In this document: piece by piece, positions 1 to 64,000 of the stretch
How the letters are laid out: each line of letters starts with the position of its first letter
Position numbering within the stretch: position 1 is the stretch's first letter
Assembly (NCBI GenBank): GCA_014649555.1
Contig: BMTG01000001.1
Coordinates: 1,302,001 to 1,366,000 of the forward strand
Direction: 5' to 3'
DNA length: 64,000 nucleotides
From: Streptomyces globisporus
GTDB taxonomy: Bacteria > Actinomycetota > Actinomycetes > Streptomycetales > Streptomycetaceae
The notes under the pieces: generated by a model
Database searches by the model: none
Seen by the model: the letters and a program-made list of their open reading frames with translations, nothing else
What the model was told of the DNA's origin: nothing
Translations under genes and position numbers: made by a program

Positions 1-1
1 G

Positions 2-1966
2 TTCGCCGCCTGCCTGGTGACCACGTCCGACGGCGCACTGGCCCCGGGGTGGTGGGACCTCGACGGCACACGTCCGCCGTACGCCGGTGATACGCCCCGC
101 TTCCGGGAGGGCGCCCCGACGGAGACCACCGCCACCCAGGTGCTCCCGACCGAATGCGGCGGGCTGCTGCGGCTGCGCGGCGCGGCGGGCTCCGGTCGTC
201 ACCTGCTCCTGCTGTCCCACCCCGCATCCGCAGGACCGGTGACCGAGGAGACCCCGACCGCCGGTACTCCGCTCGCCGGACCCCGGGGCCCGTCCTCGGC
301 CGGGACCGGCCCCGAGGCCCCGGCCCCGGCCGAGGACCCGGCCGAGTGCCTGTCCGTGGAGGCGCGGGGCCTGCGCCTGGTGCCCGGCGGCCCGCGCGGC
401 ACGCTCGCGCTGGCGGTGGAGACCGCTCACGACGGCCGCACCCGCGTCTGGCGGGTCAGGTCCGCGCCGCTGCGGCTGAGCGATCCCGTGACCCTGCCGG
501 GCCGGGTCACCGCCCTCCTGCCGCTCGACGGAACGGGCTGCCGCTACGCCACGGACCTCGAAGGGCCGGACGGGTACCGCCCCGTCTCCCTGGACCTGCG
601 CGACGGGAACCGGCTCGCTCTCCCGTCGCCGCCGGACGGCCGCATCCACCGGCTGCTGCTCTCGGCACCGGCCTCGGGACTGCTGCTGACGGCGAGCGAC
701 CCCGGCGACGGGCGGCTGCGGATCGCCCGCGCCACGCTCGGCCTCCGGCCTCGGCTCGACTTCCCGGACCGGCTCAACTCCCTGGACGGAGCGGTCCTTC
801 CGCTGGCCGCCGACCCGGCGGGTGAGCGGGTCGCGCTGCGGGTCTCCCGGGGCGCGCAGGCCCGCCTCTTCCTGTACGACGTGGCGGCGGACCGGCCCCG
901 GCCCGCCGAGCTGCCGCCGGGTGCGTTCCACCCCGTGGCGGGCTGGAGCGAGGGCGGGCTGCGCGTCGTGTACGCGGCCCCGGACCGCCCCGCGGACCTG
1001 GTCGGCGTCCCGGACACCGCCGCGCACGGCGCACCGGCCACCCCCTCCGGGGCCGCGTCCCCCACCCTCGACGTCTCCGCGACTCCCCACGCCCCCACCG
1101 AGTGGTTCGCCACCCCGTCCGGCCGCTTCGAGGCCGTCCGGCTGGGCGACTGGCGCACCGCGCCCACCGTCGTCGTGGCGCTGCACGGCGGTCCGGAGGA
1201 CCACTGGACGCTCGGCCACGACCCGGTGCTCGCGCGCCTGTCGGAGACCGGGGCGGCGGTGGTGGCCCCCAACCAGCGCGGCAGCACCGGCTACGGCCGG
1301 GCCCACGCCGAGGCGATCCACGGCGCGTGGGGCGTACCCGATCTCGCGGACATCCGGGCTCTGGTCCGTACGCTCACGGAGCAGCGCCCGCCGGACGCCG
1401 AACCACCCGTGCTGCTGGGCACGAGTTACGGGGGCTTCCTCGCCCTGCTGGCCGTGTGCGCCGACCCGTACGCCTGGGCACGCTGCGCGGTGATCGCCCC
1501 GTTCCTGTCCGCGCGCGGACTGCGCGAGCGGTCGTCGGCCGCCGTGCGTGCGCTGATCGACCGGCACGGCCTGGGCGAGCCGCCGGACGACGGCCTCGGC
1601 CCCAGGGACGTCGAACGCCTCGCCCACCGCATCCGCGTACCGCTGCTCGCCCTGCACGGCTGTGACGACCCTGTCGTGCCGGTGGACGAGACGCGCCGGC
1701 TGCGCCGGGCACTGACGCGGGCGGGCGGCCCGGAACGCGTGCCCCACGACTGTCTCGACATCGCGGGAGCGGGACACCACCCGCTCCAGGAGCGGGGCGG
1801 CGCCGAACTCACCGACCGGCTGGTGGGCTTCCTGACGGCCGGGTTCCCGGACCGCCGCCGCTCCCCCGCTCCCCCTGGACTCACGGTCGCCGACGCGGCC
1901 GTGCGGCACCGCCCATCCTCGGCGGTGTTCGGGCACATCACGCACGACGAAAGGACACCATCATGA
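2..1966 (+). CDS. S9 (prolyl oligopeptidase-like) peptidase, 5' end outside window
   Basis: The reading frame is open to the first base of the window, so the N-terminus is missing. A GTG at 17 is available, but the residues before it continue in frame and no ribosome site precedes it. The C-terminal alpha/beta-hydrolase domain shows the S9 triad: nucleophile motif GTSYGGF (Ser about 470 counting from GTG17), Asp in HGCDDPV (about 550) and His in GAGHHPL (about 587). The N-terminal part is probably the beta-propeller. The stop overlaps the next gene, a short precursor peptide, as ATGA, implying coupled translation. S9 enzymes remove leader peptides in some class III lanthipeptide pathways (family knowledge: FlaP, AplP), so leader processing is the inferred role. 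A housekeeping acylaminoacyl peptidase is less likely in this context. Confidence 0.85.
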   Translation, partial: FAACLVTTSDGALAPGWWDLDGTRPPYAGDTPRFREGAPTETTATQVLPTECGGLLRLRGAAGSGRHLLLLSHPASAGPVTEETPTAGTPLAGPRGPSSAGTGPEAPAPAEDPAECLSVEARGLRLVPGGPRGTLALAVETAHDGRTRVWRVRSAPLRLSDPVTLPGRVTALLPLDGTGCRYATDLEGPDGYRPVSLDLRDGNRLALPSPPDGRIHRLLLSAPASGLLLTASDPGDGRLRIARATLGLRPRLDFPDRLNSLDGAVLPLAADPAGERVALRVSRGAQARLFLYDVAADRPRPAELPPGAFHPVAGWSEGGLRVVYAAPDRPADLVGVPDTAAHGAPATPSGAASPTLDVSATPHAPTEWFATPSGRFEAVRLGDWRTAPTVVVALHGGPEDHWTLGHDPVLARLSETGAAVVAPNQRGSTGYGRAHAEAIHGAWGVPDLADIRALVRTLTEQRPPDAEPPVLLGTSYGGFLALLAVCADPYAWARCAVIAPFLSARGLRERSSAAVRALIDRHGLGEPPDDGLGPRDVERLAHRIRVPLLALHGCDDPVVPVDETRRLRRALTRAGGPERVPHDCLDIAGAGHHPLQERGGAELTDRLVGFLTAGFPDRRRSPAPPGLTVADAAVRHRPSSAVFGHITHDERTPS

Positions 1967-2094
1967 TCGACAACACCATGACCGTCGATGTCGACGAGCT
2001 GCAGACCCTGGAGGGCGAGGAGTCCGTCGCGCTGGCCGGCTGCACCCGGACCTGTACCTGGACCTGCTCCATCACCAGCATCGAGCAGCAGTAG
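1963..2094 (+). CDS. Putative lanthipeptide (class III-like) precursor peptide, 43 aa
   Basis: This small gene starts at ATG 1963, overlaps the peptidase stop by ATGA, and has a ribosome site gaaagga at 1949-1955. An ATG at 1978 is an internal alternative. The acidic leader contains DVDELQTLEGEE, like the LxDLQxLE leader motif bound by class III/IV synthetases. It ends with ALAG before a 17-residue core, CTRTCTWTCSITSIEQQ, holding three Cys and seven Ser/Thr, which suits dehydration and thioether ring formation. The neighbours are a leader-type peptidase and two ABC exporters, as in ramSAB clusters. The canonical SxxSxxxC pattern is absent: the three Cys all precede SITS. The chain has no Pro, odd for a substrate of a prolyl peptidase. 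It could also be a class IV or class II type precursor. The synthetase is not in the window. Confidence 0.75.
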   Translation: MIDNTMTVDVDELQTLEGEESVALAGCTRTCTWTCSITSIEQQ

Positions 2095-2233
2095 CAGCCG
2101 TGCGCCGGACGGGCCCCTCGCGGACCTGTCCGGCGCACGCCGTGTCTCCCGTACGCACGGCTCACCGCGATCCGTGCCCGTATCCCGTGCCCGTCCGCCC
2201 CCGCGGGAGCCACGGACGGCCGGAAGGATTCCG

Positions 2234-3991
2234 ATGACGTCTCCCCGGCGACTGGTGTGGGACGCGACCGCCCGGACGCGTGGCTGGTTCGTTCTCGCCT
2301 CCGCCACCGCCGTCCTGGGTGCGGCCGGCACACTGGCCTTCCCCTGGGCGATGGCGCGGGCCCTGGACGCGGTCGTCGCCCGGCGGCCCGCCACCGGTCC
2401 CGTCCTCGTGTGCGCCGCGCTCCTCGCCCTCGTCGTCACCACGGGGGCCCTCCAGACCCTCGCCAACGGGGGCTACGGCTCCGGCACAGTGGCGGCGCTG
2501 CGCCGGTCCATGGCCCGGCGCGCCCTCGACGCGGGGGTGCCGGGGACGGCCGGCTTCCCCGCCGGGGACCTCGCGGGGCGCCTCTCCGCCGGATGCGCGC
2601 AGGCCGGATCGGCGGGGGTCACGCTGGTCACGGCCTCGGCTGCGGTGCTGACCTCGCTCGGCGGGGTGGTCGCGCTGTGGCTGATCGACTGGCGGATCGG
2701 GCTCTGCTTCTCGCTGGGCGTCCCCCCGTTGGTGCTCATCGCCCGGGTGTTCATGAACCGCGGATCGGGGCTCTTCCTCCGGTACCAGGAGACTCAGGGC
2801 AGGATCTCCGCCCTGCTGCTGGAAGCGCTCGGCGGGGCCCGGACCATCGGCGCGAGCGGCACCGCGGCGGCCGAGACGCGCCGGGTCCTGGAACCCCTGC
2901 CGGAGCTGTCCCGCACCGGACACCGGGTCTGGGCGCTCCAGCGGGACACCGGATGGCAGGTGGGCCTGCTGATCCCGGCCGTCGAGGTGCTGGTCCTCTG
3001 CGCCGGGGGTCTCGCCCTCCTCCACGGTGACATCAGCGCGGGCGAACTCGCCGCGGTCGTCGGGTACACGGCGCTCGCGATGGCCGCGCTGGACCAGCTC
3101 GACGCCCTCTTCGCGCTCGGTATGTCGGCCGCCGGTGCGCGCCGGGTCGCCGAGGTCGTCGACCAGCCGGTCCCGGCCCCCGGCACCCGGGCCCGTCCGG
3201 CGAGCGGCCCCGGCACGGTAACCCTGTCGGGGGTGACGGTGCGTTCCGGTACCCGGCTCGTCCTGGACTCCGTGGACCTGGTCGTCCCGGCGGGCACGGC
3301 GCTCGCGGTGGTCGGACGGTCCGGGGCGGGCAAGAGCACCCTGGCGGCGCTGATCGGGCGGTTGCGGGAGCCGGACGCGGGCCTGGTCGCCATCGACGGC
3401 GTACCCCTGCCGGAGCTGACTCCCCGGGCCCTGCGCGCCGCCGTCGGCTACGCCTTCGAGCGTCCCGCGCTGCTGGGGACGACGGTGGCCGGGACGATCG
3501 CCTTCGCCCGCCCGGACGCCTCACGGGAGGAGGTGGCGGCGGCTGCCGGGGCCGCGCGGGCGGACGACTTCATCGCCCGCCTGCCGCACGGTTACGACAC
3601 CCCTCTCAAGGACGCACCCCTCTCCGGCGGAGAGGTCCAACGCCTGGGAATCGCGCGTGCATTGGTCCACGATCCGGCGGTGGTCGTCCTGGACGACGCA
3701 CTGTCGAGCCTGGACACCGCGACGGAAGCACGGGTCGGCTCCGCGCTGGCCTCGGCCTGGTCGGCCCGCACCCGGGTGCTGATCGCCCACCGGGTGTCGA
3801 CCGCGGCCCGGGCCGACCTGGTGGCCTGGCTGGAGAACGGCAGGGTCCGCGCTCTGGGCCCGCACCAGGAGCTGTGGCGACTCGACGGCTACCGGGCCCT
3901 CTTCGCGGCGGGCACCGGGACGGAAACGGAAGCCGCGCCGGAAGCCGTTCCGGAGCACGACCCGCATCCCCACCCCCAGGAGTCGGTATGA
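2234..3991 (+). CDS. ABC exporter half-transporter (permease-ATPase), first subunit
   Basis: This 585-residue membrane ATPase has an N-terminal six-helix exporter domain (about 15-300) and a C-terminal nucleotide-binding domain. Visible motifs are Walker A GRSGAGKST (361-369), signature LSGGE (463-467), Walker B ending in LDDALSSLD (D487-D488) and H-loop His519. The residue after the Walker B Asp is Asp instead of the catalytic Glu, marking this as the degenerate half of a heterodimer. ATG 2234 is preceded by ggaagga (2222-2228), and no membrane or peptidase domain lies upstream; there is no C39 protease. It follows the precursor peptide by 139 bases and overlaps the second ABC gene by ATGA. 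The inferred role is export of the modified peptide, like RamA of the SapB cluster. Confidence 0.85.
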   Translation: MTSPRRLVWDATARTRGWFVLASATAVLGAAGTLAFPWAMARALDAVVARRPATGPVLVCAALLALVVTTGALQTLANGGYGSGTVAALRRSMARRALDAGVPGTAGFPAGDLAGRLSAGCAQAGSAGVTLVTASAAVLTSLGGVVALWLIDWRIGLCFSLGVPPLVLIARVFMNRGSGLFLRYQETQGRISALLLEALGGARTIGASGTAAAETRRVLEPLPELSRTGHRVWALQRDTGWQVGLLIPAVEVLVLCAGGLALLHGDISAGELAAVVGYTALAMAALDQLDALFALGMSAAGARRVAEVVDQPVPAPGTRARPASGPGTVTLSGVTVRSGTRLVLDSVDLVVPAGTALAVVGRSGAGKSTLAALIGRLREPDAGLVAIDGVPLPELTPRALRAAVGYAFERPALLGTTVAGTIAFARPDASREEVAAAAGAARADDFIARLPHGYDTPLKDAPLSGGEVQRLGIARALVHDPAVVVLDDALSSLDTATEARVGSALASAWSARTRVLIAHRVSTAARADLVAWLENGRVRALGPHQELWRLDGYRALFAAGTGTETEAAPEAVPEHDPHPHPQESV

Positions 3992-5742
3992 GCGAGGCAG
4001 CCCCGCGCCCCATCGACCGGCATCTGTTCGCCGGGTTCCTGCGGCAGCACCGGGGAGCGGCGGTCGCGGTGGCGGGATGGTCGCTGCTGGAGGCCGTCCC
4101 CGCACTCGCCTCCGGACTCCTCGTGGCCGCCGCTCTGGACCGGGGCTTCCTCGCGGGCCGACCGGCCGAGGGCTTCTTCTGGATCGGTCTGCTCGGGGCC
4201 GCGATGGTCTTCCGCGCCCTGATGACCCGGACCCTGACACCGTGGCTGGGGCGGCTCGTGGAGCCGCTGCGGGACGAACTGGTGACGGCCGTGGCCGCGG
4301 GGGCCGTACACCGCGCGGCAGCGGGAGTGCGGGACGCGGCGGGCGCGGGCGTGGCCCGGCTGACGGTCCAGGTAGAGACCGTACGGGCGCTGGTGTCCGC
4401 CCTGCTGCGCTCGGCGCGGCAGCTCGGCGTCTCCCTGCTGATGGCGTTCGTGGGCCTGGCCGCCCTGTCCGCGCCGGTGGCGGCGGTCACCCTGCCCCCG
4501 GTCCTGCTCACCCTGCTCCTCTGCGCCCCCCGGCTCCGCGTCCTCGCCCGCCGCCAGCGCCGCCAACTGCGCGCCGAGGAAGGGCTCACGGCGGCGGCGG
4601 GAGAGACCTTCGACGGCATCCGGGACGTCGTCGCGTGCGGCGCCCAAGACCGGGTGGCCGACGACCTGTCCGCCCGGATCACGGACCACCGGGACGCGGT
4701 CCGGGCGGTCGCGAGGGCCGCGTCGGCCAACACGCTGTTGGTGTCGCTGGGCAGCCATCTCCCCCTGCTGGTACTGCTCCTGGCGGCCCCGCGGCTCCTG
4801 GACCGGGGGGCGCTGTCGGTGGGCGAACTGCTGGGCGCGACCAGCTATCTGATCAGCGGGGTCGCTCCGGCCCTGCGCTCACTCGTCGCCGTCCTCGGCT
4901 CGTGGGGCGTGCAGCTGGCGACCGTACTGCGCCAGTTGAGCCGGTCGACGACGCAGGGGCCGCACGGGGCGGCGGAAAGCCAGGGCCGGGCCACCTCCCC
5001 GCACACCCCACGCTCCCCGCACCTGTCCCTGGTGAACGTCGGCTACGCCTACGGTCCGGGCGCGGCACCTGTCATCGACAGGCTCTCCCTCGACATCCCC
5101 GCGGGCTCCCACCTGACGGTCGTCGGGCCGAGCGGTGCGGGGAAGTCGACCCTGACGACCCTGCTGGCCGGGCTTGCCGCACCGGACAACGGCCGACTGA
5201 CCCTGGGCGGCGTGCCGGTGACGGAGGTCGACCGGGCCTGGCTCCACCGGGCGGTGACGCTGATCCCGCAGGAGGCGTACGTGTTCACCGGCACCGTGCG
5301 GGACAACCTCCGCTACCTGCGCCCCCTGGCCAAGGACGCCGACCTCCTCGCCTCCGCGACGGCCGTGGGCGCGCGAGCCCTCGTGGACCGGCTCGGCGGC
5401 CTGGACGCGCCCGTCGGGCTTGACGGCCCCCCGCTCTCCTCCGGGGAACGGCAGCTCGTGGCGCTGGCCCGCGCCCATGCCTCCCCCGCGTCGGTCGTGC
5501 TGCTGGACGAGGCCTGCTGCCACCTGGACCCCGCGGCGGAGGAGCGGGCCGAGCGGGCGTTCGCGGCACGGGGCACCACGCTCGTCGTGGTGGCCCACCG
5601 CATCAGCTCCGCGCTGCGCGCGCCGCGGGTCCTGGTGCTCGACGGCGAGCGCACCGCCATCGGCACACATGCCCAACTCCTGGACGAGAGCCCGCTCTAC
5701 GCGGACCTGGTGGGCCACTGGGTGGCCGCCGGAACTCCGTAG
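3988..5742 (+). CDS. ABC exporter half-transporter (permease-ATPase), second subunit
   Basis: This 584-residue partner of the preceding exporter starts at ATG 3988 with caggag just upstream, and the start overlaps the upstream stop. It has a membrane domain (about 10-330) and an ATPase domain with Walker A GPSGAGKST (380-388), a degenerate signature LSSGE (483-487) in place of LSGGE, a canonical Walker B LLDEACCHLD (D507-E508) and H-loop His537. Its intact Glu would face the intact signature of the first subunit, giving one working ATP site. Its own weak signature would face the Asp-substituted Walker B. That complementary pattern supports an obligate heterodimer similar to RamA/RamB. It is the last gene of the apparent RiPP operon; a methyltransferase follows after 58 bases. 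Confidence 0.85.
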   Translation: MSEAAPRPIDRHLFAGFLRQHRGAAVAVAGWSLLEAVPALASGLLVAAALDRGFLAGRPAEGFFWIGLLGAAMVFRALMTRTLTPWLGRLVEPLRDELVTAVAAGAVHRAAAGVRDAAGAGVARLTVQVETVRALVSALLRSARQLGVSLLMAFVGLAALSAPVAAVTLPPVLLTLLLCAPRLRVLARRQRRQLRAEEGLTAAAGETFDGIRDVVACGAQDRVADDLSARITDHRDAVRAVARAASANTLLVSLGSHLPLLVLLLAAPRLLDRGALSVGELLGATSYLISGVAPALRSLVAVLGSWGVQLATVLRQLSRSTTQGPHGAAESQGRATSPHTPRSPHLSLVNVGYAYGPGAAPVIDRLSLDIPAGSHLTVVGPSGAGKSTLTTLLAGLAAPDNGRLTLGGVPVTEVDRAWLHRAVTLIPQEAYVFTGTVRDNLRYLRPLAKDADLLASATAVGARALVDRLGGLDAPVGLDGPPLSSGERQLVALARAHASPASVVLLDEACCHLDPAAEERAERAFAARGTTLVVVAHRISSALRAPRVLVLDGERTAIGTHAQLLDESPLYADLVGHWVAAGTP

Positions 5743-5800
5743 GCGTTGTGGCAGACTGCGTCGACTGACTGGTCCACACCACGTGTATCTGGAGTTCGGT

Positions 5801-6586
5801 ATGACGGCACAGGCGCCTCACCCCCCGATCGACACCAGCAAGCCGCACTCGGCCCGGGTCTACGACGCCCTGCTGGGCGGCAAGGACAACTACCCGGTGG
5901 ATCAGCAGGTGGCCGAACTCCTGCCCGTCGAGGCGAAGATCGGCGCCCACCAGCAGCGGGCCTTCATGCACCGCGCGACGGCGTGGCTGGCGGGCCAGGG
6001 CGTGACGCAGTTCCTCGACATCGGCACGGGCATCCCCACCGAACCGAACCTGCACCAGATAGCCCAGGAGATCCGCCCCTCCGCCCGGATCGTGTACTGC
6101 GACAACGACCCCATCGTCCTGCGCCACGCCGAAGCGCTGCTGGTCAGCCGCCCGGACGGTGTGACGGACTACGTCCACGCGGATGTCCGCGAGCCCGCGA
6201 TCATCCTCGACGCGGCCCGCGAGACCCTGGACTTCGACCGCCCGATCGCCCTGTCCCTGCTCGGCCTCCTCCACTTCCTCCCCGACGCCGAGAAGCCGAT
6301 CGACATCATCCGTACGTTCACCGACGCCATGGCGCCCGGCAGTTACGTCGTGCTGTCCCACGGCGCGTCCGACGTGAACGAGGAGAAGGGGGAGCAGAGC
6401 GCGGACGAGTACAAGAAGGGCGGCATCCAACTGGCCCTGCGGACACGGGAGGAGTTCTCCCGGTTCTTCGAGGGCCTGGAGATCGTCACCCCCGGCCTGG
6501 TGAAGGCCCCGGAGTGGTTCAACGGAACGCCCGCGCCCGAGCAGGAGCACAGCGGCATGTACGTCGCGGTGGCCCGGGTCCCGTAG
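5801..6586 (+). CDS. SAM-dependent methyltransferase, SAV2177/DUF574 family
   Basis: This is a 261-residue protein. The family hallmarks are visible: an N-terminal segment KPHSARVYDALLGGKDNYP, then the SAM-binding motif FLDIGTGIPTEPN (about 68-80) and the acidic motif VYCDNDPIVL (about 98-107). The family is a large actinobacterial group of predicted methyltransferases (Pfam Methyltransf_19) with mostly unknown substrates. ATG 5801 was chosen because the family motif begins right after it and ggag lies at 5791-5794; the longer frame runs into the ABC gene. It lies 58 bases after the exporter, so co-transcription with the RiPP genes is possible, but families like this are usually linked to XRE regulators. 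A second paralog lies at 16557-17363. Confidence 0.9.
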   Translation: MTAQAPHPPIDTSKPHSARVYDALLGGKDNYPVDQQVAELLPVEAKIGAHQQRAFMHRATAWLAGQGVTQFLDIGTGIPTEPNLHQIAQEIRPSARIVYCDNDPIVLRHAEALLVSRPDGVTDYVHADVREPAIILDAARETLDFDRPIALSLLGLLHFLPDAEKPIDIIRTFTDAMAPGSYVVLSHGASDVNEEKGEQSADEYKKGGIQLALRTREEFSRFFEGLEIVTPGLVKAPEWFNGTPAPEQEHSGMYVAVARVP

Positions 6587-6613
6587 CCGGAAGCCTCGCG
6601 CACTCCGAGGGTG

Positions 6614-6633
6614 AGCCGGCGTAAGTGCCGGCT
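6614..6633. terminator. Hairpin after the DUF574 methyltransferase gene
   Basis: Perfect 7-base arms agccggc/gccggct are separated by gtaagt, 27 bases after the methyltransferase stop. There is no T tract, as is usual in Streptomyces, so termination is inferred from position and symmetry. Confidence 0.45.
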
Positions 6634-6658
6634 GCACCTTCGGAACCAGGCCGTCCTT

Positions 6659-6688
6659 GGATCACTTCCGCCTCGGATCACTTCCGCC
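6659..6688. repeat. Two direct copies of ggatcacttccgcc
   Basis: A 14-base sequence occurs at 6659-6672 and again at 6675-6688, 16 bases apart, just upstream of the small membrane-protein gene. This spacing would place two binding sites roughly one and a half helical turns apart. Function is unknown. Confidence 0.5.
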
Positions 6689-6716
6689 GGCCGAGGTTGT
6701 CGTCGATGATGTGCGT

Positions 6717-6911
6717 GTGACCCATCGCATCAGCGCTCTGATCTCCGTCTTCGGCGTCTTCGCCAGTGTGTTGCTTCTCGCTCTCGCCGTTCGTGAGTAC
6801 CGCTCCGGGGCCACGGTTCTGTGGCTCGTGTTCGGAGCCGCGGCCTTCCTCGGTGCTGTGTACGCGCTCGTGGTGGACGTACGGCGGCTCCGCACGGGAC
6901 CGGCCGCCTGA
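6717..6911 (+). CDS. Small two-helix membrane protein
   Basis: The product is a 64-residue protein beginning VTHRISALISVF, with two hydrophobic segments (about 5-23 and 31-50) joined by REYRSG and followed by a short basic tail VRRLRTG. I do not recognise a family. The start is uncertain: GTG 6717 and GTG 6711 are both possible, and a TTG at 6657 would add 20 hydrophilic residues that overlap the direct repeats. None has a strong ribosome site. The hydrophobic pattern and the frame closing exactly after the basic tail argue for a real gene. It lies between the methyltransferase and a convergent unknown gene. Confidence 0.5.
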   Translation: MTHRISALISVFGVFASVLLLALAVREYRSGATVLWLVFGAAAFLGAVYALVVDVRRLRTGPAA

Positions 6912-6989
6912 GAACCGGCGAGGAGAGGTGGCCCCCTTGGTGCTCCTGGCACTGCCGTGTCGGGCGCGGAAGGAGAGCTGAGGCCTCGC

Positions 6990-7424
6990 TCATTCCTTCA
7001 CGGCGCACCCCGCCCGCAGCCAGGCCATTTCGTGCAGCAGCGCACCGTCCACGAAGGGGTCCTGGGCCGTGGGCCGCGACCTCCAGTCCAGCGGCCAGGT
7101 CCCGCCGCCCAGCGCGGGCACCCCGACGAACGCGTCCCCCCGCGCGCTCCGGCTCATCGCCTCCACCCCGGGAGGCCACCGGTGCTCGGCGGCGGTCCCG
7201 GGTGCGAGCAGGAAGTACATGCTGCGCTCGCCGATGCCGGAGCGGACGATGGGGCCGGCCTGGAAGTCGGTGAACTGCATGACCTCGTACGCGATTTCCT
7301 CTCCGAGCAGGCCGATGGCCCGTACGGCGTCGAAGTGGATGCCGACGTGGCGGAGGGCGTGGCCGGAGGCGGGGATCCAGGCGGGGCAGAAGGGGGCCGG
7401 ATCCGGTGAATTCTTCAGTTCCAT
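6990..7424 (-). CDS. Hypothetical protein, divergent partner of the XRE/DUF397 pair
   Basis: The predicted protein has 144 residues starting MELKNSPDPAPFCPAWIPASG; the ATG at 7424 excludes a 29-residue extension that lies in the promoter region. It contains HALRHVGIHFDAVRA near the N-terminus and LGGGTWPLDWRSRPT near the C-terminus. I recognise this as a recurrent unnamed Streptomyces family with a loose resemblance to the N-terminal part of bifunctional primase-polymerase proteins, but no catalytic motif is convincing. It is transcribed away from the XRE regulator, 81 bases apart. Genes of this type recur beside WhiJ/AbaA-like XRE-DUF397 modules, so a shared regulatory role is plausible but unproven. 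Confidence 0.65.
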   Translation of the reverse strand: MELKNSPDPAPFCPAWIPASGHALRHVGIHFDAVRAIGLLGEEIAYEVMQFTDFQAGPIVRSGIGERSMYFLLAPGTAAEHRWPPGVEAMSRSARGDAFVGVPALGGGTWPLDWRSRPTAQDPFVDGALLHEMAWLRAGCAVKE

Positions 7425-7505
7425 GCGCTCAGCGTTGCGGCAGACACGTACGGTGACCAGGGTTCTGAGGAGTCTGTGCACCGCTGTGCACTTGTAGGGG
7501 GTGCC

Positions 7506-8312
7506 GTGCACCTGGGAAACGAGACGAGCGGCAACGCCGTCATGTTCGGCCGACTGCTACGCCACTTCCGCGAGCGGGCCGGGCTGTCGCAGGAGGCCCT
7601 GGGCGGGAGAATCAGGTTCTCCAAGTCCCAGGTCGCGATGGTCGAACGGGGGAACCGGCCGCCGAGAGGACCGTTCGTCGAGCGCGCTGACGCCGCGTTG
7701 GGTGCACAAGGTGCACTCATCGCCGCGGGAGCGGACGTGTCGGGAAGCTACCTGGCCGACTGGTTCGAGGACTTCGCGAAACTGGAGAGGCTGGCTGCGG
7801 CTCGGCACGAGTACGAGACGCATGTGGTGCCCGGCCTGCTCCAGACGGAGGCGTACGCTCGCACCGTCCTGCAAGGCGGCTACCCTCCGGTGAGCGACGA
7901 CGTGGTCGAAGGCCGGGTCGCGGACCGGCTGGCCCGCCAATCGCTCATCACGCGCAAGGACGTACCCGACCTCAGCTTCGTTCTCGAACTGAGCGCGCTG
8001 GCCCGCCCGATCGGCGGCCGGGCCGTACACCGTGAGCAGATCGCCCATATTCTCGAGGTGTCGCAGCTGCGCCACGTGACACTTCAGGTGATGTCTCCCC
8101 GCCGCGAGACCCACAGCGGCTTGAGTGGACCGTTCGTCCTCCTGGAAACGAGGGAACGGCGCCGGCTGGCCTACCTCGAAGTTCAGGACCACAGAGCCCT
8201 CACCGACCAAGAGCCCACCGTAAGCAACATGTTCGGCAAGTATGGCAACATGCGGGCGCAAGCTCTCGACCCCGAGAATTCCTGCGCAGAGATCGAGAAG
8301 TTGGCCGAATGA
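7506..8312 (+). CDS. XRE-family regulator with DUF5753 domain (WhiJ-like)
   Basis: The protein has 268 residues. An N-terminal helix-turn-helix (about 13-67; motif FRERAGLSQEALGGRIRFSK) is followed by a DUF5753 sensor-like domain (about 90-260) with the family markers VVPGLLQTEAYAR and FVLELSALARPIGG. GTG 7506 was chosen because aggggg lies 5 bases before it; GTG 7476 would add ten residues with no ribosome site. The stop overlaps the start of a DUF397 gene by ATGA. Such pairs are abundant in Streptomyces and include WhiJ, which affects development; the small DUF397 protein probably modulates DNA binding by the XRE partner. The unit is likely autoregulated from the 81-base divergent promoter region. 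Confidence 0.9.
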   Translation: MHLGNETSGNAVMFGRLLRHFRERAGLSQEALGGRIRFSKSQVAMVERGNRPPRGPFVERADAALGAQGALIAAGADVSGSYLADWFEDFAKLERLAAARHEYETHVVPGLLQTEAYARTVLQGGYPPVSDDVVEGRVADRLARQSLITRKDVPDLSFVLELSALARPIGGRAVHREQIAHILEVSQLRHVTLQVMSPRRETHSGLSGPFVLLETRERRRLAYLEVQDHRALTDQEPTVSNMFGKYGNMRAQALDPENSCAEIEKLAE

Positions 8313-8488
8313 GCACAGAACACCACTGGTTCAAGAGCAGCTACAGCGGTGAGAACAGCGGCAACTGCGTCGAGGTGGCCACCTGCCCCCACACCGTCCA
8401 CATCCGCGACTCCAAGGACCTCACCCTCACCGCCCTCGCCGTCTCCCCCGACACCTGGACGTCCTTCGTGGAGTTCGCCGCGTCCTAA
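8309..8488 (+). CDS. DUF397 domain protein, 59 aa
   Basis: This very small gene starts at ATG 8309 within the regulator's stop. Its product has the DUF397 signature: HWFKSSYSGENSGNCVEV followed by VHIRDSKD and a C-terminal WTSFVEFA. DUF397 proteins almost always sit next to an XRE/DUF5753 regulator and are thought to act with it, in a way that has been compared to toxin-antitoxin pairs. The last bases overlap the stop of the convergent LysR gene (8485-8488). Confidence 0.9.
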   Translation: MSTEHHWFKSSYSGENSGNCVEVATCPHTVHIRDSKDLTLTALAVSPDTWTSFVEFAAS

Positions 8489-9417
8489 GCGGCCTCCACC
8501 CACTCCGGCGCCCACACGTCCTGCGAGGTGCGCGGGCCCGCCGTGCGCAGATAGTCGCGCAGCGCGGTCAGCACGGGGTGCTGGTCTCCGCTGCGGAAGA
8601 GCAGCACATGCGGGTAGACCGGCGTCGGGTCGCGCAACGGGATGCGCCGGAGGTCGTGGGCCTGGGGCCACAGATAGCGGTCCCCGCGCCCGACCAGGGT
8701 GGCCAGGGAGTCCGACTCCGCCAGCGTGTCCATCAGGGCCTCGGGGCCGAAGTCGGGGCCGAGGGCGTCGATGCTCAGGCCGAAGGCTTCGGACAGCGTC
8801 CGGTAGAACGCCGCCCACTCCGTGCCGGGCATGATCCCGGGGATCCAGATGCGGTGACCGGCCAGTTCCGCAGGACTGACGTGAGGCGCGTCCGCCAGCG
8901 GGTGTCCGGAGCCGACCAGGAGCTCCAGAGGTGCGTCCATCAGCCGTTCGGCGCTGATCCCGGCCGGGACCTGGTCGGCCGGCAGGGCGCGGAAGGACGC
9001 GTCGACCGTCCCTTCGAGCACCGCCCGGGCGGCCTGGGCGGCGTTCTCCGTGCTCAGCGTGACCACGTCCAGCTCCATCTCCGGGTGGGAGCGGTAGAAC
9101 CGGTGGACGGCCTGCGCCGGGGAGATGCGCCGGTTGAGGACGTCGACGCGCAGGGGACGGTTGCCGGGGCGTACGGCCTGCTCGGCCTGCTCGACGACCG
9201 CCAGGATCTTCTTCGCGTGCGGCAGGAAGACCTGCCCGTCCGGGCTCGGCCGGGAGCCTCGGGAGGTCCGCACCAGGAGCATGACCCCGAGGTGCCGCTC
9301 CAGGGCCGCGATCCGCTTGGAGACCGCCTGCTGGCTGATGCCCAGCTCGTCGGCCGCGGCCTGGAACTGGCCGGTCTCGGCGACGGCGACGAACGTCCGC
9401 AGCGCTTCAGCATCCAC
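8485..9417 (-). CDS. LysR-family transcriptional regulator
   Basis: A 310-residue protein has an N-terminal winged helix-turn-helix (about 3-62; QFQAAADELGISQQAVSKRI) and a C-terminal periplasmic-binding-like effector domain (about 85-295). It begins MDAEALRTFVAVAETGQF, a canonical LysR start. It is divergent from an acetyltransferase gene across 90 bases that carry a perfect ACAACT-AGA-AGTTGT palindrome, so control of that gene and of itself is likely. Its stop overlaps the end of the DUF397 gene by four bases. Confidence 0.9.
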   Translation of the reverse strand: MDAEALRTFVAVAETGQFQAAADELGISQQAVSKRIAALERHLGVMLLVRTSRGSRPSPDGQVFLPHAKKILAVVEQAEQAVRPGNRPLRVDVLNRRISPAQAVHRFYRSHPEMELDVVTLSTENAAQAARAVLEGTVDASFRALPADQVPAGISAERLMDAPLELLVGSGHPLADAPHVSPAELAGHRIWIPGIMPGTEWAAFYRTLSEAFGLSIDALGPDFGPEALMDTLAESDSLATLVGRGDRYLWPQAHDLRRIPLRDPTPVYPHVLLFRSGDQHPVLTALRDYLRTAGPRTSQDVWAPEWVEAA

Positions 9418-9434
9418 ACGCGCACCCTACTTCC

Positions 9435-9471
9435 ACAACTAGAAGTTGTTTCCGGTGCAGCGCGGAGTTGT
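9435..9471. promoter_or_regulatory. Candidate LysR operator: palindrome plus a third half-site
   Basis: A perfect inverted repeat acaact (9435-9440), aga, agttgt (9444-9449) lies 18 bases upstream of the LysR start. A further agttgttt half-site is at 9465-9472. The divergent gene begins at 9508. Two unequal sites between divergent genes are typical of LysR regulation; the assignment is by position and symmetry. Confidence 0.6.
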
Positions 9472-9507
9472 TTGATCGAGCACTCCGCGCGATGGTGGGA
9501 TCAGCGC

Positions 9508-10059
9508 ATGTCCACTCGCACAGAGCACGTCATGTATGTCAAGACACCTGATTTCACGCGTCACGCGGAACGGATCGTGGAGGTGACCGATGCGACGTCC
9601 CGACTGAACGTGCTTCCGTTCAGCGACACAGAAGGTCGCGCTGAACTACTTTCGGTTGTGTTCGGCGGCCCGCTACCGCCGTCGGTGACGATCTACCCGC
9701 CGTTCTTCACCGAGTACGGGCTGAACACGACATTCGGGCAGAACGTCTTCGTCAACCAGGGATGCACCTTCATGGACAAAGGAGGGATTCGCATCGGGAA
9801 CGGCGTCATGATCGCCCCGAAGGTCAGCCTCATCACCGGAGGCCACCCGCTGCCCCTGGCCGAGCGCCGTGAGTTCCTCTCCTTCGCCCCGATCGTCATC
9901 GAGGACGACGTCTGGATCGGGACAGCCGCCGTGATCACGCAGGGAGTGACCATCGGCGCCGGTGCGGTGGTCGCCGCCGGTGCGGTGGTCACGCGTGATG
10001 TTCCGGCCGGCACGGTGGTCGCGGGGGTGCCCGCCCGGGTGGTCAAGACGATTGGCTGA
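9508..10059 (+). CDS. Acyltransferase with left-handed beta-helix (maltose/galactoside O-acetyltransferase-like)
   Basis: This 183-residue protein has an N-terminal helical segment (1-60), then hexapeptide repeats building a left-handed beta-helix (about 70-180), for example IRIGNGVMIAP, VWIGTAAVITQGVTIG and AGAVVAAGAVVTRDV. The active-site His is probably in ITGGHPL (about 114). The family transfers acetyl groups from acetyl-CoA to sugars or other small hydroxyl acceptors; the substrate here is not evident. ATG 9508 was preferred over the long upstream frame, which crosses the LysR gene. It is probably controlled by the divergent LysR regulator. Confidence 0.85.
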   Translation: MSTRTEHVMYVKTPDFTRHAERIVEVTDATSRLNVLPFSDTEGRAELLSVVFGGPLPPSVTIYPPFFTEYGLNTTFGQNVFVNQGCTFMDKGGIRIGNGVMIAPKVSLITGGHPLPLAERREFLSFAPIVIEDDVWIGTAAVITQGVTIGAGAVVAAGAVVTRDVPAGTVVAGVPARVVKTIG

Positions 10060-10078
10060 GGCCAACCGTGCCAGCGGC

Positions 10079-10699
10079 TCAGTCGTCGAACCACACCACC
10101 AACCGAACGTTGTCGTCACCGTGCTGCTCCGCGAGGCCCTTCATGGCTTTCCAGACAGGTCGCCACTCCCCGGTGTCGGTGACGGCATCCCTGCGGCGGA
10201 TGGTGACCGACCTGTAGAGCGTGTCCCCGATGAGCCACTCAGCGCCTTCGGGCCACTCCCGGACATCGCCGCGCTCCAGTCCGACAGCCTCGGCGAACTC
10301 TGCACTCCAGGAGGCCTTGCCCGTCATCCTGAGTCCGTTCGGCGTCTGTCGGTACTGGTGAAGCCGACTGTCGGGCTTCTCCGCGGGCTCGTCCCAGTCG
10401 ACGGCCTTCACCTCGGCCCACGTGATCCAGGTGGTGCCGTGAAAGCCGTCTTCGCCGTACCACTCGGCAAGCTGCGCGAACCGCGCGCTCAGCGCGGCCG
10501 AGGCATCGGAGGGAAACCCCCTGCCTGCGGCCAGGGGAGGGAAGTTCGCGTAGTTGCGCACCCCGAAGAGACAGCCGAACGCGTCGTAGTTGCGAACGTC
10601 GTCGTTGAGGGGGCTGAGGTCGTGCGCGCCGAACCAGATCGGCTGCTGATCGCCCTCCGATGCCCGGTACTCGATGAAGCCGCTGATATCCGTACCCAT
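10079..10699 (-). CDS. Hypothetical protein, 206 aa
   Basis: ATG 10699 (MGTDISGFIEYRASEG) has gggaga 9-14 bases upstream and removes a 32-residue Pro/Arg-rich extension that overlaps the next promoter. The protein is soluble, Trp-rich and acidic, with WFGAHDLSPLNDDVRNYDAF near the N-terminus, WITWAEVKAVDWDEP in the middle and a C-terminal RLVVWFDD. I recognise it as a recurrent Streptomyces unknown but cannot assign a function; no signal peptide or catalytic motif is visible. It is convergent with the acetyltransferase and divergent from the PPOX gene. Confidence 0.7.
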   Translation of the reverse strand: MGTDISGFIEYRASEGDQQPIWFGAHDLSPLNDDVRNYDAFGCLFGVRNYANFPPLAAGRGFPSDASAALSARFAQLAEWYGEDGFHGTTWITWAEVKAVDWDEPAEKPDSRLHQYRQTPNGLRMTGKASWSAEFAEAVGLERGDVREWPEGAEWLIGDTLYRSVTIRRRDAVTDTGEWRPVWKAMKGLAEQHGDDNVRLVVWFDD

Positions 10700-10806
10700 G
10701 CCAGGAATTCTCCCGACGCCGTCAACCGAATTCGCCGGCCTGCAGGGACGAGGCGTAGGTCTGCCGACCGATGCAGCAGGAGCCCGGCACGCCATAGCCT
10801 CGCCAC

Positions 10807-11277
10807 ATGACGGCAGTTGACTCTCCTCCCAACGGTCCCCGCAGCCCGGAGCAGCGCAAGCGCGAGGCGCTCGAACGGCTCGTACGGGACAACGACGTAT
10901 GGGTCGCCACAGCCGACGCCACCGGCGAGCCGTGCCTCGTTCCGCTGGCCTTCTGGTGGGACGGCGAGGCGGTGTGGCTGGCCACCCGCGACACCAACCC
11001 GACGGGGCGCAACCTGTGTTCCTCGGGGCGGGCCCGGCTCAGCTTCGGCCATACGCGGGATGTGGTCCTGGTCCACGGCACTGCGCGCATGCTGACCCGG
11101 GAGGAGCTTCCGACCGAGGTCGGCGACGCGTTCGCCGCCAAGGACGGCTGGGATCCCCGCAAGGACCACCCGTCCTACGTCTTCTTCCGGGTCACCCCGC
11201 AGGTGCTGCAGGCGTGGGGAACGGTTCCCGAGATGACCGGCCGCACCCTGATGCTCGACGGGAAGTGGCTGGTCTAG
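10807..11277 (+). CDS. Pyridoxamine 5'-phosphate oxidase-family (FMN/F420-binding) protein
   Basis: The product has 156 residues with the split-barrel fold of the PNPOx-like family: a first strand motif VWVATADATGEPCLVPLAFW (about 31-50), VWLATRDTNPTGRNL, and a C-terminal VFFRVTPQVLQAWG (about 125-138). Actinobacterial members of this size are often F420 or FMN-dependent reductases of unknown substrate rather than true PdxH. It is monocistronic, with the start 107 bases from the divergent hypothetical gene. Confidence 0.85.
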   Translation: MTAVDSPPNGPRSPEQRKREALERLVRDNDVWVATADATGEPCLVPLAFWWDGEAVWLATRDTNPTGRNLCSSGRARLSFGHTRDVVLVHGTARMLTREELPTEVGDAFAAKDGWDPRKDHPSYVFFRVTPQVLQAWGTVPEMTGRTLMLDGKWLV

Positions 11278-11323
11278 GCGGGTCTCGTCGGGGCAGAGCG
11301 ACTCGTTCGCCCCAACGCTGAAG

Positions 11324-11920
11324 TCAGGGCGAGGGCGTGGGCGTCGGGCCCGGTACCGGGGACCCGGCGGACCAGAAGTCGGAGTGGACGTTGGGGGTGG
11401 GGGGCTCGCCTTCGTACGTGCGGCCGTTCGCTGCCTTCGTGGGCGGGGCCACCTTCGACTTGTCCACGCAGGGACTGGTGACCTCGAAAAACGCCTGCCC
11501 TTTGTAGCCGAACATGACACTGATGCCGAAACCGTCCTTGGATGTGGCAATGATCTCAGGCATCTCCTTGCTCGGATTCACCATGTCGATCCGGTAGTCG
11601 TTCGCCTTCCAGAAACGCTCGACCACACCGAGGAAGTTTCCGCGGCGCTGTTCGGACACGACGGTCATCACTGTCCAGTAACGCGTGACGTCACAACTGC
11701 CGGTCGTCGTCGTGTAGTGGACCCATTCGATTTCCGGCTTGATCTCCCCGACCGTCGCGTAGAACATCCCGTCGGCCCGCTCCGCCGCTCCCTGCATGTC
11801 CATGCCCACCACTGCCCTTTTCCCGTTCTCTGCACCGCCCACCAGCCCGCACCCGGCGAGCAGGGCTCCGGCCACGGCTGTGGCACATGCCAGGCGAATG
11901 GTCTGCATCATGTGCCTCAT
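11324..11920 (-). CDS. Secreted lipoprotein, last gene of a three-gene operon
   Basis: This 198-residue protein has a lipoprotein signal peptide: MRHMMQTIRLACATAVAGALLAGC is too long to treat as one motif, but the lipobox LAGC places the lipidated Cys at about 24. The mature part has few recognisable features: VHYTTTTGSCDVTRYW, a Cys in TSPCVDKSK and a Pro/Thr-rich C-terminus. The start overlaps the stop of the restored hydrolase frame by ATGA (11917-11920), which ties it to the DUF1023 hydrolase upstream. Function unknown; together the three genes look like a surface or secretion module. Confidence 0.8.
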   Translation of the reverse strand: MRHMMQTIRLACATAVAGALLAGCGLVGGAENGKRAVVGMDMQGAAERADGMFYATVGEIKPEIEWVHYTTTTGSCDVTRYWTVMTVVSEQRRGNFLGVVERFWKANDYRIDMVNPSKEMPEIIATSKDGFGISVMFGYKGQAFFEVTSPCVDKSKVAPPTKAANGRTYEGEPPTPNVHSDFWSAGSPVPGPTPTPSP

Positions 11921-12174
11921 CGGTAATCTTCCCTCACGATGGCCTCGGAACGTCCGCCGACGATCCTGGCGATGTTGGTCGCCGACACCCGGTCCTTTTC
12001 CGGATCAAAGTACTGGGAGTGGGCCTTGAACTGTCCGCCCTCAAGGACCATCCTGGGCCCGTCGTCGACCTCGAAGCGCTGTGCTCCGAAGGCCTCGCTC
12101 GCCGGGTCCTTGCCGAAGTACACATCATCGTTGCCGACGTCAAAGAGGTCATTTGCTGTCCTGACCCCCTCCGG
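11917..12174 (-). pseudogene. Detached C-terminal 85 codons of the DUF1023 hydrolase
   Basis: After the G tract, the -strand frame beginning PEGVRTANDLFDVGNDD encodes 85 residues and stops at 11917, exactly overlapping the lipoprotein ATG. The composition is protein-like and acidic (EVDDGPRMVLEGGQFKAHSQ). It has no start of its own. Removing one G from the 11-base tract would join it to the hydrolase, giving 607 residues. It is therefore the normal C-terminus put out of frame by one extra base. Confidence 0.8.
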
Positions 12175-13741
12175 CCCCCCCCCCCAGCACCCAGCCGACC
12201 GACGAGCCGAGGTAAGACTCGGCCTTCGTTGGCAGGTGGGTAACTGGGTCGTTGTCAGCGGCGCCGACGAACACGTGCTCCTTGCCCACGCCGAGTTCCG
12301 TCGCCTTCTGCGCGTCCACACCAGGGCTGCCCAGCAGGATCACATCGTCGACGCCCGGAATCCCGCCGGACTCCTTGGCTGCCGTGCCCACGGTGAGCGA
12401 GCCGTAGGAGTGCCCGATCGCCGTCACATGCGGGGCCTCGTTCGCGTTCGTCGCCGAGAGGCCTGCCATGAACTCGTTGTAGGCAGGGGCGCCGCGTTGC
12501 GCGTCGCCCTTCGACATGACGTCCCCGCTCTGTGGGGCGTCGTAGCCGAGCCAGATGATAGAGGCACTGGATGGGTCCACACGTCGGGCACCAATGGCAG
12601 TGTCCTGAGCCCGCTTCATCGTGCCGTCGACGAAGTCCTTGTCGAGCTTGGTGCCGAGACCGGGGACGTACGCCGAGACGTTCCTGGAGGTATCGGGGTT
12701 GCCGTACGAGACAATCGCACGCCCGTTGCCCTCGTCTCCGATGCCCAGAAGGTACATGGGCGGGTGGCTGGACCCGCTTAGTTTGTCCTGAATCATGCGG
12801 AGGGCATTGAGCTTGGTCTGCGCCTCGTCGCCACCTTGTCGCGCCAGGTCATCGATGAGCACCGGCAGGTAGCTCCGGTTCGCCTCGTCGCGGACCACCG
12901 CCGGAATTCCATCGAGATCGCCGATCAGATCCGGTGCGACCTTCAGGTACTCCTGCTGCTGTTCATCGGTCAGCCCGTCCCACCACTTCTTGCGGTCGGC
13001 GGGATCCTTGTCCTGCGGGATTCCTTCGGCGAGGTGCATGCCCGCGGTGGAGCGGACGTCGGCGGTGTCCCTGGCTACGTCCTTCAGCGTGGCCGCGGTG
13101 ACGTCGAGGCCCTTCTCCGCCCTCAGACCGTTGAGGGTCTTCGCGTACCGGGCGTCGATCTCGCGCGCGGACCGCACGGCCCCGGCGATGCGGTCGGCCA
13201 CGTCCTGCGCCTTCTCCGCGTTCGGGTTCACCGGCTTGTAGCGCGAGTAGCCGGGATACAGCGACGTCTGCCCCGTCGGGCCCAGGCCTGGCGGATCCAG
13301 CAGGAGCCGCGAGCTCCCCCGGGAACTACCGCCCGGCGCCTCCTGCTTCGCCCCGGTCAGGTCCTCGACCTTGGCGGCCGGATAGCTGACGGACCCGTCC
13401 TCGTGGACGGTGAAGTTCAGGGAGGCTGCGTCCGCAAGGGCCTGCTTCAACTGCTTCTGAGGCTCGGCGAGATCGCCTGCCAGCCCGTTGAGCGCTGTAC
13501 GGATGAGACCGCATTCGGTGTGCGTGTAGTGGAAGTTACGGCTGAGGCGTCGCAGCCGGCCGAGGGCTGCCTCCGCCGCATCGCTCTCCTGGGTCTCCCG
13601 GAGCTTCGCAGACATCGCCCCGTCGACCCGCCCCCGGTCGGAGGCCGAACGACTCGACACTTCATGCCACTTGTCGCCCGCCTGCGTGAACTCAGAGGTC
13701 CTGAGGTCGCGCAGCATCTGCCAGGTCAGAGTTTCGGTCAT
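12149..13741 (-). CDS. DUF1023-type alpha/beta hydrolase, frameshifted near its C-terminus
   Basis: As written the protein has 530 residues. The N-terminal 280 residues are helical, including a coiled, WXG-like region. The alpha/beta-hydrolase domain has the nucleophile motif AIGHSYGSLTVG (Ser about 442), an acidic VDDVILLGSPGVD and a DPVTHLP segment (about 503-509) that probably supplies the catalytic His. The frame then runs through 11 G into a spurious tail and stops at 12149. With ten G it would continue for 85 more residues to the lipoprotein start. The start overlaps the upstream gene's stop by ATGA. Related actinobacterial hydrolases are often linked to type VII-type secretion substrates; the role here is inferred. 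Confidence 0.8.
   Translation of the reverse strand: MTETLTWQMLRDLRTSEFTQAGDKWHEVSSRSASDRGRVDGAMSAKLRETQESDAAEAALGRLRRLSRNFHYTHTECGLIRTALNGLAGDLAEPQKQLKQALADAASLNFTVHEDGSVSYPAAKVEDLTGAKQEAPGGSSRGSSRLLLDPPGLGPTGQTSLYPGYSRYKPVNPNAEKAQDVADRIAGAVRSAREIDARYAKTLNGLRAEKGLDVTAATLKDVARDTADVRSTAGMHLAEGIPQDKDPADRKKWWDGLTDEQQQEYLKVAPDLIGDLDGIPAVVRDEANRSYLPVLIDDLARQGGDEAQTKLNALRMIQDKLSGSSHPPMYLLGIGDEGNGRAIVSYGNPDTSRNVSAYVPGLGTKLDKDFVDGTMKRAQDTAIGARRVDPSSASIIWLGYDAPQSGDVMSKGDAQRGAPAYNEFMAGLSATNANEAPHVTAIGHSYGSLTVGTAAKESGGIPGVDDVILLGSPGVDAQKATELGVGKEHVFVGAADNDPVTHLPTKAESYLGSSVGWVLGGGAGGGQDSK
12175..12185. repeat. Homopolymer of 11 C (+ strand)/11 G (- strand)
   Basis: The tract lies inside the hydrolase coding sequence, where the frame breaks. 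Ten G restore the frame; eleven do not. Tracts like this are prone to slippage in cells and to miscounting by sequencers. Confidence 0.95.
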
Positions 13742-14169
13742 CGCTTCTCGTCCGCCTTGTCAGGGACGTCCACGCCCTTGAGAGACGCCTTGACCGCGGT
13801 CTCCGACTCCCCCATCTCCTTGGCGACCGTCAGCAGGTTCCCTTCGAGCTTCTCGCACTCGTCCCGCACCGCCCGAAGGCGTTCTTCCCAGGACTTCAGC
13901 ACGCTCTTGAGGGCCGCGACGGAACTGAAACCGGTGGCGCCCGCCTCGACGCCCTCGTGGCCACGCCCGAGGACCGTCCGGCTCGTCTCCGCCCTCGTCC
14001 GCAGATCACCGGCGGTGCCGGACGCACTGGTCCAGGGGCCTTTGCTGTACTTGAGATTCCCTGTTCCGCCCCCGTCGGCACCGGAGTTGGAGGACGCCGA
14101 GGCAAGCCTCATCGCGGCCCCGTCCTCCGCCTGTCCGAACAGTTCCTGCCAGCGCTCCGAATAGGACAC
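13738..14169 (-). CDS. Helical (WXG100-like) protein preceding the DUF1023 hydrolase
   Basis: This 143-residue protein starts at GTG 14169, with gggggag a few bases before it, and ends in an ATGA overlap with the hydrolase. It has a Gly/Ser-rich stretch (about 24-40) and then long amphipathic helices (about 50-135) such as SVLKSWEERLRAVRDECEKL. No signal peptide is visible. The helical pattern and position before a DUF1023 hydrolase resemble secretion partners of type VII systems, but no clear WXG motif is present, so the call is tentative. Confidence 0.7.
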   Translation of the reverse strand: MSYSERWQELFGQAEDGAAMRLASASSNSGADGGGTGNLKYSKGPWTSASGTAGDLRTRAETSRTVLGRGHEGVEAGATGFSSVAALKSVLKSWEERLRAVRDECEKLEGNLLTVAKEMGESETAVKASLKGVDVPDKADEKR

Positions 14170-14477
14170 GACACTCCCCCGTCTGCCTACGCTCCATTTT
14201 TGCGCCTCGACAGACTAACGGAGGTCAAGCACTTGTATGCGATCGGGAACGAGTTCCAGACATGGGAATGGCTGGACAACTGTGCTGTTCGGGTCCCCTG
14301 CGATTGCACAAGGGACCGAACGGAGAGAGCGCGCTGTTGTAGCGATGTCATCGCTGACGCCGCGCAGCTTCACGCGCCCTGATTGCCCTCCTGTCCTCAT
14401 CACCTTCTCGGTGGAGGATTCACCTCGATCGCCTATCGTGCGGCGGGCCGCAGGACACCTCTGCAAGGAGAGAAGGC
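14170..14477. other. Intergenic region between the hydrolase operon and the broken permease
   Basis: The 308 bases hold the promoter of the leftward operon and the leader of the rightward permease remnant. I see no gene-like frame, strong hairpin or repeat here. Confidence 0.6.
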
Positions 14478-14948
14478 TTGAGCAGCACGCCCTCGCGCGG
14501 AGCCAGAGCCGGAACCCCGGCCCGACTCCAGCGGCACATCGGCGTACCGGACGCGGTGATGATCGGCCTGGGGTCGATGATCGGCGCCGGGATCTTCGCC
14601 TCGCTGGCCCCGGCCGCCCGCGCCGCCGTGCACCCGCGCTTCCAGGTCCCCCACCGGGCCGAGCTCCTCGTCGGCGCCGTCGGCGCCGTGGCCGCCGCGA
14701 CCACCGACGTACGCGGCGCGATCGGGTTCTCCTCCTTCGGCGTCCTGGCCTACTACGCCATCGCCAACGCCTCCGCCTGGACCCTGACCCCCGCCGAAGG
14801 ACGTCCGGCCCGGATCATCCCCATCACCGGCCTGACCGGCTGCCTCGTCCTGGCCTTCGCCCTGCCGCTGCCCTCCGTGCTCACCGGAGCCGCCGTCCTC
14901 CTCGCGGGCGCCGCCGCGTACGGCATCCGCCGGGCGGTGTCCCGGTAG
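14478..14948 (+). pseudogene. Amino-acid permease (APC) with large internal deletion
   Basis: The frame starts at TTG 14478 after aaggag (14465-14470). Residues 15-47 match the start of APC permeases, with RHIGVPDAVMIGLGSMIGAG and a first helix. Near residue 50 (about base 14628) the sequence jumps to HPRFQVPHRAELLVGAVGA, which in intact permeases lies in the C-terminal third, and continues through two or three final helices to the stop. Intact relatives have roughly 430-480 residues; this one has 156. The frame is kept across the deletion. It cannot form the 10-12 helix fold and is probably non-functional. Confidence 0.75.
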
Positions 14949-15008
14949 ACGGCTGCTCCCCGGCCCAGGGCGGCGGTCAGGCCGCTGCCCGACGGCCGCC
15001 CGAGAGGG

Positions 15009-15446
15009 TCAGTCCTCCCGGCCCTCCGGCGTCGTCGACCGCACCAACGAGACCGGCTCCGTCTGCTGGTTGGAGGCGGAGACGCGGACCGTGTGGCGGG
15101 TGAGCCGCAGCCCCATCGCCGTGAGGACGTCCGTTTCGTAGAGCGCGCACAGCAGGGCGGCCGCGTCCGGGAGTGGCAGCGGTTCCGTGGCGCTGTACCC
15201 CAACTGCTCGGCCGTTTCCGGGTCGTCGAGGGCGGCCTGCCGGGCGTGGGCGAGGACCTGGTGGGGGTCGTCGACGACGAGTTCGTCGATCTGGATCCGC
15301 TGGGCGCGGACGCGCAGGTCGAGCGGGCGGGGCTGGGCGGGCCTCGGAGCCGTGACGACGGACCGCAGTCTCGGGTGGACCAGAGGGGTCACGTCGGCCA
15401 GGCGGTTCAGCGGAGTCGGGTCGGTCAGACCGGTCGGGTGGTTCAT
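15009..15446 (-). CDS. Hypothetical protein, 145 aa
   Basis: ATG 15446 (MNHPTGLTDPTPLNRLADVT) was chosen over a 36-residue upstream extension. The product is a soluble protein with VHPRLRSVVTAPRPAQPRPLDLRVRAQR omitted here in full, then a helical middle (QAALDDPETAEQLGYSATEP) and a C-terminal strand-like end TVRVSASNQQTEPVSLV. I do not recognise a family. It is divergent from the XRE regulator, an arrangement repeated at the other XRE locus in this window. Confidence 0.6.
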   Translation of the reverse strand: MNHPTGLTDPTPLNRLADVTPLVHPRLRSVVTAPRPAQPRPLDLRVRAQRIQIDELVVDDPHQVLAHARQAALDDPETAEQLGYSATEPLPLPDAAALLCALYETDVLTAMGLRLTRHTVRVSASNQQTEPVSLVRSTTPEGRED

Positions 15447-15712
15447 GCGGTGGGCTCCAGAGAACGGGCCGCCGGAACGACGGTGCACGGAACGGCAGAA
15501 CGGGAGTAAGGCCACGGAGTACGCGGTACCCGTGGCGGGTGGACGGAGGGGCATGGGGCAAGATCGGCCCGGTCTTACCGAGTTGGCGTGCGATGGAGTC
15601 GGACATGCTTACCTTGGGAGCGCCGTGCGAGCGTCGCAAGGTGCGCTGTGTGCACTGTGCGCAGGCTGCGCGGAATGTCGGTCAGATCGAGCCGGAGCGG
15701 GAAGGGGGAACC

Positions 15713-16582
15713 GTGGCGCGCGAACGGTCGGGCCGTACGGCACGGCACCTGGTCCTGGTGGCCCGCCTGCGGCGCCTGCGGGAGGGCGCCGGCCTGTCCG
15801 TATCGCAGGCGGCGACGCAGCTGGGCTGGCATCCCTCGACGCTCCGGCGGCTGGAACAGGCGCAGACCTCCCTCGACGTGGGGCAGGTGTCCGCCCTGCT
15901 CGACCTCTACGGGGCCGGCGCGGCGGAGACCGACGACATCATGGGGCGGCTCAACGCCGCCAACATGCCCGGCTGGTGGCATCCGTGGCGGGACGCCATG
16001 GCCCCCTGGCTGATGGACCTGATGAGCGTGGAGTCCGCCGCGAGCGTCGTCCGCACCTGGCATCCGGCGCTGGTCCCGCTGCTGCTGCGCACCCCGGCGT
16101 ACGCGATGGCCGTGGACGAGGTCATGTTCCCCGAGCGGGACGCGGCCGAGCGGCAAAGGCGCGCGGACTTCCTGGTGGAGCGTCAGAAACGGCTCCAGGA
16201 ACAGCAGACCCGCCTCTGGGCCGTCCTGCCCGTCACCGCTCTGCGCTGCCAGGTGGGCGACGACGAGGTGATGCGCGAACAGTTCCGCGTGCTTCAACAG
16301 ACGGCGGAACGCGGGGATGTGACGATGCAGCTGCACCCCGAGTACGCACCGCCGCACCCGCTGACCGGCGTCCCGGCGCTCTCCCTGTACCGGGTGGAGA
16401 TCCGGGAGATCGCCGACCACGTGGTGCGGGAGGGCGGGTTGCCCGGCACGGCGGAAGTGTGGGACAGCCCCCACCCCGTGCAGACGTATCAGGGAATGCT
16501 GGACGTGTCGTGCGTGATGGCGATACGGCCGGCCCGAACCAGAGAGGTGTTACAGGATGAGTACGACCGGAAATGGGCCTGA
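15713..16582 (+). CDS. XRE-family regulator with DUF5753 domain, TTA codon near its end
   Basis: This 289-residue protein has an N-terminal helix-turn-helix (about 15-65; LREGAGLSVSQAATQLGWHP) and a DUF5753 domain (about 90-280) with HPALVPLLLRTPAYAMAV. GTG 15713 was chosen because gaaggggga lies just upstream; the frame is open further upstream but has no comparable site. It overlaps the methyltransferase gene by 26 bases, so translation is probably coupled. Codon 280, at 16550-16552, is TTA. Unlike the other XRE gene here it has no DUF397 partner; its partner is a DUF574 methyltransferase. Confidence 0.85.
   Translation: MARERSGRTARHLVLVARLRRLREGAGLSVSQAATQLGWHPSTLRRLEQAQTSLDVGQVSALLDLYGAGAAETDDIMGRLNAANMPGWWHPWRDAMAPWLMDLMSVESAASVVRTWHPALVPLLLRTPAYAMAVDEVMFPERDAAERQRRADFLVERQKRLQEQQTRLWAVLPVTALRCQVGDDEVMREQFRVLQQTAERGDVTMQLHPEYAPPHPLTGVPALSLYRVEIREIADHVVREGGLPGTAEVWDSPHPVQTYQGMLDVSCVMAIRPARTREVLQDEYDRKWA
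16550..16552 (+). promoter_or_regulatory. TTA (bldA-type) leucine codon
   Basis: The codon lies in the XRE gene at ...GTG TTA CAG..., seven bases before the ATG of the overlapping methyltransferase. TTA is the rarest codon in Streptomyces and needs the developmentally controlled bldA tRNA. Here it sits where a stalled ribosome could also affect initiation of the next gene. Confidence 0.7.
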
Positions 16583-17363
16583 ACTGCCCGCGCAGATCGA
16601 CACGAGCGTCGCGCACTCCGCACGTGTCTGGAACTACTGGCTCGGCGGCAAGGACAACTTCCCCGCGGACCGGGCGGCGGGCGACGCCTACCGGGGGAAG
16701 TACCCGCTGATCGAGACGTTCGCGAAGGAGTCCCGGGACTTCCTGCGCCGGACCGTCACCTATCTCGCCCGGGACGCCGGGATCCGGCAGTTCCTCGACG
16801 TCGGGGCGGGGCTGCCGACCGCGAACAACACGCACGAGGTCGCCCAGCGGATAGCCCCGGAGTCCCGGATCGTGTACGTCGACCACGACCCTCTGGTGCT
16901 CCTGCACGTCCACGCGCTGCTGACCAGCGCCCCCGAGGGCGCGACCGCCTACGTCGAGGCGGACATGCGCGACACCGAGACCGTCCTCACCGGGGCCGCC
17001 AAGACCCTGGACCTGACGCAGCCCGTCGCCCTCGTCATCAGTGATGTCCTGGGGCACATCGTGGACTGGGACGACGCGCTGTCCCTGGTCCGGCGGCTGG
17101 TGGAGCGCCTGCCCTCCGGCAGCTACCTCTCGCTCAGCCACTCCACCGCATCCGACGAGGCCCACCGCGCCGTCCAGGACGAGTACAACGCGAGCGGCGC
17201 GATCCCGTACATCTTCCGGGAGCCGGAGACCACGGTCGCGTTCTTCGACGGGCTGGAGATGGTCGAGCCGGGGATGGTGTCCTGGCCGAACTGGCGGCCC
17301 GACGCGAACACCGGCACCACCACGGCCCGGGCCGGCTGGGGCGCGGTCGCCCGCATTCCCTGA
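16557..17363 (+). CDS. SAM-dependent methyltransferase, SAV2177/DUF574 family (second copy)
   Basis: The protein has 268 residues with the same family layout as the copy at 5801-6586: VAHSARVWNYWLGGKDNFP near the N-terminus, SAM motif FLDVGAGLPTANN (about 81-93) and IVYVDHDPLVLL (about 106-117). It starts inside the end of the XRE gene, and its likely ribosome site (cagga, 16552-16556) is right at the overlap. The DUF574 family is frequently linked to XRE regulators in Streptomyces. Substrate unknown. Confidence 0.9.
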   Translation: MSTTGNGPELPAQIDTSVAHSARVWNYWLGGKDNFPADRAAGDAYRGKYPLIETFAKESRDFLRRTVTYLARDAGIRQFLDVGAGLPTANNTHEVAQRIAPESRIVYVDHDPLVLLHVHALLTSAPEGATAYVEADMRDTETVLTGAAKTLDLTQPVALVISDVLGHIVDWDDALSLVRRLVERLPSGSYLSLSHSTASDEAHRAVQDEYNASGAIPYIFREPETTVAFFDGLEMVEPGMVSWPNWRPDANTGTTTARAGWGAVARIP

Positions 17364-17397
17364 TCCGGCGCCTCGATCCCCCTCCCCAACTGCCGTG

Positions 17398-17424
17398 CCG
17401 CGTACGGTTCTCCGCCGTACGCGG
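17398..17424. terminator. Hairpin between the methyltransferase and the PucR-type gene
   Basis: Arms ccgcgtacgg and ccgtacgcgg (10 bases each) enclose a 7-base loop. It lies 35 bases after one stop and 29 bases before the next start, so it may instead be an operator or a leader hairpin of the next gene. Confidence 0.45.
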
Positions 17425-17452
17425 TGCGCACGGCCCGCAGAGGCTCTGCCCC

Positions 17453-18904
17453 ATGAGCACCACAGATACGACCGGCGACGAGGTCGCCTGCCCGGGCGGT
17501 GCCCGGCAGGCGCGGGAGACGACGGACCGGCTGCTGCGGGCGGCGACCCGGTCCGGTGCGCATCTGATCGCCGAGGCGGCGCTGCTGGTCGAGGGGTGGG
17601 CGGTGCTGGCCGACCCGATCGCCGGAGCCGTCTACAGCACCCCCGCCGCCGCGGCCGCCGACGGCGTGCACGCGGCCGCCGACCCGCACGAACACCCGCA
17701 CTGCCTCCGGCGTCCGGCCGCCGGAGCCGTCCTCGTCCTGGCCCCCGGACCCTCCGTCCCCCCGGAGCGGGCCGCCCGCGTCGCCACGACCACCGCGGCC
17801 CTCCTGGACGTGCGCGGGCAGCGGGCGGCGGAGCTGCGGGGCGAGCAGATGCGGCTGCACACCACCCTCGTCCGGCTGCTGCTGGCCGGCCACACCTCCG
17901 CCGTCGCCGACACCCTGGGCGGGAACAGGCTCACCCATGTCACGGTCTACCGGCTCACCGGCGCCGACGTCCCCACCGCCCACCAGGTCCTGTGGCGGGC
18001 CGTACGCCCCTCGCTCGCCCCGCACGCCGACGCCTGCACCCTGCTGGGCCGGCTGGACGGCGAACTCGTCGTCGCCGAACTTCACCGCGGCGGCGACGAC
18101 GGCCGGGTCCTGCGCCTGGTCTCCCGGGTGAGCGAGCGCCACCACCTGCTCGCGGGCATGGCCGGACCGCTGCCCCTGGCCGAGATGCCCACCGCCCACA
18201 GCGACGCGGCCGCCGCCCGGCACAGCGCCACCCCCGACCGCCGCATCGTCCCCGCCGACGCCGTCGGCACCGCCCGGCTCACGCCCCTGCTGCCCACCGC
18301 CCCGTACGCCCGCTGGGCGGGAGCCGTGCTGCGCCCGCTGACCCCGGCCCACCAGCACCTGCTCCTCGTATGGCTCCGCACCGGCTCCAAGCCCCGCGCC
18401 GCCGCCGCGCTCGGTCTGTCCGCCGGTACGGTACGGGCCCGGATACGCGAGCTGTCCCGGCTGCTCCGCGCGGATCTGGAGGACGCCACCGTGCAGGCGC
18501 ACCTGCTGCTCGCCCTCCGCGCGCCCGCCCCCGCCGACGACCACGGGAGCGAGGACGGGAACAGCCCCGCGCGGCTGGAGACGTTGCCGGCCGGCCTCCT
18601 GGACACCGAGGCGGCCCGGTCCTGGGCGCTCGGCCTGGTCGGCGGTCTGGAGCCGCACCTGCGGATCGCGCTGACCTGCTGGCTGGACCACCACGCCCGG
18701 ACCGCCCCCGCCGCGGCCGAACTGCACGTCCACCGCACCACCCTGGCCAACTGGCTCACCCAGTGCGCCGAACACCTCGCCCGGAACCTCGGCGACGCCA
18801 CCGTGCGCGCCGAGACCCACCTCGCGCTACGGGCCACCCGGACCGGACCCGACGACCCGGCGGCCCTCCCCCGGCGCGGCGGCCGGACCTACCGCCGCCT
18901 GTGA
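17453..18904 (+). CDS. PucR-type regulator with two C-terminal helix-turn-helix domains
   Basis: The product is a 483-residue cytoplasmic protein. The N-terminal part (about 15-130) looks like a GAF-type sensor; a long Ala-rich middle follows. Two PucR-like helix-turn-helix units are visible: one at about 315-350 (ALGLSAGTVRARIRELSRLL) and one at about 415-450 (ELHVHRTTLANWLTQCAEHL). In each a conserved Arg/His-rich recognition helix follows a helix rich in Ala. Family members sense small molecules or envelope signals and regulate nearby operons. Nothing in the flanking genes indicates a target. Confidence 0.8.
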   Translation: MSTTDTTGDEVACPGGARQARETTDRLLRAATRSGAHLIAEAALLVEGWAVLADPIAGAVYSTPAAAAADGVHAAADPHEHPHCLRRPAAGAVLVLAPGPSVPPERAARVATTTAALLDVRGQRAAELRGEQMRLHTTLVRLLLAGHTSAVADTLGGNRLTHVTVYRLTGADVPTAHQVLWRAVRPSLAPHADACTLLGRLDGELVVAELHRGGDDGRVLRLVSRVSERHHLLAGMAGPLPLAEMPTAHSDAAAARHSATPDRRIVPADAVGTARLTPLLPTAPYARWAGAVLRPLTPAHQHLLLVWLRTGSKPRAAAALGLSAGTVRARIRELSRLLRADLEDATVQAHLLLALRAPAPADDHGSEDGNSPARLETLPAGLLDTEAARSWALGLVGGLEPHLRIALTCWLDHHARTAPAAAELHVHRTTLANWLTQCAEHLARNLGDATVRAETHLALRATRTGPDDPAALPRRGGRTYRRL

Positions 18905-18923
18905 CCGACGCCGAGAAGCACGG

Positions 18924-19253
18924 CTAGGACGGCGCCTGGCCCGTCTCGAAGCGGCTGACGCGGTCGCCGCTGACCGTGAAGACCCAGCGGGTCCGCATGG
19001 TGCCCCAGGTGTCGTTCGTGTAGTCGACGACGAGGACGCGGCCGTCGTCGGAGGCGTCCACGACCTTCATACGGCCGTTGGCCTTCGGGGAGAAGATCTC
19101 CTTCTCCGTCCAGGCCGCCAGGTCCCGTTCGCTGCCGTCGTCGGACATGGTGGCGTCCTCGGTGAGGACATCGGCGAAGAAGGCGTCCTTGTCGCCCGCG
19201 TTCACCGCGGCGATGAACTTCTCCACCACCGGATCGCTGATCGATGGGGTCAT
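18924..19253 (-). CDS. NTF2-like (SnoaL-type) protein
   Basis: The product has 109 residues with the compact alpha+beta layout of the nuclear-transport-factor-2/SnoaL-like superfamily: helix VVEKFIAAVNAGDKDAFFAD, then strands VLVVDYTNDTWGTMRTRWVF. ATG 19253 is preceded by gaggagg seven bases upstream; the longer frame adds 28 residues without support. Such proteins are small-molecule binding or isomerase-like; the substrate is unknown. Antibiotic-polyketide cyclases of this fold exist, but no such cluster is near. Confidence 0.8.
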   Translation of the reverse strand: MTPSISDPVVEKFIAAVNAGDKDAFFADVLTEDATMSDDGSERDLAAWTEKEIFSPKANGRMKVVDASDDGRVLVVDYTNDTWGTMRTRWVFTVSGDRVSRFETGQAPS

Positions 19254-19361
19254 CGTGTTCCTCCTCGGTACGGGTGTGCCCGGGGCGGGGCCCCGGAGAT
19301 CCGTACCGAGTCTCTGCCGGTCGGCCCGCCGCCGCATGTCGGGGCGGCGGGCCGGGAGGCG

Positions 19362-20807
19362 CTAGCCGGCGAGGACGTCGCCGAAGTACGACAGGCCCTT
19401 GGGCCCGCCCACCGAAGCGGCGCCGAAGGTCGTCGCGCCCGTGGCGGTGATGCCGCTCTTGCCGGTCTTGAAGAGCCAGACCCCGCCCTCGCCGTTGTTC
19501 TCGGCGAAGGCGCCGACGATCAGTTCGGCCCGGCGGTCCTGGTTGCTGTCGATCAGCCGGACCGAGGCGCCGAACTGGTCGCGCGCCTCGGCGCCGCCGG
19601 GTACGCCGGCCGTGTTCTGGGTGAAGCCCTTGGCGCCGCTGCCGGTCAGCCCCTTGGCCGAGCCGCGCAGCACGGCGACCGCGCCCGCGTCGGTCCGGCC
19701 CGAGACGTCCTTGCCCGGGACGCCGACCGCGACGTCCACGTAGCCGTCGCCGTCGGTGTCCCCGGTGGACAGGCTCCAGCCGAAGCGGTCGCCCTTGACC
19801 GCGGAGCCGGGGACACCGGCGGTCGCCAGGGTGATGCGGACCGGCGTACGGGTGGAGAGACCTGCGGCGCTGCCGTACGTCACGGTGACCGCACCGCCGG
19901 GGCCGCCGTCGGGCTCGTCGGCGGACTTCTCCATGAAGTTGCCGGTGACGATGTCCCCGTAACCGTCCTTGTTGACGTCGGCGATGGCCGCCTCGTACCC
20001 GCCCGCGACCTTGCCGGCCGGCTTGAGGCCGGCCTTTCCGCCCTTGTAGAGGACGCTGCGCGTCGCGTACGCCTTCCCGGTGTCCTGCTGGCCCATGACC
20101 AGGAGGTCGGTGGCCCCGTTGGCGTCGACGTCCCCCGCGATGATCCGGTCGGCGTTGATGCCGGTCTGGTCCTGCGTGTCGATGCCGACGAGACCCGCCG
20201 CCTTGCCGCTGCGGGAGATCGGCCCCTTGAAGATGTTGAGCTCAGGTGCGGCGAGGTTCACGGCGGCCAGGTCGGTGCGTCCGTCTCCGTCGAAGTCGCC
20301 GGTGGCCAGGGACCAGCCCAGCTCGTTCCGGTACTTCGGCAGCGGCGCGGCGACGTCGACGGCCGTGGTGAGGCCCTTCGCGCCACCCCAGACGACGGTG
20401 ACGGCGCCGAAGGAGTCGGTCTTGCCGATCCGCTCGGAGTGCACGCCGACGACCAGATCGGTGTAGCCGTCGCCGTCGAGGTCACCGGTGGTGAGACGGT
20501 CGCCGAAGTAGTCCCCGTTCTCCGGCGTGCCCGGGATCCCCGCGGTGGCCTGGCTGATGATGGTGCGCTTGGACGTGTCGAGGCCGTTCTTGGTGCCGTA
20601 CACGACGGCCACGTAGCCGGCGTTGGCGGTCTTGCCCACCTTGCCGAGCGGCGCGGCGACGGCGAGGTCGCGGTAGCCGTCACCGTTGAAGTCGCCGGAT
20701 ATCCCGGACGGCGCGGCGGTGGCGCTGCCTCCGCCGACGAGGAGCAGGCCGCCGACGAGGGCGGCCGAGGCGGTGGTCACCACGGTGGTGCGCAGGTGCT
20801 GCTGCAT
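19362..20807 (-). CDS. Secreted FG-GAP/integrin-alpha-like beta-propeller protein
   Basis: The protein has 481 residues. A signal peptide (1-32) with a hydrophobic core ASAALVGGLLLVGGG ends at ATAAPSG. The mature part is made of about seven FG-GAP repeats, each with a calcium-binding-like DxDGxxD loop such as GDFNGDGYRDLAV, GDLDGDGYTDLVVG and GDTDGDGYVDVAVG. This is the fold of integrin alpha N-terminal propellers. In Streptomyces these are common secreted proteins of unknown ligand. It is monocistronic, 108 bases from the convergent-side NTF2-like gene. Confidence 0.85.
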   Translation of the reverse strand: MQQHLRTTVVTTASAALVGGLLLVGGGSATAAPSGISGDFNGDGYRDLAVAAPLGKVGKTANAGYVAVVYGTKNGLDTSKRTIISQATAGIPGTPENGDYFGDRLTTGDLDGDGYTDLVVGVHSERIGKTDSFGAVTVVWGGAKGLTTAVDVAAPLPKYRNELGWSLATGDFDGDGRTDLAAVNLAAPELNIFKGPISRSGKAAGLVGIDTQDQTGINADRIIAGDVDANGATDLLVMGQQDTGKAYATRSVLYKGGKAGLKPAGKVAGGYEAAIADVNKDGYGDIVTGNFMEKSADEPDGGPGGAVTVTYGSAAGLSTRTPVRITLATAGVPGSAVKGDRFGWSLSTGDTDGDGYVDVAVGVPGKDVSGRTDAGAVAVLRGSAKGLTGSGAKGFTQNTAGVPGGAEARDQFGASVRLIDSNQDRRAELIVGAFAENNGEGGVWLFKTGKSGITATGATTFGAASVGGPKGLSYFGDVLAG

Positions 20808-21005
20808 GCGTGTCTTCTTCTCCTACGGCACGCGGGACGCCGTTAGGCCGTCCGGTTCGGTGTTGCCGGCCCGACTGCGGACGGGCCCGCCCCGGCTCTC
20901 GCCAGGGCTCCCGGCCCGGCGTACGCGTCGTCCGGTGCAGGTGAGACCGCTCATCGGGCCGCAGGGTTGTACGGGGAACGCGAGGCGATCGCGGGGGGGC
21001 AGGTG

Positions 21006-21902
21006 TCACCCGGCGGCTTCCCCGGGGGAGTCCCCCGTCCGTTCGAGGAACACGTCCCGCCCCGGGCACGTCGTGTGCGCGGGCCACAGCGCGTGGACCG
21101 GGACATGGACGGGCGGGTCCAGATCGACGACGTGGGCCGCGCCGCCCGCCGCCGGGCCCGGGGGCACCGTGACGAAGGCGATGCGGCCGGTCGCGGTGAC
21201 GGCGGTGACGGGCGGGGTGCCCTGGACCGGGTTGCGCCGGACGTCCGGTTCGACGCCCGCCTGACGGCACAGGCCGATCAGGAGGTCCGTGTACGCGGAC
21301 GAGCCCGCCTCGCCCCACACCGTGAGCGGCTGGCCGCGCAGGTCGGCCAGGGCCACCGCGGGTCGGCCGGCGAGCGGGTGCCCGGCGGGGACGGCGACCC
21401 GCAGGCGGTGCTCGGCGATCCGGGCCCGGGTGAGCCCCGTCCCGGCCGGCATGGCACGGGTCAGGCCCAGATCGCAGGCCCCGGTGAGGAGTTGCTCGCG
21501 CAGTTCGTCGGGGAAGAGCTGGCGGACGTGTGCCTGTATGCCCTGCTCCTCCGTGCCCGCCCGGGTCAGCAGCTCCACGACCTCCTCCGCCGTGACCGCC
21601 GGGGTGTGGCCGATCCGCAGGTGCCCGGCCTGCCCGCGCCCGATGCGGCGGGCCCGGTCCAGAGCGGCGAGCGCCTGGGCGCTGAGCGCCCGGGCGTCGT
21701 CGATGAGGGCCTGCCCGGCCGGGGTCGGGGTGACGTGCTGGTGGCCCCGGTCCAGGAGCCGGACGCCGACGTGCCGCTCCAGGGTGCGGATGGAGGTGCT
21801 CAGCGCCTGCTGGCTCAGGTGCAGCCGTTCGGCCGCCCGGGTGAACCCGCCCTCCTCGGCGACGGCGACGAGATGCTCCAGCTTGCGCAGGTCCAGACTC
21901 AC
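21006..21902 (-). CDS. LysR-family transcriptional regulator
   Basis: A 298-residue protein begins with a standard LysR winged helix-turn-helix (about 1-60; GGFTRAAERLHLSQQALSTS), followed by the effector domain (about 90-290). It lies 33 bases downstream of a short-chain dehydrogenase on the same strand and may be co-transcribed with it. The adjacent reductases are likely targets, but no palindrome is obvious. Confidence 0.85.
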   Translation of the reverse strand: MSLDLRKLEHLVAVAEEGGFTRAAERLHLSQQALSTSIRTLERHVGVRLLDRGHQHVTPTPAGQALIDDARALSAQALAALDRARRIGRGQAGHLRIGHTPAVTAEEVVELLTRAGTEEQGIQAHVRQLFPDELREQLLTGACDLGLTRAMPAGTGLTRARIAEHRLRVAVPAGHPLAGRPAVALADLRGQPLTVWGEAGSSAYTDLLIGLCRQAGVEPDVRRNPVQGTPPVTAVTATGRIAFVTVPPGPAAGGAAHVVDLDPPVHVPVHALWPAHTTCPGRDVFLERTGDSPGEAAG

Positions 21903-21935
21903 GCGGTCCTCCCGGACGCCATCGGCCGACAGGGA

Positions 21936-22697
21936 TCAGCGGACCGTGTAGCCGCCGTTGGCGAAGATCGTCTGACCGGTGATCCAGCCGCCCTCGGTGA
22001 CGAGGAAGGTGACCAGCGGCGCGATGTCCTCGATCTCCGTCAGCCGGCCGCCCATCGCCTGGGACTTGTGGAACTCCACCCGCTCCGGCGTCTCCTGCGG
22101 GTAGAAGAACGGCGTGTCCATCGGCCCCGGGGCCACATTGTTCACCGCGATCCCGCGCGGTGCGAACTCCTTGGCCGCCGCCCGGGTGAAGTGCTCCAAC
22201 GGGGCCTTGGCGCCCGCGTAGGTGGAGTACCCGTCGGTGAACGCGGCGAGCAGGGAGGTCACGAGGCTGACGATGCGCCCGCCGTCGTTCAGCCGCGCCC
22301 CGGCCTCCTGGAGGAAGAAGTACGCCGCCTTGGAGTTGATCGCGAACATGCGGTCGTACTCCTCCTCGGTCGTCTCCGCGATCGGCTTCCGCAGCACCAT
22401 GCCCGTGGTGTTCACGGCGATGTACACTCCGCCGAAGGCGTCCAGCGCCTGGTCGAAGAGGCTCCGCACCCCCTCGACGCGGGTCAGGTCCTCGCGGACG
22501 ACGACGGCCTGGGCACCCGTGCCCCGTACGGCCTCCGCCGTCTTCTCGGCATCGGCGGCGGTGTTCTCGCCGTGGTAGTGGACGACGACGTTCGCTCCGG
22601 CCTCGCCGAGCGAGCGGCTGATCAGGCCCCCGAGGTTCTTGGCGCCTCCGGCGACGACGGCGGTCTTCCCCTTCAGCGCCTGCTGCTGCTCACTCAT
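21936..22697 (-). CDS. Short-chain dehydrogenase/reductase
   Basis: The product has 253 residues with the classical SDR layout: cofactor motif AGGAKNLGG (about 17-25), the NxAG-like core VNTTG, the catalytic YxxxK in YAGAKAPLEHF (about 156-166) and the NVAPGPMDTPFF turn (about 183-194). The protein lacks the usual TGxxxGxG: the first glycine cluster is AGGAKNLGG, which also suits NADP(H). The start ATG 22697 is preceded by agagagggatcc, with gaggg inside. It probably forms a unit with the LysR regulator. Confidence 0.85.
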   Translation of the reverse strand: MSEQQQALKGKTAVVAGGAKNLGGLISRSLGEAGANVVVHYHGENTAADAEKTAEAVRGTGAQAVVVREDLTRVEGVRSLFDQALDAFGGVYIAVNTTGMVLRKPIAETTEEEYDRMFAINSKAAYFFLQEAGARLNDGGRIVSLVTSLLAAFTDGYSTYAGAKAPLEHFTRAAAKEFAPRGIAVNNVAPGPMDTPFFYPQETPERVEFHKSQAMGGRLTEIEDIAPLVTFLVTEGGWITGQTIFANGGYTVR

Positions 22698-22898
22698 GCG
22701 GATCCCTCTCTCCGATATGTACCGTTCGTGCGGTTTCCGTGGTCCACGCTAGGAGCGTGGGCAGCCGAGGGGAAACAGAAAGATCGTGTCGGCCCACCAG
22801 GAAGATGGGTCACCGCAGGTCAGCACCGGTCGGCGCAGGGTGCCGCGGTGACCGGAAACGTCATTGACGTACGCCTACGGGTCACGAAGGATCACCGC

Positions 22899-23693
22899 GT
22901 GACGACCACCCCGCAGCCCTCGCCCGCCCCGTCCCGCCCCATCGCCCTGATCACCGGCGTCGGCCGCAGCATCGGCATCGGCGCGGGCATCGCGCGGCGG
23001 CTGGCGGTCTCCGGCTGGGACGTCGCCTTCACCTACTGGACGCCGTACGACCGCCGGATGGAGTGGGGCGCCGAGCCGGGGGCCGCCGCGTCCGTCGCGC
23101 AGGAGCTGGCGGAGGCCGGAGCCCGTACGGCGGCGATCGAGGCGGACCTCACCGACCCGGACGCGCCGGCCCGCATCTTCGACGAGGCCGAGCAGCGCCT
23201 CGGCGGACCGGTGACCGCGCTCGTCCTCTCGCACGCGGAGTCGGTGGACTCGGGGCTGCTGGACACCACCGTGGAGGCGTTCGACCGGCACTTCGCGGTG
23301 AACTCCCGGGCCAGTTGGCTGCTGATCCGGGAGTACGGGCTCCGCTTCCGCAGCGCACCGGGCACCGCCACCGGCCGGATCGTCGCGCTCACCAGCGACC
23401 ACACCGTGGGCAACCTCCCCTACGGCGCCAGCAAGGGGGCCCTGGACCGCATCACGCTCGCCGCCGCGCACGAACTGGCCCACCTCGGGGTGACGGCGAA
23501 CGTCGTCAACCCCGGCCCGGTGGACACCGGATGGATGTCCGACGACCTGCGCGAGGCCCTGGTCCGGGGGACCCCGCTCGGCCGGCTCGGCACCCCGCGG
23601 GACACCGCCCATCTGGTGGACTTCCTGTGCTCCCCCGAAGGACAGTGGATCAACGGCCAGTTGCTGAAGAGCAACGGCGGCGCGGCCGCCTAG
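22899..23693 (+). CDS. Short-chain dehydrogenase/reductase
   Basis: The protein has 264 residues. It starts at GTG 22899 after gaagga (22885-22890); the frame is open upstream but lies over the neighbouring genes. SDR motifs are TGVGRSIGIGAGIA (about 19-32) for cofactor, LTSDHT (Ser about 167), YGASKGALDR (Tyr about 177, Lys about 181) and NPGPVDTGWM (about 205). The closest resemblance is to the 3-ketoacyl reductase-like branch. It is divergent from the other SDR gene across about 200 bases. Confidence 0.85.
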   Translation: MTTTPQPSPAPSRPIALITGVGRSIGIGAGIARRLAVSGWDVAFTYWTPYDRRMEWGAEPGAAASVAQELAEAGARTAAIEADLTDPDAPARIFDEAEQRLGGPVTALVLSHAESVDSGLLDTTVEAFDRHFAVNSRASWLLIREYGLRFRSAPGTATGRIVALTSDHTVGNLPYGASKGALDRITLAAAHELAHLGVTANVVNPGPVDTGWMSDDLREALVRGTPLGRLGTPRDTAHLVDFLCSPEGQWINGQLLKSNGGAAA

Positions 23694-23738
23694 AAGGTGT
23701 CTAATCTGGCCTGGTCCATGTAGTGCACAGGGGGTCGT

Positions 23739-25739
23739 ATGCACAACGAAGACAGGGCCGGCAGAGCGGACGACGGGCAGGACGGGCGCCGCGCCGGCCG
23801 CCGGGCGGACGACGAAGCCCCCCGGACCGTGATCGACGGCCGCTACGAGCTGCTGGAACGGATCGGCAGCGGCGGGATGGGCGAGGTCTGGAAGGCCCAC
23901 GACCGGCGGCTGAACCGGTACGTCGCGGTCAAGGGCCTGCTCGACCGGAACGCCATGACGCCGGGCACGCAGGCCACGGCGATGCAGCGCGCCCGCCGCG
24001 AGGCGGAGGCCATCGCCAAGATCGAGCACCAGAACGTGGTGACGGTCCACGACCAGGTCGAGACCGACCACCAGGTCTGGATCGTGATGAAGCTGCTCGA
24101 AGCACGGTCCCTCGCGGACCTGTTGAGCCGCGACGGGGTCCTCGCCGTGCCGCGCGCCGCGACCATCGGCCTCCAGGTCCTCCAGGGGCTGCGGGCGGTC
24201 CACGCGGCCTCGGTCGTCCACCGCGACGTGAAGCCCGGCAACGTCCTCGTCCGGGACGACGGCCTCGCGATCCTGGTCGACTTCGGCATCGCCACCTTCG
24301 AGGGCGCGGACCGGGTGACCCGGACCGGCAGCGTCATCGGCACCCCCTCCTACCTGGCCCCCGAGCTCTTCGCCCCCGCCTCCCCCGGCCCCACGCCCGC
24401 CTCCGACCTGTGGGCGCTCGGCGTCACGCTGTACGAGGCGGTCGAGGGCCGCGTGCCCTTCGCCGGGCACGAGGTGTGGGAGGTCCAGGAGAACGTCCGG
24501 CAGTCCCCCGACCCCGTACTCCGCTACGCCGGTCCTCTCGCCCCGGTCATCCAGGGGCTGTTGATCACCGAACCCCGGGAACGCCTGGACGCGGCCACGG
24601 CGGAGGCGATGCTCCGCGAGGTGCTCGACGACCCCGCCTCGCCGGACGCGGGCACGGCGGCAGCGGCAACGCATCCGCCCACGGCGGTCTCCACGCCGGC
24701 CCCCTCCACACCCCCGACGCCCGCTCTGGGCACGGCCGTTCGGCCACCGGAGCCCGTCCCTCCGTCCCCTGCGGCGAGCGGGCAGCGTGCCCGGTACCGG
24801 GGGTGGCAGGTCGCGGCGGCCGTCGTGTGCGTGGCGCTGCTGGCCGGGGCGGGCTGGCTGGTCGCGCACGGCGACGGGGAGGACGGCAAGCAGGGCGAGG
24901 GGTCCGGTTCGGCGGAGGGGCAGGGGCAGGCGGGCAGCGGCAGCCAGGAGCGGTGGAAGGACACGCACCCCACCTTGGAGATCGGCGTCAAGGACGACCA
25001 GCCCGGGCTGAGCAAGTTCGACAGGAAGACGCGCACGTACCGGGGTTACGACATCGACCTGGCCTACGCGATCGCCGAGTCCATGGGGTACGGCAAGGGC
25101 GAGGTCGCCTTCACCACGGTCGCCACGGACTACCGGTCCACCGCCCTGAAGACGAAGCAGGTGGACCTGGTCATCGCCTCGTACAGCATCACCGACGACC
25201 GCAAGACGGCCGGCCCCGACGGCTACAGCGTCGACTTCGCGGGCCCGTACTACGAGGCGAGCCGCGGCTTCCTGGTCCGGGAGAAGTCGGCGAAGTACAC
25301 GATCAACGACTCCAGCGATCTGCGGGACCTGGGCGTCGAGGTGTGCACGGCGCGGGAGTCGACGTACGAGAAGGCGCTGCCGAAGCAGGGCTTCACCATG
25401 GCGAAGTCCCAGCCCAACACCTACCAGGACTGCCTGGACAAGCTGCTGGACCCGGAGTCCGAGGTGTACGCGGTGGCTTCGGACGACATCATTCTCGCCG
25501 GGTACGTCGAGGCCAACCCGGGCAAGGTGCGGCGGCTGGAGAACATCCAGGGCGCAGAGGGCTACGGCGTGGCGATGCGGCCGGGGACCCCGACGCTGAA
25601 GCGCGAGGTGTGCTCGGCGCTCCGGACGATCCTGGCCGGCCGGGTGTGGGAGGACATGTACAAGGAGAACCTGTCGGGTCTGGTGGGCGACAAGAACCCG
25701 CCGGGGCGACCGGAGTTGACGGAGTGCGAGGGGTTCTGA
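23739..25739 (+). CDS. Membrane serine/threonine kinase with extracellular solute-binding sensor
   Basis: The protein has 666 residues in three parts. An N-terminal kinase (about 34-300) shows the Gly loop IGSGGMGEVW (about 42-51), the Lys in VAVKGLL, the catalytic loop HRDVKPGN (about 162-169), DFG (about 181-183) and the APE-like PELF. A Pro/Ala/Ser linker leads to one membrane helix (about 357-378). Outside lies a family 3 solute-binding domain (about 395-650) of the amino-acid type, with YDIDLAYAIAESMG and VDLVIASYSIT. The usual partner permease genes are absent. The layout suggests a receptor that senses an amino acid or similar solute and signals by phosphorylation. Start ATG 23739. Confidence 0.9.
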   Translation: MHNEDRAGRADDGQDGRRAGRRADDEAPRTVIDGRYELLERIGSGGMGEVWKAHDRRLNRYVAVKGLLDRNAMTPGTQATAMQRARREAEAIAKIEHQNVVTVHDQVETDHQVWIVMKLLEARSLADLLSRDGVLAVPRAATIGLQVLQGLRAVHAASVVHRDVKPGNVLVRDDGLAILVDFGIATFEGADRVTRTGSVIGTPSYLAPELFAPASPGPTPASDLWALGVTLYEAVEGRVPFAGHEVWEVQENVRQSPDPVLRYAGPLAPVIQGLLITEPRERLDAATAEAMLREVLDDPASPDAGTAAAATHPPTAVSTPAPSTPPTPALGTAVRPPEPVPPSPAASGQRARYRGWQVAAAVVCVALLAGAGWLVAHGDGEDGKQGEGSGSAEGQGQAGSGSQERWKDTHPTLEIGVKDDQPGLSKFDRKTRTYRGYDIDLAYAIAESMGYGKGEVAFTTVATDYRSTALKTKQVDLVIASYSITDDRKTAGPDGYSVDFAGPYYEASRGFLVREKSAKYTINDSSDLRDLGVEVCTARESTYEKALPKQGFTMAKSQPNTYQDCLDKLLDPESEVYAVASDDIILAGYVEANPGKVRRLENIQGAEGYGVAMRPGTPTLKREVCSALRTILAGRVWEDMYKENLSGLVGDKNPPGRPELTECEGF

Positions 25740-25847
25740 GGGGCGCGGCGGCGATGGGGCTTCGCCTCCTGGCCCCTCGTGGCCGCTCCTGGCCCCTCTG
25801 GCCCCGCCCGGCTCACCGCAGCAGCACGCGCGCGTCCCGCCCCCGGC

Positions 25848-26336
25848 TCACCGCTCCGGGAACCGCTCCCCGCACCGGCTGCAGAACACCGGCGCGGGGT
25901 CCTGCGACAGCCGCCCGCACTCCGGGCAGACCCGGTCCAGCATGCAGGGCCCCTCGCCGCCTTCGTACGCCCCGCTCGGCGGCTTGATCGCGAGGCCGGG
26001 GCGGCGGCGGTGGGCGGTGAGGTAGGTGAGCCCGTCCGGTCCGGCGGCGAGCGCCCGCCGGGACGTGCGGGGCAGCCAGAGAACGGTGCCGGGCCCGAGG
26101 TCCAGGACCTGGCCGTCGCCCGCCCTGACGCTGCCCGCCCCCGCCAGCACGACGAGGAGCACATCGAGCACGTCCTCCTGGTGCTCACCGACCTCGGCGC
26201 CGGGCGGCAGCCGCACCAGGTTGGCGTCCAACTCCCGCCCCGGCTCGGCCAGATGCCACAGCGCGCCCCGCTCGTCGGGAGCGGCGGCGGCCAGCAGTTC
26301 GGCGATGCGGGCGAGGACCCGGGGCGCGGCGTTCAC
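25848..26336 (-). CDS. Cupin-domain protein with C-terminal zinc ribbon
   Basis: This 162-residue protein starts at GTG 26336 (VNAAPRVLARIAELLA); the frame upstream of it lies in the promoter of the divergent gene. A cupin barrel (about 25-110) carries the metal motif GEHQEDVLDVLLVVL and PGTVLWLPR. The C-terminus has CPECGRL and CSRCGERF (about 140-158), a four-Cys zinc ribbon. A small beta-barrel plus ribbon points to a binding or regulatory rather than catalytic role. The start is about 62 bases from the proline iminopeptidase start. Confidence 0.75.
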   Translation of the reverse strand: MNAAPRVLARIAELLAAAAPDERGALWHLAEPGRELDANLVRLPPGAEVGEHQEDVLDVLLVVLAGAGSVRAGDGQVLDLGPGTVLWLPRTSRRALAAGPDGLTYLTAHRRRPGLAIKPPSGAYEGGEGPCMLDRVCPECGRLSQDPAPVFCSRCGERFPER

Positions 26337-26397
26337 GGCGCCCAGGCTACGCCGCTGCCGTAGGCTGTCCGGCCGACTCACGAGGGAGGGCCCGGGG

Positions 26398-27375
26398 ATG
26401 GAACGGACACGGGACGACACGCTGTATCCGCCGATCGAACCGTACGAGAGCGGCATGCTGGATGTCGGGGACGGCAACCTCGTGTACTGGGAGGTGTGCG
26501 GCAACCCGGACGGCAAGCCGGCCCTCGTGGTGCACGGCGGCCCCGGCTCGGGCAGCACGCCCCGTTCCCGCCGGTACTTCGACCCGGACCGCTACCGGGT
26601 GGTCCTCTTCGACCAGCGGGGCTGCGGCCGCTCGACGCCGCACGCGAGCGATCCGGCGACGGACATGCGGCACAACACGACGGCCCACCTGATCGCCGAC
26701 ATGGAGCGCCTGCGGGACCACCTGAACATCGACAGGTGGCTGCTCTACGGGGGCTCGTGGGGCTCGACACTGATCCTGGCGTACGCCGAGGAGCACCCGG
26801 AGCGGGTCACGGAGGCGGTGATCCCGGCGGTGACGACGACCCGCCGCAGCGAGATCGACTGGCTCTACCGGGGCGCCGGCCAGCTCTTCCCCGAGGCCTG
26901 GGCCGCCTTCCGCGCGGGCGTCCCCGAGACGAATGACCCGGCCGGCCTGGTCGCGGCGTACGCCCGCCGGATGGAGAGCGAGGACGCGGACGTCCGGGAG
27001 AGGGCGACGGCGGACTGGTGCGCCTGGGAGGACGCGGTCCTGTCGATGGAGGCGGTCCCGGGCCCGCCCCCGTACGGCAGCCGCCCGGGCCGCGAGCAGC
27101 TGGCGCTCGTCCGGATCTGCTCCCACTACTTCGCCCACGGAGCCTGGCTGGAGGAGGGCCAACTCCTGTCCCGGGCCCACCGCCTCACCGGGATCCCGGC
27201 CGCCCTGATCCACGGCCGCTTCGATCTCGCGGGTCCCCTGATCACCGCCTGGGAACTGGACCGGGCCTGGCCCGACGCCACGCTGACGATCATCGACGAC
27301 GCGGGCCACATGGGCGGCACGGAGACCCGGCGGGCGGTGCTGGCGGCGCTGGACGGGTTCGCGGGCAACCGCTGA
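26398..27375 (+). CDS. pip: Proline iminopeptidase (S33 peptidase)
   Basis: This 325-residue alpha/beta hydrolase removes N-terminal proline from peptides. The family marks are the oxyanion loop HGGPGSG (about 50-56), the nucleophile GGSWGSTL (Ser about 120), Asp in GRFDLAG (about 277) and His in DDAGHMGG (about 305). It is of the cytoplasmic type, without a signal peptide. ATG 26398 follows gagggaggg; the upstream frame extends over the divergent promoter. It is divergent from the cupin gene and convergent with the CsbD gene across a terminator. Confidence 0.9.
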   Translation: MERTRDDTLYPPIEPYESGMLDVGDGNLVYWEVCGNPDGKPALVVHGGPGSGSTPRSRRYFDPDRYRVVLFDQRGCGRSTPHASDPATDMRHNTTAHLIADMERLRDHLNIDRWLLYGGSWGSTLILAYAEEHPERVTEAVIPAVTTTRRSEIDWLYRGAGQLFPEAWAAFRAGVPETNDPAGLVAAYARRMESEDADVRERATADWCAWEDAVLSMEAVPGPPPYGSRPGREQLALVRICSHYFAHGAWLEEGQLLSRAHRLTGIPAALIHGRFDLAGPLITAWELDRAWPDATLTIIDDAGHMGGTETRRAVLAALDGFAGNR

Positions 27376-27420
27376 CGAGGTACGACGGCACTCCGGGCTC
27401 CCCGGCCCCGGACACAGCAC

Positions 27421-27450
27421 GGCCCCGCCGGAGACGAACTCCGCGGGGCC
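27421..27450. terminator. Bidirectional terminator after pip and csbD
   Basis: Arms ggccccgccggag and ctccgcggggcc pair with one bulged base around a 5-base loop acgaa. It lies between the two convergent stops. Confidence 0.7.
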
Positions 27451-27471
27451 CGGTGCCGCAGGGTGCCGACC

Positions 27472-27645
27472 TCAGTCGGTCAGGGTGTCCTTGATCTTCT
27501 CCTTGGCCTGGCGAGCGTCGCCCTTGGCCTGCTCGCCCCGGCCCTCGGCGACGAGACGCTCGTTGCCGACGGTCCGGCCGGCCATTTCCTTCATCTTGCC
27601 CTTGGCCTGCTCGGTCTTGGCCTGGGTCTTCTCGTCAGCAGCCAT
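27472..27645 (-). CDS. CsbD-family small stress protein
   Basis: The product is 57 residues, Lys/Glu-rich and without hydrophobic segments. The CsbD pattern is evident: KTQAKTEQAKGKMKEMAG, VGNERLVAEGRGEQAKGDA and KEKIKDTL. ATG 27645 is preferred since gaggtgag precedes it; a GTG nine bases earlier is possible. In other bacteria csbD is a general-stress gene under sigma-B-type factors; the mechanism is unknown. It is a single gene, convergent with pip. Confidence 0.85.
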   Translation of the reverse strand: MAADEKTQAKTEQAKGKMKEMAGRTVGNERLVAEGRGEQAKGDARQAKEKIKDTLTD

Positions 27646-27831
27646 GTCGCTCACCTCGTGGTGTGGTCGGCGTTGCGGTCACCACCCGCCTGACCCCCGT
27701 CGTCCACTTCAAACCCCGGACCACGCCGTCAGACCATTCGCCCGAAAGTGGTAGTGAAAAGAGACATGGCGGCGGGACCCCCGGGGCACTAGGTGAGCCA
27801 CATTGCCTCTGCGACGGCTGGTGAGGACAGA

Positions 27832-28113
27832 ATGCTGACCCCGAGCCCGGATGCCATGCGGACTCTGCTGGCCCGCTACAACGATCTGCAACTGCGCCAC
27901 TCCCAGGACTCCGACTACGAACTGCAGCGGAGCCTGGAGGACGTGACGTACACGCTGTGTGTGAGCACCGGCACCCGGACCGTCCATGACGCCCTGCTGG
28001 CCGCCGACACGATCCTGCGCAAGGCGGCGGCCGAGGAGGAGGCTGTGTCGGGCATCCCGATCCAGCGCATGGTGCCCCCCGGAGTCTCCCTGCCGAAGCC
28101 TCGGACGGCCTGA
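27832..28113 (+). CDS. DUF5133-like protein
   Basis: This 93-residue protein starts at ATG 27832, with gagga five bases upstream; GTG 27793 would add 13 residues with no ribosome site. The pattern PDAMRTLLARYNDLQLRHS and SLEDVTYTLCVSTGTRTV matches a small actinobacterial family I associate with DUF5133. It has no membrane segment. It precedes the anti-sigma-type ATPase by 27 bases, so the two probably form an operon linked to stress or development regulation. Confidence 0.75.
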   Translation: MLTPSPDAMRTLLARYNDLQLRHSQDSDYELQRSLEDVTYTLCVSTGTRTVHDALLAADTILRKAAAEEEAVSGIPIQRMVPPGVSLPKPRTA

Positions 28114-28140
28114 CCGGCACGAGACGAAAGGAGTCGGCCC

Positions 28141-28581
28141 ATGGAGAGCGAGGGGGCCGATACGGCCAAGCTGGTGTCCCGGCCGAGGACGGCAGCCGAG
28201 GCGCGGCAGGAGGTGGAGTTCGCCCTCTACCCCCTGGCCTGCTCGCCCGACGCCCGCTACCGCTCGGCGCATCTGGCCGGCGTGTGGGACGCCACGCTCA
28301 TCGCCTCCGAACTCGTCGGCCATGTGCTGCACCACCGGGCTGACCTGTCCCGGGACTGTTTCCTGGTCTGCACGCTGAGCTGCGGCGAGATCACCATCAG
28401 CGTCACCGACCCCTGTGACGAGGTCCTCCCCGCCTCCCCCGTCGCCCCGGACGCCCGCCGCGGCGGGCTGGAGGGGGCGGGCTGGTGGCTGGTCCACCAG
28501 CTCGCCGACCAGGTCGACATCGCGCAGCTGCCCGAAGGGGGCCGTTCCATCACCGCGGCCGTGCCGCTCTCCGGGCCCTGA
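28141..28581 (+). CDS. Anti-sigma-type ATP-binding (HATPase/RsbW-like) protein
   Basis: The protein has 146 residues in the GHKL serine-kinase/anti-sigma fold: ATLIASELVGHVLHHR (N-box, with SELVGH in place of SELVTN), ISVTDPCDE (G1-like) and GLEGAGWWLVHQLADQV (G2-like). The usual Asn in the N-box is His, which may reduce ATP binding or kinase activity. ATG 28141 has aaggag eight bases upstream. Streptomyces has many such proteins, which control sigma factors or bind partner phosphatases; the partner here is unknown. Confidence 0.8.
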   Translation: MESEGADTAKLVSRPRTAAEARQEVEFALYPLACSPDARYRSAHLAGVWDATLIASELVGHVLHHRADLSRDCFLVCTLSCGEITISVTDPCDEVLPASPVAPDARRGGLEGAGWWLVHQLADQVDIAQLPEGGRSITAAVPLSGP

Positions 28582-28713
28582 CCCGCGAGGGCGGAGGCGG
28601 AGATCACCGGGCCGGAAGTCTGACCCGCTCACGACAGGGCATACGGCGTATCGCCGAGGGAGAAGTGGTCTCCCCCGAACCGCCGGGCGGCGGAGCAGAC
28701 GTGGGGGGACCCG

Positions 28714-30627
28714 ATGGGCACAAGCGTGCCGGCGAGAGACGCGAGCGGGACCGGGGAGGCCGGCAGCAGCGGCCGCCCCGCACAAGCCGACGGGAGCGGC
28801 AGGGCTGCGGAAGCCGGCAGGAACGGCGGGTCCGTGGAAGCCGACAGCAGCACCACCACCACGGCAACCGGCGGCAGCGGCCGGTCCACGGACGCCACCG
28901 GGAACGACGGGACCGGCCGGACCGGCCGTCGGGAAGCACCCGTTCCCCCGCGCCCAGGCCACTCCCCCGCCCTCTCCACCGGCATCCCCCGGGCGGCGGC
29001 CCGGATCGGCGCCTTCGCGGTCTGCCAGGCGGCCGTCATCGCCGGATTCGGGCTGCTGATCACCGGGCCCGCCCGGGAGTTCTGGCCGATGACCGCGGAG
29101 GACGCGGCCGTCGAGGCGCTCGAAGACGCCCGCACCGCCACCCTCGACACGGCCTCCATGATCGCCTCCGCCCTGGGGGACACCTCCACGGTGGTGGGCC
29201 TCACCCTGCTGGCCTGCCTCGCGCTGGTCCTGGTCCCCGGGCTGCCCCGGTGGCGCGAGGCCGTCTTCCTCGCCATAGGGGTGTCGCTCCAGTCGGTGAT
29301 CTTCGTCCTGATCACCGCCTCCGTCGACCGGACCCGCCCGGACGTGGAGCGCATGGACGACTCCCCGCCCACATCGAGCTACACCTCGGGGCACACCGGA
29401 GCGGCCACCGCGCTGTACGCCGGTCTCGCCGTCCTGGTCCTGTCCCGGGTCAGGGCCCCGTGGCGCAAGCCGCTGGCCGCGCTCCTGCTGCTCCTCCCGC
29501 TGCTCGTGGGACTCGCGCGCCTCTACCGGGGCATGCACCACCCCACCGACGTGGCCGGCGGGCTGGCGAACGGCGCCCTGTCCCTGTTCGTCGTGGGCCG
29601 GGCCGTACTCCCCGGGCACTCCTGGGTGGGCCGCCCCCCGGCCGACGCCATGGACATCGCCGTGGCCGCCGCCGAGGAGCGGCCTGCCCCGGCACAGAAG
29701 CGGCTCACGGTCATCGTCAACCCGACGGTGACCGACGAGGCCACCCAGGAGCAGCTGCGCCTGGTCCTCGCCCAGCACGGCTACCGCGACACCCCGTTCG
29801 TGGCCACCACCGCCGAGGACACCGGCGGCGGCCAGACGGCCGAGGCCCTGCGCGCCGGGACCGAGCTGATCGCGGTCTGCGGCGGCGACGGCACGGTCCG
29901 GGCGGTCGCGGACGCCCTGGCCGGCACGGGCGTCCCGCTGGTTCTCGTACCGTCCGGCACCGGCAATCTGCTGGCCCGCCACCTGCACCTGCCGCTCGGC
30001 CCCGCCGAGGCCCTCGCGGCGGGCCTGACCGGCGAACCCCGTGCCCTGGACCTCGGCCGAATCGAGGGCGACGGGTTCCCCGCCGTCCACTTCACCGCGA
30101 TGGCCGGGGCGGGGCTGGACGCGACGATGCTGGAGGAGACCTCCGACCGCGCCAAGTCGGTCCTGGGCTGGCCCGCGTACGTCCTCGCCGGGGCCAAGGG
30201 GCTGCGCACGCCCCGGATGCGGCTGACCGTCCGTCTCGACGGCGGCCCGGAACTGCGCCGCACCGCCCGGATGGTCCTCCTCGCCAACATAGGAACGGTC
30301 CAGGCGGGCGCGGCCCCGGTACCCGCCGCGAAGCCCGACGACGGCCTGCTGGACCTCGCGGTGTTCGACCCCCGGGGCGCCGGAGGGTGGCTCCGCGCGG
30401 CGGGGGTGCTGCTGCGCGCGAAGCGCCGGGGCGCGGGCGGCGCCGACGTGACCGGCACGGGCGACGGCGGCCCCGTCGAGTTCCACACCTTCCGCCGCGC
30501 CGAGCTGACCTTCGCCCGGCCGCAGCCGCGCGAGATCGACGGGGATCCGGTCGGCCCCGGCCTGCGCCTCACGGCGGAGGTCCGGCCCGGCGCCCTGACC
30601 GTCATGCTCCCGGCGCGGGAACGCTGA
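28714..30627 (+). CDS. PAP2 phosphatase fused to a diacylglycerol/sphingosine kinase domain
   Basis: This is a 637-residue membrane protein. Residues 1-85 are low-complexity Gly/Ser/Thr. A PAP2 phosphatase domain with about five membrane helices (about 90-300) carries the KxxxxxxRP-like VDRTRPD (about 207), the SGHTGA motif (about 224-229) and GMHHPTDVAGG (about 274-284). A cytoplasmic lipid-kinase domain (about 335-630) carries GGDGTVR (about 390-396) and PSGTGNLLARHL (about 413-424). Fusions of this type dephosphorylate and phosphorylate lipid substrates and are thought to act in envelope lipid turnover. Its stop overlaps the YihY start by TGATG. Confidence 0.9.
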   Translation: MGTSVPARDASGTGEAGSSGRPAQADGSGRAAEAGRNGGSVEADSSTTTTATGGSGRSTDATGNDGTGRTGRREAPVPPRPGHSPALSTGIPRAAARIGAFAVCQAAVIAGFGLLITGPAREFWPMTAEDAAVEALEDARTATLDTASMIASALGDTSTVVGLTLLACLALVLVPGLPRWREAVFLAIGVSLQSVIFVLITASVDRTRPDVERMDDSPPTSSYTSGHTGAATALYAGLAVLVLSRVRAPWRKPLAALLLLLPLLVGLARLYRGMHHPTDVAGGLANGALSLFVVGRAVLPGHSWVGRPPADAMDIAVAAAEERPAPAQKRLTVIVNPTVTDEATQEQLRLVLAQHGYRDTPFVATTAEDTGGGQTAEALRAGTELIAVCGGDGTVRAVADALAGTGVPLVLVPSGTGNLLARHLHLPLGPAEALAAGLTGEPRALDLGRIEGDGFPAVHFTAMAGAGLDATMLEETSDRAKSVLGWPAYVLAGAKGLRTPRMRLTVRLDGGPELRRTARMVLLANIGTVQAGAAPVPAAKPDDGLLDLAVFDPRGAGGWLRAAGVLLRAKRRGAGGADVTGTGDGGPVEFHTFRRAELTFARPQPREIDGDPVGPGLRLTAEVRPGALTVMLPARER

Positions 30628-31580
30628 TGGGGACCGCGACCCGGGTCCCGGTGACCCGTGACATGAGCGGGGACGAGCTGTCCGGCGACGAGGCGCTCGC
30701 TGCCCTGCGCCGGTACGGCCGCTGGCCGCTGATGCGGGACGCCTTCGTGCGCTTCCGCTACGCCGACGGCTTCAGCCACGCCCGCGCGCTGGCCCTGCAG
30801 ACGATCCTGGCGATCATCCCGCTGGTGATCGCCTTCGTCGGTCTCTCGGCCGAACTGCACACGGAGGACGTGGGACGGCTCGCCGAACTCACCATCCACG
30901 GCATCAGCGAGGGCCCCAGCGCCGAGGTGGTGGACGACGCCCTGAGCCGCAACCAGCAGAGCGACGGCGACGGTCCCGAGGTCGCCCTCTGGCTGGGTCT
31001 TGCCTTCTCCGTGGCCAACGTCACCACCGCGATGTGCCAGATAGAGCGCGGCGCCAACCGGATCTACGGGGTGGAGCGGGACCGCGTCTTCCACCTCAAG
31101 TACCTGCGCGGGCTGGTGATGGCCCTGAGCGCGGGCATCCCGCTCGGCATCGGCTCCGTGATGATGGTGGCCGGCGGGGAACTCGTCTCGGCGGCGGCCT
31201 CCGTGTACGGTCTCGGCGACACCGCCCGGAACACCTGGGACCTGCTGCGCTGGCCGCTGGGCTTCCTGCTCGCCCTCATCTCGGCGAGCGCGATCTTCCG
31301 CCGGTCCCCGCGCCGCAAGCAGCCCGGTTACACCTGGCTGGCCTTCGGAGCGGCCCTCTATCTCGTCGTGTGGACGGCGCTGACCTGGCTCCTGAGTCTC
31401 TACCTCCGGATCAGCGGCTCCTTCGACACGGTCTACGGTCCGCTGAGCGCGTTCATGTCGCTGCTCCTGTGGGCCTACCTCACCTCCATCGCCCTCTTCC
31501 TCGGGCTGGCCTTCGCCGCCCAGCTGGAGGCGGCCCGCGCCCGCAGGCCCGGACCGATCACCGCCGACCCCGGAGCATGA
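30627..31580 (+). CDS. YihY/BrkB-family membrane protein
   Basis: The product has 317 residues with about six membrane helices: for example LQTILAIIPLVIAFVGLSA (about 55-73) and, near the end, LSAFMSLLLWAYLTSIALFLG. The family (also called virulence factor BrkB) is a broad inner-membrane group of uncertain function, sometimes linked to envelope synthesis or export. It starts at ATG 30627, overlapping the PAP2-kinase stop as TGATG, and is followed one base later by a PAP2 phosphatase, so the three form one operon. Confidence 0.85.
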   Translation: MGTATRVPVTRDMSGDELSGDEALAALRRYGRWPLMRDAFVRFRYADGFSHARALALQTILAIIPLVIAFVGLSAELHTEDVGRLAELTIHGISEGPSAEVVDDALSRNQQSDGDGPEVALWLGLAFSVANVTTAMCQIERGANRIYGVERDRVFHLKYLRGLVMALSAGIPLGIGSVMMVAGGELVSAAASVYGLGDTARNTWDLLRWPLGFLLALISASAIFRRSPRRKQPGYTWLAFGAALYLVVWTALTWLLSLYLRISGSFDTVYGPLSAFMSLLLWAYLTSIALFLGLAFAAQLEAARARRPGPITADPGA

Positions 31581-31581
31581 C

Positions 31582-32430
31582 GTGCCACGATCCCCCGCCG
31601 AACCCCCCGCCCCCAAAACGGACCCGGCAACCCGGAACGCCACCCGGAACGCCGTTCAGGACCGGACCCGCCGCGCCGACCGCCGCCTGGGCGTACGCCT
31701 GCTGCTGGCCGTCGGGGCCGGCGCGGTCGCGGCGGTGCCGTTCGGTCTGCTCCTGCTGCTCGTCGAGGGGGCGTGGCCGCCTCTGCTGCGCCTGGACGCG
31801 GGGGCGGCCCGCCGGCTGCACGAGGTGGCCCTGGAGCACCCGGGGTGGACGGCGACGCTGCGCTTCCTGTCGGACTGGCTGTGGGACCCGGCGACGCTGC
31901 GGATCGCCGTCGCCCTGCTCACCGGCTGGCTGCTGTACCGGCGGGCGTGGCGGCTGGCCGCCTGGGCGGCGACCACCGCGATCGGGGGCGCGCTGATCGG
32001 GGTGCTCGTGAAGGTCGTGGTGGAGCGGGCCAGGCCCTCGCTCCAGGACCCGGTGGCCGAGGCGCCGGGCTACTCGTTCCCCTCGGGCCACGCGATGACG
32101 GCCACCACGTCGTGCGCGGTCCTGCTGCTGGTCCTGCTGCCGCTGGTGCCACGCCGGTGGCGCGGGCTGTGCTGGGCGGCGGCCGGGATCTCCGTGCTGG
32201 GCGTCGGGTTCACCCGGATCGCGCTCGGCGTCCACTGGTTCAGCGACGTCATCGGCGGATGGCTGCTGGGCGGGGCGGTCGTCGTACTGACCGGCTGGGC
32301 CTTCGAGGCCTGGCGCAGCGATGCGGGCCGCCCGCGTACGGACGTGTCGGAGGGCCTGGAGCCCGAGCTGACGGACGAGGAGCCGGAGCCTCCGGTGTAC
32401 GGCACGGAAAGCGGCTCGCGGGACCGGTGA
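31582..32430 (+). CDS. PAP2-family membrane phosphatase
   Basis: This 282-residue protein starts at GTG 31582 just after the YihY stop. It has about five helices and the PAP2 signature in order: KVVVERARPS (about 140-149), PSGHAMTATTS (about 169-179) and RIALGVHWFSDVIGG (about 212-226). Its substrate is likely a lipid or undecaprenyl pyrophosphate. The C-terminal tail is acidic and disordered. It is the second phosphatase of this operon after the fused one, so the operon looks devoted to envelope lipid phosphates. Confidence 0.9.
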   Translation: MPRSPAEPPAPKTDPATRNATRNAVQDRTRRADRRLGVRLLLAVGAGAVAAVPFGLLLLLVEGAWPPLLRLDAGAARRLHEVALEHPGWTATLRFLSDWLWDPATLRIAVALLTGWLLYRRAWRLAAWAATTAIGGALIGVLVKVVVERARPSLQDPVAEAPGYSFPSGHAMTATTSCAVLLLVLLPLVPRRWRGLCWAAAGISVLGVGFTRIALGVHWFSDVIGGWLLGGAVVVLTGWAFEAWRSDAGRPRTDVSEGLEPELTDEEPEPPVYGTESGSRDR

Positions 32431-32463
32431 CCGGGCCGGCCGGGAGCGGTAGCGACGGCCCGG
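32431..32463. terminator. Hairpin between convergent genes
   Basis: Arms ccgggccg and cggcccgg enclose 17 bases. It directly follows the PAP2 stop and precedes the stop of the convergent hypothetical gene. Confidence 0.45.
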
Positions 32464-32494
32464 CCGACCAGGAGGGGGATCGGCCGCCCCGGGG

Positions 32495-32980
32495 TCAGTA
32501 CCCCTGCCCGACCAGGAAGGAATCGAAGTCCAGCGCCAGGGACCGGGCCTCGGAGACCTTCGCCTCGCTGTCCCCGTCCACCAGCACGAACGTGCAGACG
32601 CCCTGCGCGGCCCGGACGACCCACATCGCGCGGTCGCCGTCCCGCAGCAGGGCGAGTTCCAGCTCGCTCCCGGTGACGACGTCGGAGATCACCTCGCGGC
32701 TCTCCCGCTGCCAGAGCGTGCCCGCGATCCGCAGACCCCGGGGGTGGACGGCCTCCGCGCACACGGTGCACAGGGCCTCGACATCGTCCGGGTCCGCGCC
32801 CTCCCCGTCGGGCGCCACCGAGCGGAAGTACGGCCACCCGTCCTCGTCCCCCCGCCCCGCGACGGCGAAGAACCCCGCCTCGGCGGAGAACGCGGCGGCG
32901 GCCCGGACGGGCGATCCTTCCTCGCCGAGGGCCAGATGCGTGCGCAGGACCTCGCCCCACTTCTCGGTCACCGGAGACAT
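32495..32980 (-). CDS. Hypothetical protein, 161 aa
   Basis: The product is soluble, starting MSPVTEKWGEVLRTHLALGEE and ending in FLVGQGY. It has an acidic loop (GEGADPDDVEALCTVCAEAV) and a strand-rich C-terminal half (AMWVVRAAQGVCTFVLVDGD). Two Cys sit in CTVC and one in QGVCT. I do not recognise a family; such genes recur in Streptomyces. It is convergent with the PAP2 operon and divergent from the small membrane protein at 33206. Confidence 0.7.
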   Translation of the reverse strand: MSPVTEKWGEVLRTHLALGEEGSPVRAAAAFSAEAGFFAVAGRGDEDGWPYFRSVAPDGEGADPDDVEALCTVCAEAVHPRGLRIAGTLWQRESREVISDVVTGSELELALLRDGDRAMWVVRAAQGVCTFVLVDGDSEAKVSEARSLALDFDSFLVGQGY

Positions 32981-33205
32981 CGTTGCGTCCTCCCCTTCTC
33001 TTCTCTTCGTTCTTCGTCCTTCTCGTTCGCCGGGCGGTCACCCCCGGGCCCGGCCCAGCATCTCCTGCCCCGGTATCTCCCGGTCAGACCGGACCTGTCC
33101 GCCGCGCGCGGACGACAGCACAGCCCCGGAGGGTTCAGGTACCGACGATCGGGCACGCGTGGCAGACACCACCCGCTCACCACAGCACCAGGACAAGGAC
33201 TCACC

Positions 33206-33448
33206 ATGATGGTCGTCGGAATAGTCGCGGTCTGCGCCGTTCTCCTCGTACTCGCCTTCCTCGTGCCGCGCCTCTCGCGCCACCCGGAGCGCGGCACACA
33301 GCGCACGCTGGGCCTGGGCTCGCGCGCCGGTGGCAAGGCGCCCGGCGTCCTGGGCCGCCTCTTCAGCAAGCCGTTCCGCAGCAGCTCCAAGGCGGTCGGC
33401 AAGAGCGGCTCGGCCGGTCGCCGTGCCCGCGGCCACATGCCGTTCTGA
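33206..33448 (+). CDS. Small membrane-anchored basic protein (DUF6411-like)
   Basis: The protein is 80 residues: one membrane helix (about 3-21, MVVGIVAVCAVLLVLAFLV) and a basic, Gly/Ser-rich cytoplasmic tail with LFSKPFRSSSKAVGKSG. ATG 33206 or 33209 starts it; aaggac is upstream. The tail and helix match a small Streptomyces family that I recall as DUF6411. Function unknown. A strong terminator follows 29 bases after the stop. Confidence 0.75.
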   Translation: MMVVGIVAVCAVLLVLAFLVPRLSRHPERGTQRTLGLGSRAGGKAPGVLGRLFSKPFRSSSKAVGKSGSAGRRARGHMPF

Positions 33449-33476
33449 CCGTGGCGCCCCGGCCCACGACCCCGAA

Positions 33477-33513
33477 GAAGGGGCCTCCCGTCACAGCGAC
33501 GGGAGGCCCCTTC
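33477..33513. terminator. Strong bidirectional terminator
   Basis: A perfect 16-base stem gaaggggcctcccgtc is closed by a 5-base loop acagc, and tcttg follows. It separates the small membrane protein from the convergent aldo/keto reductase. Confidence 0.85.
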
Positions 33514-33529
33514 TCTTGTCCTCACCGCC

Positions 33530-34519
33530 CTACCAGGCGAACGCCTCCGGCGACGGACCCGGGCCCGGGAAGATCTCGTCGAGGCCGGTGAGCACCGCCT
33601 CCGGGAGGTCCAGCTCCAGTGCCCGCAGCGCGCTGTCCAGCTGCTCGGCGGTGCGCGGGCCGACGATCGGGCCCGTGATGCCGGGGCGGGTCAGCAGCCA
33701 GGCCAGTGCCGCTTCGCCGGGCTCCAGGCCGTGCTTGTCGAGCAGGTCCTCGTACGCCTGGAGCTGCGCGCGGGTGGCGGGGTCGGCCAGGGCGTCGGCC
33801 GCGCGGCCCGAGGCGCGGCGGCCGCCCTCCGTCGTCTTCTTGATCACGCCGCCCAGCAGGCCGCCGTGCAGCGGCGACCAGGGGATGACCCCGAGGCCGT
33901 ACTCCTGCGCGGCCGGGATGACCTCCATCTCGGCGCGGCGCTCGACGAGGTTGTAGATGCACTGCTCGCTGACCAGGCCGAGCGAACCGCGCCGGGCGGC
34001 CTGCTCGTTGGCCTGGGCGATCTTGTAGCCGGAGAAGTTGGACGAACCGGCGTAGAGGATCTTGCCCTGTTGGACCAGGACGTCGATCGCCTGCCAGATC
34101 TCGTCGAAGGGCGTGTTCCGGTCCACGTGGTGGAACTGGTACAGATCGATGTGGTCGGTCTGGAGACGCTTGAGCGAGGCGTCGACCGCGCGCCGGATGT
34201 TCACGGCGGAGAGCTTGTCGTGGTTGGGCCAGGCCTCGCCGTCGGCGCCCATGTTCCCGTACATCTTGGTGGCCAGGACGACCTTGTCGCGGCGGCCGCC
34301 GCCCTGGGCGAACCAGGTGCCGAGGATCTCCTCGGTGCGCCCCTTGTTCTCGCCCCAGCCGTAGACGTTGGCCGTGTCGAAGAAGTTCAGGCCCGCGCCG
34401 AGCGCGGAGTCCATGATCGCGTGACTGTCCGACTCGTTGGTCTGCGGGCCGAAGTTCATCGTCCCGAGGACGAGCCGGCTGACCTTGAGTCCCGTACGTC
34501 CGAGCTGTGTGTACTTCAT
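33530..34519 (-). CDS. Aldo/keto reductase
   Basis: The protein has 329 residues in a TIM barrel, with the N-terminal signature MKYTQLGRTGLKVSRL, the Asp/Tyr of NFFDTANVYGWGEN (Asp about 48, Tyr about 53), Lys in LATKMYG (about 84) and His in YQFHHVD (about 131). These are the AKR catalytic residues. The C-terminal GPIVGPRTAEQLD binds NADP(H). ATG 34519 was taken by family alignment; a TTG nine bases earlier has aaggag at a better distance and is a real alternative. Substrate unknown. Confidence 0.9.
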   Translation of the reverse strand: MKYTQLGRTGLKVSRLVLGTMNFGPQTNESDSHAIMDSALGAGLNFFDTANVYGWGENKGRTEEILGTWFAQGGGRRDKVVLATKMYGNMGADGEAWPNHDKLSAVNIRRAVDASLKRLQTDHIDLYQFHHVDRNTPFDEIWQAIDVLVQQGKILYAGSSNFSGYKIAQANEQAARRGSLGLVSEQCIYNLVERRAEMEVIPAAQEYGLGVIPWSPLHGGLLGGVIKKTTEGGRRASGRAADALADPATRAQLQAYEDLLDKHGLEPGEAALAWLLTRPGITGPIVGPRTAEQLDSALRALELDLPEAVLTGLDEIFPGPGPSPEAFAW

Positions 34520-34634
34520 GGCGCCCAAGCCAACTCCTTCGAGTCCACTCCAGGCAAGCACGCACACCCGGACAGCTCCCGGACGCGCCGGGCCGCCCCG
34601 CGGCGTGTCATACCGCCCGACGGCCCGCCGGGTC

Positions 34635-34724
34635 TCAGCCGCCCAGGGCGGCCCCCACGGCGACGACGACGAATATCAGCACGAGCACGGCCGCCATGAT
34701 GCGGTTTCTGGTCTTCGGGTCCAC
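34635..34724 (-). CDS. Very small single-helix membrane protein, 29 aa
   Basis: From GTG 34724 the frame gives VDPKTRNRIMAAVLVLIFVV and eight more residues (AVGAALGG omitted detail), that is a basic N-terminus and one hydrophobic helix. gaagg lies right against the GTG, which is too close for a normal ribosome site, so translation is not certain. The tidy helix and the strand shared with the neighbours suggest a real small protein. Confidence 0.4.
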   Translation of the reverse strand: MDPKTRNRIMAAVLVLIFVVVAVGAALGG

Positions 34725-34792
34725 CCTTCGAGCGTAACGGCACCGCTCACCGGCCCCGGCCGCCGGGCCGCCCCGGGCGTCATGGCCGCCCC

Positions 34793-35389
34793 TCACCCGC
34801 CCAGCGGCCAGGCCCGCACCGCTGTGTAGCGCGGCCGCTCCCCCGGCACCCCGGACACCGGCAGGTGACTTCGTACGAGCGTCAGCTCGGCGGTCTCCCA
34901 GCGCTGCCCGTCGAACCCCGCCAGCGCCGCGGCGAAGGGCCGCAGGTCCGCCGCCCCCCGGCTGCGGGCCAGCGTGAGGTGCGGGGTGTAGCGGCGGTGC
35001 TCCTCCATCGGCAGCCCGGCCCGACGGGCGGCGGCCTCCGCGCGCTCGGCGAGCAGCCGCAGGGTGTCGAGCCCGCCCGCCGCACCGGCCCACAGCGCCC
35101 GCCCGCCGAAGTGCCCGGCCCCGTGCACGCGGAGCGCGAAGGGCTCGGTACGGCGCGCGGCCCGCTCCAGACGTGCCTCCAGCTCCGGCCGCACGTCCTC
35201 GGGCACGTCCCCGTAGAACGCCAGCGTGAAGTGCCAGCCCTCGGGGCCCGTCCAGCGCAGGTCCCGCGCCCCGGGCAGGGCGTGCAGCGGCGCGAGAGCC
35301 GCACGGAGCTCCGCCACGGCCGCGTCGGGCGGCAGGGCGGCGGCGAAGAGGCGCTCGGTGGCCGGACGACCGGGATCGCTGCTGCTCAT
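34793..35389 (-). CDS. thpR: RNA 2',3'-cyclic phosphodiesterase (2H family)
   Basis: This 198-residue protein has the two HxT/Sx motifs of the 2H phosphoesterase superfamily: HFTL (about 52-55) and HLTL (about 135-138). Between them is the usual RRYTP context before the second motif. ThpR hydrolyses RNA 2',3'-cyclic phosphates to 2'-phosphates and can ligate tRNA halves in vitro. It starts at ATG 35389 and is divergent from the Uma2-type gene. Confidence 0.85.
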   Translation of the reverse strand: MSSSDPGRPATERLFAAALPPDAAVAELRAALAPLHALPGARDLRWTGPEGWHFTLAFYGDVPEDVRPELEARLERAARRTEPFALRVHGAGHFGGRALWAGAAGGLDTLRLLAERAEAAARRAGLPMEEHRRYTPHLTLARSRGAADLRPFAAALAGFDGQRWETAELTLVRSHLPVSGVPGERPRYTAVRAWPLGG

Positions 35390-35491
35390 GCGCGCGAGTC
35401 TGGCAGGTCCGGGCGTGTCCGGGACGCCGGGCCTATCGTTGTCCTACGCGGCTGCCCGCACGCCCGTGCGGCAGCGGGGAGAAGCGGCACG

Positions 35492-36076
35492 ATGACCGTC
35501 GTAGACACCGACAGGATCGACATGGCCGACACCAGCGACGAGCGCACTCTGGACGAGATGTTCGAGTGGCTTGAGCCCACCCCCGAGGGATTCAAGGTCG
35601 AGATCGTCGAGGGGACCGTTCACATGTCGCCGCAGCGGGACACGCACTGGGAGATCATCCGTCGGATCGTGCGTGCTCTGGAGGACCGGTTCGGGATGGA
35701 CGTGAAGGCCCTTTCGGACGTACGCATCGACTTCGGCGAGGGCAACGGTTTCGCCCCGGACGTGATGAAGCTCTTCGACAAGTCGGCCAAGGACAGCCGT
35801 GGCCGCTGGCTCCCCGAGCACGTCGAGTTCGTGGCCGAGGTCATCTCCAAGGGCACGGCGGCGGCCGACTACGGGCCCAAGAAGGACGCCTACGCGGCCG
35901 CCGGGATCCCTGTCTTCCTCATCGTCGACCCGTACACGGGTCGCTGCCTCCTCCACTCGGAGCCGAAGGACGCCGGCTACCACAAGAAGCTCGTCGTCGA
36001 CTTCGGCATCGACGTCGATCTCACCGACACCTCGGTGGACCTGGTTCTGAAGACCGACGCCTTCCCCCGCGACTGA
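35492..36076 (+). CDS. Uma2-family (PD-(D/E)XK nuclease-like) protein
   Basis: The protein has 194 residues. The conserved Uma2 pattern is visible: YKVEIVEG-like FKVEIVEGTVHMSP (about 35-48), the acidic FAPDVMKLF (about 87-95, Asp), FVAEVISKGTAAADYGPKKD (about 112-131, E then K) and AAGIPVFLIVDP. This fits the PD-(D/E)XK fold, but many Uma2 proteins have no demonstrated activity. The family is extremely expanded in Streptomyces. ATG 35492. It is divergent from thpR and ends at a strong terminator. Confidence 0.9.
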   Translation: MTVVDTDRIDMADTSDERTLDEMFEWLEPTPEGFKVEIVEGTVHMSPQRDTHWEIIRRIVRALEDRFGMDVKALSDVRIDFGEGNGFAPDVMKLFDKSAKDSRGRWLPEHVEFVAEVISKGTAAADYGPKKDAYAAAGIPVFLIVDPYTGRCLLHSEPKDAGYHKKLVVDFGIDVDLTDTSVDLVLKTDAFPRD

Positions 36077-36089
36077 CCCCGCGCCCCGG

Positions 36090-36138
36090 CACGCGAAAGG
36101 CGCCCTCCCCCGCTCCGGGGAAGGGCGCCTTTCGCGTG
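36090..36138. terminator. Strong bidirectional terminator
   Basis: A perfect 17-base stem (cacgcgaaaggcgccct with its complement) closes a 15-base loop. It lies between the Uma2-type gene and the convergent MFS gene. Confidence 0.85.
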
Positions 36139-36140
36139 GC

Positions 36141-37475
36141 TCACGCCGCCGTCGCCAGCTGCTCGCGCGGGACGAAGCGGACGTGCGGGCGGCCCGGGCG
36201 GAGGTCGACCTTCAGGCGGAGGCCGCCGACGCGGGCCAGGGCGAAGCCGACCGCCAGGGCGGCGATCACCGAGATCGCGCCGCCGGCCGCGAAGCCTGTA
36301 CGAGCGCCGTACGTGTCGCTGATCCAGCCGACGATCGGGGCGCCCACCGGCGTACCCCCGGCGAAGACCATCATGTACAGGCTCATCACCCGGCCGCGCA
36401 TCTCCGGGTCGGCGGCCATCTGGACGCTCGTGTTCGCGGTGATGTTCGTCGTCAGGCCCAGCATGCCGATCGGGACCAGCAGGATCGAGAACAGCCAGAC
36501 GGTCGGGGAGAGCGAAGCGGCGATCTCCAGCAGGCCGAACGCCGTCCCCGCCGCCACCAGCATCCGCAGCCGCGAGGAGCGGCGGCGGGCCGAGAGCAGC
36601 GCGCCGGCCAGCGAACCGGCCGCCATCAGGATGTTGAAGAAGGAGTACATGCCCGCTCCGCCGTCGAAGATCTCGTCGGCGAAGGCGGTCAGCCAGATCG
36701 GGAAGTTGAAGCCGAACGTGCCGACGAAGCCGACCAGGACGATCGGCCAGATCAGCTCGGGGCGGCCCCGGACGTAAGCAAGGCCCTCGCGGAGCTGGCC
36801 CTTGGCGCGGGGCACGGTCACCGAGGCGTGCAGTTCGTTCGTGCGCATCATCAACAGGCCGATGAGCGGGGCCAGGAAGGACAGGCCGTTGAGCAGGAAC
36901 GCCCAGCCGCTGCCGACCGTCGTGATCAGGACACCCGCGACGGCGGGGCCGATGAGCCGGGCGGACTGGAAGTTCGCCGAGTTCAGGCTGACCGCGTTGC
37001 GCAGCTGCGCGGGGCCGACCATCTCGGAGACGAACGACTGACGCGCCGGGTTGTCGACGACGGTCACCATGCCGAGGAGGAAGGCGACCAGATAGACGTG
37101 CCAGACCTGCACGACCCCGGAGAGGGTCAGGGCGGCCAGCGCGATACCGCACAGGCCGAGCAGGGCCTGGCTGACGAGCAGGATCTGCCGCTTCGGGAGG
37201 CGGTCGGCGATGACGCCGCCGTACAGGCCGAAGAGCAGCATCGGAAGGAACTGCAGGGCCGTGGTGATGCCTACGGCGGTGGCGGAACCCGTCAGGCTCA
37301 GCACGAGCCAGTCCTGCGTGATGCGGGACATCCAGGTACCGGTGTTGGAGATCACGGCGCCCGTGGCGAACAGGCGGTAGTTACGGATCTTCAGCGACGA
37401 GAAGGTCCCGCCGGTCGTGCTCTCGTGGGTGGAAGTCGGTGCGGGGGCGGAGTCTGCTCCGGATCCCGTACTCAA
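36141..37475 (-). CDS. MFS transporter
   Basis: This 444-residue protein has about 12 helices and the MFS loop motif GGVIADRLPKRQIL (about 80-93) between helices 2 and 3. It resembles the DHA3-type (MefE-like) drug exporters of actinobacteria. A MarR regulator is encoded 142 bases upstream on the same strand and likely controls it, so efflux of a drug or toxic metabolite is plausible. The substrate is unknown. Confidence 0.85.
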   Translation of the reverse strand: MSTGSGADSAPAPTSTHESTTGGTFSSLKIRNYRLFATGAVISNTGTWMSRITQDWLVLSLTGSATAVGITTALQFLPMLLFGLYGGVIADRLPKRQILLVSQALLGLCGIALAALTLSGVVQVWHVYLVAFLLGMVTVVDNPARQSFVSEMVGPAQLRNAVSLNSANFQSARLIGPAVAGVLITTVGSGWAFLLNGLSFLAPLIGLLMMRTNELHASVTVPRAKGQLREGLAYVRGRPELIWPIVLVGFVGTFGFNFPIWLTAFADEIFDGGAGMYSFFNILMAAGSLAGALLSARRRSSRLRMLVAAGTAFGLLEIAASLSPTVWLFSILLVPIGMLGLTTNITANTSVQMAADPEMRGRVMSLYMMVFAGGTPVGAPIVGWISDTYGARTGFAAGGAISVIAALAVGFALARVGGLRLKVDLRPGRPHVRFVPREQLATAA

Positions 37476-37616
37476 AAGGGTTCATCTCCTCGTACGTCTG
37501 CGGCGTGCGGTCCGACGAGGACGTGACGACGGGCGCTCCGGCGGTGATCCGGTCCGGCCCGGCCGTATACGGACATACGGCCCGGCGGGTGGATCACCGT
37601 CGGCGCGCCCGTGGGG

Positions 37617-38057
37617 TCACAGGTGGGCGAGCTTCTCCAACACGGGCGCGGCGGCCCGAAGCGTCTCCCACTCGTCCTCGTCCAGGCCCTCGGCGAGGTG
37701 GGCCAGCCAGGCGTTCCGCTTGGTGCGGCTCTCCGCGAGCATGGCCTCGGCCTGCTCGGTCTGGCTGACCCTCTTCTGCCGACGGTCATCGGGGTGCGGT
37801 TCCAGCCTGACCAGCCCCTTCGCCTCCAGCAGCGCGACGATGCGGGTCATCGACGGCGGCTGTACGTGCTCCTTGCGGGCCAGCTCACCGGGGGTGGCCG
37901 AGCCGCAGCGGGCCAGGGTGCCGAGCACCGACATCTCGGTGGGGCTCAGCGACTCGTCGACGCGCTGGTGCTTCAGGCGACGGCCCAGCAGCATCACGGC
38001 GGAGCGGAGGGAGCTCACGGCGGCGGCACTGTCGCCGCCGTGGATCAGGTCAGGCAT
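37617..38057 (-). CDS. MarR-family transcriptional regulator
   Basis: The product has 146 residues with a winged helix-turn-helix at about 45-105: LARCGSATPGELARKEHVQP, followed by SMTRIVALLEAKGLVRL and a DDRR wing (about 94-97). The operator candidate at 38062-38079 lies immediately upstream, indicating autoregulation. The MFS gene downstream is the probable target. Confidence 0.9.
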   Translation of the reverse strand: MPDLIHGGDSAAAVSSLRSAVMLLGRRLKHQRVDESLSPTEMSVLGTLARCGSATPGELARKEHVQPPSMTRIVALLEAKGLVRLEPHPDDRRQKRVSQTEQAEAMLAESRTKRNAWLAHLAEGLDEDEWETLRAAAPVLEKLAHL

Positions 38058-38061
38058 GTTT

Positions 38062-38079
38062 GTTAGCGTAACTCATTAC
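38062..38079. promoter_or_regulatory. Candidate MarR operator
   Basis: Two overlapping imperfect palindromes, gttagcgtaac (arms gtta/taac) and gtaactcattac (arms gtaa/ttac), sit 4-22 bases upstream of the MarR start. The region is AT-richer than its surroundings. The assignment rests on position and symmetry. Confidence 0.5.
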
Positions 38080-38191
38080 CCAACCTAAATACCACCCGGT
38101 TACACCTTCCGTAAATTCCGATCACCCGAACGAGTGAGTTGGAAGCGGAAAGTGACGCCAAGAGCGCTCCGGGGCGTGGACCCTGCTGGGC

Positions 38192-38425
38192 ATGGGATCG
38201 ACAGTGCTCAGCCTGCGGATAGACGGTGAGCTGCTCGACCGGCTCCGGCAGCACGCCGCCAAACGCGGAATGAGCGTCCAGGACTATGTGGTCCGGACGC
38301 TCATCCGCGACGACTTCGACGAACGCTTCAAGGTGGCCGTCGAGGAGACGGAGAAGTTCTACGGAGAGACGGAGAAGCTCTGCGGGCCGACGGGCCCCGC
38401 GGTGACCAGAGACCCGATCACGTGA
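38192..38425 (+). CDS. Small ribbon-helix-helix (CopG/Arc-like) protein
   Basis: The product is 77 residues: a strand VLSLRIDGELLDRL, helices with RQHAAKRGMSVQDYVVRTLI (about 18-37) and an acidic C-terminal tail. This is the ribbon-helix-helix layout used by DNA-binding antitoxins and small regulators. No toxin gene follows: the next gene is a convergent purine permease that overlaps its end by eight bases. It is therefore a stand-alone regulator or an orphan antitoxin. Confidence 0.7.
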   Translation: MGSTVLSLRIDGELLDRLRQHAAKRGMSVQDYVVRTLIRDDFDERFKVAVEETEKFYGETEKLCGPTGPAVTRDPIT

Positions 38426-39872
38426 GGCCGAGCGCCGGCATCGCGTAGTAGAAGACGAAGACCGCCGACACCACGTACATCGCGACCGGCACCTCACGGC
38501 CCCGGCCCGCCGCCAGGCGCAGCACGGAGAAGGCGACGAAACCGATGCCGATGCCGTTGGTGATCGAGTACGTGAACGGCATCATCACCATCGCGAGGAA
38601 CGCCGGGATCGCGAGCGTGTAGTCGCTCCAGTCGATGTCCCGCACCGAGCCCGCGATGATCAGGAAGCCGACCGCCAGCAGGGCGGGAGTGGCCGCCTGC
38701 GACGGGACCATGGTCGCCAGCGGTGTGAGGAACAGCGCCACCGAGAAGAGCAGACCGGTCACCACGCTCGCCAGTCCGGTGCGGGCGCCCTCGCCGACGC
38801 CCGCGGTGGACTCCACGAAGCACGTGGTGGCGGAGGCGGAGGTCGCCCCGCCCGAGGCGACCGCGATGCCGTCCACCAGCAGCACCTTGTTGATACCGGG
38901 GAAGTTGCCGTTCTCGTCCATCAGCTTCGCCTCGTCGCCGACGCCCAGGATGGTGCCCATCGCGTCGAAGAAGCAGGACAGCAGCACGGTGAAGACGAAC
39001 AGCACGCCCGTCAGATAGCCGACCTTCTCGAAGCCGCCGAACAGGCTGACCTCGCCGAGCAGCCCGAAGTCCGGTGCGGAGACCGGATTCCCCGGCCACG
39101 CGGGCGTCGTCAGACCCCACGCCCCGTCGGGCAGCCCCGCCACCGCGTCGATGACCACGGCGACGACCGTCATGGCGACGATCGAGATCAGGATCGCGCC
39201 GGGCACCTTGCGCACGATCAGGGCGAGCGTGAGCAGCGCACCGAGGATGAAGACGAGAACCGGCCAGCCGTTGAGGTGACCGTCGCCGCCGAGCTGGAGC
39301 GGCACGGTGGTCATGGCGGCGTCCGGGATGCGCGAGACGAAGCCGGAGTCGACGAGGCCGATCAGCAGGATGAACAGGCCGATACCGATGGCGATGCCCT
39401 TGCGGAGCGACCTCGGCACGGCGTTCATCACGCGTTCCCGCAGCCCGGTGGCGACCAGCAGCATCACCACGATGCCCGCGAGGACGACCATGCCCATCGC
39501 GTCCGGCCAGCTCATCCGGGGGGCGAGCTGGAGCGCGACGACGGTGTTGACGCCGAGGCCGGCGGCGAGCGCGATCGGCACGTTGCCGATGACGCCCATC
39601 AGCAGCGTGGAGAAGGCGGCGGAGAGCACGGTGGCGGTGACCAGCTGACCGTTGTCGAGCTGGTGGCCGTACATGTCCTTCGCGCTGCCCAGGATGATCG
39701 GGTTGAGCACGATGATGTACGCCATCGCGAAGAACGTGGCGAACCCGCCGCGGAACTCGCGGGCGACGGTCGACCCCCGCTCGGAGATCTTGAAGTACCG
39801 GTCCACGCTGCCCTGGGGCTGCGGAGCCGCGGGGGGCGGGGAGTCGACCGGAGCGGTGGCCGAGGGGGGCAT
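38418..39872 (-). CDS. NCS2-family purine permease (hypoxanthine/guanine type)
   Basis: This 484-residue protein has about 12 helices. The family marks are FATFFAMAYIIVLNP (about 42-56), GLGVNTVVAL (about 105-114), and further on SCFFDAMGTILGVGDEA (about 290-306), matching AzgA/GhxP-type transporters. The initial MPPSATAP tail is low-complexity; ATG 39872 has gaggtca upstream, and the extension beyond it lies in the promoter. It probably imports adenine, guanine or hypoxanthine by proton symport. It overlaps the end of the ribbon-helix-helix gene. Confidence 0.9.
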   Translation of the reverse strand: MPPSATAPVDSPPPAAPQPQGSVDRYFKISERGSTVAREFRGGFATFFAMAYIIVLNPIILGSAKDMYGHQLDNGQLVTATVLSAAFSTLLMGVIGNVPIALAAGLGVNTVVALQLAPRMSWPDAMGMVVLAGIVVMLLVATGLRERVMNAVPRSLRKGIAIGIGLFILLIGLVDSGFVSRIPDAAMTTVPLQLGGDGHLNGWPVLVFILGALLTLALIVRKVPGAILISIVAMTVVAVVIDAVAGLPDGAWGLTTPAWPGNPVSAPDFGLLGEVSLFGGFEKVGYLTGVLFVFTVLLSCFFDAMGTILGVGDEAKLMDENGNFPGINKVLLVDGIAVASGGATSASATTCFVESTAGVGEGARTGLASVVTGLLFSVALFLTPLATMVPSQAATPALLAVGFLIIAGSVRDIDWSDYTLAIPAFLAMVMMPFTYSITNGIGIGFVAFSVLRLAAGRGREVPVAMYVVSAVFVFYYAMPALGLT

Positions 39873-40081
39873 GGGTGACCTCAGTCGTACGTAGGGGAGC
39901 GGAGCAAAGGACGAGAGGTGATCGAATTTGGATGTTCCGACGAACAATTCGAGCCAGCCCAAAGCAGATTCAGTATGAATACATCAAGCGAAGATCGCTA
40001 TCTCCGCGCGTAGACCCTTGAGCCGACCGCCCCGTCACCCGCCGACCGGGTGGCCCGGACACGTCCCCATACACTGAACGC

Positions 40082-40405
40082 ATGGAGAAGTGGACACCGA
40101 AGCACGAGGCGCCCGAACCCCTGGAGGGCCCCGTCGTCGCCACCGTCGTCGGCGGCACGATCCTCTGGTTCGTCCTCTTCCTCGCCCAGCTCCCCTTCTA
40201 CGGCTGGTTCGCCGACCGCGGCCACACCTGGTGGGTGTGGACCCCGCTGGCCGGTGCCGGACTCGGCCTGATCGGGATCTGGTACGTGCGCGGCCGCGAC
40301 GCCGCCCTCAAGCGCCACGCGGCCCGGGCCGAGGTCAAGGACGCGGCAGGGGCCGAGGCGGCGGACAAGGCGCTGAGCAACGACCGGCCGGACCGGACCG
40401 CCTGA
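40082..40405 (+). CDS. DUF2530 membrane protein
   Basis: The product has 107 residues: a short cytoplasmic start EKWTPKHEAPEPLEGP, two helices (about 19-41 and 52-71, the first with TILWFVLFLAQLPFYGW) and a charged tail. The pattern matches DUF2530, a small actinobacterial family of unknown role. It is divergent from the purine permease across 209 AT-richer bases that hold both promoters. Confidence 0.85.
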   Translation: MEKWTPKHEAPEPLEGPVVATVVGGTILWFVLFLAQLPFYGWFADRGHTWWVWTPLAGAGLGLIGIWYVRGRDAALKRHAARAEVKDAAGAEAADKALSNDRPDRTA

Positions 40406-40519
40406 CGGCCTGACCCGCTCGCGTCTCCGTACGACCACGGGACCGACTTCGTCCTCCCCTGGTCGGATCTTCGACCCCCTGGCGGGAGATTCACCGCGAG
40501 CGCCCGTAACGTCGGACCC

Positions 40520-42988
40520 ATGACGCAGCGGGCACTCGATTCCTCCGGGGAGACCCCCGGACCCTCCCGGCCGGCCATGATCGACGCGGGGGCGGAACTC
40601 GACCCCGTGCACCCCATGGAGCCACCGCCGCCACCCCACCGGCCGGACGGTCTGACCACGGCCGAGGTCGCCGAACGGGTCGCGCGCGGCGAGGTCAACG
40701 ACGTACCCGTACGGTCCTCGCGCTCGCTCACCGAGATCGTCCGGGCCAACGTCCTCACCCGGTTCAACCTGATCATCGGCGTGCTCTGGGTGATCATGCT
40801 GTTCGTCGCGCCGATCCAGGACAGCCTCTTCGGCTTCGTGATCGTCGCCAACACCGGCATCGGCATCATCCAGGAGTGGCGGGCCAAGAAGACCCTGGAC
40901 AGCCTCGCGGTGATCGGCGAGGCGAAGCCGACGGTGCGGCGCGACGGGGCCGCCGCCGAGATCTCCACCCACGAGATCGTCCTCGGGGACGTGATCGAGC
41001 TGGGCCCCGGCGACAAGGTGGTCGTGGACGGCGTGGTCGCGGAGGCCGACAGCCTGGAGGTCGACGAGTCGCTGCTGACCGGTGAGGCCGACCCGGTGCT
41101 GAAGCGGCCCGGCGACCCGGTGATGTCGGGCAGCTTCGTCGTCGCGGGCGGCGGCGCGTTCACCGCGACCAAGGTGGGGCGCGAGGCGTACGCCGCGCAG
41201 CTCGCCGAGGAGGCGTCGCGCTTCACGCTCGTCCACTCGGAGCTGCGCAGCGGCATCAGCACGATCCTGAAGTACGTCACGTGGATGATGGTGCCGACGG
41301 CGATCGGGCTGATCATCAGCCAGCTGGTCGTGAAGGACAACAACTTCAAGGACTCCGTCGCCCGGACCGTCGGCGGCATCGTCCCGATGATCCCCGAGGG
41401 CCTGGTCCTCCTCACCTCCGTCGCCTTCGCCATCGGCGTCGTACGGCTGGGCCGCAAGCAGTGCCTGGTGCAGGAGCTGCCCGCCATCGAGGGCCTGGCC
41501 CGGGTCGACGTGGTCTGCCTGGACAAGACGGGCACGCTGACCGAGGGCGGCATGGACGTCACGGAGGTCCGGCCGCTGAACGGGAGCGACGAGGCGTACG
41601 TCGAGGAGGTGCTGCGGGCGTTCGGCGCCTCGGACCCCCGGCCCAACGCCAGCCTCCAGGCCATCATCGACGCGTACCCGCAGAGGGAAGAGGCCGCCTG
41701 GACGGTCACCGACGCGATGCCGTTCTCCTCGGCGCGCAAGTACAGCGGCGCGGCGTTCGCCGAGGCCGACGGGACGGCCTCGGCCTGGCTGCTCGGCGCG
41801 CCCGACGTCCTGCTGTCCGAGGACGACACGACCCTGGCCGAGATCGAGCAGCTCAACCAGCAGGGGCTGCGGGTGCTGCTGCTGGCCCGGGTGCAGGGCG
41901 ACGACCTGGACGCGCCCGGCGCGGCCGCCGGAGCCGCCCCCACCGCCCTGGTCGTCCTGGAGCAGCGGCTGCGGCCGGACGCGGGCGACACGCTCGCCTA
42001 CTTCGCCGACCAGAACGTGGCCACCAAGGTCATCTCCGGCGACAACGCGGTCTCGGTCGGCGCGGTCGCCGGGAAGCTGGGCCTGGCGGGCGCGGAGAAC
42101 ACGCTGGACGCCCGCCGGCTGCCGACCGACCCGGACGAGATGGCCACGGCCATGGAGCAGAACGCGGTGTTCGGCCGGGTCACCCCGCAGCAGAAGCGGG
42201 ACATGGTGGCGGCCCTCCAGTCGCGCGGCCACACGGTCGCGATGACCGGCGACGGCGTCAACGACGTCCTCGCCCTCAAGGACGCGGACATCGGCGTCTC
42301 GATGGGCTCGGGCTCGGAGGCGACCCGCGCGGTGGCGCAGATCGTGCTGCTGAACAACAGCTTCGCGACGCTGCCGTCGGTGGTGGCCGAGGGCCGCCGG
42401 GTGATCGGCAACATCACCCGGGTCGCGACGCTCTTCCTGACCAAGACGGTCTACTCGGTGCTGCTGGCGATCCTGGTGGTCTGCACCCAGGTGGAGTACC
42501 CGTTCCTGCCGCGGCACCTGACCCTGCTGTCCACGCTGACGATCGGGGTCCCCGCGTTCTTCCTGGCGCTCGCGCCCAACAAGGAACGGGCCCAGCCCCA
42601 CTTCGTACGCCGGGTCATGCGGTACGCGATCCCGTCGGGCGTCATCGCGGCGACGGCGACCTTCACCACGTACCTGGTGGCACGGCACCACTACAGCGGC
42701 CCGGGCGCGCTGGACGCCGAGACGAGCGCGGCGACGCTGACGCTGTTCCTGGTCTCGATGTGGGTCCTGGCGATCATCGCCCGCCCCTACACCTGGTGGC
42801 GGATCGGCCTGGTGGCGGCGATGGGGCTCGGCTTCCTGATCGTCCTCGTGGTGCCGTGGCTCCAGGACTTCTTCGCGCTGAAGCTGGTCGGCACGACGAT
42901 GCCGTGGACGGCGGTCGCCATCGCGGTGGCGGCGGCGGCGCTGCTGGAGTTCGTCTGGCGCTGGGTGGGGCGGCGCTTCGGCATGTAG
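40520..42988 (+). CDS. P-type cation ATPase, CtpE-like
   Basis: This 822-residue membrane pump has the P-type signature DKTGTLT with phosphorylated Asp335, actuator motif TGE (187-189), PEGL (292-295) in helix 4, and the hinge TGDGVND (576-582). About ten helices are present, with helices 1-2 at about 74-110 and the last six from about 620 on. No N-terminal metal-binding CxxC is seen, so it is not a heavy-metal (CPx) pump. The closest resemblance I recognise is to mycobacterial CtpE, linked to calcium uptake, but the ion is not proven here. A strong terminator follows. Confidence 0.85.
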   Translation: MTQRALDSSGETPGPSRPAMIDAGAELDPVHPMEPPPPPHRPDGLTTAEVAERVARGEVNDVPVRSSRSLTEIVRANVLTRFNLIIGVLWVIMLFVAPIQDSLFGFVIVANTGIGIIQEWRAKKTLDSLAVIGEAKPTVRRDGAAAEISTHEIVLGDVIELGPGDKVVVDGVVAEADSLEVDESLLTGEADPVLKRPGDPVMSGSFVVAGGGAFTATKVGREAYAAQLAEEASRFTLVHSELRSGISTILKYVTWMMVPTAIGLIISQLVVKDNNFKDSVARTVGGIVPMIPEGLVLLTSVAFAIGVVRLGRKQCLVQELPAIEGLARVDVVCLDKTGTLTEGGMDVTEVRPLNGSDEAYVEEVLRAFGASDPRPNASLQAIIDAYPQREEAAWTVTDAMPFSSARKYSGAAFAEADGTASAWLLGAPDVLLSEDDTTLAEIEQLNQQGLRVLLLARVQGDDLDAPGAAAGAAPTALVVLEQRLRPDAGDTLAYFADQNVATKVISGDNAVSVGAVAGKLGLAGAENTLDARRLPTDPDEMATAMEQNAVFGRVTPQQKRDMVAALQSRGHTVAMTGDGVNDVLALKDADIGVSMGSGSEATRAVAQIVLLNNSFATLPSVVAEGRRVIGNITRVATLFLTKTVYSVLLAILVVCTQVEYPFLPRHLTLLSTLTIGVPAFFLALAPNKERAQPHFVRRVMRYAIPSGVIAATATFTTYLVARHHYSGPGALDAETSAATLTLFLVSMWVLAIIARPYTWWRIGLVAAMGLGFLIVLVVPWLQDFFALKLVGTTMPWTAVAIAVAAAALLEFVWRWVGRRFGM

Positions 42989-43002
42989 GCCGCGGGCAGG
43001 GG

Positions 43003-43042
43003 GGAAGCCCCCGGGAGGACGGTGGTCCTCCCGGGGGCTTCC
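43003..43042. terminator. Strong bidirectional terminator
   Basis: A perfect 17-base stem ggaagcccccgggagga has a 6-base loop cggtgg. It separates the ATPase from the convergent secreted-protein gene. Confidence 0.85.
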
Positions 43043-43066
43043 GTATGTCCTGCTGTGCGGCTGCGG

Positions 43067-43945
43067 CTACTTCACGTCGACGAAGTCACCGGCGGCCGAG
43101 ACGGCCGGGGTGGTGGACGTACCGGCGAAGCTGTAGCGCCAGTAGCCGTCGGCCGAGGCCTTGACGGTGGTCTTCAGGGTGCCGGTGGAGCTGGTCTTGA
43201 TGGTCTTCACCGTCGTGTAGCTCTTGGCCCCCTTCTTCTTGAACTGGAGCTTCACGGGCTGGTTGGTGTAGCCCTTGTACGTGTTGGTGTCCCAGTTGGC
43301 CCGCGTGAGCTTGCCGGTGACGGTGAGGGTCTTGCCCTTCTTCACCGGCTCCGGGGAGGCGTTCACGGTCAGCTTGGAGAACCGCTGGACGCGGGTCTTG
43401 GCCTGGGCGTCCTTCCAGATGAAGTCGTTCTCGCCACCGGTGTCCGCGAGCGCTCCGGCCGCGACGTTCCAGGTGCCGGCGAGGCTGCTCGTGTAGAGGT
43501 CGTCCGACCGCGGGTCGACCGTGACCGACACGGTGCAGGTGGAGGTGGTCGGGTCGGCCGAGACCTTGCAGTTGCCGAACTCCTGGGTCGGGCCGAGGAA
43601 GCCGTCGACCTCGTCGATGTGACCGTGCCACAGGTAGGCGAACGCGTCGGCGATGCCGGACGGCGACGAGGCCGTGATGGCGATGGTGAACTTCTTCTTG
43701 GACTGCGTGCCCACCACGATGTCCTTGCCGCCGTTGACGACGACCTTCTTGATGACGGGCACTTCCGCGGCGCGGGCGGCGCGGGCCTTGGCGGTGGACG
43801 CGCCGGACTCGGCGGCGAAGACCTCGGCGCCGGAGGGCAGGCTCAGGCCGGCGTCCGGCTTCTCGTCGGCCTGAACGGCCGGAACGGCAAGAGCGGAAAG
43901 GGCCAGGGCGCCGGTGACGGCGGCCACGGTGGCACGAATACGCAT
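43067..43945 (-). CDS. Secreted protein of a tandem paralog pair (downstream copy)
   Basis: The product has 292 residues: a signal peptide of about 26 residues ending in AVQADEKP, then an unknown strand-rich domain with two close Cys (NCKVSADPTTSTCTV), and a C-terminal Ig-like domain (about 197-292) with SPEPVKKGKTLTVTGKL and SSTGTLKTTVKASADGYWRY. The last ~100 residues are almost identical to the upstream paralog's, while the middle differs. Secreted, probably surface-associated; function unknown. It starts at ATG 43945; a 38-base near-palindrome lies 61 bases upstream. Confidence 0.8.
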   Translation of the reverse strand: MRIRATVAAVTGALALSALAVPAVQADEKPDAGLSLPSGAEVFAAESGASTAKARAARAAEVPVIKKVVVNGGKDIVVGTQSKKKFTIAITASSPSGIADAFAYLWHGHIDEVDGFLGPTQEFGNCKVSADPTTSTCTVSVTVDPRSDDLYTSSLAGTWNVAAGALADTGGENDFIWKDAQAKTRVQRFSKLTVNASPEPVKKGKTLTVTGKLTRANWDTNTYKGYTNQPVKLQFKKKGAKSYTTVKTIKTSSTGTLKTTVKASADGYWRYSFAGTSTTPAVSAAGDFVDVK

Positions 43946-44005
43946 GTGTCCCCAAGTGGAGAAGGGGTCCCGGGGCGCGCTTGCGTCGTCGGCCCGGCGG
44001 GACCC

Positions 44006-44043
44006 GTCTGTTCCTGTGAACCAGTTGGCTCACAGGAACAGAC
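44006..44043. repeat. 38-base near-perfect palindrome between the paralogs
   Basis: Arms gtctgttcctgtgaacca and tggctcacaggaacagac are complementary at 17 of 18 positions, with gt in the centre. It is 72 bases after the upstream paralog's stop and 61 bases before the downstream paralog's start. It could be a terminator, an operator or an RNA hairpin of the leader. Confidence 0.8.
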
Positions 44044-44115
44044 ATGCGAATCATGCAGACGGTTGTGCGACCTATGACTTTTTCGTGAAGATCACACGGG
44101 CAGCCGATGCTGCGG

Positions 44116-44865
44116 CTACTTCACGTCGACGAAGTCACCGGCGGCCGAGACTGCCGGGGTGGTCGAAGTACCGGCGAAGCTGTAGCGCCAGTGACCGTCG
44201 GACGAGGCCTTGACGGTGGTCTTCAGGGTGCCGGTGGAGCTGGAGGTGACGGTCTTGACCGTCGTGTAGCTCGCGGCTCCCTTCTTCTTGAACTGAAGCT
44301 TCACGGGCTGCCTGGTGTAGCCGTGGTACTTGAACGTGTCCCAGTTGGCCCGCTCCAGCTTGCCGGTGACCGTGAGGGTCTTGCCCTTCTTCACGGGCTC
44401 GGGAGACGCGTTGACCGACAGCCGGGAGGCGCGCTGGAACTTGAACGACTTGGCCTTCTCCGTCCAGATGTAGTCGCCGTCGTTGGCGTCCACCCACGCG
44501 CCGACGTACCAGGTCCCGGCGATGTCGTTGCTGTAGGGGAGGTCGACCTTCGGGTCGACGGTGAACTTCGCCGTGCAGGTGCTGCCGGAGCACCGCGTAT
44601 CGCTCGACGACAGGTACCCGAAGCCGGGACCCTCAAGATCGATGTTTGCGGCCTCGATACCGGAGTCGTCCTTGGCCGTGATGGTCACGGAGAACTTCTT
44701 CACGGCCGAGGTGCCGACGACCACGTTCGCGCCGCCGTTGACCGTCACCTTCGTGATGGCGATGTCACCGTAGCGGCCGTCCGCCTGGGCGGAGGGCGCG
44801 GCGACGACGGAGAGGGCCAGGGCGCCGACGACGGAGACCGTCGCCGCGGTGGTGCGTATGCGCAT
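44116..44865 (-). CDS. Secreted protein of a tandem paralog pair (upstream copy)
   Basis: The product has 249 residues: a signal peptide ending near PSAQADGRYG, a short strand-rich domain with a Cys pair (TRCSGSTCTAKF) and the same C-terminal Ig-like domain as its neighbour, with TLTVTGKLERANWDT and DGHWRYSFAGTSTTP. ATG 44865 starts the typical signal peptide MRIRTTAATV; a longer frame adds 37 unsupported residues. DNA at the two 3' ends is also near-identical, indicating recent duplication or gene conversion. Confidence 0.8.
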   Translation of the reverse strand: MRIRTTAATVSVVGALALSVVAAPSAQADGRYGDIAITKVTVNGGANVVVGTSAVKKFSVTITAKDDSGIEAANIDLEGPGFGYLSSSDTRCSGSTCTAKFTVDPKVDLPYSNDIAGTWYVGAWVDANDGDYIWTEKAKSFKFQRASRLSVNASPEPVKKGKTLTVTGKLERANWDTFKYHGYTRQPVKLQFKKKGAASYTTVKTVTSSSTGTLKTTVKASSDGHWRYSFAGTSTTPAVSAAGDFVDVK

Positions 44866-45030
44866 GTGTGTTCCCCGGTGAATACAGGACCGGCCCGCGC
44901 AGTCAACGAACCCGGCCGGTCTGCCGATTGATGATCCGACAGAACAGACCCGCAGCAGATGTGAAGGGTTGTACACACTTGAGGAGAAATCATGGAGGCG
45001 ATATCCGCCCCCACACCTCCTCGGTCGCCC

Positions 45031-48000
45031 TCAGTCGAACCAGCGGTCCCGCGCCAGCTCCTCCGTACGCGACGGGTCCTCCAGCAGGGCCGCGACCTCG
45101 AAGCGGCGGGGCCACTGGCCGGCCGCCCAGGCGAGACCCGCCGCCACGCCCTCCAGGGTGGCGGCGTGGACGACGCCGTCCGGGGTGCGGCGCCAGTCCA
45201 GTTCGACGCCGCCCGCGCGGAGTTCGGAGTGTTCGATGTACGTGTCGGGGGTCGCGGGGCCGAGCAGCACGCGTACCGGATCCGGCACGCGGTGCTCCTC
45301 GCCGTCGCTGGTGACGTCCGCCTCGACCGTCTCGCCGAGGCGGCGCACCTGGAGCAGGTCGGCCAGCTCGGCGGCCCGGGACGGGGCGACCGGGAGCAGG
45401 GGCAGCCCCGCCGTCAGGGGCAGCACGTCCGGGGCGTCCGCGATGACGGCGTCCGCCGCGTCGGCCACCATGACGTCCCCGTCCACCACCGCGCGCAGCT
45501 CGTCCGGCAATGTCACCTGGTCCGGGTCCAGCTCGGCGAGGGCCGTGTAGAGCGCGTGCAGCTGCACGGGGGTGACGGGGCGGTCCTCGTCGGCGAGGCG
45601 GCCCAGCAGTTCGGCCGCGCCGCCCGGCTCGTCCAGGAGGGCGGCGACCGAGGTGCGTACCCCCAGGGCCCGCAGCACCTGGGCATCGTCGAAGCCGGTC
45701 GCGTCCACCGCGTCGTACAGCCCGGCCAGCAGCGGGTCACCGCCCGCCGAGCGGAGTCCGGCCGGGCGGCGGCCGTCCAGCACGGGGTGGTCGCGCAGCC
45801 ACCACGCGGTGTACGCGCGCACGGACTGCGTCGTGCCGTCCGGGAGCAGCACCCGCACCGGCTGCGTCAGCGCGTCGCGCAACGGCGGCTGGGCCAGCAT
45901 CGCGAGCGCCTGCGGCCAGGCGTCGTCGTCGACCAGGTCCAGATCACGTACGGCGACGATCTCGGTGGCGACCGGCGGTACGGGCGTCTCGGGCAGCTGG
46001 TCGAGCAGGTCCTCGCACCAGACGTCGACGGCGTCCAGCAGCCCGGCGTCGTCGGGTTCGGCGAAGTCGCTGTCGCGGGGCTCCAGTTCGTCCGGGTCGA
46101 GGACGACATCGGTGGCCCGGACGAGGGCGAAGGTCGCCAGGACCCCGCAGGCGGTCAGCGGGCCCTCGCCCCAGCGGTCGGCCAGCTCCTGGTCGACGAA
46201 ACCGAGTTCCCCCTCCCGCATGATCTGCCCGAACGGGCTTCCGGGGAGGACCAGTTCACCGGCGGGGGCGGGCTCACCCTCCTCGTCGGGGAGGGCCAGG
46301 GCGCCGAGCCAGGGTTCGTCGCCGGGGGCCAGTTCCGCGTCGCGGACGAGGGTGAGCACGGTCTCGGCCAGCTCGTCGGCGTCGAGCGCGTCCTCGTCCC
46401 AGATCTCGCCCGCGTCGAGCGATCCGGCTACGGCAGAACGAACGTGAGGAGTCGTCAGGACAGCTCGGGGGGTGGCGGGCAGCGCCCCGAGCTTCTCCAG
46501 CAGGGGGTGGGCCGCGTCCGGGTGGGCGACCTTCAGGCCGAGCCGGGAGAGGCGGCCGAGGACCGGGCCGGTCAGCGCGTCCGGGAGGGGCAGCAGGATC
46601 TGGCGCGGCCCGATGGTGGTGCGCGGCGGGCGGCCGGCCCGCTCGTCCTCCGGGTCACCGGCGAGCGGGACGGGGAGGCCGGTGAGCCGGTCGGGGTCGG
46701 TGCCCGCGAGGCTGTCGTAGAGCCGGTGCCACCAGGCCGGGTCGCGCTCCAGACCGGCGAGGCGGTCGATCGCCTCGGTCAGGGGTACGCGGGCGACGCC
46801 GAGGGTGCGCAGCTCGGTGCGCCGCTCCAGACCGGCGGGCAGCAGACAGGGCAGCACCTCGGCGAGGACCCGTACGGTCTCGGCCCCGACGCCCTCGACG
46901 ACCTCGGCCTCGACGGGCCGCAGGGCGGAGGTGCTCTCCGTACGGTCCTGGTCCTGGTCCCGGTCCCAGTCGTCGGCCCAGCCGCTCTCCGCCTCGGGGT
47001 CCCGGGGTGCGGCGGGCTCCAGGAACGCGACCCTCGGCAGCCGGGCCAGGATCGCCCCGCGCAGGGCCCCGTCCAGCGCGCCCTTGCCGAGCTGGCCCGG
47101 CACCAGGTCGATCGTCCCGGTCGACACGGGCCGCCAGGCACCCAGCAGCTCCGCGTACGCGTCGGCCGCCCGCTCCACCAGGAAGTCGGTCAGCGGCCCC
47201 GGCGCGGGGTGCCTGCGGGCGGTGTCCAGCGGCAGCGAGGCGATGAGCAGGGCGGGGATGCCGAGGGGCTCGTCGGTGGGGGTCGGGGCGTGCACGACCG
47301 GTGCCGTACGGGGATGGAGCGGGGCGCCGGACTCGTCGACCGGGACCGCCCAGGTCACCGACCAGTGCGGCCGCAGCCGCTCCTCGACCGGGCGGTCGGC
47401 GAGCAGGGCGGGCTCGATGGGGCCGTGGTGCAGGACGGTGCGCCAGCGGTTCAGGCCCCGCGCGGAGTCGTCGATGTGGGTGTACGGGCCGTGCTGCGAC
47501 CGGCTGAGGGTCCGCGTGCCGTCCGGGGTCTCGATGACGATCTCGTCCAGGCCGGGCAGCGTGAGCAGCAGCGCGTCGTCCACGGCGGCCAGCAGCCGGG
47601 CCACCAGGTCCTCGGCGGTGCCGTCGCGCAGCGGCAGCACGACGACGGTGTCGTACCCCTCGGGCGCGGAGCCCTCGGCGGGCAGCGGCAGGCGCAGCAG
47701 CGGTACGTGTCCGTCGCGGCGGCGCAGCTCGTCCCCGAGGCCGGGGGAGCCGACGGCCGCCTGGCGGGCCAGCTCACGCGCCTCGGCCAGCGACCAGCGG
47801 ACACCGCCGTGGCGGCCGAGCACGGCCGGTTCGTCGCTGACCGCGAGGACGGCGGCGAACCCGACGCCGAAGCGGCCGACCGCGGACTCGTGGCCCTCGC
47901 GCTTGGCGGAGGCCCGCAGGGTGCTCAGGGACTCGACGCCGGTCGCGTCGAGCGGGGCGCCGGTGTTGGCGGCGGCCAGCACGCAGCGGGCGTCCGGGGC

Positions 48001-48246
48001 GCCGGGGGCGGCGGGGTGCAGGGTGAGGCGGAGCCGGCCGGGGGTCTTGGCGCGGGCGGCGGCGTCGGCGGCGTTCTGGGCCAGCTCGACGACGAGGCGG
48101 TCGCGGTAGCCGCCGAGCGCGAGGTCCTCCTCGGCGTTGGCGTCCTCCCGGAACCGGGCGGGCCCGGCGCCCCACGCGTCGAGCACGCCGCGCCGCAGCC
48201 GTGCCGTCCCGAACGGATCGGCCCCCTCGGTCGCCTTCATGCTCAC
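45031..48246 (-). CDS. Large GHKL-ATPase (sacsin N-terminal-like) protein
   Basis: The protein has 1,071 residues, no signal peptide or membrane segment. The N-terminal domain is a Hsp90/sacsin-type ATPase: N-box YRDRLVVELAQNAADAA (about 47-63, Glu55 and Asn58), G1-like region AAANTGAPLD (about 92-101), and G2-like VGRFGVGFAAVL (about 122-133). The remaining 800 residues are rich in acidic segments (DWDRDQDQDRTES about 435-447) and have no domain I recognise. Similar proteins are conserved across Streptomyces and could be chaperones or regulators; a Mre/MutL role is not indicated. The start is ATG 48246 or 48240. Confidence 0.8.
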   Translation of the reverse strand: MSMKATEGADPFGTARLRRGVLDAWGAGPARFREDANAEEDLALGGYRDRLVVELAQNAADAAARAKTPGRLRLTLHPAAPGAPDARCVLAAANTGAPLDATGVESLSTLRASAKREGHESAVGRFGVGFAAVLAVSDEPAVLGRHGGVRWSLAEARELARQAAVGSPGLGDELRRRDGHVPLLRLPLPAEGSAPEGYDTVVVLPLRDGTAEDLVARLLAAVDDALLLTLPGLDEIVIETPDGTRTLSRSQHGPYTHIDDSARGLNRWRTVLHHGPIEPALLADRPVEERLRPHWSVTWAVPVDESGAPLHPRTAPVVHAPTPTDEPLGIPALLIASLPLDTARRHPAPGPLTDFLVERAADAYAELLGAWRPVSTGTIDLVPGQLGKGALDGALRGAILARLPRVAFLEPAAPRDPEAESGWADDWDRDQDQDRTESTSALRPVEAEVVEGVGAETVRVLAEVLPCLLPAGLERRTELRTLGVARVPLTEAIDRLAGLERDPAWWHRLYDSLAGTDPDRLTGLPVPLAGDPEDERAGRPPRTTIGPRQILLPLPDALTGPVLGRLSRLGLKVAHPDAAHPLLEKLGALPATPRAVLTTPHVRSAVAGSLDAGEIWDEDALDADELAETVLTLVRDAELAPGDEPWLGALALPDEEGEPAPAGELVLPGSPFGQIMREGELGFVDQELADRWGEGPLTACGVLATFALVRATDVVLDPDELEPRDSDFAEPDDAGLLDAVDVWCEDLLDQLPETPVPPVATEIVAVRDLDLVDDDAWPQALAMLAQPPLRDALTQPVRVLLPDGTTQSVRAYTAWWLRDHPVLDGRRPAGLRSAGGDPLLAGLYDAVDATGFDDAQVLRALGVRTSVAALLDEPGGAAELLGRLADEDRPVTPVQLHALYTALAELDPDQVTLPDELRAVVDGDVMVADAADAVIADAPDVLPLTAGLPLLPVAPSRAAELADLLQVRRLGETVEADVTSDGEEHRVPDPVRVLLGPATPDTYIEHSELRAGGVELDWRRTPDGVVHAATLEGVAAGLAWAAGQWPRRFEVAALLEDPSRTEELARDRWFD

Positions 48247-48358
48247 GCTCTCGACTCCGTCCGCGTTGTGGGTGGCCCGCGTATGCCTGCGGCCCAGTGT
48301 GCGCCCGAAGGTACCGCGCCGGCGCGTCGGCCTTTCAAGCCCGTCCGGCGATCCGTTT

Positions 48359-48570
48359 CAGCCCGTCCGGCGTTTGAGGACGGAACCCATGCTCGGGTGA
48401 GCGGTCACTGAGCAGGTTCCAGGAGCCCAGGCCCGCGAAGCCGCACCCCGGACCACGTCGACGGTTCCGTCCTCAATCGCCGGACGGGCTGATAGGGCGC
48501 ACCCCGGACCACCGCCACGGTTCCGTCCTCGAACGCCGGACAGGCTGGGTGGTACGGCCGGACGGGCTGA
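48359..48570. repeat. Cluster of interspersed repeats, mixed orientation
   Basis: The element reads cagcccgtccggcgtttgag (continuing gacggaaccc) at 48359-48388. A shorter copy of its start is at 48337-48350. Inverted copies are at 48463-48492 and 48519-48547, and a partial one at 48557-48570. The two inverted copies belong to 56-base units that start with cgcaccccggacc at 48442 and 48498. The whole gap between the GHKL gene and the DUF3027 gene (48247-48588) is otherwise empty. Confidence 0.85.
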
Positions 48571-48588
48571 AGTACGGGTGCGGGAGCC

Positions 48589-49530
48589 TCAGGAGTGGCC
48601 CAGGTCCTCCGAGGCGCCGTCCGGCTCGGCGGGCACCGAGCCCTCGCCCCGCTCCGGCCGCAACGCGTACGCGTCCACCCGCATCGTGTCCAGCGCATGA
48701 TCCGCCGGCCGCACCGGCTTCGGCATCACCGCCGCCTCCGAGTGCCCACCGCACCCGTACGCCAGCGACACCACATGCCCGTCCGCCGGACCGAACTCGT
48801 TCGCGCACACCCCGAAGGCCTGCTTCAGCGAGCCCGCCATCGGGATCAGGAACGCGCAGCTGACACACGTCGCCGGGGCCGCCTGGGCCATCGGCGTCTT
48901 CGGGCCGAACGCCTCGTCCCAGCGGTCGGCCGCCTCGTACAGCCCGTACCGCGACAGCACCCGCGCCCGGCGCGTACCCAGCTCCTCCGCCACCGAGGCG
49001 ATGGAACCCCGGCTGGTCGCGGCCACCGGCCGGTCCGTCAGCTCGGCGTCCTCCGCGTCGGCCAGCTCCGCCAGCTCCTCGGAGACGATCGAGTTCGGCG
49101 GCGGCTCGTCCTCGCCCGTCCAGCCGGGCTCCAGGCGCAGGTCCTCCGCCTCGGTGGGCAGCAGGTCCCCCGGGCCCATGTCGCCGGGGCGCAGCCGCTC
49201 GCTCCACGGCACCCACTCCGGCGCCAGGAGCGCGTCCGACCCCGGCAGCAGCACCGTTTCGTCCAGGGTGACGTTCTTCGCGCGGGAGGCCCGCGCCACC
49301 GTCACCGCCCAGCGCCAGCCCCGGTAGCCGGGCTCCTTCGCCTCGAAGTAGTGCGTGACGACCCGGTCCCCCTCGGAGACCACGCCGACGTGCTCGCCGA
49401 CCACACCGGGCGCGGCGGCCTCCTCGGCGGCCGAGCGGGCGAGGTCGACCGCCTCGGCGCACAGGCGGTCGGGAACAGGGGTACGGGTCGCACGGGTCGT
49501 ACGGCTTCGCGTGGTCGTCGCAGCACTCAC
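48589..49530 (-). CDS. DUF3027 protein
   Basis: The product has 313 residues. It starts at GTG 49530 with gagaag upstream; the frame is open further up but lies in the divergent promoter. The family features are HYFEAKEPGYRGWRWAVTVA (about 60-79), EWVPWSERLRPGDMGPGD (about 104-121) and a Cys cluster CVSCAFLIPMAG ... GVCANEF (about 225-250) followed by YGCGGHSE, which may bind zinc. DUF3027 is widespread in actinobacteria and its role is unknown. It is divergent from an MFS gene across 409 bases. Confidence 0.85.
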   Translation of the reverse strand: MSAATTTRSRTTRATRTPVPDRLCAEAVDLARSAAEEAAAPGVVGEHVGVVSEGDRVVTHYFEAKEPGYRGWRWAVTVARASRAKNVTLDETVLLPGSDALLAPEWVPWSERLRPGDMGPGDLLPTEAEDLRLEPGWTGEDEPPPNSIVSEELAELADAEDAELTDRPVAATSRGSIASVAEELGTRRARVLSRYGLYEAADRWDEAFGPKTPMAQAAPATCVSCAFLIPMAGSLKQAFGVCANEFGPADGHVVSLAYGCGGHSEAAVMPKPVRPADHALDTMRVDAYALRPERGEGSVPAEPDGASEDLGHS

Positions 49531-49939
49531 AGGTCTTCGCTTCTCTCCATACGCCAGTCTCACGAGCGCGCCAGCTGCTGCACGATTGCCGTTTCGGCCA
49601 GACAAGTGCGGGCGGAGCGGACCTGGGGGCCGCGTCGACGTCCACACCCGTTGTGCCTGCCTCGGGCGCGCCTTCTGCCACCCATTCTGCGGGATCGCCG
49701 AGAGGCGCGCGGCCAAGAACAACCGCCGGTGGCGCGTTACGCACGCTACCCTCTCCGCCGCGCTGCGCCCACCTGCCCGTCCCAAACGTGCCGTATCCGT
49801 TCCACCGGCGACCGGCGACCGGCACCCGTCCGCGTACGGCACCGCCTCCGCTCGCCCGACAGGGCGTCACCCCCCGTATCCCGCGCGAGTCCGTGGCCGA
49901 TCACCGTTCGAACCGGCCGGGGTGGGGCACTATGACGAG
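49531..49939. other. Divergent intergenic region of 409 bases
   Basis: The region holds the promoters of DUF3027 and the MFS gene. A short direct repeat (accggcg) occurs at about 49802-49816. I see no convincing gene, hairpin or known operator. Confidence 0.55.
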
Positions 49940-51403
49940 GTGACAGCCGCCAGGTCGCACGACGGTCCCGGCCCGCTCCGCAGGGCGGGACGGGCGACGG
50001 GCCATGCCCTGCGCGCCCCGTTCACCGGCACGGCGCGCTCCATCCGCAAGGCGACGCACGCCCACGGCGCGGGGGAATCCGGCCTCGGCAAACTGATCGA
50101 GCTGCACGCCGTGAACGGCGCGGGCGACGTCATGATCACCGTCGCCCTCGCCTCCACCGTCTTCTTCTCCGTGCCGACCGACGAGGCGCGCGGGCGCGTC
50201 GCCCTCTACCTCGCGATCACCATGGCCCCCTTCACCCTGCTCGCCCCGGTGATCGGCCCGCTGCTGGACCGCCTGCCGCACGGCCGCCGCGCCGCGATGG
50301 CGGGGGCGATGCTGGCCCGTGCGCTGCTGGCGATCACCATGTCGGGCGCGGTCGCCACCGGGGGTCTTGAGCTGTATCCGGCCGCGCTGGGGGTCCTGGT
50401 CTCGTCGAAGGCGTACGGCGTGGTGCGCAGCGCGGTCGTGCCGCGCCTCCTCCCACCGAATTTCTCCCTGGTGAAGGCCAATTCCCGGGTCACCCTGGCC
50501 GGGCTGCTGGCCACCGGGATCGCGGCCCCGATCGGGGCCGGCCTCCAGATGATCGGCTCGGCCTGGCCGCTCTACGGCGCGTGCGCGATCTTCGTCGCGG
50601 GGACCTTCCTCGCCTTCACCCTGCCGCACAAGGTCGACTCCGCGAAGGGCGAGCGCCGGGCGCGGCTGATCGTCCCGCAGGAGGACGGCATCCCCTCCCG
50701 GCCCGCCCCGGCCGAGGCGTCGGGGCGGACGGGCAGCACCCGGGCCGGGCTGCGCAGGGGCGGCCGCAAGGCGGGCAGCGGGGAGAAACCGGCCAAGGAG
50801 CGGCCGCCGGGCCTGCGGTCCGTCGGCGGGTCCGTGCTGCACGGCCTCCAGGCCAACGCCGCGCACCGGGCCCTCTCCGGCTTCCTCATCTTCTTCCTGG
50901 CGTTCCTGCTGCGCGAGCACCCGCTGGCGGGGCAGAGCGCGGCGGTCTCGCTCGGCATCGTCGGCGTGGCGGCCGGGGTCGGCAACGCCTGCGGTACGGC
51001 GGTGGGCTCCTGGCTCCGGGCGCGCGGACCGGAGGTGATCATCGCGACGGTACTGGGGCTCGCGCTGAGCGTGGCGATCCTCGCCGCGGTGTTCTTCTCC
51101 ACCCTGCTGGTCGCGGTCCTCGGCGCGGTCGCGGGCTTCACCCAGGCCCTGTCCAAGCTGTCGCTCGACGCGATGATCCAGCGGGACGTGCCCGAGGAGG
51201 TCCGCACCTCCGCGTTCGCCCGGTCCGAGACGTTGCTCCAGATGGCCTGGGTGGTCGGCGGCGGTATCGGCATCGCCCTGCCGCTCAACGCGGTGCTCGG
51301 CATGTCGGTCGCCGCGGGCATCCTCGCGCTCGGGGCGGCCGCCTCCGTACGGGGCCTCCTGGGGGCCGCGCGGCGCGGCACGCCGCACCCCCGCGTGGCG
51401 TGA
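49940..51403 (+). CDS. MFS-type membrane protein
   Basis: The product has 487 residues with 10-12 helices; the middle (about 235-290) is a charged loop, as in many MFS proteins. The first helix region is NGAGDVMITVALASTVFFS (about 55-73), followed by LYLAITMAPFTLLAPVIGPLLDRLP-like segments, where the PLLDRLPHGRR loop matches the MFS DRxGRR motif. GTG 49940 and GTG 49922 are both possible starts; the first was chosen as the closer one to the conserved sequence. Substrate unknown. It precedes a DUF2771 lipoprotein. Confidence 0.8.
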   Translation: MTAARSHDGPGPLRRAGRATGHALRAPFTGTARSIRKATHAHGAGESGLGKLIELHAVNGAGDVMITVALASTVFFSVPTDEARGRVALYLAITMAPFTLLAPVIGPLLDRLPHGRRAAMAGAMLARALLAITMSGAVATGGLELYPAALGVLVSSKAYGVVRSAVVPRLLPPNFSLVKANSRVTLAGLLATGIAAPIGAGLQMIGSAWPLYGACAIFVAGTFLAFTLPHKVDSAKGERRARLIVPQEDGIPSRPAPAEASGRTGSTRAGLRRGGRKAGSGEKPAKERPPGLRSVGGSVLHGLQANAAHRALSGFLIFFLAFLLREHPLAGQSAAVSLGIVGVAAGVGNACGTAVGSWLRARGPEVIIATVLGLALSVAILAAVFFSTLLVAVLGAVAGFTQALSKLSLDAMIQRDVPEEVRTSAFARSETLLQMAWVVGGGIGIALPLNAVLGMSVAAGILALGAAASVRGLLGAARRGTPHPRVA

Positions 51404-51430
51404 GCGGGGGCGACCGATAGCCTTCGGCCC

Positions 51431-51916
51431 ATGACCGTTGCGTTCTTCTCCGGTAAGGGCCGTCGAATCGGCGTCGCTCTTGGTGCCGTGTCCGCGGGAC
51501 TCCTTGTCCTGTCCGCCTGCGACAAGCCGACGCCGCTCGCGACCGTGACGGTCGGCAGCGACTCGGTGAACACCGAGGCCGCCTGCTACAACGACGGCGA
51601 AGCGATCAAGGAATCGCTGATCCAGGGCTGCCTGAACAAGAAGGCCGACAAGACCGTCAAGATCTCCATGGACGACAAGGTCCGCTTCGGCGTCGACCCC
51701 GAGATCGCCGAGAACGGCTGGACGCTCTTCATCAACGGCCAGCAGGCCGAGCAGGAGCCGTACAAGAACACGTACCGGACGATCCCCGGCAACGCGTTCC
51801 TCGCCAGCCAGACGGGGCAGACGGCCGAGAAGACGACCGTCTCCATCGTGGAGACCAAGGGCAAGAAGCTCACGGGCGTCTGGCAGTTCGAGTTCAAGAA
51901 CAAGGACAAGGACTGA
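51431..51916 (+). CDS. DUF2771 lipoprotein
   Basis: The product has 161 residues. A signal peptide with hydrophobic core VALGAVSAGLLVLSAC contains lipobox LSAC (Cys about 30). The mature part is a compact domain with two Cys (ACYNDGEAIKE, GCLNKKADK), an acidic FGVDPEIAENGWTLFING and a basic C-terminus. This matches DUF2771, an actinobacterial lipoprotein family of unknown function. It is 27 bases downstream of the MFS gene, so probably in the same operon, with the menaquinone genes following. Confidence 0.9.
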   Translation: MTVAFFSGKGRRIGVALGAVSAGLLVLSACDKPTPLATVTVGSDSVNTEAACYNDGEAIKESLIQGCLNKKADKTVKISMDDKVRFGVDPEIAENGWTLFINGQQAEQEPYKNTYRTIPGNAFLASQTGQTAEKTTVSIVETKGKKLTGVWQFEFKNKDKD

Positions 51917-51985
51917 CCCGGACCCCCGGCTCCGGGATCACCTCTCCCCCTCTGCTCCCCGTCCTCGACTTTGAGGCTGACATCC

Positions 51986-52744
51986 GTGCGTGTGCTCGTC
52001 GTGACCGCTGTCCCGGTGGAACGGGACGCGGTCACGCGTGCGTTCGGGGGTCCTGAGGAGCGCGTGGCGCTGCCGGGGGCCGAGCTGCACCGCTGCGGTG
52101 CGTTCGACGTGCTGGCGGGCGGTGCGGGCCCGGCCGCCGCCGCGGCGGCCACCGCGTTCGCCCTGGCGTCCGGAGCACCGGCATCCGGAGCATCGGCATC
52201 CCGGGCATCGGCGTCCGGAGCACCAGCGTCCGCTCCGTACGGACTCGTCGTCTCGGCCGGGATCGGCGGGGCGTTCACCCCCGTGACCCCGCTCGGCTCA
52301 CTGATCGTGGCGGACGGCATCGTCGCCGCCGACCTGGGCGCGGAGACCGCCGACGGCTTCCTGCCGGTCACCGCGCTGGGCTTCGGCCGGGACCGCTTCA
52401 CCCCGCCGCCCGCGCTGGTACGGGCGGTCGCGGCCGCCACCGGCGCGGCCGCCGGCCCCGTGCTCACCGTCTCCACCGTGACCGGCAGCGCCGAACGCGC
52501 CGGCGCCCTGCTCGCCGCGCACCCGGGAGCGCTGGCCGAGGCGATGGAGGGCTTCGGGGTCGCGGAGGCCGCCGCCCGGGCCGGTGTGCCCGTACTGGAG
52601 GTGCGGGCCGTCTCGAACGCCGTCGGCCCCCGCGACCGGGACGCCTGGCGCATCGGCGACGCGCTGGCCGCGCTCACGGCCGCGTTCGGGAAGGCGGCAC
52701 CCGTACTGGAAGGCTGGAACAGCCACGAGGACCTGGAAGGTTGA
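51986..52744 (+). CDS. mqnB: Futalosine hydrolase
   Basis: The enzyme splits futalosine (or its derivative) in the futalosine pathway to menaquinone. The product has 252 residues in a nucleoside-phosphorylase-like fold: VLVVTAVPVERDAV (about 3-16), GLVVSAGIGGAF (about 86-97), AMEGFGVAEAAA (about 188-199) and VRAVSNAVGPRDRDAW (about 209-224), the substrate-binding end. GTG 51986 has gagg nine bases upstream; TTG 51971 would add five residues. Residues about 61-82 are a 15-base tandem repeat (ASGAP/ASGAS). It precedes mqnD by seven bases. Confidence 0.9.
   Translation: MRVLVVTAVPVERDAVTRAFGGPEERVALPGAELHRCGAFDVLAGGAGPAAAAAATAFALASGAPASGASASRASASGAPASAPYGLVVSAGIGGAFTPVTPLGSLIVADGIVAADLGAETADGFLPVTALGFGRDRFTPPPALVRAVAAATGAAAGPVLTVSTVTGSAERAGALLAAHPGALAEAMEGFGVAEAAARAGVPVLEVRAVSNAVGPRDRDAWRIGDALAALTAAFGKAAPVLEGWNSHEDLEG
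52166..52231. repeat. Tandem 15-base repeat inside mqnB
   Basis: Copies of gcatccggagcatcg and close variants run four times (52166-52225) plus a partial fifth unit. They encode ASGAP, ASGAS, ASRAS and ASGAP. The unit is three-divisible, so copy change keeps the frame. Confidence 0.85.
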
Positions 52745-52751
52745 AACCGGC

Positions 52752-53636
52752 ATGACGACCGACACCGACACCGCAGCCAGCGGCAGCCCGGCCGGGGACG
52801 CGATCCGGATCGCGTACTCGCCCTGCCCCAACGACACCTTCGTCTTCGACGCCTGGGCGCACGGCAGGGTCCCCGGCGCGCCCGCGCTGGACGTGACCTT
52901 CGCCGACATCGACATCACCAACGGCATGGCCGAACGCGGCGAGCTGGACGTCCTGAAGGTGTCGTACGCGGTCCTGCCCTGGGTGCTGGACGAGTACGCG
53001 CTGCTGCCGTGCGGCGGGGCGCTGGGCCGGGGCTGCGGTCCGCTGGTCCTCAGCAAGGAGCTGGGCCTCGACCTGACCGGCCGGACCGTCGCCGTGCCGA
53101 GCGAGCGCTCGACGGCGTACCTGCTGTTCCGGCTCTGGGCGGCGGAGATGGTCCCGGGCGGCGTCGGCGAGGTCGTCGTGATGCCCTTCGACGAGATCAT
53201 GCCCGCCGTACGGGACGGCAAGGTGGACGCCGGACTGGTCATCCACGAGGCCCGCTTCACGTACCGGAACTTCGGGCTCCACAACTTGGCCGACATGGGG
53301 CGCCACTGGGAGGACACCACCGGCCTCCCGATCCCGCTCGGCGCGATCATCGCGAAGCGCTCCCTCGGTGAGGAGACCCTGCGCCGCCTGGCCGCCGCCG
53401 CCCGCAGTTCGGTCCGCCTCGCCTGGGACCACCCGGAGGTCTCCCGGCCGTACGTCCTGGAGCACGCCCAGGAGATGGACCCGGCCGTCGCCGACCAGCA
53501 CATCGGGCTGTACGTGAACGAGTTCACCGCCGACCTCGGCGAGGACGGCTACGCGGCGGTCCGCGGCCTGCTCACCCGCGCGGCGGCGGAGGGTCTGGTC
53601 CCGCCGCTGGGGCCGGACGCGCTGGCGTTTCCCTGA
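52752..53636 (+). CDS. mqnD: 1,4-dihydroxy-6-naphthoate synthase
   Basis: This 294-residue enzyme forms 1,4-dihydroxy-6-naphthoate from the cyclised futalosine product in menaquinone synthesis. It has the MqnA/MqnD fold: IAYSPCPNDTFVFDAW (about 20-35), DVLKVSYAVLP (about 66-76), SERSTAYLLFRLW (about 117-129) and the conserved IHEARFTYRNFG (about 163-174). ATG 52752 is seven bases after the mqnB stop. mqnB and mqnD are also adjacent in other Streptomyces. Confidence 0.92.
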   Translation: MTTDTDTAASGSPAGDAIRIAYSPCPNDTFVFDAWAHGRVPGAPALDVTFADIDITNGMAERGELDVLKVSYAVLPWVLDEYALLPCGGALGRGCGPLVLSKELGLDLTGRTVAVPSERSTAYLLFRLWAAEMVPGGVGEVVVMPFDEIMPAVRDGKVDAGLVIHEARFTYRNFGLHNLADMGRHWEDTTGLPIPLGAIIAKRSLGEETLRRLAAAARSSVRLAWDHPEVSRPYVLEHAQEMDPAVADQHIGLYVNEFTADLGEDGYAAVRGLLTRAAAEGLVPPLGPDALAFP

Positions 53637-53683
53637 GCGACGCGCGGCGAGCGGCGAGCGGCGGACAACCGGAGGGCTTCCCT

Positions 53684-54295
53684 GTGCACACCGTGATCGG
53701 CCCGTTCACCCTGGAGTTCTGGAAGGAAGGCCGCACGCACGAGCGGCGGTCCGGCCTCCGGGGCACGGTGCCGGAGTTCGGCGAGGTCGTCCTCACCGCC
53801 CCGCTGCCCCTCAAGCACACCCCGGGCAGCGTGGTCTCGGAGGTGCGCGGCCCCTCGATACCCACAGCGGTGTTCGAGACCCGCGGCATCCGCACCGAGG
53901 CCACCGGTCTGCCGACGCTCAACGGTTCGACGCTCCGCGTCGGCGACGCCATGGTGTACCTGCGGCGCAACCGCTTCGGCCTGACGCTCCGGGCCCGTGC
54001 GCTGCACTTCCGGTACGGCGGCGACCACTACCGGCTGCGGGCGGTGAGCCGGAAGCGGTTCGTCCTGACCCGCCGGGCCGACGACGAGGACCCCGGGGTC
54101 GCTCTCACGGCGAAGCAGTCGGGGCTCGGCGGCGGCAGGAAGCTGGTGGTGCGGACGACGGGCCGGGCCGTGGCCGCCGACATCGCGCTCGTCGCGCTCT
54201 TCGCCGGGGTCGACCGCGCGCCGCTGACCCGGGGCGGCGCGGTGCGCGCGGCCCTGGGCCGGTCGACCCGGCTCCTCGCCGAGAGCCAGGCCTGA
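53684..54295 (+). CDS. Hypothetical protein, 203 aa
   Basis: The predicted protein is soluble and basic, starting at GTG 53684 (VHTVIGPFTLEFW), about 48 bases after mqnD. It contains strand-rich segments such as VVLTAPLPLKHTPGSVVSE and YLRRNRFGLTLRARALHF. I do not recognise a family. It lies in the same direction as the mqn genes and may share their transcript. Confidence 0.65.
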   Translation: MHTVIGPFTLEFWKEGRTHERRSGLRGTVPEFGEVVLTAPLPLKHTPGSVVSEVRGPSIPTAVFETRGIRTEATGLPTLNGSTLRVGDAMVYLRRNRFGLTLRARALHFRYGGDHYRLRAVSRKRFVLTRRADDEDPGVALTAKQSGLGGGRKLVVRTTGRAVAADIALVALFAGVDRAPLTRGGAVRAALGRSTRLLAESQA

Positions 54296-54317
54296 CCCGT
54301 GACCGCGCTTCGCGTGC

Positions 54318-54701
54318 CTACACGTCGAGCTGGTCGGCGACCGCCCTCAGCAGGCCCGCGATCTTCGCGCCGGCGGCCTTGTCGGGGTAACGGCCCCGCT
54401 CCAGCTGCGGCGTGATGTTCTCCAGGACCGTCGTCAGGTCCTGAACGATCGACGCCAGCTCGTCCGGCTTGCGGCGCTGTGCGGCCGCGACGGACGGGGT
54501 GGGGTCGAGGACCACCACGGAAAGGGCCTGGTCGCCGCGCTGGCCCGCGACCACGCCGAACTCCACGCGCTGGCCGGGCTTGAGTGCGTCGACTCCGGCA
54601 GGGAGTACCGACGAGTGGACGAAGACGTCGCCGCCGTCGTCGCGGGAGAGAAAGCCGAAGCCCTTCTCGCTGTTGAACCACTTGACCTTGCCGGTGGGCA
54701 C
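54318..54701 (-). CDS. Cold-shock-domain protein with long C-terminal tail
   Basis: The product has 127 residues. The cold-shock domain (about 1-62) starts VPTGKVKWFNSEKGFGF, with RNP1 (KGFGFLS) and RNP2 (DVFVH). It binds single-stranded nucleic acid. The C-terminal half (about 70-127) is helical, longer than in the common 67-residue cold-shock proteins. GTG 54701 starts the domain exactly; the longer frame carries 29 unsupported residues. Confidence 0.9.
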   Translation of the reverse strand: MPTGKVKWFNSEKGFGFLSRDDGGDVFVHSSVLPAGVDALKPGQRVEFGVVAGQRGDQALSVVVLDPTPSVAAAQRRKPDELASIVQDLTTVLENITPQLERGRYPDKAAGAKIAGLLRAVADQLDV

Positions 54702-54879
54702 GTCTGTCCTCGTCCTCGTACTCGTCGGTGTGCGGGAGAGCCGGAAATACGGCTCCGAAAAGCAGCGGATAGCAATACAGCGGGTCACCGTGACCCGCCC
54801 GCTCCCAGGCTAATGGCCCTACGGCCGGTGACAAGACGTCGCCGGAGAGTTCCTCCGGGCTGGGAACTACCCTGGTCGC

Positions 54880-55116
54880 GTGAGTACTACTCCTTCAGGC
54901 GCAGGCGACCGGCTCGTTCAGGTCGGCGCGATCGTCTTTTTCGTCGGCGCACTGGCCACACTGGTCACCGTCGCCCCCTTGTTCCTCGGTACGGACCCGT
55001 TCCCGCCGATCGCGTACGGCGTCTGCATGCTGATGGGCGTCGGGTTCCTGATCGCCGGGGTGGGCGTGGTCCGCTCGGCGTGGGTGAACTCGCCGAAGCG
55101 GGCCGCCAACTCGTAG
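54880..55116 (+). CDS. Small two-helix membrane protein
   Basis: The product has 78 residues with two hydrophobic helices (about 14-35 and 45-65), the first with IVFFVGALATLVTVAPLFLG. I do not recognise a family. It is 96 bases upstream in a different strand sense from the cold-shock gene (divergent promoter between), and its stop sits in a hairpin shared with the convergent HAD gene. Confidence 0.7.
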   Translation: MSTTPSGAGDRLVQVGAIVFFVGALATLVTVAPLFLGTDPFPPIAYGVCMLMGVGFLIAGVGVVRSAWVNSPKRAANS

Positions 55117-55135
55117 GGGTTCAAGACACCCCCTA
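55114..55135. terminator. Short hairpin overlapping both convergent stops
   Basis: Arms taggggt and accccct(a) enclose tcaagac. It covers the end of the membrane-protein gene and the stop of the HAD gene. Confidence 0.45.
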
Positions 55136-55789
55136 GGCCGCCCGGTCCGCCTCGAAGGCGGCCAGCCAGGCCGGGAAGCCCGTCAGGTCCTCCAGCACCA
55201 CGTCCGCGCCCGCAGTCCGGAGCTCCGCCGCGTCGCACGGGCCCGTCGTCACCCCGAGCGACAGTGCGCCGGCCACCCGCGCCCCGCGCACGTCGCCGGT
55301 GTGGTCGCCGACGTACACCTGCGCGCCCTGCTCGCGCAGGGCCTCGCCCTTGGCCTCCGCCCACAGCGAGCCGATCACCGTGTCCGGATCGATCCCGAGG
55401 TACGCCAGGTGCAGCTTCGCGTGCGGCTCGTTCTTCGCCGTGACGACGATCGCCCGGCCGCCGAGCGCCCGCACCGCGGCGACCGACTCCCGCGCACCGG
55501 CGAGCGCCGTGCTCGGGGCTATCGCGTGGTCGGGGTAGGCCGCCCGGTAGAGGTCGGCGGCGGCGGGCACCTCGGCCGCCGGGAACCAGTGCGCCAGCTC
55601 CGCCTCCAGCGGCGGCCCGAGGCGGCTCACCACCAGGTCGATGTCGATGGGCACCCCCGTCTCCGCGACCAGGACCCGGTAGGCGGCGGCGATGCCGGGG
55701 CGGGAGTCGACGAGCGTCATGTCGAGGTCGAAGCCGACCGTCAGAGGGTGGACGGGGTGGTGGACGGGGTGCTGAACCGTGGAAGCCAT
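55133..55789 (-). CDS. HAD-family hydrolase (phosphatase-like)
   Basis: This 218-residue protein has the HAD motifs: DLDMTLVDS (about 20-28, nucleophile Asp), VTAKN (about 109-113), the conserved Lys near EAKGEAL (about 140-146) and VGDHTGDV (about 156-163, acidic pair). The cap is of the helical C1 type. The substrate is unknown; the closest resemblance is to phosphoglycolate phosphatase-like proteins. ATG 55789 was chosen, and ATG 55798 is an alternative nine bases upstream. Confidence 0.85.
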   Translation of the reverse strand: MASTVQHPVHHPVHPLTVGFDLDMTLVDSRPGIAAAYRVLVAETGVPIDIDLVVSRLGPPLEAELAHWFPAAEVPAAADLYRAAYPDHAIAPSTALAGARESVAAVRALGGRAIVVTAKNEPHAKLHLAYLGIDPDTVIGSLWAEAKGEALREQGAQVYVGDHTGDVRGARVAGALSLGVTTGPCDAAELRTAGADVVLEDLTGFPAWLAAFEADRAA

Positions 55790-55890
55790 GCCCGCCATTC
55801 TGCCGACCGGCCCCCTTCGGCGGCGACATCGGGCCGCCTGGACTGAAGCGCCCACTTAGCCAAGCCTTACCGGCCCGGCCCGTACCGCTC

Positions 55891-55910
55891 GCCTGCCTGC
55901 CTGCCTGCCT
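55891..55910. repeat. Tetranucleotide repeat, (gcct)5
   Basis: Five tandem gcct units sit in the intergenic region between the divergent HAD gene and the gene at 55944. The unit is not a multiple of three, so it could only change promoter spacing, not a reading frame. Confidence 0.85.
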
Positions 55911-55943
55911 GCCGCGTCCGCCCCGATTGCCCGATAGGTTCCC

Positions 55944-56228
55944 ATGTCAGCGCCCGTGCGGGCCGCCGCGCCATCCGGATTACCCGGTGCGCCCGGTGCG
56001 CCCCGCTTCACCCGCCGCGCGACCGCGACGGCCGCGGCTTTCGCCGCCCTGCTGCCGGCCGTCCTGCTGAGCCTCGCCGTGGGCGCGCGCTCCATCCCGC
56101 CGAAGAACATGGACGCGGTGAAGGACGGCAAGGTCTTCGCGGTCGACGACCAGCTGTGGATCCAGGGCATCGGCTACACGGCGGCCGACAAGATCCTCGG
56201 CGAACTCCACACGAGCCTGGCGAAGTAG
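55944..56228 (+). CDS. Small secreted or membrane-anchored protein, 94 aa
   Basis: The product has an N-terminal Pro/Ala-rich stretch (about 1-24), one hydrophobic segment (about 28-48, ending AVLLSLAVGARS) and a short outer part with MDAVKDGKVFAVDDQLWIQG. It looks like a signal-anchored or secreted protein. I do not recognise a family. Confidence 0.6.
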   Translation: MSAPVRAAAPSGLPGAPGAPRFTRRATATAAAFAALLPAVLLSLAVGARSIPPKNMDAVKDGKVFAVDDQLWIQGIGYTAADKILGELHTSLAK

Positions 56229-56331
56229 CCGCGCGGGAGTGGCCGGGGGCTCCGGCCGGTGGGACCCGGCCCGCCCGGGGCTCCGCCGGTGAGCCCGGCC
56301 GCCCCGAGGCTCCGGCCGCTGGAGCCCGGCC

Positions 56332-56375
56332 CGTACGGGGTGAGGGTCGGTGGAGCCCGGCCCTCACCCCGTACG
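56332..56375. terminator. Hairpin overlapping the end of the membrane-protein gene
   Basis: Perfect 15-base arms cgtacggggtgaggg and ccctcaccccgtacg enclose a 14-base loop. It overlaps the first bases of the leftward gene's stop region and serves the rightward small gene as well. The preceding bases (56240-56330) are GC-rich tandem phrases (gagcccggcc). Confidence 0.8.
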
Positions 56376-57581
56376 CCTCCGCGCCCGCCACACCAGGTAG
56401 AGCGCGGAGGCGACGGCGGCGATCCGGACGACCACCGGCCAGGTCTCCAGCAGGACGTCCCGCATCGCGCCCTCGCGGATCGGCTCGCCCCAGCGCTCCT
56501 CCATCCGCCCCCACACCCACACCAGGGCCCCGGCCGCCACGACGCCCGGAAGGCCGAGCGCCGCCCACTTCGCCTCCGTACGGGAGAGGGTGCGCGAGCT
56601 GTACGCGAGCAGCCAGCCGCCCGCCAGCGGCAGCCAGGAACCGGTGACCACTCCGGCGACGAGCAGGGCGGCGGCCAGGAGCAGCAGCGGGTGGGCGAAG
56701 CCGCCGCGGGGGCCGGGTGCGGCGACCGCGGGCTCGACGACGACCGGGGCCGGCTTGCGGCGGCGGAGCTTCACGAGGCGCAGGGCGCGGCGGCGGGCGG
56801 CGGTGCCGTCGGCGCCCGAGGCCGTGCCGTCCCCCGCACCCTCCGGGCCGCCTTCCCCTTCTTTCTCCTCGCCCTTCTTCTCCATGTCGACAGGCCTCGG
56901 CCGCCTGCCGAGGAGCTCCGGGGCCTCGATGCCGCCGAAGAACCCGGGGATGGCGGTCCCCTCGTCGAAGGGCCCCGGCTCCAGGCGCCACCAGTCGGTC
57001 GCGTCGTCCGTGCCGCCCTGCTGGTCCTGGCCGAGCACGTGCGGGGCGGACGGGTCGGGCCAGGAGTGGACGGGGGTGTCGTCGGGGGCGGGCCCGGGAC
57101 GCGGCACGGCGGCGGCACCGGTTCGCTCCTCCGGCGCGTCCCCGGCATCACGGTCACGGCGCGACGCGCCCCACCCGAATCCGGCTTTCGGCTTCCGGGG
57201 AGCCGTGGCCTCCCGCCCCTCGTCCGCGCCGGGACCGGCCTCCCTCGGCTCCTTGCGCAGCAGCCCGCTCCGGGGCCGGGGCAGCCCCCGCCGCTGCGGC
57301 TCGCCGCTGCCCGCACCGGTCCCGGCGGACGGCAGCGGAACCGTGCCGTCGCCGGACCGCGCCGCCGCGGCGACCAGTTCGTCCGGGCTGCCGAGCCTGC
57401 CGATGATGCGCCGGACGGCCGCCGGGGAGTCCGCACCCTCCGTGGTGCGGCGGCGGTCGATCTCGCCCCGCAGCGTCGAGACGAGCCGCATCCGGGCGCC
57501 CGACGAGAGCTGTTGCTGCTGAGCCAGGTCGCCGACCCGGCTCAGGTAGTCGTACACGAGCTGGTCGCTCTCGATCCCCAC
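56364..57581 (-). CDS. Membrane protein with cytoplasmic N-terminal domain
   Basis: The product has 405 residues starting at GTG 57581 (VGIESDQLVYDYLSRVGD), with gagggg nine bases upstream; an ATG at 57590 has that site directly against it. The first 75 residues are a helical domain with SPAAVRRIIGRLGSPDELV, typical of proteins that carry a short N-terminal helical module before membrane helices. A long disordered, charged linker (about 80-250) follows, then about four helices (about 285-395). Function unknown; conserved in Streptomyces next to the helicase-associated gene. Confidence 0.75.
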   Translation of the reverse strand: MGIESDQLVYDYLSRVGDLAQQQQLSSGARMRLVSTLRGEIDRRRTTEGADSPAAVRRIIGRLGSPDELVAAAARSGDGTVPLPSAGTGAGSGEPQRRGLPRPRSGLLRKEPREAGPGADEGREATAPRKPKAGFGWGASRRDRDAGDAPEERTGAAAVPRPGPAPDDTPVHSWPDPSAPHVLGQDQQGGTDDATDWWRLEPGPFDEGTAIPGFFGGIEAPELLGRRPRPVDMEKKGEEKEGEGGPEGAGDGTASGADGTAARRRALRLVKLRRRKPAPVVVEPAVAAPGPRGGFAHPLLLLAAALLVAGVVTGSWLPLAGGWLLAYSSRTLSRTEAKWAALGLPGVVAAGALVWVWGRMEERWGEPIREGAMRDVLLETWPVVVRIAAVASALYLVWRARRRTG

Positions 57582-57645
57582 GCGGCGCATCCCCTCTACC
57601 CGGCCCTGCCCCGACGGTAGCGTTCCAGCGGCTACCGTGGGACGG

Positions 57646-60102
57646 ATGGGGACGACCACACCACCGCGCACGCTCGCCGAAGCCCTGCGCGCCCGGGGCG
57701 ACGAATCGCTGGCCGGGCTGCTGCGTGCCCGCCCCGACCTCCTCAATCCGGTGCCGAACGACATCACGCAGCTCGCCACGCGGGCCGGTACCCGGGCGTC
57801 GGTCGTCCGCGCGCTGGAGCACCTGGACCGGTTCGCGCTGCAGACCGCCGAGGCGCTGGCGGTGGCGCCGGACCCGGCCCCGTACGACACGCTGCTCTCC
57901 CTGCTCACCGGCGACGGACTCGACGACGGCGAGCAGCGCGACGACATGGGCGCGGCGATCACCGCCGCGCTGCCGGGCGCGCTGGCGACGCTGCGCGAAC
58001 AGGCCCTGGTCTGGGGCGAGGACGACCGGCTGCGGCTGGTGCGCACCGCCCGCGAACTGCTCGCCCCGTCCCCGCAGCACCCCTCCCCCACGGGCCTGGG
58101 CCCCACGGTCGCGGAGGCGACGGCGGGCATGTCGCCGGGCCGCCTCCAGGAGATCCTGGCGGCGACGGACCTGCCGGCGACGCACGACCCGGTCTCGGCG
58201 GTGGCCGCGCTGTCAGCCCTGTTCACGGACCGGACGCGGATGGCGGAGCTGCTGGACACGGCCCCGGTGGAGGCGCTGTCGGTGCTGGACCGGCTGGTGT
58301 GGGGCCCGCCGTACGGGGAGGTGACGCCCAACCCCACTCCTCCCGTGAAGTGGCTGCGCGACCGGGGTCTGTTGCTGCCGGTGTCGACGCGGACGGTGGT
58401 CCTGCCGCGTGAGGCGGCGCTCCATCTCCGCGCCGGGCGCGCGCACCGCGTGCCGGAACCGGCCCCCCCGGCCGTCGCGGCGGCGGCCGAACGGGATCCA
58501 CAGGCTGTGGACAGGGCGGCGGCGGGCCAGGCGTTCACGGCACTGTCCACGATCGAGGAGCTGCTGAAGCTCTGGGACGGCGGCGGACCCACGATCCTGC
58601 GCGCGGGCGGCCTGAGCGTACGGGAGCTGAAGCGCGCCGCGACCGCGCTGGACGTGTCCGAGCCGATCGCCGCGTTCTGGATCGAACTGGCCTACGGGGC
58701 GGGGCTGCTGGCCTCCGACGGCGAGACCGACGAGCGGTACGCCCCGACGCCCGCGTCCGACGAGTGGCTCGACCTGCCCGCCGAGGACCGCTGGACGCAC
58801 CTGGCCACCGCCTGGCTCGCCGCCACCCGGACCCCGGGCCTGGTCGGCGGCCAGGACGCCAAGGGGCGGGCCCTGTCCGCGCTCGGCCCGGAGCTGGACC
58901 GCTCGGCCGCCCCCGATGTACGCCGCCGGGTGCTGACCTTGTTCGCCGAACTCCCGCCGGGAACCGCACCGGAGGCCGAGACGCTGCTGCGACGGCTGCG
59001 CTGGGAACGCCCGTTGCGCGGTTCGGCACCGGCGGCGGAGGGCTCGGACCTCCGCTCCCGCCTGGCGCTGTGGACCCTCAACGAGGCGGAGCTGCTGGGC
59101 ATCACGGGCCGGGGCGCGCTGTCCGCACAGGCCCGCGCACTCCTGGACGAGGGCGAGCAGACGGCGGCCGCCCTCTTGTCACCCCTCCTCCCCGACCCCC
59201 TGGACCACGTCCTGCTCCAGGCGGACCTGACGGCGGTGGCCCCGGGCCCGCTGGAGCGCCCGCTGGCGGACATGCTCTCGGTCCTGGCCGACGTGGAGTC
59301 GAAGGGCGGCGCGACGGTGTACCGCTTCACGCCCGGTTCGGTGCGCCGCGCCCTGGACGCCGGGCAGGCGGCGGCCGACCTGCACGCGTTCCTGGCCGCG
59401 CACAGCCGTACACCGGTACCGCAGCCGCTGAGCTACCTCATCGACGACGTGGCCCGCCGCCACGGGCACCTGAGGATCGGGGCGGCATCCGCGTACGTAC
59501 GCTGTGACGACGAGGCGGTCCTCAACGAGATCCTGGCCGACCGCCGCTCCACGGGCCTGCGCCTGCGCCGCCTGGCCCCCACGGTCCTGGCCGCCCAGAC
59601 CGACCCCGGCTCCCTCCTCGAAGCCCTGCGCGACATGGGCTACGCACCGGCCGCCGAATCCGCCGAGGGCGACGTCCTGATCACCCGCGCCGGCGCCCGC
59701 CGCACCCCGCCCCGCACCCCTCCGGCCCCGGTCCCCGAGGGCCCGCCGACCCCGGACGACACCCTGCTCGGCGCGGCGGTCCGGGCCATCCGCGCGGGCG
59801 ACACGGCCGCCACGGTGGCCCGCAAGGAGCCGACGGATGGCCCGACGTCGACCGGCCCCGCCGGCACCCTCCCCCGCACCACCCCCGCCGAGACCCTGGC
59901 CACGGTCCAGGCGGCCGCGATGACGGGTTCCACGGTCTGGATCGGCTACGTCAACGCGGACGGCGCGGCCAGCCAGCGCGTGATCGCCCCGGTCCGCGTG
60001 GAGGGCGGCTTCGTCACGGCCTACGACCACACGGCCGACGAGGTCCGCACGTACCCGCTGCACCGGATCACGGGGGTGGCGGAGCTGGCGGAGGAGGGGT
60101 AG
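57646..60102 (+). CDS. Helicase-associated (XPB-linked, DNA-binding) protein
   Basis: This 818-residue protein has no helicase motor motifs. The N-terminal part starts with a helical winged-helix-like region (about 5-60). The C-terminal part (about 430-560 and 730-818) has the WYL-like/helicase C-terminal segment VWIGYVNADGAASQRVIAPV (about 762-781) and a final YDHTADEVRTYPLHRITGV. It belongs to an actinobacterial family often encoded near XPB helicases and possibly acts with it in DNA repair. ATG 57646; a GTG nine bases upstream is an alternative. Confidence 0.8.
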   Translation: MGTTTPPRTLAEALRARGDESLAGLLRARPDLLNPVPNDITQLATRAGTRASVVRALEHLDRFALQTAEALAVAPDPAPYDTLLSLLTGDGLDDGEQRDDMGAAITAALPGALATLREQALVWGEDDRLRLVRTARELLAPSPQHPSPTGLGPTVAEATAGMSPGRLQEILAATDLPATHDPVSAVAALSALFTDRTRMAELLDTAPVEALSVLDRLVWGPPYGEVTPNPTPPVKWLRDRGLLLPVSTRTVVLPREAALHLRAGRAHRVPEPAPPAVAAAAERDPQAVDRAAAGQAFTALSTIEELLKLWDGGGPTILRAGGLSVRELKRAATALDVSEPIAAFWIELAYGAGLLASDGETDERYAPTPASDEWLDLPAEDRWTHLATAWLAATRTPGLVGGQDAKGRALSALGPELDRSAAPDVRRRVLTLFAELPPGTAPEAETLLRRLRWERPLRGSAPAAEGSDLRSRLALWTLNEAELLGITGRGALSAQARALLDEGEQTAAALLSPLLPDPLDHVLLQADLTAVAPGPLERPLADMLSVLADVESKGGATVYRFTPGSVRRALDAGQAAADLHAFLAAHSRTPVPQPLSYLIDDVARRHGHLRIGAASAYVRCDDEAVLNEILADRRSTGLRLRRLAPTVLAAQTDPGSLLEALRDMGYAPAAESAEGDVLITRAGARRTPPRTPPAPVPEGPPTPDDTLLGAAVRAIRAGDTAATVARKEPTDGPTSTGPAGTLPRTTPAETLATVQAAAMTGSTVWIGYVNADGAASQRVIAPVRVEGGFVTAYDHTADEVRTYPLHRITGVAELAEEG

Positions 60103-60125
60103 GGGCTGCGCGGCGGCAGGAGACC

Positions 60126-60248
60126 TCAGTCTTCGTCGACCAGGCCATGCGCCTGGACCGCGTATCCGCCGGTGAGCGCCAGAGGGTATGCGCCGCCCAC
60201 GGCGAGAACGTCCGCCAGCAGACGACGGTGCAGGTCGGTCAGGTTCAC
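60126..60248 (-). pseudogene. Truncated AbiEii/AbiGii-type nucleotidyltransferase toxin, 40 codons
   Basis: From GTG 60248 (overlapping the upstream gene as GTGA) the frame gives VNLTDLHRRLLADVLAVGGA and YPLALTGGYAVQAHGLVDED before a stop at 60126. LALTGGYAVQAHGL is the first strand-helix and GG motif of AbiEii-type nucleotidyltransferases, which normally continue to about 250-300 residues, including the DxD residues. Those are absent here, so the toxin is inactive. The cut is near the end of the helicase-associated gene, suggesting a deletion. Confidence 0.7.
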
Positions 60249-60592
60249 GCAGCGGCCCGGGCGCGGTGAGCGAGTTCGTCGAAGGAGCGTTCCCAGACGT
60301 CGCGGACATCACGGCTGACCAGTGTGCGCAGGATGGGCCACAAACTGACGAGAAGACCGTGATGGAGATACCGGGCCAGATCGTCGTGCTGCCCCTCGGC
60401 CAACACGATGCGGTAGTAGCTCATCCTCAGCCGGGGCTGGTCGAGGTCGAACGTGGTCAGTCCCGACCACGCCAGGTGAAGCGGCAGGCTCACCGTGCCG
60501 TGCTCGGGGCCGGCAAGCTCGGAGAGTGCTGCGGGCAGGCGCCGGGCGTACTTGGCACGGCGGAGGTCGGAAAGGCTGGGCTGTGATGCCAT
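60245..60592 (-). CDS. Putative antitoxin/regulator of a degenerate AbiE-type module
   Basis: The product has 115 residues, starting MASQPSLSDLRRAKYARRLP. It is a helical soluble protein with a middle SGLTTFDLDQPRLRMSYYRIV and a C-terminal RSFDELAHRARAA. The position directly upstream of an AbiEii-type toxin gene, with a GTGA overlap, suggests the antitoxin or regulator of a type IV toxin-antitoxin system. I cannot confirm the family from sequence alone. Confidence 0.6.
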   Translation of the reverse strand: MASQPSLSDLRRAKYARRLPAALSELAGPEHGTVSLPLHLAWSGLTTFDLDQPRLRMSYYRIVLAEGQHDDLARYLHHGLLVSLWPILRTLVSRDVRDVWERSFDELAHRARAAA

Positions 60593-60730
60593 ACGCCGAC
60601 TATCCAGGCAGAGGCCGCCGCGCGTGGACTCTCAAGGGAAGCTCTGAAGATCACGCTCAGGCTTGTTGCGGGCCACCGCGCATGACACGTTCGCCGTGTA
60701 CACGCAGCCGATCCGCCGGAGGAGATGCAG

Positions 60731-60856
60731 ATGATCGGGACCCTGACCGCCGGTGAGCAGATCATGATGGCGATCGTGGCGGTGGCCGTCCTCGGTCTCG
60801 CCGTACTCGGCATCAAGCGGGCCGGGCGCGCCGGGCAGCGGGACGAGGGCGAGTAG
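60731..60856 (+). CDS. Small single-helix membrane protein, 41 aa
   Basis: ATG 60731 has ggaggag at 60718-60724, a good ribosome site; an ATG at 60725 lies directly on it. The product MIGTLTAGEQIMMAIVAVAV continues into one membrane helix and a basic RAGRAGQRDEGE tail. It is monocistronic and missed by length filters. Function unknown. Confidence 0.6.
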   Translation: MIGTLTAGEQIMMAIVAVAVLGLAVLGIKRAGRAGQRDEGE

Positions 60857-60932
60857 GGCCCGCCGCCGCGCTGTCCTCGTCGGTCGCGCCGTCGGGCGGT
60901 GTCCGCGCCGCGCGGTCTGCGATGCTGCGGAC

Positions 60933-61718
60933 ATGTCCACAGACCGCCCCGCCCCCGGCCCGGTGCCACCCGAGGCCGTGTCGCCGTACCCGCCCGCCGG
61001 GCCGATGCCCCCGCTGCTCACGCAGTCCTGGCTGGATCTGGCGTTCCTGCACTGGGCGGCCGACCCGGCGGACGTGGCGCCGCTGCTGCCGCCGGGGACG
61101 GTGCCCGACACCTTCGACGGGGCGACGACGTACGTGGGGCTCGTGGCGTTCCGGATGTACCGGGTGGGGGTGCTCGGGCTGCCGGGGATTCCGTACCTGG
61201 GGACCTTTCCCGAGACCAACGTCCGGCTGTACTCCGTGGACGAGCACGGCCGGCGCGCGGTCGTCTTCCGGTCGCTCGACGCCTCCCGACTCGTCCCGGT
61301 CCTGGTGGCACGGGCCGCGGTCCGGTTGCCGTACGTGTGGTCCCGGATGGGTATCGAGCGGTCCGGCGACACCGTCACGTACACGAGCAGGCGCCGGTGG
61401 CCCGGCCCCCGCGGGGCGAGGAGCAGGATCGTGCTCCGGCCCGGTGACACGATCGCCGAACCCACCCCGTTGGAGCACTTCCTGACCGCCCGGTGGGCCC
61501 TGCACACCTCGTTCTTCGGGCGGACCGCCTATCTCCCCAACGTCCACCCCCGATGGCCGCTCCACCGGGCGGAGCTGCTGGAGTGCGACGAGGACCTGAT
61601 CGCGGCGGGCGGGCTGCCCGCGCCCGTCGGGGAGCCGATGAGCGTGCTGTACTCCCCCGGGGTGCCGGTGCGGTTCGGGCCGCAGCGGCGGACCCGTCCC
61701 GGCGGGAGCCAGGCGTGA
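60933..61718 (+). CDS. DUF2071 (YqjF-like) protein
   Basis: The product has 261 residues. The DUF2071 pattern is visible: LTQSWLDLAFLHWAADPADV (about 29-48), PDTFDGATTYVGLVAFRM (about 58-75), FPETNVRLYSVDE (about 92-104) and FLTARWALHTS (about 183-193). The family is thought to be acetoacetate decarboxylase-like in fold and is of unknown activity. It lies upstream of XPB on the same strand, 72 bases away. Confidence 0.85.
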   Translation: MSTDRPAPGPVPPEAVSPYPPAGPMPPLLTQSWLDLAFLHWAADPADVAPLLPPGTVPDTFDGATTYVGLVAFRMYRVGVLGLPGIPYLGTFPETNVRLYSVDEHGRRAVVFRSLDASRLVPVLVARAAVRLPYVWSRMGIERSGDTVTYTSRRRWPGPRGARSRIVLRPGDTIAEPTPLEHFLTARWALHTSFFGRTAYLPNVHPRWPLHRAELLECDEDLIAAGGLPAPVGEPMSVLYSPGVPVRFGPQRRTRPGGSQA

Positions 61719-61790
61719 TCCCCCGCGCATGATGCACACTGGACGTTTGGCCGCAGCCGTGGCCGTACCCCGCAGAAAGGGCCGAAGCGC

Positions 61791-63434
61791 GTGACCGGAC
61801 CCCTCATCGTCCAGAGCGACAAGACGCTGCTCCTCGAAGTCGACCACGAGGTGGCCGATGCCTGCCGTCGTGCCATCGCGCCGTTCGCGGAGCTGGAGCG
61901 TGCGCCCGAGCACATCCACACGTACCGGGTCACCCCGCTCGGGCTGTGGAACGCCCGCGCCGCCGGGCACGACGCCGAGCAGGTCGTCGACGCGCTCGTC
62001 GAGTACTCCCGGTATCCCGTGCCGCACGCGCTCCTGGTCGACATCGCCGAGACGATGGCGCGGTACGGGCGGCTCACCCTGTCCAAGCACCCCGTGCACG
62101 GGCTCGTGCTCACCACCACCGACCGGCCCGTGCTGGAGGAGATCCTCCGGTCGAAGAAGGTCCAGCCGCTGGTCGGGGCCCGGATCGACCCGGACACCGT
62201 GGCCGTGCACCCCTCCGAGCGCGGGCAGGTCAAGCAGACGCTGCTCAAGCTCGGGTGGCCCGCCGAGGACCTCGCGGGTTACGTCGACGGCGAGGCCCAT
62301 CCGATCGAGCTGGCCGAGGACGGCTGGGCGCTGCGGCCCTACCAGAAGCAGGCCGTCGAGGGGTTCTGGCACGGTGGGTCGGGGGTTGTGGTGCTGCCCT
62401 GCGGGGCCGGGAAGACCCTCGTCGGGGCCGGTGCCATGGCCGAGGCCAAGGCCACCACGCTCATCCTCGTCACCAACACCGTCTCCGCCCGGCAGTGGAA
62501 GCACGAGCTGGTGAAGCGGACCTCGCTCACCGAGGACGAGATCGGGGAGTACAGCGGTACGAGGAAGGAGATCCGGCCGGTCACCATCGCCACCTACCAG
62601 GTGCTGACCACCCGGCGGAAGGGCGTCTACCCGCACCTGGAGCTCTTCGACTCCCGTGACTGGGGGCTCGTCATCTACGACGAGGTGCATCTGCTGCCCG
62701 CCCCCGTCTTCAAGTTCACCGCCGACCTCCAGGCCCGGCGGCGGCTCGGGCTCACCGCGACCCTCGTGCGGGAGGACGGGCGGGAGTCGGATGTCTTCTC
62801 GCTCATCGGCCCGAAGCGGTTCGACGCTCCCTGGAAGGAGATCGAGGCGCAGGGCTACATCGCGCCCGCCGACTGCGTCGAGGTCCGCGTCAACCTCACC
62901 GACTCCGAGCGGCTCGCCTACGCGACCGCCGAGACGGAGGAGAAGTACCGGTTCTGCGCCACCACCGCCACCAAGCGGAAGGTGACCGAGGCGCTGGTGC
63001 GCAAGCATCAGGGGGAGCAGACCCTCGTCATCGGGCAGTACATCGACCAGCTCGACGAGCTGGGGGAACACCTGGACGCGCCCGTCATCAAGGGCGAGAC
63101 CAGCAACGCCCAGCGCGAGAAGCTCTTCGACGCGTTCCGGAACGGGGAGATCAGCGTCCTCGTCGTCTCCAAGGTCGCCAACTTCTCCATCGACCTGCCC
63201 GAGGCCACCGTCGCCATCCAGGTCTCCGGCACCTTCGGGTCCCGGCAGGAGGAGGCCCAGCGTCTCGGCCGCGTCCTGCGGCCGAAGGCCGACGGGCACG
63301 AGGCCCGGTTCTACTCGGTCGTCGCGCGCGACACCATCGACCAGGACTTCGCGGCGCACCGCCAGCGCTTCCTGGCCGAGCAGGGGTACGCGTACCGCAT
63401 CGTCGACGCGGACGAGCTGCTCACGGAGAGCTGA
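61791..63434 (+). CDS. DNA repair helicase XPB (superfamily 2)
   Basis: This 547-residue ATP-dependent 3'-5' helicase starts at GTG 61791. N-terminal damage-recognition-like domain (1-180); motor domain with motif I PCGAGKT (203-209), motif II DEVH (297-300), the RED loop in GLTATLVREDGRE and the C-terminal motif VI QRLGRVLRPK (about 490). The Thumb region follows the RED motif. Bacterial XPB resembles the eukaryotic TFIIH subunit and is common in actinobacteria; a role in repair is assumed from the family. Confidence 0.92.
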   Translation: MTGPLIVQSDKTLLLEVDHEVADACRRAIAPFAELERAPEHIHTYRVTPLGLWNARAAGHDAEQVVDALVEYSRYPVPHALLVDIAETMARYGRLTLSKHPVHGLVLTTTDRPVLEEILRSKKVQPLVGARIDPDTVAVHPSERGQVKQTLLKLGWPAEDLAGYVDGEAHPIELAEDGWALRPYQKQAVEGFWHGGSGVVVLPCGAGKTLVGAGAMAEAKATTLILVTNTVSARQWKHELVKRTSLTEDEIGEYSGTRKEIRPVTIATYQVLTTRRKGVYPHLELFDSRDWGLVIYDEVHLLPAPVFKFTADLQARRRLGLTATLVREDGRESDVFSLIGPKRFDAPWKEIEAQGYIAPADCVEVRVNLTDSERLAYATAETEEKYRFCATTATKRKVTEALVRKHQGEQTLVIGQYIDQLDELGEHLDAPVIKGETSNAQREKLFDAFRNGEISVLVVSKVANFSIDLPEATVAIQVSGTFGSRQEEAQRLGRVLRPKADGHEARFYSVVARDTIDQDFAAHRQRFLAEQGYAYRIVDADELLTES

Positions 63435-63459
63435 GGAACGGGACGGGTACGGCGGGGCC

Positions 63460-63648
63460 TCAGCGGGCCCGCCGTACGCCCGCCTCTTCCGCGTACTCCC
63501 CCAGGAGGACGACGCCGAACGCCGTGGTCACGAACACCTTCACGGCGCGCAGCGCGTCGCCGACGCGGTGGGGTCGGTGGTCACCGGTCGCCGCGGTCGC
63601 GCCGTGCGCGGGGCCGGTCGTGCGGGGGTTCAGGGTGGCTGTGCTCAT
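63460..63648 (-). CDS. Small hypothetical protein, 62 aa
   Basis: The product starts MSTATLNPRTTGPAHGATAA and ends with a short hydrophobic region (VKVFVTTAFGVVLLGEYAEE) and a basic tail VRRAR. I recall similar small proteins downstream of repair genes in Streptomyces but cannot name the family. The ATG at 63648 has no strong ribosome site. Confidence 0.55.
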   Translation of the reverse strand: MSTATLNPRTTGPAHGATAATGDHRPHRVGDALRAVKVFVTTAFGVVLLGEYAEEAGVRRAR

Positions 63649-64000
63649 GTATCCATGGTGCTCCCGTCACCCGTTCGGGTGCGTCGGCCCGGAGACGGAA
63701 GCCGGTGAGCGGGCGCGTAGGTCTGCGGTGCCATGCCGGGGCCCGGTATCCCCTACGGGTACCCCTGGGCCCCGCCCCTCAGGGGGGAGCCCGCGTACGG
63801 TCCCCTACGCCGGCGGAGCCCCGTAATTCGTTTCGACCGTACGCCGCCCTGTGGCTACAATCGCCGGTCTGCCCGCCTCCCGCACCGTGGTACCGGCCTT
63901 CGCTGCCGGCAGCCGGGGGAGCGCCGCCGGCCGGACGGAAACCGGACGGCACCCACGCGAACCAACCTTCCGAGCGGACCGCCCTGCTCCGGCCCCTGCC
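63649..64000. other. Right-end intergenic region, promoter of a gene beyond the window
   Basis: This 352-base stretch holds no gene. It includes a GC-rich hairpin-like segment around 63750-63788 (cccctgggcc...caggggg) and the promoter-like sequence at 63832-63861. Confidence 0.55.
63832..63861 (+). promoter_or_regulatory. Candidate promoter, -35 ttcgac and -10 tacaat
   Basis: The -35 candidate ttcgac (63832-63837) and -10 tacaat (63856-63861) are 18 bases apart, in the range of the main vegetative sigma factor (HrdB-like). It would read rightward into the gene beyond the window. Confidence 0.45.

Follow-up and report, generated by a model that had tools for sequence, protein, structure and literature searches.

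Organization of the locus

The window, a 64,000-nucleotide stretch of the Streptomyces globisporus genome (G000, contig C1, positions 1,302,001–1,366,000), opens within a gene for an S9 peptidase, which is followed by a 43-codon gene, denoted lanA, an RNA hairpin and two ABC exporter half-genes (Table 1; positions in the extended locus, L007, equal window positions plus 6,000). The gene for the lanthipeptide synthetase, lanL, ends 46 bases upstream of base 1. ATGA overlaps occur at three junctions, namely, lanL/S9, S9/lanA and ABC1/ABC2, and a ribosome-binding site lies seven bases ahead of the lanA ATG. The gene order lanL, S9 peptidase, lanA, ABC, ABC is that of a predicted class IV lanthipeptide cluster.

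Table 1 Features of the lan locus
Feature	Position	Strand	Remark
lanL, class IV synthetase (longest ORF, start codon tentative)	L007 2931–5954, wholly left of the window	+	
S9 (prolyl oligopeptidase family) peptidase	1–1966, start left of the window at L007 5951	+	proposed leader peptidase
Ribosome-binding site GAAAGGA for lanA	1949–1955	+	close relatives have a similar site
lanA, class IV precursor peptide, 43 codons, ALQxL-family leader	1963–2094	+	
lanA leader, residues 1–26 (ends in VALAG)	1963–2040	+	exact cleavage site presumed; NF038157 covers residues 6–21
lanA core, three C-x-x-T units (CTRT/CTWT/CSIT/SIEQQ)	2041–2091	+	ring pairing predicted
Predicted methyllanthionine rings, one per unit			Cys27-Thr30, Cys31-Thr34, Cys35-Thr38 (presumed pairing)
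RNA hairpin downstream of lanA and ahead of the exporter genes, without a T run	2099–2139	+	
ABC exporter half-gene 1, membrane domain and ATPase	2234–3991	+	
ABC exporter half-gene 2, ATGA overlap with half-gene 1	3988–5742	+	

Much of what the preliminary description of this DNA had reported was recovered: the small ORF between a peptidase and two exporter half-genes, its ATGA overlap with the peptidase gene (1963–1966), the leader motif DELQTLE (residues 11–17), and the three Cys and seven Ser/Thr among the 17 residues that begin with the first Cys. The lanthionine synthetase that it proposed to look for within about 10 kb upstream is the product of lanL.

Left of the window, on the minus strand and divergent from lanL, lie genes for a histidine kinase and a response regulator (L007 915–2788), possible regulators of the cluster; the pair is kept beside lanL in L025–L034 and in G437 (L054). 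The genome contains four more LanC-domain matches (C22:18962, C9:21147, C3:198327 and C1:539841; L001, L003, L004 and L005); the gene at C1:539841 reaches 386 bits on the LanL model, which is under the cut-off.

Conservation of lanA

The lanA ORF translates into the 43-residue peptide MIDNTMTVDVDELQTLEGEESVALAGCTRTCTWTCSITSIEQQ, and its ATG (1963–1965) overlaps the TGA stop codon of the S9 gene (1964–1966). A search of genome contigs for LanL yielded 14 loci, and a near-identical peptide between the S9 and ABC genes was found in nine of the ten named loci with a LanL at least 72% identical (L025–L031, L033 and L034), so that the small peptide is indeed conserved at this position in related strains, a point on which the preliminary description had made its proposal depend. 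In the tenth close locus, L032, the contig stops within the S9 gene; L035 to L037 encode different peptides, and the LanL match in L038 is confined to the kinase.

When eight lanA orthologues were compared with the window gene, 45 changes (summed over the eight pairs) were counted, with 28 in third, 10 in first and 7 in second codon positions, and none of them affected a Cys or a unit-ending Thr. Among the close orthologues, residues 29, 32, 36 and 40 vary, whereas Cys27, Cys31, Cys35, Thr30, Thr34 and Thr38 are fixed; Thr28 and Ser39 are likewise unvaried. The peptide is uncommon in the genus, given that matches at E ≤ 0.01 were found in 8 of the 392 genomes of the genus sample (five of these with at least 90% identity) and in 2 of a sample of 100 relatives, both counts including the genome itself. 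The start codon is uncertain: in Streptomyces sp. ADI96-02 (L031), codon 1 is not ATG, and translation can begin at residue 6. The precursor matched no Pfam family at E ≤ 1.

Class assignment

The synthetase scores 968.7 bits on the NCBIfam class IV LanL model (NF038150; cut-off 650) and 402.7 bits, below the cut-off of 575, on the class III LanKC model. A single protein carries the Pfam domains RamC_N (residues 70–248), Pkinase (301–491) and LANC_like (630–984). Its HWC..G and CHG motifs, which we take to provide the zinc ligands (Cys and Cys-His), align with their counterparts in LanC-like structures; at those aligned positions, chain 8car, presumably a class III enzyme, has FCQG and CCGL. 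LanA matched NF038157, the "ALQxL family class IV lanthipeptide", with 24.5 bits (cut-off 19), a 17-position model whose match lies in the leader. Thus, the cluster is assigned to class IV because the LanL model is passed and the LanKC model is failed, the zinc motifs are retained and the leader belongs to a class IV family; precursor and synthetase alike stand above the curated cut-offs. SxxSxxxC is a motif of class III lanthipeptides, so that its absence from the core CTRTCTWTCSITSIEQQ, correctly recorded in the preliminary description, is unsurprising; the suggestion that the layout might therefore be unusual did not hold, given that the core consists of regular C-x-x-T units common to many relatives.

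These data bear on two alternative interpretations of the small ORF. It is short and lies in GC-rich DNA, which contains many chance ORFs, and could conceivably be an open frame that happens to follow the S9 gene; however, changes biased to third positions, fixed Cys and unit-ending Thr residues and the same place in relatives show that it is more than a chance ORF, and with the ribosome-binding site and the family match taken into account, the probability of this interpretation becomes negligible. It was rejected on account of the conservation of the peptide and the coding pattern of substitutions, and the ORF is, judging from the sequence, almost certainly a genuine class IV precursor gene. 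A class III-type product carrying labionin or rings like those of SapB, the type named in the preliminary description, would agree with the fusion of a kinase with a LanC domain and with the S9 peptidase known from the class III flavipeptin, according to the available part of PMC10885120. However, with the class IV model exceeded by far, the LanKC model under its cut-off, the zinc-ligand motifs retained, a leader of a class IV family and no SxxSxxxC, this identity is very improbable and was rejected on the model scores and zinc motifs; of the earlier proposal, the lanthipeptide precursor stands and its class does not. The precedents cited there are mixed, with FlaP belonging to the S9 peptidases and AplP to the M1 metalloproteases (available part of PMC10885120). 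In a review (PMC10676316, available part), class IV is called the least studied and least characterised group of lanthipeptides.

A proposed modular organization of class IV cores

The window core consists of three Cys-x-x-Thr units followed by SIEQQ, and the cores of relatives are built similarly, e.g. CPSS/CSWS/CSWS/CSWT, CEKT/CTAT/CGIT/CTAT and CGWT/CKGSS/CEVT/CFIS/CLVT. A precursor was defined as wholly modular if every inter-Cys segment ends in S/T and the last Cys is followed by x(2-5)[S/T]; the window core falls under this definition. The first set of 141 distinct peptides comprised 20 venezuelin-like peptides, 105 further peptides that have two or more core Cys and 16 with fewer; it includes 31 hand-picked peptides, some of which were the source of the unit idea (precursors omitted from the hand-picked list include those of L036, L051 and L055, which are not modular), and some peptides trimmed at an inner start. 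Of the 105 precursors, 62 were wholly modular and 43 were not, with L044 scored as non-modular because one segment ends in Tyr. An S/T directly precedes 204 of the 272 non-first Cys in this set, compared to a mean of 87.0 and a maximum of 111 in 2,000 shuffles.

The unit rule, first noticed in a few relatives, was then tested on later-fetched loci, where precursors were picked by the leader pattern alone. This later set of 80 LanL loci (L071–L150), chosen by LanL score from among the LanL matches, of which they form a part, gave candidates in 74 loci (116, 111 of them distinct); once 17 venezuelin-like peptides and 16 of the 99 others, with fewer than two core Cys, were set aside, 83 remained, which represent 78 distinct peptides. 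The counts still contain spurious ORFs (in at least L102, L132 and L147, the sole candidate looks spurious), and two earlier loci recur, L142 being L035, with no candidate, and L094 being L037, which is not modular. In this set, 43 of the 78 precursors consist wholly of C-x(2-6)-[S/T] units (shuffled mean 3.0, maximum 8 of 500), and S/T directly precedes 152 of the 207 non-first Cys (shuffled mean 63.7, maximum 85 of 5,000). The shuffling permutes the non-Cys residues within cores and ignores kinship, for which the count after similar cores were collapsed, 31 modular among 55 cluster representatives, is a partial remedy, the expectation of 3.0 referring to the 78. The other 35 of the 78 are not wholly modular; some represent other core types, such as CCDT and ALITACRWLTSGC, and some are near misses.

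These observations suggest that many class IV peptides in relatives are strings of short interchangeable ring units. In its general form, the proposal is that, in Streptomyces as well as in other actinomycetes, a large share of the class IV lanthipeptides are modular ring chains. Their cores would consist of 2 to 5 interchangeable C-x(2-6)-[S/T] units, with one Cys-first (methyl)lanthionine formed within each, and their LanLs would accept almost any residue inside a unit as well as units that differ in number and length, with several clusters, in which one LanL is accompanied by 3 to 5 different precursors of this kind, forming a natural combinatorial library; we consider this generalization slightly better supported than its negation. 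The main interest of the family is that a modular core code would allow ring structures to be foreseen: provided that every C-x-x-T unit forms a ring of its own, sequence alone could indicate what many unread clusters produce, and LanLs that naturally act on several substrates would be a ready tool for multi-ring peptides. lanA joins a known family, ALQxL class IV. In the open-licence literature searched, neither the unit rule (in the available text on class IV lanthipeptides) nor a mention of the ALQxL family together with lanthipeptides was found.

Several arrangements of precursor genes are of note. Between 3 and 5 distinct modular precursors lie beside one LanL in L081, L082, L136, L117, L144, L145 and L043, and L064 (G064) has a tandem pair of precursor genes identical in leader and core. 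The type ending in ALITACRWLTSGC, which is not modular, is identical in six loci (L085, L086, L088, L091, L094 and L037), the last two of which look like one locus.

Ring layout

For position counts in the first set, a spurious long ORF (L077) was removed from the 105 precursors. S/T occupies position +3 after the first Cys in 77 of 104 cases and after the last Cys in 70 of 92; at position +2, the corresponding counts are 17 of 104 and 6 of 97. The last residue is the only S/T in 101 of the 164 non-final units. In 12 of the 62 wholly modular peptides, there is no S/T between the leader motif and the first Cys, so that this Cys can pair only downstream within the core. The simplest scheme in which no Cys and no conserved unit-ending Thr is left over joins each Cys to the last residue of its unit.

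In the principal alternative, the class IV precursor would form rings that overlap or run forward, with Thr/Ser on the N-terminal side of Cys, e.g. Thr28-Cys31 and Thr32-Cys35, and one Cys left free. The window core indeed also contains T-x-x-C at both of these places; for a class IV peptide from Streptomyces sp. DvalAA-43, three dehydrations and two rings that may overlap are described (available part of PMC9576775), and venezuelin itself was interpreted as having overlapping rings (available part of PMC2843593). However, Streptomyces sp. ADI96-02 has Ala at position 32, the residue that matches position 28 is Gly or Ala in G437, and neither the modular peptides that lack S/T ahead of the first Cys nor the S/T at +3 of the last Cys fits this layout, which we therefore regard as unlikely, albeit not to the same extent as a class III product. 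The preferred layout, in which adjacent (methyl)lanthionine rings follow one another without overlap and Cys is the N-terminal partner in each, is probable as judged from the genes, although ring size or direction could deviate from unit borders. The Cys-first rings of the venezuelin C32A variant, Cys34-Dhb39 and Cys45-Dha49 (PMC2843593, available part), are a precedent for the Cys-first direction, but not for an overlap-free chain because venezuelin is read as overlapping.

Proposed biosynthesis

Given the genes, their class, the conservation and the unit rule, all of which can be read directly, the following pathway may be proposed. LanL would bind the ALQxL leader of LanA, phosphorylate Ser and Thr of the core, eliminate the phosphate to yield dehydroamino acids and add Cys thiols to these; in each unit, Cys would attack the dehydrobutyrine formed from the Thr three residues on, giving the methyllanthionines C27-T30, C31-T34 and C35-T38, and Ser39 and some inner Thr/Ser may remain dehydrated. 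The S9 peptidase would take off the leader wholly or partly, and the two ABC half-transporters would export the peptide; cleavage site, export and activity are all putative. To the interpretation as a whole, i.e. a class IV lanA, this mechanism, the ring chain and export, we assign a probability of about 0.85.

Among the known systems (described here from the available parts of the sources), venezuelin shares with the window a LanL and a two-part ABC exporter as well as Cys-first rings, the latter in the C32A variant, but differs in that venT and venH encode ATPase and permease separately, in that its cluster is described without a protease and in that its rings are read as overlapping (PMC2843593). 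Venezuelin-like cores follow the pattern C.C.GLLT..NT.C.G.SC and, unlike the window core, are not made of C-x-x-T units. SflA, from Streptomyces sp. NRRL S-1022, is according to reviews a class IV peptide with two non-interlaced thioether rings, whose leader is cleaved at PDLLK by a protease that the cluster itself does not encode; the PDLLK motif, a sign of an SflA relative, was not found in the LanL loci examined. The class III flavipeptin cluster, like the window, includes an S9 peptidase, FlaP, but its synthetase is of another class and FlaP cuts after a leader Pro (PMC10885120). Such a cut cannot occur in the window LanA because it contains no Pro anywhere; Gly stands just ahead of its first Cys. 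Prolyl cleavage just before the first Cys was also considered across the wholly modular peptides and rejected: apart from the Gly in the window, Pro in this place has no clear tie to S9 (21 of 49 peptides with S9 and 4 of 13 without).

Hairpin downstream of lanA

The hairpin after the lanA stop codon has a predicted folding energy of −42.8 kcal/mol (z −3.47). In an alignment of the window with seven relatives, which left out L034 and also L031, 4 of the 21 pairs show pair-keeping changes on both sides, and three pairs are broken, each in one of the eight sequences; the hairpin is apparently lost in L034 (S. durocortorensis), otherwise the nearest named relative. A function as intrinsic terminator was rejected, as a scan of 1900–2400 revealed no terminator-like site, and there was no Rfam match at the gathering score in positions 1–6000 of the window. 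The hairpin may determine how abundant lanA mRNA is relative to exporter mRNA.

Distribution and gene order

With the best two candidates per genome scored, LanL exceeds the cut-off in 78 of the 392 genomes of the genus sample and in 116 of the 345 genomes of the order of G091. S9 and both ABC genes occur in the order and strand of the window beside distant LanLs in G866, G091, G578 (two), G762, G666, G096, G859, G437 and G426; in G064 and G201, the available stretch ends ahead of the second ABC gene. The order lanL, S9, lanA, ABC, ABC is thus older than the close group and recurs in distant actinomycetes. The S9 gene is not special to modular cores because G866 and G096 carry venezuelin-like precursors; in the later-fetched set, S9 was present in 14 of the 17 venezuelin-like loci and in 17 of the 24 loci with a wholly modular precursor.

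On a LanL tree of 40 rows, which contains duplicates (L069 is L031 and L070 is L030) and several long branches, the modular label needs 5 changes, and a single origin of modular cores is not supported. The three LanLs with venezuelin-like precursors form a separate clade. The nearest row to the window LanL is that of Streptomyces durocortorensis, with 98% identity over 941 columns.
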